A DNA stretch of 10,960 bases from NCBI GenBank assembly GCA_003649565.1, contig QMSF01000013.1, forward strand, positions 1 through 10,960. The letters run 5' to 3'. Every line of letters begins with the position of its first letter. Position 1 is the stretch's first letter. This DNA is from Thermoprotei archaeon (GTDB lineage Archaea > Thermoproteota > Methanomethylicia > Nezhaarchaeales > WYZ-LMO8). Of this stretch, positions 1 to 10,960 are shown piece after piece. Made by a program: the position numbers and the translations under genes. The notes under the pieces are model-generated. The model was not told the DNA's origin. It searched no databases and worked only from the letters and a program-made list of their open reading frames with translations.

Positions 1-1108
1 CCTCAAGGAACCTTATCTTCGCCTCCGTTATTTCGATCTGTGCGGGCAGGAGCTGCTCCGCCAGCGCCCTCTGCTGCTCCTCATACCGGGATTGGAGGAC
101 CTGAAGCTGGTTCGCCACCCCTTCCGACTGGACCTTGTACGCCTCCGCCACCGCCCCGGACTCGCCCATCTTCGCCGAGAGTTCGTCCAACGAAGCGGAC
201 TCCTCCATGAGGATGGATGCCGCTGCGGCCGCCCGGGTGCCGAACACCTGCGTGAGGATGGACTGTCGCTCCAGCGGGTCCACGTTCGCCAGCGTGGCCT
301 GAAGGTTCTGCATCGTGGCCGTGAGGTTCAGCGTGCCGTCAGCGTTCTGGACCAGCGCGTCCTTCACTATGAGGAGCGGGCCCTCCGTGGCGGAGGCTGC
401 CGCCGCCAGTTTAGACAGCATCATCCGGAAGCCCGTCCCGGCCATACTGGCGTCCAAACCTCTCTGGCGCAGGAGGCCGATGGCGGCAGAAGTCGTCTCA
501 AGCGGTACCCCCAAGTTCGCAGCGGCAGAGGCCGCGTACTGAAGGGAAATGGCGAGTTCGGGGAGGGTTGTTTTGAACGATTTCACCGTATTCATCAAGA
601 TGTCGTTCACCCGGTTCGTCTCATCCGCTGACATCTCCCAAGAGTCCAACGCAGCGGTCACCAAGTTCGCGGTCGTGGCGAAATCCGCCCCGGTGGCTAT
701 GGAGAGCTTCATTATCCCCGGGGTCAATTTCATTATCTCGTTGGCGGATTTTCCGGCAGAGGCCAGTATGTAATAGCCCTCAGCGACTTGCTGGGCGGAT
801 ACTGGCATGTCCCGGCCCATTTGTTCTGCCGATTCCCGGAGCTGCTTTATCTCCTCCTCCGAGCCTTGAACGATGGAGACCACGTTGGCCATCGCCTGGT
901 CGAACCCGGCGAGGGCCGCTATGCTCCCGGAGGCGAAGGAGTTCACCTGGTCCGCCGCCATCATCGCTCCCCGGGCGAGGTTGGCCATGGCCTGCTGGGT
1001 ATCGCTGACCCTCGCTGCCACGTTCTCCATCTTGTCCGGGACCGCCTCTATCAGGTCGGCCCCGACCTCGTCGTACGAGATGATGATCTTAACCTTCGGG
1101 TCTGGCAC
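1..1108 (-). CDS. Phage tail tape measure protein, N-terminal part (cut by window edge)
   Basis: I translated this frame by hand from a GTG at 1108; it stays open for 369 codons and runs off the left edge. The start is supported by a GGAGG about 9 nt upstream and by overlap with the end of the chaperone frame (stop at 1089-1091), the usual junction in tail operons. The protein begins MPDPKVKIIISYDEVG. After an Ala-rich helical stretch it shows the TP901-type tape measure core: a segment around GFDQAMANVVSIV, then EQMGRDMPVSAQQVAEGYY, ASAGKSANEIM, a run with ETTSAAIGLLRQRGLD, and AGTGFRMMLSKLAAAAS. A Gln/Glu-rich helical region (QSRYEEQQRALAEQLLP) leads to the edge. In the family this protein sets tail length inside the tube and is ejected with the DNA. 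Its full length, and any lysozyme or peptidase domain, lie outside the window. Confidence 0.93.
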   Translation of the reverse strand, partial: MPDPKVKIIISYDEVGADLIEAVPDKMENVAARVSDTQQAMANLARGAMMAADQVNSFASGSIAALAGFDQAMANVVSIVQGSEEEIKQLRESAEQMGRDMPVSAQQVAEGYYILASAGKSANEIMKLTPGIMKLSIATGADFATTANLVTAALDSWEMSADETNRVNDILMNTVKSFKTTLPELAISLQYAASAAANLGVPLETTSAAIGLLRQRGLDASMAGTGFRMMLSKLAAAASATEGPLLIVKDALVQNADGTLNLTATMQNLQATLANVDPLERQSILTQVFGTRAAAAASILMEESASLDELSAKMGESGAVAEAYKVQSEGVANQLQVLQSRYEEQQRALAEQLLPAQIEITEAKIRFLE

Positions 1109-1334
1109 GCCTCTTTGCCTCCATGTACTTCTCCTTCAGTTCCTCGTACTTCCCCGGGGGCACCTCTCTCGTTCTTTCCGCCGCTTCCGCCTGCATCCTC
1201 ACGACCGCCTGGAACGCCGCACGGTCCAGTTCCACCCGCTCCCAGGGGGCGAGCGGCCCGCACCCGTACAGCTCCCACAGCTCACTCGGCGTCTTTCCGT
1301 ACCGCTCCGCCAGCGTCCCCAGCTCCAGAACCAC
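1089..1334 (-). CDS. Tail assembly chaperone, downstream (T) frame, probably made as a frameshift fusion
   Basis: This frame encodes 81 residues from a GTG at 1334, and it is open further upstream to 1364, just after a TGA. It overlaps the end of the preceding ORF in the +1 frame and itself overlaps the tape measure start by 20 nt. The sequence LAERYGKTPSELWELYG, followed by a charged helix ending KYMEAKRRARPEG, fits the second domain of gpG/gpGT-type tail chaperones, which lie directly before the tape measure gene and coat it during tail assembly. I favour expression as a fusion with the upstream frame by +1 slippage at TTT-C (1350-1353), giving about 236 residues. A weak GGAG about 6 nt before the GTG leaves independent initiation possible. 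Confidence 0.75.
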   Translation of the reverse strand: MVLELGTLAERYGKTPSELWELYGCGPLAPWERVELDRAAFQAVVRMQAEAAERTREVPPGKYEELKEKYMEAKRRARPEG

Positions 1335-1800
1335 CGGGTTCTCCGCCGAGAAATTTTCGACCCATCACCTCCCTCTGGAGGATGGTGGCGGCGGCGTACA
1401 GCGCTGCCCTGTCCTCCTCGATAAGCTCGTCCCAGTAGAGTACTTTCGGGTCCCTCTCCTCCCCGGGGCCCGGGGGTCTGCGCACCCGGGGCCTCACGGT
1501 GATGGAGGTTCCCATGATCTCCTCTATCTTCTCTATGTTCGCCAACACGGTCTTCTCATCCACGCCCAGGGCCTCCCAGGAGGCGTTGTCCGGTAGTGCC
1601 TCCTTCCCCCGGAGCCGGGAGAGGTCCACGCCGAGCAGGTCGTAGAGCTCCATGTACGCCCACAGCGGTGGAGGCCTCACCTCCACGTTCCCGCACGACA
1701 GGCGCACGTAGAGCCGCTCACGCTCCGCCGTCATCTTCCTGTACTCCTCCGGGGTGATCGTTTCCTCCTCCCCCGGGGTCTTCTTCAGTATGCCGTCCAC
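1282..1800 (-). CDS. Tail assembly chaperone, upstream (G) frame
   Basis: A 172-residue ORF starts at GTG 1800 behind a GGGGGTG stretch, 13 nt after the stop of the tail tube-like gene. It lies between the tube genes and the tape measure, the conserved position of gpG-type chaperones. Residues 1-150 look like a folded, mixed-charge protein (PPPLWAYMELYDLLGVDL; WDELIEEDRAALYAAATILQ). The last 22 residues after KF are Gly/Ala-rich (GGEPGGSGAGDAGG) and look like incidental translation of the overlapping frame. That fits a design in which most ribosomes end here and a fraction shift into the T frame. I do not recognise the protein from sequence alone; the call rests mainly on synteny and on the overlapping-frame architecture. 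Confidence 0.7.
   Translation of the reverse strand: MDGILKKTPGEEETITPEEYRKMTAERERLYVRLSCGNVEVRPPPLWAYMELYDLLGVDLSRLRGKEALPDNASWEALGVDEKTVLANIEKIEEIMGTSITVRPRVRRPPGPGEERDPKVLYWDELIEEDRAALYAAATILQREVMGRKFLGGEPGGSGAGDAGGAVRKDAE
1350..1357 (-). other. Candidate +1 translational frameshift site (CGA AAA TTT C)
   Basis: In the zero frame the codons read GGT CGA AAA TTT CTC. The TTT (1353-1351) is followed by C, so the tRNA-Phe that decodes TTT could re-pair with TTC one base downstream. It would then continue TCG GCG GAG AAC into the T frame. The +1 frame opens only at 1364, after a TGA, and the zero frame stops at 1282, so a shift must fall inside this window of about 80 nt. A run of AAAA just before could also favour slippage, but no canonical -1 heptamer in the required frame is present. 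Known tail chaperone shifts are mostly -1, with +1 and -2 exceptions. The site is inferred from sequence only. Confidence 0.5.
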
Positions 1801-1813
1801 CCTATCACACCCC

Positions 1814-2461
1814 CTACGTGGCGGACACGGACGTGGACTTACCTATGGCGTCCACATCGTAGCCGGTGAGGTCATCGTACTTCAGTGAGAGCTTGGAAGC
1901 GTCTATCTTCACGTTCGAGACCTCGTAGGCGGCCCCGCCGGAGGACTTCGTCTTCACCGTCACCGTGAACTCCGGGAGAGCCCCGGAGTTCAGCTTCCCC
2001 GTGGCCATTCGCATCGCCCGGGAGTCTATGTAGAGGTAGTGGAACTTCAAGGATATCTCTATCGGGCCCTCCTTGATGTCGTAGGGCTCCCTCTGGCCGC
2101 CGACATGCGCGACCTTCAGGTTGTTCTTCTGCTCAAGGTCCACGCCCTGCCAGCAGCCGACGGTCTCCTTGCTCTTGTACGTGACATCGTACTGATGCCC
2201 GGCGGTCGCCGAGATGATGGTTATCTTTCCCTCGCTGCCGTCCACGGTGTAAGCGCTGCCGTCGTTCGCCATCGCGCTTCCGTTGTCATACACCGTGATG
2301 TCGCTCGGGTCGTCCGTGACGTTCCCCGAGGCGTCCACGATGGGCCAGTGCGATGTGTAGTACACCACGTTCGACCCCCCGGCGGAGGATTCCGTGAGTA
2401 TCTCCCTTGTCTGGTCACCCTCCACCAGGAGGACGCCTTCCCATCCTGCATACGTTGCCAT
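1814..2461 (-). CDS. Tail tube-like protein 2, with an inserted extra domain
   Basis: This encodes 215 residues starting MATYAGWEG at 2461, with GGGGTGA about 6 nt upstream. It is a paralog of the neighbouring 141-residue protein. Both share the N-terminus M(A/S)TYAGWEG, a middle block (KNNLK...GGQR(E/D)P..IKEG..EIS) and a C-terminal block (SKLSLKYDDLT against YKLSLKHDDIT). Between the N-terminus and the middle block it carries about 78 extra residues (roughly 22-100), rich in Ser, Gly, Asp and Tyr (DITVYDNGSAM, AYTVDGSEGKITI, QYDVTYKSK). These look like a beta-rich, probably surface-exposed domain. The position just before the chaperone pair and tape measure is that of the major tail tube gene. 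I infer a tube role from this synteny and the beta-rich composition, not from a recognised family motif. Confidence 0.7.
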   Translation of the reverse strand: MATYAGWEGVLLVEGDQTREILTESSAGGSNVVYYTSHWPIVDASGNVTDDPSDITVYDNGSAMANDGSAYTVDGSEGKITIISATAGHQYDVTYKSKETVGCWQGVDLEQKNNLKVAHVGGQREPYDIKEGPIEISLKFHYLYIDSRAMRMATGKLNSGALPEFTVTVKTKSSGGAAYEVSNVKIDASKLSLKYDDLTGYDVDAIGKSTSVSAT

Positions 2462-2482
2462 GGCTCATCACCCCCCGGGGGA

Positions 2483-2908
2483 TCACGGCACCGTCCCGAC
2501 GGTGATGGACTTGGCGATGAAGTCCGCCTCTTCCCTGGTGATGTCGTCGTGCTTCAGCGAGAGCTTGTAGCTGTCGAACTTCCCGACCACGTAGTACTCC
2601 GTGTTCCCGGAGCTGTAGCCCTCCGGGTAGATGCCGATGTAGTACTCCGTGAGGGCCCCGGTGGACCCCACACCGGCCTTATCGGAGAGTGTGGTCTTGT
2701 CGCGCCATTTCCTTGCGATCTTCGCTGATATCTCAAGAAGCCCCTCCTTTATCTCCTCCGGGTCCCGCTGGCCCCCGGTGAAGATGCGCTTGAGGTTGTT
2801 CTTCACGTCGGCGTCCAGGGATTCCCAGGATATCGCCGAGGACGACCTCATGGCGGAGAGGCTCGTTCCTATCTTCACTTCGCCTTCCCATCCTGCGTAT
2901 GTGCTCAT
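2483..2908 (-). CDS. Tail tube-like protein 1
   Basis: This encodes 141 residues starting MSTYAGWEG at 2908 behind an AAGGAGGTGA ribosome binding site. Its ATG overlaps the stop of the preceding small gene by 4 nt (ATGA), so translation is probably coupled. It is beta-rich (EYYIGIYPEGYSSGNTEYYV; GKFDSYKLSLKHDDI) and carries the same blocks as the next gene, without that gene's extra domain. At 141 residues it is close to the size of a minimal tail tube subunit. One of the pair is probably the main tube protein and the other a variant tube, tail-end or decorated tube subunit. Which is which cannot be told from sequence. Confidence 0.7.
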   Translation of the reverse strand: MSTYAGWEGEVKIGTSLSAMRSSSAISWESLDADVKNNLKRIFTGGQRDPEEIKEGLLEISAKIARKWRDKTTLSDKAGVGSTGALTEYYIGIYPEGYSSGNTEYYVVGKFDSYKLSLKHDDITREEADFIAKSITVGTVP

Positions 2909-3108
2909 TTCGCCTTCACCTCCTTGAACTCAAATTCAGGCATTCCGCCCCGGACCTGCTTCCGGGCATCCCTGTCCCGGAGCTCCTTCCAGAGCGCCTT
3001 CCCTATCTCGACCCATTCGCCCGGGGTCACGACGGTCCCGTCCCGGAGCTTCCTCCGCACGTACGGGAGCGTGCCCCGCAGTCTTATCATGTACATCGTC
3101 TTCTTCAT
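2905..3108 (-). CDS. Small basic protein of the tail module, unknown function
   Basis: I chose the ATG at 3108 (67 residues, MKKTMYMIRLRG) because GGAGG lies 8 nt upstream and the ATG overlaps the preceding stop as ATGA. A GTG at 3123 would give five more residues, but the ribosome binding site would then fall inside the gene. The product is rich in Lys, Arg and Glu, with a likely beta N-terminus (MYMIRLRGTLPYV), a turn (RDGTVVTPGEWVEI) and a C-terminal helix (GKALWKELRDRDARKQ). Small proteins like this often sit between tail completion and tube genes, but I recognise no family. It ends in the ATGA overlap with tube-like protein 1. Confidence 0.6.
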   Translation of the reverse strand: MKKTMYMIRLRGTLPYVRRKLRDGTVVTPGEWVEIGKALWKELRDRDARKQVRGGMPEFEFKEVKAK

Positions 3109-3170
3109 GTCTTTTCCCTCCACACCAGCTCTATCCTGTTCCCCCGGGGGGCGATGGATATCTCCGGCAT
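3105..3170 (-). CDS. Very small ORF (21 aa), or the end of a longer out-of-frame product
   Basis: From ATG 3170 this frame gives MPEISIAPRGNRIELVWREKT, with GGAG 6 nt upstream, and it ends in an ATGA overlap with the next gene. The same frame is open well upstream and reads plausibly as protein (TVELRFRPGDRLEISMPEIS) back to the stop of the membrane protein at 3209. No ATG, GTG or TTG falls in this upstream stretch until ATG 3341, which lies deep inside the membrane gene. Either a 21-residue peptide is made, or the frame is entered by a -1 shift near the end of the membrane gene, or an unusual start is used. The precise stop-start coupling suggests that the frame is translated. Confidence 0.35.
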   Translation of the reverse strand: MPEISIAPRGNRIELVWREKT

Positions 3171-3208
3171 GGATATCTCCAGCCGGTCCCCCGGGCGGAA
3201 CCGGAGCT

Positions 3209-3964
3209 CTACGGTATCACCCCCAGCAGGTACGCACCTACCAGGAGCGTGACCGTGTAGGATGTGAGAAAGTAGTGGATGTCCCCGGCGTACACCGCCA
3301 CCGCTGCGATGGTCATGGGGATGAGGAGCACCATCCACCACCCCGGGGAGAGGATGGCGATGAGCGTGAGGAGTGCGAAGAGGAACCCCACATGGAACCC
3401 GTGAAGCTCCCGGAAGGTGGAGAACGCCGTCTTTAGGATGTTTCTCCTTGTCGGCCTGGAGTCTTCCGACACTTCAAGGGTTGTTGTGGGAAGCTCGGAA
3501 TACTGCGCCGGGTGGAGAGTTAAGAGGTGGGGACCACGTTCGCCGTCACCGCCCGGGGATTCCGCCGAGGGTTCGGGCACCGTGTAAGGGGTGGATTTCT
3601 CCAGAGTTCCCGATGTCAGGGTGTCGCCTTTGGTGGCCGATGTCAGCAGAAACCCTATCGCCCCGGGGACCACCATAAGGGCGAGCCCGGGGAGCCTTGC
3701 GCCCACCAGTGCGGCGATGATGAAGAGCAGGGCGATGATGACGTACTTCCAGAACCGCCCGGGGTCGGAGAACATGGAGTTCCTCCGGGGCGGGTCGCTC
3801 TGCTCCAGGAGCGCCAGCCTCTTCTCGTGGTTCTGCGTGATCTTCACGAGAGGGTTCAGCGCGTTCGTTATCTCCTCCCGGATGGCTCCCCGGAGGGATG
3901 CCTCCAGGGTGGTGATGCGCCGGTCGTGTTCGTTCAGCCTTTCCCATATCTTCTCTTCACTCAT
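3209..3964 (-). CDS. Multi-pass membrane protein with N-terminal coiled coil, holin-associated-like, unknown function
   Basis: This encodes 251 residues from ATG 3964, with GGAGG 8 nt upstream and an 8-nt overlap with the previous gene. Residues 1-55 form a charged helical or coiled-coil region (WERLNEHDRRITTLEASL; NHEKRLALLEQ). Hydrophobic segments follow at about 72-88 and 92-109, then a hydrophilic Ser/Thr/Pro/Glu linker (110-187), then three more hydrophobic segments at about 190-206, 208-226 and 232-250. A short charged coiled coil before a membrane segment recalls XhlA-type holin-associated proteins, but the length and five segments are unlike them. It may act in lysis, superinfection exclusion or DNA entry. 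These are inferences from topology and context; no family motif was recognised. A membrane protein in the middle of a neck and tail operon is unusual. Confidence 0.72.
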   Translation of the reverse strand: MSEEKIWERLNEHDRRITTLEASLRGAIREEITNALNPLVKITQNHEKRLALLEQSDPPRRNSMFSDPGRFWKYVIIALLFIIAALVGARLPGLALMVVPGAIGFLLTSATKGDTLTSGTLEKSTPYTVPEPSAESPGGDGERGPHLLTLHPAQYSELPTTTLEVSEDSRPTRRNILKTAFSTFRELHGFHVGFLFALLTLIAILSPGWWMVLLIPMTIAAVAVYAGDIHYFLTSYTVTLLVGAYLLGVIP

Positions 3965-4415
3965 ACCAGCTCCCTCCGTACTGCATCTTGAGCGTGATTG
4001 CGCACCATCTTATGAACTGTCCCTTACGCCCCGGGGCCGGTGCGAGCCCCGTGCGTACGTCCGCCCCGGGCACTATCACCCAGTCGTGCGCTGTCCGGCG
4101 GTTGGAGGAATCCAGAAGGATGTCCAGCACCTCGGCGGTCAGCGTCATGAGCTGTTCCACCTGCACCTCGTCCCCTCTCCCGAGCGTCTCCACCACCACC
4201 CCGGGCTCGTAGGTGAACGGTCTCGGGACGGAGAACGGCCCCGGCTCTATCCGCACGTTGGGATAGACGTACTGCGGGGAGAACCCTATGAATATCTGGG
4301 CGTTGTTGATGTTCTTCAGAACGCTCACGTGGGATGGGTAGCTCGCATCGGCCCGGAGAACATCACGGATGTCCTCAAGGGCCTCCATGAGCTTGCTCTT
4401 GATGTAGTCAGTCAT
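3957..4415 (-). CDS. Tail terminator-like (tail completion) protein
   Basis: This encodes 152 residues from ATG 4415, with GGAGGTG 5 nt upstream and an ATGA overlap with the end of the HK97 gp10-like gene. The sequence starts with a helix (YIKSKLMEALEDIRDVLRA), continues with beta-like segments (AQIFIGFSPQYVYPNVRIEPGP; YEPGVVVETLG), then a helix (EQLMTLTAEVLDILLDSS) and ends with a beta segment (IRWCAITLKMQYGG). This helix-strand layout and the position after gp10 and before the tube fit the tail terminator or tail-to-head joining protein that caps the tube. The assignment is by order and fold pattern, since this family diverges quickly. Confidence 0.6.
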   Translation of the reverse strand: MTDYIKSKLMEALEDIRDVLRADASYPSHVSVLKNINNAQIFIGFSPQYVYPNVRIEPGPFSVPRPFTYEPGVVVETLGRGDEVQVEQLMTLTAEVLDILLDSSNRRTAHDWVIVPGADVRTGLAPAPGRKGQFIRWCAITLKMQYGGSWYE

Positions 4416-4753
4416 CGGCCCACCTCCACGTATTCCTGCGCCCGGGCCTGTATGGCCTGCGGGAGAAGCGGTTCAGCGGCCGCCGCAGCTCGTTCGATGT
4501 ACCCGGCGGACTTGCCCCGGTATTCCACGTAAGGGGCATAATAGACGTGGGGCCCGACCATCACTACCTTCTCGCTCTCGGTCGGGTAGATGGAGGACTT
4601 CAGCGCCCCGGTCCTGTACGGAGCGGTCCTCTTCATCACCAGTTCCACCACCCGGGCCGCCTCCTCCATGAGCTCCTGCGGGAGCTGCTGCAGCCTCCGG
4701 GCTAACTCCTCCCAGTTCCCCGTGAACTCCGACAGGTCAATCGAGATATTCAT
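4412..4753 (-). CDS. HK97 gp10-like head-tail completion protein
   Basis: This encodes 113 residues from ATG 4753, with GAGGAG upstream, overlapping the end of the connector gene by 17 nt. The segment KRTAPYRTGALKSSI followed by VVMVGPHVYYAPYVEYRGK is the typical HK97 gp10-family signature (A-P-x-x-T-G-x-L-x-x-S-I, then a strand ending in YAPYVE). The family helps close the head-tail joint after DNA packaging. Its length agrees with the family's usual 110-150 residues. A C-terminal helix (PLLPQAIQARAQEYVEV) completes the pattern. Confidence 0.85.
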   Translation of the reverse strand: MNISIDLSEFTGNWEELARRLQQLPQELMEEAARVVELVMKRTAPYRTGALKSSIYPTESEKVVMVGPHVYYAPYVEYRGKSAGYIERAAAAAEPLLPQAIQARAQEYVEVGR

Positions 4754-5147
4754 AGAAGTCTCTCCTCGTGGCGGGCTTGCTCCGCTGCAGCTTCACCCGG
4801 AACCCGCTGGAGCCTTCCGCTTCGTCCGCCCGGGCGGAGGCCCATGCCTCCACGTTCGCCATCCCACGCAGATAGAGCAGGTGCCTTTCCTGCGCCGTGC
4901 TCTTATCGTGCTCCCCGGGGACGGATTCCACCGCCAACCCGGCGGCGACGTCGGCCTCCGCTGCCTGTAGGAGCTCGTAGTCCGTGCTGTCCGAGTCCAC
5001 ACTGTCCGGGTCAAGGCCGTATCTCCGGAGGACCGCCACCACCTCCGCGTGGGCGGCGGTGAGGAACTCCGAGATTATGTCGGCGTGCTCCGTCGCATCC
5101 AGCATCTGCAGCCTCTTCGAGACCATGTCGCTCGTAGCGTATGCCGT
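4737..5147 (-). CDS. Head-tail connector/adaptor protein, probable ACG start
   Basis: The only conventional start is ATG 5126 (129 residues), but it lacks a ribosome binding site at proper distance: GGGAGGTG lies about 27 nt upstream. In the same frame an ACG at 5147 sits 5 nt after that GGAGGTG, and the resulting N-terminus, M-AYATSDMVSKRLQ, matches the M-x-YAT-x-x-D/E-hydrophobic start common in phage adaptor proteins. An in-frame TAA upstream excludes any longer product. From ACG the protein has 136 residues, largely helical (EHADIISEFLTAAHAEVVAVLRRYGL; ERHLLYLRGMANVEAWASARADEA). That fits the ring-forming adaptor which binds under the portal, as does the position between capsid and gp10 genes. 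The ACG start is an inference; a sequencing error or mutation of ATG would look the same. Confidence 0.72.
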   Translation of the reverse strand, partial: TAYATSDMVSKRLQMLDATEHADIISEFLTAAHAEVVAVLRRYGLDPDSVDSDSTDYELLQAAEADVAAGLAVESVPGEHDKSTAQERHLLYLRGMANVEAWASARADEAEGSSGFRVKLQRSKPATRRDFYEYLD

Positions 5148-5248
5148 TCTTCCACCTCCCGGGGGAAATTAATTGACCCGGGGTGGCGGCGGGTCACCAA
5201 CGCTCCCGCCGTAAGAAATCCCAACCCCGGGCATGTCCGTTGGAATCC
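5148..5248 (-). other. 101-bp intergenic region with two inverted repeats
   Basis: This is the only sizeable internal gap in the module. Read on the minus strand it contains first CCAAC/GTTGG (arms at 5239-5243 and 5221-5225, loop 13). Next comes a perfect 7-bp GC stem CGGCGGG/CCCGCCG (arms at 5205-5211 and 5187-5193, loop 11). An AT-rich stretch (TCAATTAATTT) and the connector ribosome binding site follow. The stem could be an mRNA processing or stability element, or a partial terminator that lowers expression of the connector relative to the capsid gene. The T tract starts about 11 nt after the stem and is broken, so this is not a textbook intrinsic terminator. Confidence 0.45.
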
Positions 5249-5485
5249 TTATGCCTTCTCGGCCTTTCCCTCCCTGATGAGGCGCTTCGCCACCTCCACC
5301 TTCAGGGGCATCACCTGCCCCTGGCGGATGATGAGGAAGCCGTGGTCCACATCGGGCTCGGAGAGGCCGAGATTGGTCAGCGCCCGGACGGTCATCGTCC
5401 TCTCCTCCTTCTTCACCTCTTCCTTCGGAAGCTCCTCGGGAGGAGCGGGCTTCGTCTTCGCCCGGGATTTTCGCTTGCGCGCCAT
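5249..5485 (-). CDS. Small basic protein following the capsid gene, unknown function
   Basis: This encodes 78 residues from ATG 5485 behind AAGGAGGTGA, 29 nt after the capsid gene. The first 30 residues are a highly charged, probably disordered tail (MARKRKSRAKTKPAPPEELP), followed by a small domain (TMTVRALTNLGLSEPDVDHGFLI) and a helix (LKVEVAKRLIREGKAEKA). Small proteins ending with a 'hydrophobic...A-x-x-LI-x-x-GKAE' helix are frequent next to phage capsid and connector genes. I cannot name a function. The Lys/Arg-rich N-terminus might contact packaged DNA or the capsid. Confidence 0.7.
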   Translation of the reverse strand: MARKRKSRAKTKPAPPEELPKEEVKKEERTMTVRALTNLGLSEPDVDHGFLIIRQGQVMPLKVEVAKRLIREGKAEKA

Positions 5486-5514
5486 CTACGTCACCTCCTT
5501 CATGCTCCCCGGGC

Positions 5515-6444
5515 TCATATGCTGGAGAGCTTGCAGAAGGCGTCGGTCTGGTAGATCACGGGCACGACCGCTTCGAACACGATGCCCTCGGTGCCGACGG
5601 GCTTCTTCTCCCACACCTCTATCTGGATGTCCTCTCCGAGGACTATCTCGGCGATGTCCGGGGCATTCCCTATCAAGAGCCCGGTCCCATCGGTGAGGTA
5701 TGGGCAGGAGTAGATCTTCCCGAGCCTTGCCGGGCCTCCCCGGGCGCCTCCTTCGTCCTCCGCGGCGAGCAGTGCCTTCACGATGTCTATCTCGCGGCCC
5801 ACGCCGGAGATGACGGACGCTGCGAGCTCTGCGAACTGCGTCGGATGCAGGAGGAGCGTGTAAGGTCCGTAGATGCCGTCAGCGTTCAGGAGGGCTATCG
5901 CCCCGGCGACAGCGGTCTTGGCGTTGCCGGCGGTGCCGAAGTCCTTGGACGTGCTGTAGTCGTTGTTGGCGGCCTGGTAGAAGCCGTTGATGTCATAGTT
6001 GCTCCCGTCGGATGCCCATCCGTTGATGACGATCGAGTTCTCCAGGTACGCCACCCGGTAGGCCGCGGAGTTCGCAGCCCGGGTGTTGAGCGGGCGCCCC
6101 AGCCTTCTGGAGGCTTCGAGCGCTCTCCTGGGGATCTCGAACATCTTCGCAAGGATGGGTATCTGGATGGTTCCCCGGGTGACCGTTGGCAAGTCCTTGG
6201 TGAAATGCTTGAACTCGTAGGCCACCTCGGCCACGCCGACATCGGTCTCCTTGTCGTAGGCATATTCCTCCACACCTATGCCCAGGGGCTTGGTGTAGAG
6301 GTCAGCGAAGATCTTCCGGACTATCAGCCTCTGGCGGAGGGCCTGCTTCACCCTCTCCTCCAGATACTGATATTCCTCCTCGGTCACGAGGTAGTCGTGG
6401 CTTGCCACGTTCTGCAGTGTCTTTGGGTCTCTCATCGTTTTCAC
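5515..6444 (-). CDS. Major capsid protein, HK97 fold, encapsulin-like
   Basis: This encodes 309 residues from ATG 6444 behind GAGGAGGTGA. Residues 20-60 form an N-terminal helix and arm (EEEYQYLEERVKQALRQRLIVRKIF). Residues 88-140 carry the encapsulin/linocin-like core (TRGTIQIPILAKMFEIPRRALEASRR, then LNTRAANSAAYRVAYLENSIV and INGW). IYGPYTLLLHPTQFAELA near 191-208 fits the A-domain strand and helix of this family, and the C-terminus returns to beta structure (EGIVFEAVVPVIYQTDAF). The length is close to encapsulins (about 265-300) and shorter than capsid proteins with a long cleaved delta domain. The subunit builds the icosahedral shell around the portal. A separate protease/scaffold gene two genes upstream indicates conventional procapsid assembly despite the short N-terminus. 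Confidence 0.9.
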   Translation of the reverse strand: MKTMRDPKTLQNVASHDYLVTEEEYQYLEERVKQALRQRLIVRKIFADLYTKPLGIGVEEYAYDKETDVGVAEVAYEFKHFTKDLPTVTRGTIQIPILAKMFEIPRRALEASRRLGRPLNTRAANSAAYRVAYLENSIVINGWASDGSNYDINGFYQAANNDYSTSKDFGTAGNAKTAVAGAIALLNADGIYGPYTLLLHPTQFAELAASVISGVGREIDIVKALLAAEDEGGARGGPARLGKIYSCPYLTDGTGLLIGNAPDIAEIVLGEDIQIEVWEKKPVGTEGIVFEAVVPVIYQTDAFCKLSSI

Positions 6445-6448
6445 CTCC

Positions 6449-6967
6449 TCATATCAGCGAGAGGACAAGGATGTCCTTCGCTCCGCTGGATGCGTCCACG
6501 CTTTCCATCGCTATGCCCACGATGATGTTGTCCCCGACCTCCCCGGAGATTATGGATCCGTTGGCGGCCGTGGACGTCACCGATGTCGAACCGCTGTCCA
6601 CGGTGAGCGCAGAGGCCTCCTTCACCTGGCCGTTGGCGGCCGGTACGAGGAAGGCTCCCTTGCTCACGTTCTCTCCGCTGGCCAGCTTCGCCTTCACCAC
6701 GAAGTGGCCGCCGTAGAGGACCGGGGCCCAGTCATCGGCCCCGTAGGCGGTCGTGATCGTCTTCGGGCGATAGGGGCCCGCGGCCTGCTCCCATCCGAGC
6801 CAGCCCACGGGCTTCCCGGAGGCATCGCAGACCACGATGTCATCGTCGTTCGTGCCCTTCTTGACCAGTCGCCCGGGGTACATGTTGGTGGCGGTCTCGA
6901 CCTTGAGCTCGTCCACCAGCGGGTCCCCCACGGCGACTATCCTTCCGCTCGGTTTCTTGAGTACCAT
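6449..6967 (-). CDS. Capsid decoration/stabilisation-like protein
   Basis: This encodes 172 residues from ATG 6967 behind GAGGAGGTGA, with only 4 nt before the capsid gene. It is beta-rich and Gly/Ala/Val-rich. One repeated theme is typical of trimeric decoration or cement proteins: ATNMYPGRLVKKGTNDDDIVV, then VLYGGHFVVKAKLASGENV-SKGAFLVPA, then ISGEVGDNIIVGIAMESVDA. In the family such proteins bind the outer capsid surface at threefold sites and stabilise the expanded shell. The position between protease/scaffold and capsid genes is the usual one. I do not see a motif that identifies a named family, so the role rests on fold pattern and synteny. Confidence 0.75.
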   Translation of the reverse strand: MVLKKPSGRIVAVGDPLVDELKVETATNMYPGRLVKKGTNDDDIVVCDASGKPVGWLGWEQAAGPYRPKTITTAYGADDWAPVLYGGHFVVKAKLASGENVSKGAFLVPAANGQVKEASALTVDSGSTSVTSTAANGSIISGEVGDNIIVGIAMESVDASSGAKDILVLSLI

Positions 6968-6981
6968 TTTCTCTCACCTCC

Positions 6982-7434
6982 TCACTCCTCCTTCCAGCCG
7001 GCGACCCCGGGGACGCCGACAGTCCATCTGGCGTCCTCCTTATCGTCCGGCTTTCCGGCCTTGTCTTCTCCACCCTGCTCTTGGACCATGAAGACGGGTT
7101 GAGGCTTGAAGTCCGCCCCGGTCTTGGCCTTGAGCAGCCGTATTATCTCGCAGTCGGACATCTTCTCGATCTCCTCGTCCGAGAATATGCAGCTGCCCTC
7201 CTCCTCCCCGGGGTAGGAATCCTTGAGCTGGCGCACCAGCTCCTCCCGTATCTGGTCCTTCAGGGCCTTGAGCTCCTTCTCTATCCTGTCGTGCTTCTCC
7301 TTGAGTTCGTCGTATTCCTTGGTCTTCGCCTCCAGCTTCTCCTTGAGGTCCGAGACCTCCTTGTCCCGGGCCTCCACCGTATCCTGCAGTTCCTTGAGCT
7401 TCTTTTCCAGCTCCTTCGTCTTGTCGTCTCCCAT
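6982..7434 (-). CDS. Nested scaffold protein, internal in-frame start within the protease gene
   Basis: Inside the protease/scaffold gene an in-frame ATG at 7434 (MGDDKTKELEKKLKEL) is preceded by GAGGAGG with 8 nt spacing, as strong as the ribosome binding sites of true starts here. It marks the start of the coiled-coil part. Independent initiation would give a 150-residue scaffold without protease, as in lambda C/Nu3. The coiled coil spans about 70 residues (heptad-like KKLKELQDTVEARDKEVSDLKEKL onward, interrupted text here). It is followed by an acidic stretch and a C-terminal tail ending VPGVAGWKEE that could contact the capsid protein. GAGGAGGAAAAGGAT also encodes EEEKD, so the purine-rich signal may be a coincidence of acidic codons. 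Confidence 0.45.
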   Translation of the reverse strand: MGDDKTKELEKKLKELQDTVEARDKEVSDLKEKLEAKTKEYDELKEKHDRIEKELKALKDQIREELVRQLKDSYPGEEEGSCIFSDEEIEKMSDCEIIRLLKAKTGADFKPQPVFMVQEQGGEDKAGKPDDKEDARWTVGVPGVAGWKEE

Positions 7435-8481
7435 ATCCTTTTCCTCCTCGTCGTAGTTGCCCACGCCCAGTGCCTTCGCATGTCGCACAAGGTGCGCCTT
7501 CGCCTTCGCCTTCAGACTCTCCGGTAACTTGGATTGCGGCAGCCTTGCGAGGGCATTCCGCAGATGCGGGATGTCCACGGTGTCATGCTCGTTCCCGTTC
7601 TTCACGTTCGCGTTGTGATGCGGGAAGTGCCGCAGGCTCCGGGGGACCGTCTTCCCCTCTTCGTCCTTCTTGCCCCCGGGCTCTATCACAGCGAACGCGG
7701 CGTCCGGGAGGTCGTTGATGAACTTCGTGGACCACACCGCATCCTCTTCGTTGTCTCCCGTATGCTCACCTCCTTCAGCATCATAGCCACAGCCCACCGC
7801 CAGCCCCGGGGGTGCATCACCTTCAGATATCGCTGGCGGGCATGACGGTGCCTGTTTCACCATTCGGGCCAGATGCACGAGCGTGATGTTGCGTTGAATG
7901 CCTACGTAATCGACCCCCTTGTACTCCCCGGGGGTCAGTTCCACGTCGGCGACGTATCCGATGGATACGCCCTTGATGTTGAGCAGGTCCGGGCGCTCCT
8001 TCGGGATGGCGTCTATCCCCACCAGGCGATACCGGCCGTCCTCTCCCTCCTCCCCTCTTATCCCGAACACGAACCCGGAGACCTCCTCATCCTTCGGATG
8101 TACCCGTATCCCACCCTCATCCACCCCGGGGTGATCGTTCACTGAGGGGATGATGTGGTCCGCCTGGCGCTGGGCTGTTCTTTCCAGCTCCTCCCGGGGC
8201 TTGTAGAACCCGTTCAGGTTCACCCCTTCCACGGTGAGGACCACCCGACGGTACCAGAAGTTTTTATCCTCTCCCAGAAGGGTCGGGCTCGCATCCTCCT
8301 GTTCCTCGCAGTAGAGGACGGTGCGCCCGGCGACCGCATCTCCCATGATTGCTTGCTGGAACGCTTTCACCACCGCCACGTCCAGCTTCTCGTACTTCTT
8401 CTTCAGCTCCTCCAGGAGCCTCTTGAACCTGTCCCGGAGCTCCTCCGGGACCGATGCCATGACGGATAGGATGTTCACCAT
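6982..8481 (-). CDS. Prohead protease (DUF2213-like) fused to coiled-coil scaffold
   Basis: The start is ATG 8481, overlapping the portal stop as TGATG, with GGAGGTGA upstream; a GTG at 8484 would add one residue. Residues about 75-210 form the protease: FWYRRVVLTVEGVNLNGFY, NDHP (His117), GVSIGYVADV (Ser173), and QRNITLVHLARM (His203). The order HP...S-x-GY...Q-x-x-I-x-x-x-HLA matches the DUF2213 relatives of HK97-type proteases; in such enzymes His and Ser are catalytic. Residues about 249-339 hold a separate module (STKFINDLPDAAFAVIEPGG, PRSLRHFPHH, IPHLRNALARL, KAHLVRHAKALG). Residues 350-420 are coiled coil, the likely scaffold, ending in an acidic tail. The enzyme should digest the scaffold and trim head proteins after procapsid assembly. 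At 499 residues it is long for a protease because it carries its scaffold and the extra module. Confidence 0.87.
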   Translation of the reverse strand: MVNILSVMASVPEELRDRFKRLLEELKKKYEKLDVAVVKAFQQAIMGDAVAGRTVLYCEEQEDASPTLLGEDKNFWYRRVVLTVEGVNLNGFYKPREELERTAQRQADHIIPSVNDHPGVDEGGIRVHPKDEEVSGFVFGIRGEEGEDGRYRLVGIDAIPKERPDLLNIKGVSIGYVADVELTPGEYKGVDYVGIQRNITLVHLARMVKQAPSCPPAISEGDAPPGLAVGCGYDAEGGEHTGDNEEDAVWSTKFINDLPDAAFAVIEPGGKKDEEGKTVPRSLRHFPHHNANVKNGNEHDTVDIPHLRNALARLPQSKLPESLKAKAKAHLVRHAKALGVGNYDEEEKDMGDDKTKELEKKLKELQDTVEARDKEVSDLKEKLEAKTKEYDELKEKHDRIEKELKALKDQIREELVRQLKDSYPGEEEGSCIFSDEEIEKMSDCEIIRLLKAKTGADFKPQPVFMVQEQGGEDKAGKPDDKEDARWTVGVPGVAGWKEE

Positions 8482-10772
8482 CACTGCTCACCTCCCCACG
8501 CTATCGGCTTTCCGCCCACCTCCTCCGGTCTGAGCGTCCTTCCCATCTCACGCTCCACCGCCAGCTCGGGGACGCAGGTGCAGCGGCAGTTCCATTCGGA
8601 GAGGAGCTCCTTTATCATGTCCCCGGGGTACACGTTCCCCTCTCTTGCCCGATGCTCCGGGCGCACCCGCTCATCACCCATGGTGATGTAGACCCAGCGG
8701 TCCCGGGCGGCGGCCCTCCCCGATTCCACCCGGGCGGCGTTCAATGCGCTGTGACATACCTTGTGGACGATCTTGTAGGTCTCGTCCGTCCACATCTTCG
8801 CACCCTTCTTTATCCGGGCCGTGATGTCCGGGTACCCTTCACCCTTGAGCAGCCCTTCCCGCATGGCCGCCACCATCTTGGACGTGACATCCTTCCCGGT
8901 CTGGGCGGTGAGCGTGTCCACGTGTGCGGCGAGATATTCCTCCGCCCACGGCATCCCGATATCGAACTCCCCGGGGAGCCCGAGGAGCTGTTGGGTGGTG
9001 TTGTAGCCCACCTTCAGGCTCTCCTCTATCATCTCTTGGTAGGCGCTCCTTATCTTCCCGTCGGGGAACCTTATCTTCAGCGCCTTGGAGACTATCTCGG
9101 CGACGTTGTACTCGGCGTCCCCTTCCGAGAGTGCGTCCATCTGCATCCCCGCTTCCCGGGCGATGTCCTCGAACTTCGCCAGCCAGCGGATGACTGCGTA
9201 GTTCACCGCCTCCCGGAGGTTCTCCTCCGCATCGGGCTCCACACGGTCATACGGGAGCTTCCACTTCTCCCGGAGCCTTGCGAGGACGTCTGGCGGTATC
9301 TTCAGCTTGTCCAGCCGGTTCACTATGCTCATTTCTTCCCGGCCCCCGGGGACCTCTTCAGCCCCGGGGACTGTCGGGGGTATCGTGAGGTTCTGCGCTG
9401 CTTCCGGCGGCAGTTCCATGACCCCCTCCGCCGGGACCTTCAGCGCTATGATGCGTCCGTCGGGCGTGTTCTTCACCATGTAGAGCTCGCCCTCGTGATA
9501 CAGCTCTTTCCATCCCAAGTTCACCAAGTTCGTTATCGCAGTTGAGAGGTCAAGGAAAGAGCGTGTAATCCTCATGCGTATCTGGGCCCTCTCCTCCTCC
9601 GTCGGCTCATCCAGTGCGCCCCATTTTATCTCCAGCTTCCCGGGGGGCAGTATTCCCCAGCGCTGCGCCCTCTTCAGAAGGTCCACGATGTGCCTGGTCA
9701 GCTCACGCCTCATATCGCTCACGAGTGCGTGGTACTCCTTGATGTTCCACTCGCTCCCGGTGACCTTCCCCGCCTCCGTCCCCATGAGGATGGTCTTCGG
9801 CACCCGGGAGACGAGGGACAGGCGGTGGAACTGATGCTCTGTGTAAGGCTGCGGGTTCACTCCCTTGTCCATGCTGATGACGTCCGCCTCCCACCCTTGC
9901 TCGCTGATGAACTCCGTGAGGAAATCTATGTTCTTGAAGTTCTCCGTCGCCCAGTTCCAGTCGTCCTCCGTGGCGTTCTCCGGGAGCTTCAGATGTGCGA
10001 GGCCCACGGCCGACTTTATCAGGGCCTCCGTGATGGCCACGTTGGAGTTCTCAAAATCGCTGATTGTGTCGTACTGCGGGAGGAAGTGTGAGACGCCCTT
10101 CGGGTCGTCCGAGAGCCACCAGTTCTGCACGAGCACCACGCGGTCCGCATGGACGGAGTACTGCGATGCCCCGCTCTGGATGCGCCACATCTCTATCTCG
10201 CCATCTTCGCCCCGGGTGTAGTCCAGGATCTGCGTCTTTGAGATGCTGGTGAGATGCTTCAGCTCCTCCGGGAACGCCCAGCCGTCCTTCGTCCTCTTCG
10301 CCCGGAGCCTCTTCAGCGACCCCGGGGCCACTGGTTCGGCGAGGTCCCCCGGGAGCGGGATGAAGAGGAGCCCGCAGCCATACGCCTTGGAATAGACGTA
10401 GACGCGGGAGAGCCGTTCCTGGACGTCCCACACCTTCAGAAGTTCGTTCGCTTGCTCCGCCAAGTCCGCGTTCGGCGACTCCACCCAGAAGCCGCCGCGC
10501 CAGGGGTCCTGCTTGAATATGCGGAGCTGTCCCGCCCCCATCTCTGAACGCGTGGCCATCCACTCAAAATCATCGTCCGTCAAGCGTGCCTTCCGGACGC
10601 TCCGGGGCCCCTCGGTCGCCCTCCGGGAGGGTAACGTGTCCTTCTCCTGAATACTGTCCTGAGAAGTGGAACGCACAACAGGGGGGTGTCCCCTTCCCTT
10701 GGCCGCGTGGCCAGGAGTGATGGCATCCATGAGTCGTTTGAGCAGGCGGCGGGAAGGGGACGGAGGACTCAT
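8481..10772 (-). CDS. Portal protein fused to Mu F/SPP1 gp7-like minor head protein
   Basis: One uninterrupted 763-residue ORF. Residues about 60-430 resemble DUF1073-type portals: DFEWMATRSEMGAGQLRIF, VYVYSKAYGCGLLFIPL, HADRVVLVQNWW, VPKTILMGTEAGKVTGSEWN, and the long helix EYHALVSDMRRELTRHIVDL. Residues 440-485 are a Pro/Glu-rich linker. Residues about 485-763 are a minor head protein whose C-terminus shows the Mu F signature: HSALNAARVESGRAAARDRW, then GDERVRPEHRAREGNVYPGD, then EWNCRCTCVPEL. The portal dodecamer forms the DNA channel and the packaging motor seat; Mu F-like proteins sit inside the head and help assembly or DNA ejection. In most phages these are two adjacent genes; here they are one polypeptide. 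There is no Shine-Dalgarno before ATG 10772 (CCCC precedes it); a TATA-like box about 27 nt upstream suggests a leaderless message. Confidence 0.88.
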   Translation of the reverse strand: MSPPSPSRRLLKRLMDAITPGHAAKGRGHPPVVRSTSQDSIQEKDTLPSRRATEGPRSVRKARLTDDDFEWMATRSEMGAGQLRIFKQDPWRGGFWVESPNADLAEQANELLKVWDVQERLSRVYVYSKAYGCGLLFIPLPGDLAEPVAPGSLKRLRAKRTKDGWAFPEELKHLTSISKTQILDYTRGEDGEIEMWRIQSGASQYSVHADRVVLVQNWWLSDDPKGVSHFLPQYDTISDFENSNVAITEALIKSAVGLAHLKLPENATEDDWNWATENFKNIDFLTEFISEQGWEADVISMDKGVNPQPYTEHQFHRLSLVSRVPKTILMGTEAGKVTGSEWNIKEYHALVSDMRRELTRHIVDLLKRAQRWGILPPGKLEIKWGALDEPTEEERAQIRMRITRSFLDLSTAITNLVNLGWKELYHEGELYMVKNTPDGRIIALKVPAEGVMELPPEAAQNLTIPPTVPGAEEVPGGREEMSIVNRLDKLKIPPDVLARLREKWKLPYDRVEPDAEENLREAVNYAVIRWLAKFEDIAREAGMQMDALSEGDAEYNVAEIVSKALKIRFPDGKIRSAYQEMIEESLKVGYNTTQQLLGLPGEFDIGMPWAEEYLAAHVDTLTAQTGKDVTSKMVAAMREGLLKGEGYPDITARIKKGAKMWTDETYKIVHKVCHSALNAARVESGRAAARDRWVYITMGDERVRPEHRAREGNVYPGDMIKELLSEWNCRCTCVPELAVEREMGRTLRPEEVGGKPIAWGGEQ

Positions 10773-10792
10773 GGGGATAATGACATGGCTTG

Positions 10793-10804
10793 AAAATATA
10801 TATT
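10793..10804 (-). promoter_or_regulatory. TATA-like promoter element, archaeal spacing to a leaderless start
   Basis: The minus strand reads AATATATATTTT here, the most AT-rich stretch of the window. Its centre (about 10799) is 27 nt from the A of the portal ATG at 10772. Archaeal TATA boxes lie about 26-27 nt before the transcription start, so the mRNA would begin at or next to the ATG, which agrees with the lack of a ribosome binding site. A bacterial -10 reading is possible, but I see no convincing -35 partner. Confidence 0.6.
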
Positions 10805-10826
10805 CATTCTGCGTTTTTCGGGGATG

Positions 10827-10907
10827 GTTGCACTTCTGTAAGTTCCGCTCCCGGGGTTTGCACTTCTGCGGGGTAAGTCCCGGGGATTCTTTCCGGGGGT
10901 GTGCAAC
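10827..10907. repeat. Candidate operator: two direct 11-bp repeats 30 bp apart plus an inverted partial copy
   Basis: On the plus strand TTGCACTTCTG occurs at 10828-10838 and again at 10858-10868, starts exactly 30 bp apart (about three helical turns). Both copies are followed within a few bases by GTAAGT or TAAGT and CCCGGGG. A partial inverted copy, GTGCAAC at 10901-10907, is the reverse complement of GTTGCAC at 10827-10833. Same-face spacing and location upstream of the only promoter suggest binding sites for a regulator. Whether it activates or represses cannot be told. Confidence 0.5.
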
Positions 10908-10925
10908 TTTCCCCGCCTTTTCTTA

Positions 10926-10960
10926 TCATTCTGTCATCGGATTATTGGCCTCCTTCCGCC
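10926..10960 (-). CDS. Possible C-terminal end of an upstream gene (cut by window edge)
   Basis: One of three minus-strand frames entering from the right edge reads RKEANNPMTE and then stops at TGA (10926-10928). The other two stop slightly earlier. The upstream neighbour of a portal gene is usually the large terminase subunit, so this may be its tail, but ten residues cannot identify it. An AAGGAGG lies in the same stretch and an ATG 12 nt after it gives only a three-codon ORF. Confidence 0.25.
   Translation of the reverse strand, partial: RKEANNPMTE

Follow-up and report, generated by a model that had tools for sequence, protein, structure and literature searches.

Two open reading frames overlap immediately ahead of the tape measure gene in the 10,960-nucleotide stretch of DNA analysed here (the window), and they raise the question of whether the second is translated as a separate protein or is joined to the first by a programmed shift of reading frame and, if the latter, in which direction and at which codon the ribosome moves. 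The first-pass annotation had proposed a pair of tail chaperone frames joined by +1 slippage. Judged from sequence, +1 slippage at AAA_TTT_CTC very probably yields a 236-residue chaperone fusion of the upstream frame (G) and the downstream frame (T) (Table 1).

Table 1. Features of the chaperone locus and its neighbours, in window coordinates.
Feature	Position	Strand	Remarks
Tape measure, N-terminal part	2-1108	-	PF10145; runs off the window
T, second frame	1364-1089	-	+1 to G, open from 1364
G, zero-frame tail assembly chaperone	1800-1282	-	GTG 1800 to TGA 1284-1282, 172 aa
Zero-frame Gly/Ala-rich tail	1282-1349	-	read by unshifted ribosomes only; overlaps T
Candidate separate T start, GGAG and GTG	1332-1344	-	GGAG 1344-1341, GTG 1334-1332; 4-nt Shine-Dalgarno (SD) match, 6-nt spacing
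Proposed +1 slip site, AAA_TTT_C(TC)	1356-1350	-	tRNA-Phe TTT to TTC
Possible stimulator, GGAGGTGAT	1364-1372	-	9-nt perfect anti-SD complement; stimulation proposed from sequence
Tail-tube-like protein 2	1814-2461	-	weak PF18906/PF09393 matches, below cut-off
Tail-tube-like protein 1	2483-2908	-	PF18906 E 0.002, below curated cut-off; phrog_290

Gene order, host and identity of the two frames

On its minus strand the window carries part of a head-and-tail module, in which a fusion of portal and Mu F-like domain is followed by protease/scaffold, decoration protein, capsid protein, connectors, two tube-like proteins, G, T and tape measure. The capsid protein matches Linocin_M18, and T and the start of the tape measure share 20 nt. 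The portal (PF06381) and the Mu F-like minor head domain (PF04233) are encoded at 8481-10772 by a single gene of 763 aa. Both tube-like proteins begin TYAGWEG after their first two residues and have KLSLKxDD in common near the C-terminus, and they are perhaps the products of a duplicated tube gene. On both strands of the window CCCCGGG occurs 64 times, against 6.9 expected and a largest count of 15 in 200 shuffles, and CCCGGG occurs 56 times against 11.6 expected; these form a highly iterated palindrome centred on CCCCGGGG.

The host of the virus is probably archaeal. In named genomes, relatives of the major capsid protein are found in a Ca. Mnemosynella MAG (Archaeoglobi, 42%), in a Nitrosotalea MAG and in two MAGs with bacterial labels (Acholeplasma and Atribacteria), and the decoration protein matches the Ca. 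Mnemosynella MAG at 66%. Similarity of the tape measure extends to haloviruses as well as to bacterial phages.

That G and T form a tail chaperone pair, as had been claimed for them at the outset, is supported by their context; in a tailed virus they would together correspond to the tail assembly chaperone G/GT of lambda. Gene order carries most of the weight, with G and T lying between the tube-like genes, whose tube matches are weak, and a PF10145 tape measure, and the fold matches of a weak model point the same way. AlphaFold gave a weak model of the fusion, with a mean pLDDT of 57 and values under 50 over most of T; when this model was searched against a viral fold library, the best match was a tail assembly chaperone (E 7e-4, low TM-scores), and named tail assembly chaperones made up four of the five best and nine of the best 22 viral matches. 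The same weak model found nothing significant among PDB folds, where the HK97 chaperone 2ob9 appeared at E 6.5, and Pfam, PHROG and PDB sequence searches with G and T gave no convincing match.

The slip site and other routes into the second frame

T lies in the +1 and not the -1 frame relative to G, as first annotated, and the window therefore does not have the arrangement of -1 chaperones with an X_XXY_YYZ heptamer. The overlap is bounded by the TGA at 1367-1365 that precedes T and by the zero-frame stop at 1282. Within it, the slip codon TTT (1353-1351) is followed by C on the minus strand, so that the AAA TTT C of the earlier proposal stands exactly at 1350-1356. Reading TTTC as one Phe gives a fusion that includes GRKFSAENPVV, and its length, first put at about 236 residues, was recomputed as 236.

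The window contains a single AAATTTC, counting both strands, against 0.32 expected. In the 13 other window genes (3264 codons) TTT accounts for 5 of 72 Phe codons, AAA for 19 of 202 Lys codons and CGA for 9 of 187 Arg codons; an in-frame TTT followed by C is found twice, and AAATTTC never. For the 27 codons that the zero frame has in the overlap, simple multiplication gives an expectation of about 0.017 TTT_C sites. A +1 slip elsewhere in the overlap, chiefly at CCC_G (1338-1335), has a precedent in the CCC that is given as a +1 codon in Listeria phages (PMC5009743). However, in-frame CCC followed by G is common (32 of the 3264 codons in the other genes), so that a CCC_G in the overlap is unsurprising, and it is TTT_C that recurs in other families; we regard slippage away from TTT as highly improbable.

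Three homologs of G were found in searches of 5.8 billion proteins: P0003 (98%), P0004 (49%) and P0006 (52%). RKF is invariant in these and in window G, and the next residue is Arg in P0004 and Leu in the other three sequences. Since Leu and Arg can both be encoded as CNN, TTT_C can be kept in all four sequences; conservation of the slip site among homologs, on which the first-pass annotation would have rested its case, is thus compatible with the proteins and is not proved by them. The zero frame stops 22, 22 and 15 residues after RKF in P0003, P0004 and P0006, respectively, which supports a genuine split between G and T. An assembly or sequencing indel that broke one gene in two, the usual risk for a contig, can therefore be dismissed almost entirely, as P0004 and P0006 share these stops when only about half identical to G.

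The Gly/Ala-rich zero-frame tail, first taken for an incidental end, is not free to drift, as GEPGGxGxG is identical in all four sequences. This invariance could be imposed by a conserved +1 ENPVVLE or by a kept start of the form GGAG...GTG. Between window G and P0003 there are two differences among the 22 tail residues and one among the 150 residues before the tail (Fisher p 0.043), and one of the two tail changes can be silent in T. When the tails were given a best-case test of compatibility with the +1 frame, 42 of 2000 random sequences were as good as the tail of P0004, which beat the other 1958; this result was weaker when its own differing residues were permuted (421 of 2000 as good), and the test was uninformative for P0003 and P0006, where 1082 and 346 of 2000 random sequences, respectively, were as good. 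The only match of T in the protein search was its own 81-aa copy, P0005.

DNA encoding G homologs was not found in viral contigs by G, profile A1, fragment profile A4 or a degenerate pattern (whose seven matches there were due to chance), in genome contigs by profile A1, in phage records, or by profile A2 in the phylum (392 genomes) and the class (59 genomes) to which the Mnemosynella genome belongs. At five weak A2 places (E 0.0085-0.076) tblastn found no window gene. The window tape measure had no match in viral contigs.

A different route to the T product would be initiation at GTG 1334, the first ATG, GTG or TTG of the T frame, giving a separate protein with no frameshift. The GGAG 6 nt upstream of this codon is consistent with such a start, the 81-aa frame is listed as a protein in the database (P0005), and the conservation of GEPGG could reflect the keeping of both GGAG and GTG. 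Codon preference passes from the zero frame to the +1 frame around 1362-1353, upstream of GTG 1334, which speaks for slippage; across the five codons from the slip codon to this GTG the +1 frame is favoured by only 1.35 nats, which leaves room for a start there. A separate start, however, would give no reason for the invariant RKF, for the unique 9-nt SD-like element or for so rare a sequence as AAA TTT C, and T has no comparable start at several of the loci described below. We consider separate initiation unlikely.

TTT_C in other families of tail chaperones

A search with the window tape measure matched 27 of 392 genomes of the Mnemosynella phylum and led to a provirus (L075) in which G ends CAG TCC TTT CGG ACA GAG TAA and T lies in +1, with no ATG, GTG or TTG before its last third. 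The same holds for L104 (TCC_TTT_CTC_GGC), the T of which is 70% identical to that of L075, and in L105 and the identical viral contig L123 (AAC_TTT_CGC) T contains none of these codons anywhere. Viral contigs L121 and L122 share one junction (ACC_TTT_CGC) and have a possible T start 58 nt after it, and L120, found at E 0.0036, has TCC_TTT_CGC with possible T starts at 1324 and 1351, upstream of its TTT at 1506. T is thus in +1 with TTT_C at all seven inspected loci of this family of proviruses and viral contigs, which represent five distinct junctions. A further genome search matched 5 of 232 genomes; L119 (E 0.003, two stops) falls outside the seven. Since L120 and L121/L122 have possible starts, which would suit separate initiation, the lack of an early T start holds for L075, L104 and L105/L123 only, and at these loci it counts against separate initiation as the general route to T. 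We note that this family has the arrangement of the window, with L104 sharing its TTT_CTC_GGC exactly, but has no detected similarity to it in G or T (hhalign probability 0.2%).

A third set of chaperones is found in haloviruses of the HF1 group (HF2, HRTV-5, Serpecor1 and others; Haloferacalesvirus) and in HSTV-2. As in the window, the two chaperone frames overlap and stand after the tube and before the tape measure, T is in +1 and the junction contains TTT_C; the HSTV-2 junction reads AAG TCC TTT CGC. We sampled 10 of the 53 records that match the HSTV-2 chaperone, nine from Hafunaviridae (four genera) together with Hardygib1, and TTT_CGC or TTT_CGT with T in +1 was present in all ten, preceded by TCC, AAG or GAA. 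Possible T starts occur upstream of the junction or beyond it. In contrast to the window, where the next codon is CTC, these viruses have an Arg codon after TTT (CGC or CGT, 10 of 10 records), their SD-like element is weaker, and no similarity to the window in G or T was detected.

Both the frame offset and the motif have been discussed for these haloviruses. A TTT-CGC motif within a conserved 15-bp stretch of the chaperones of the HF1 group was described in 2020, and +1 slippage was suggested there by reference to influenza A virus and amalgaviruses (PMC7230728, in its available part). The HSTV-2 chaperone is listed as +1 in the available parts of PMC5009743 and PMC8211752. At UUU_CGN of influenza A PA-X and of plant amalgaviruses, tRNA-Phe is described as slipping from UUU to UUC (PMC5052127, likewise in part). 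The forward slip of tRNA-Phe proposed for the window is the same, but those are eukaryotic RNA viruses with unrelated proteins and with CGN as the next codon. In the strict sense the window has no UUU_CGN, its next codon being CTC; L104 also has CTC, and P0004 has Arg at that place. We found no other report of an archaeal UUU_C site in the literature searched, which was covered in part, and the available portions of PMC8651126 and PMC6471424 contain nothing on the site.

The first-pass annotation had remarked that +1 examples are few and that an archaeal host would make this a rare archaeal recoding site. Of 2718 positive phage cases in the available part of the PRFect study, 350 are forward shifts (PMC10885494). 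As +1 slippage in archaeal chaperones had also been put forward already, for the HF1 group and earlier for HSTV-2, the assumption of rarity has to be toned down. With TTT_C recurring in other archaeal viruses, the window offers a credible further instance of what had been suggested for haloviruses.

The T frame at all of these loci could equally be entered by a -2 shift, and five halovirus records with the same offset (L107, L111-L114) indeed carry the note 'putative programmed translational -2 frameshift'. After such a shift, however, tRNA-Phe would face AAT in the window and CCT, AGT, AAT or ACT elsewhere, with at most the third position kept. The codon before TTT is moreover variable (AAA, TCC, AAG, GAA, AAC or ACC) whereas TTT_C is constant. 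A +1 shift is to be preferred because TTT to TTC keeps tRNA-Phe fully paired at every site, and on this comparison the '-2' of several database records can clearly be weighed against +1; we judge a -2 shift to be exceedingly improbable.

TTT_C is therefore found at the junction in three families of chaperones among which no similarity was detected: that of the window, that of L075, L104 and L120, and that of the HF1/HSTV-2 group. Pairwise tests among the three found no similarity, with few sequences to compare, and the families may have a remote common origin. Whether tailed viruses of archaea use TTT_C generally as a signal for +1 recoding, one that does not need CGN and was perhaps reached independently, we consider finely balanced. 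If this is true, the same TTT_C motif would serve both archaeal DNA viruses and eukaryotic RNA viruses. The function of the window chaperone is ordinary for tailed viruses, and its slip motif is one already suggested for haloviruses. As far as we have searched, four points are new: another family of chaperones, CTC as the codon that follows TTT in the window and in L104, the strength of the internal SD match, and a comparison in which +1 is favoured over -2. With the window, the few archaeal +1 sites proposed so far are joined by one in a chaperone of another family, and TTT_C without a CGN codon recurs.

Possible stimulation, and comparison with -1 chaperones

Under the proposed +1 mechanism most ribosomes would make G alone, ending at 1282, and in a minority that pause at AAA_TTT_CTC the peptidyl-tRNA-Phe would slip from TTT to TTC and translation would continue in +1. 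By analogy with lambda gpG and gpGT, the ratio of G to G-T would serve the assembly of the tail on the tape measure. The slippage itself, its efficiency and its stimulation by GGAGGTGAT are what we infer here. CTC is the commonest Leu codon of the window genes (137 of 289), so that hunger of the A site could hardly be the trigger in the window, and GGAGGTGAT, which ends 10 nt before TTT, may do this work. It is the only 9-nt perfect anti-SD match on the minus strand, and an upstream duplex as strong as that of the slip site is found at 0.6% of the other codons of G. The spacing of 14 nt from GGAGG to TTT was counted against a stimulator of +1 slippage; stimulators of -1 shifts have a more similar spacing, whereas that in prfB is short. 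RNA structure downstream of the slip site was not unusual (z 0.13 and 0.07), and we rejected it as a stimulator on these values.

When 13 TTT_C sites were compared, several of them from close relatives, in eight the upstream region was matched by fewer than 10% of other codons. The figures for the remaining five were 27% (L123), 36% (HF2), 61% (HRTV-25), 67% (HRTV-27) and 99.6% (L120). With five of the 13 lacking a strong upstream match, these figures do not establish that TTT_C sites in general have an SD-like element. The window site, where the next codon is common and the internal SD match strong, makes the trigger of archaeal +1 slippage testable with reporters.

Both lambda G/GT and the -1 chaperones of archaeal viruses (HVTV-1, HCTV-1/2/5) also give two products in a set ratio ahead of the tape measure (PMC5009743, in part), but they do so by a -1 shift at a heptamer, unlike the window. 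The relatives of the window capsid resemble them: of 20 loci, ten were hand-picked, the other ten having no frame of tape-measure size or no clear pair, and in all ten T is in -1 and the overlap holds a canonical heptamer, which is A_AAA_AAC in eight and T_TTT_TTC in two. Several of the ten are close kin, and one (L011) is labelled Acholeplasma. As all ten are -1, the +1 chaperone of the window goes with a different tail module from that of its capsid relatives.

In surveys of chaperone pairs, ten of 33 loci had -1 with a heptamer (six being the same proviruses as in the capsid set), one was clearly +1 (L075), and 22 were ambiguous or had no pair; a survey of 12 loci gave one -1 with a heptamer (L097, from the same genome as L067). 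In the latter survey L100 and L008 were flagged as combinations of +1 and TTTC and were not accepted, being doubtful. L008 (ChaoS9) has TTT_CCA at 4523, shortly before ChaoS9_090 ends; the +1 and -1 frames are both open there, and either may be T.

The two T_TTT_TTC sites lie in a Ca. Mnemosynella MAG provirus (L010, 16467-16575) and in the Acholeplasma-labelled MAG (L011, 10039-10201), both with T in -1 and the heptamer in the overlap, so that +1 and -1 slip sites at Phe codons both occur in viruses with related capsids. In L010 a GGAGGAG stands just upstream of the heptamer. In six proviruses (L041, L043-L046 and L049) G ends with A_AAA_AAC and T is in -1; the first T start is a GTG that overlaps the stop of G (GTGA); either -1 slippage or stop-start coupling would account for this arrangement.
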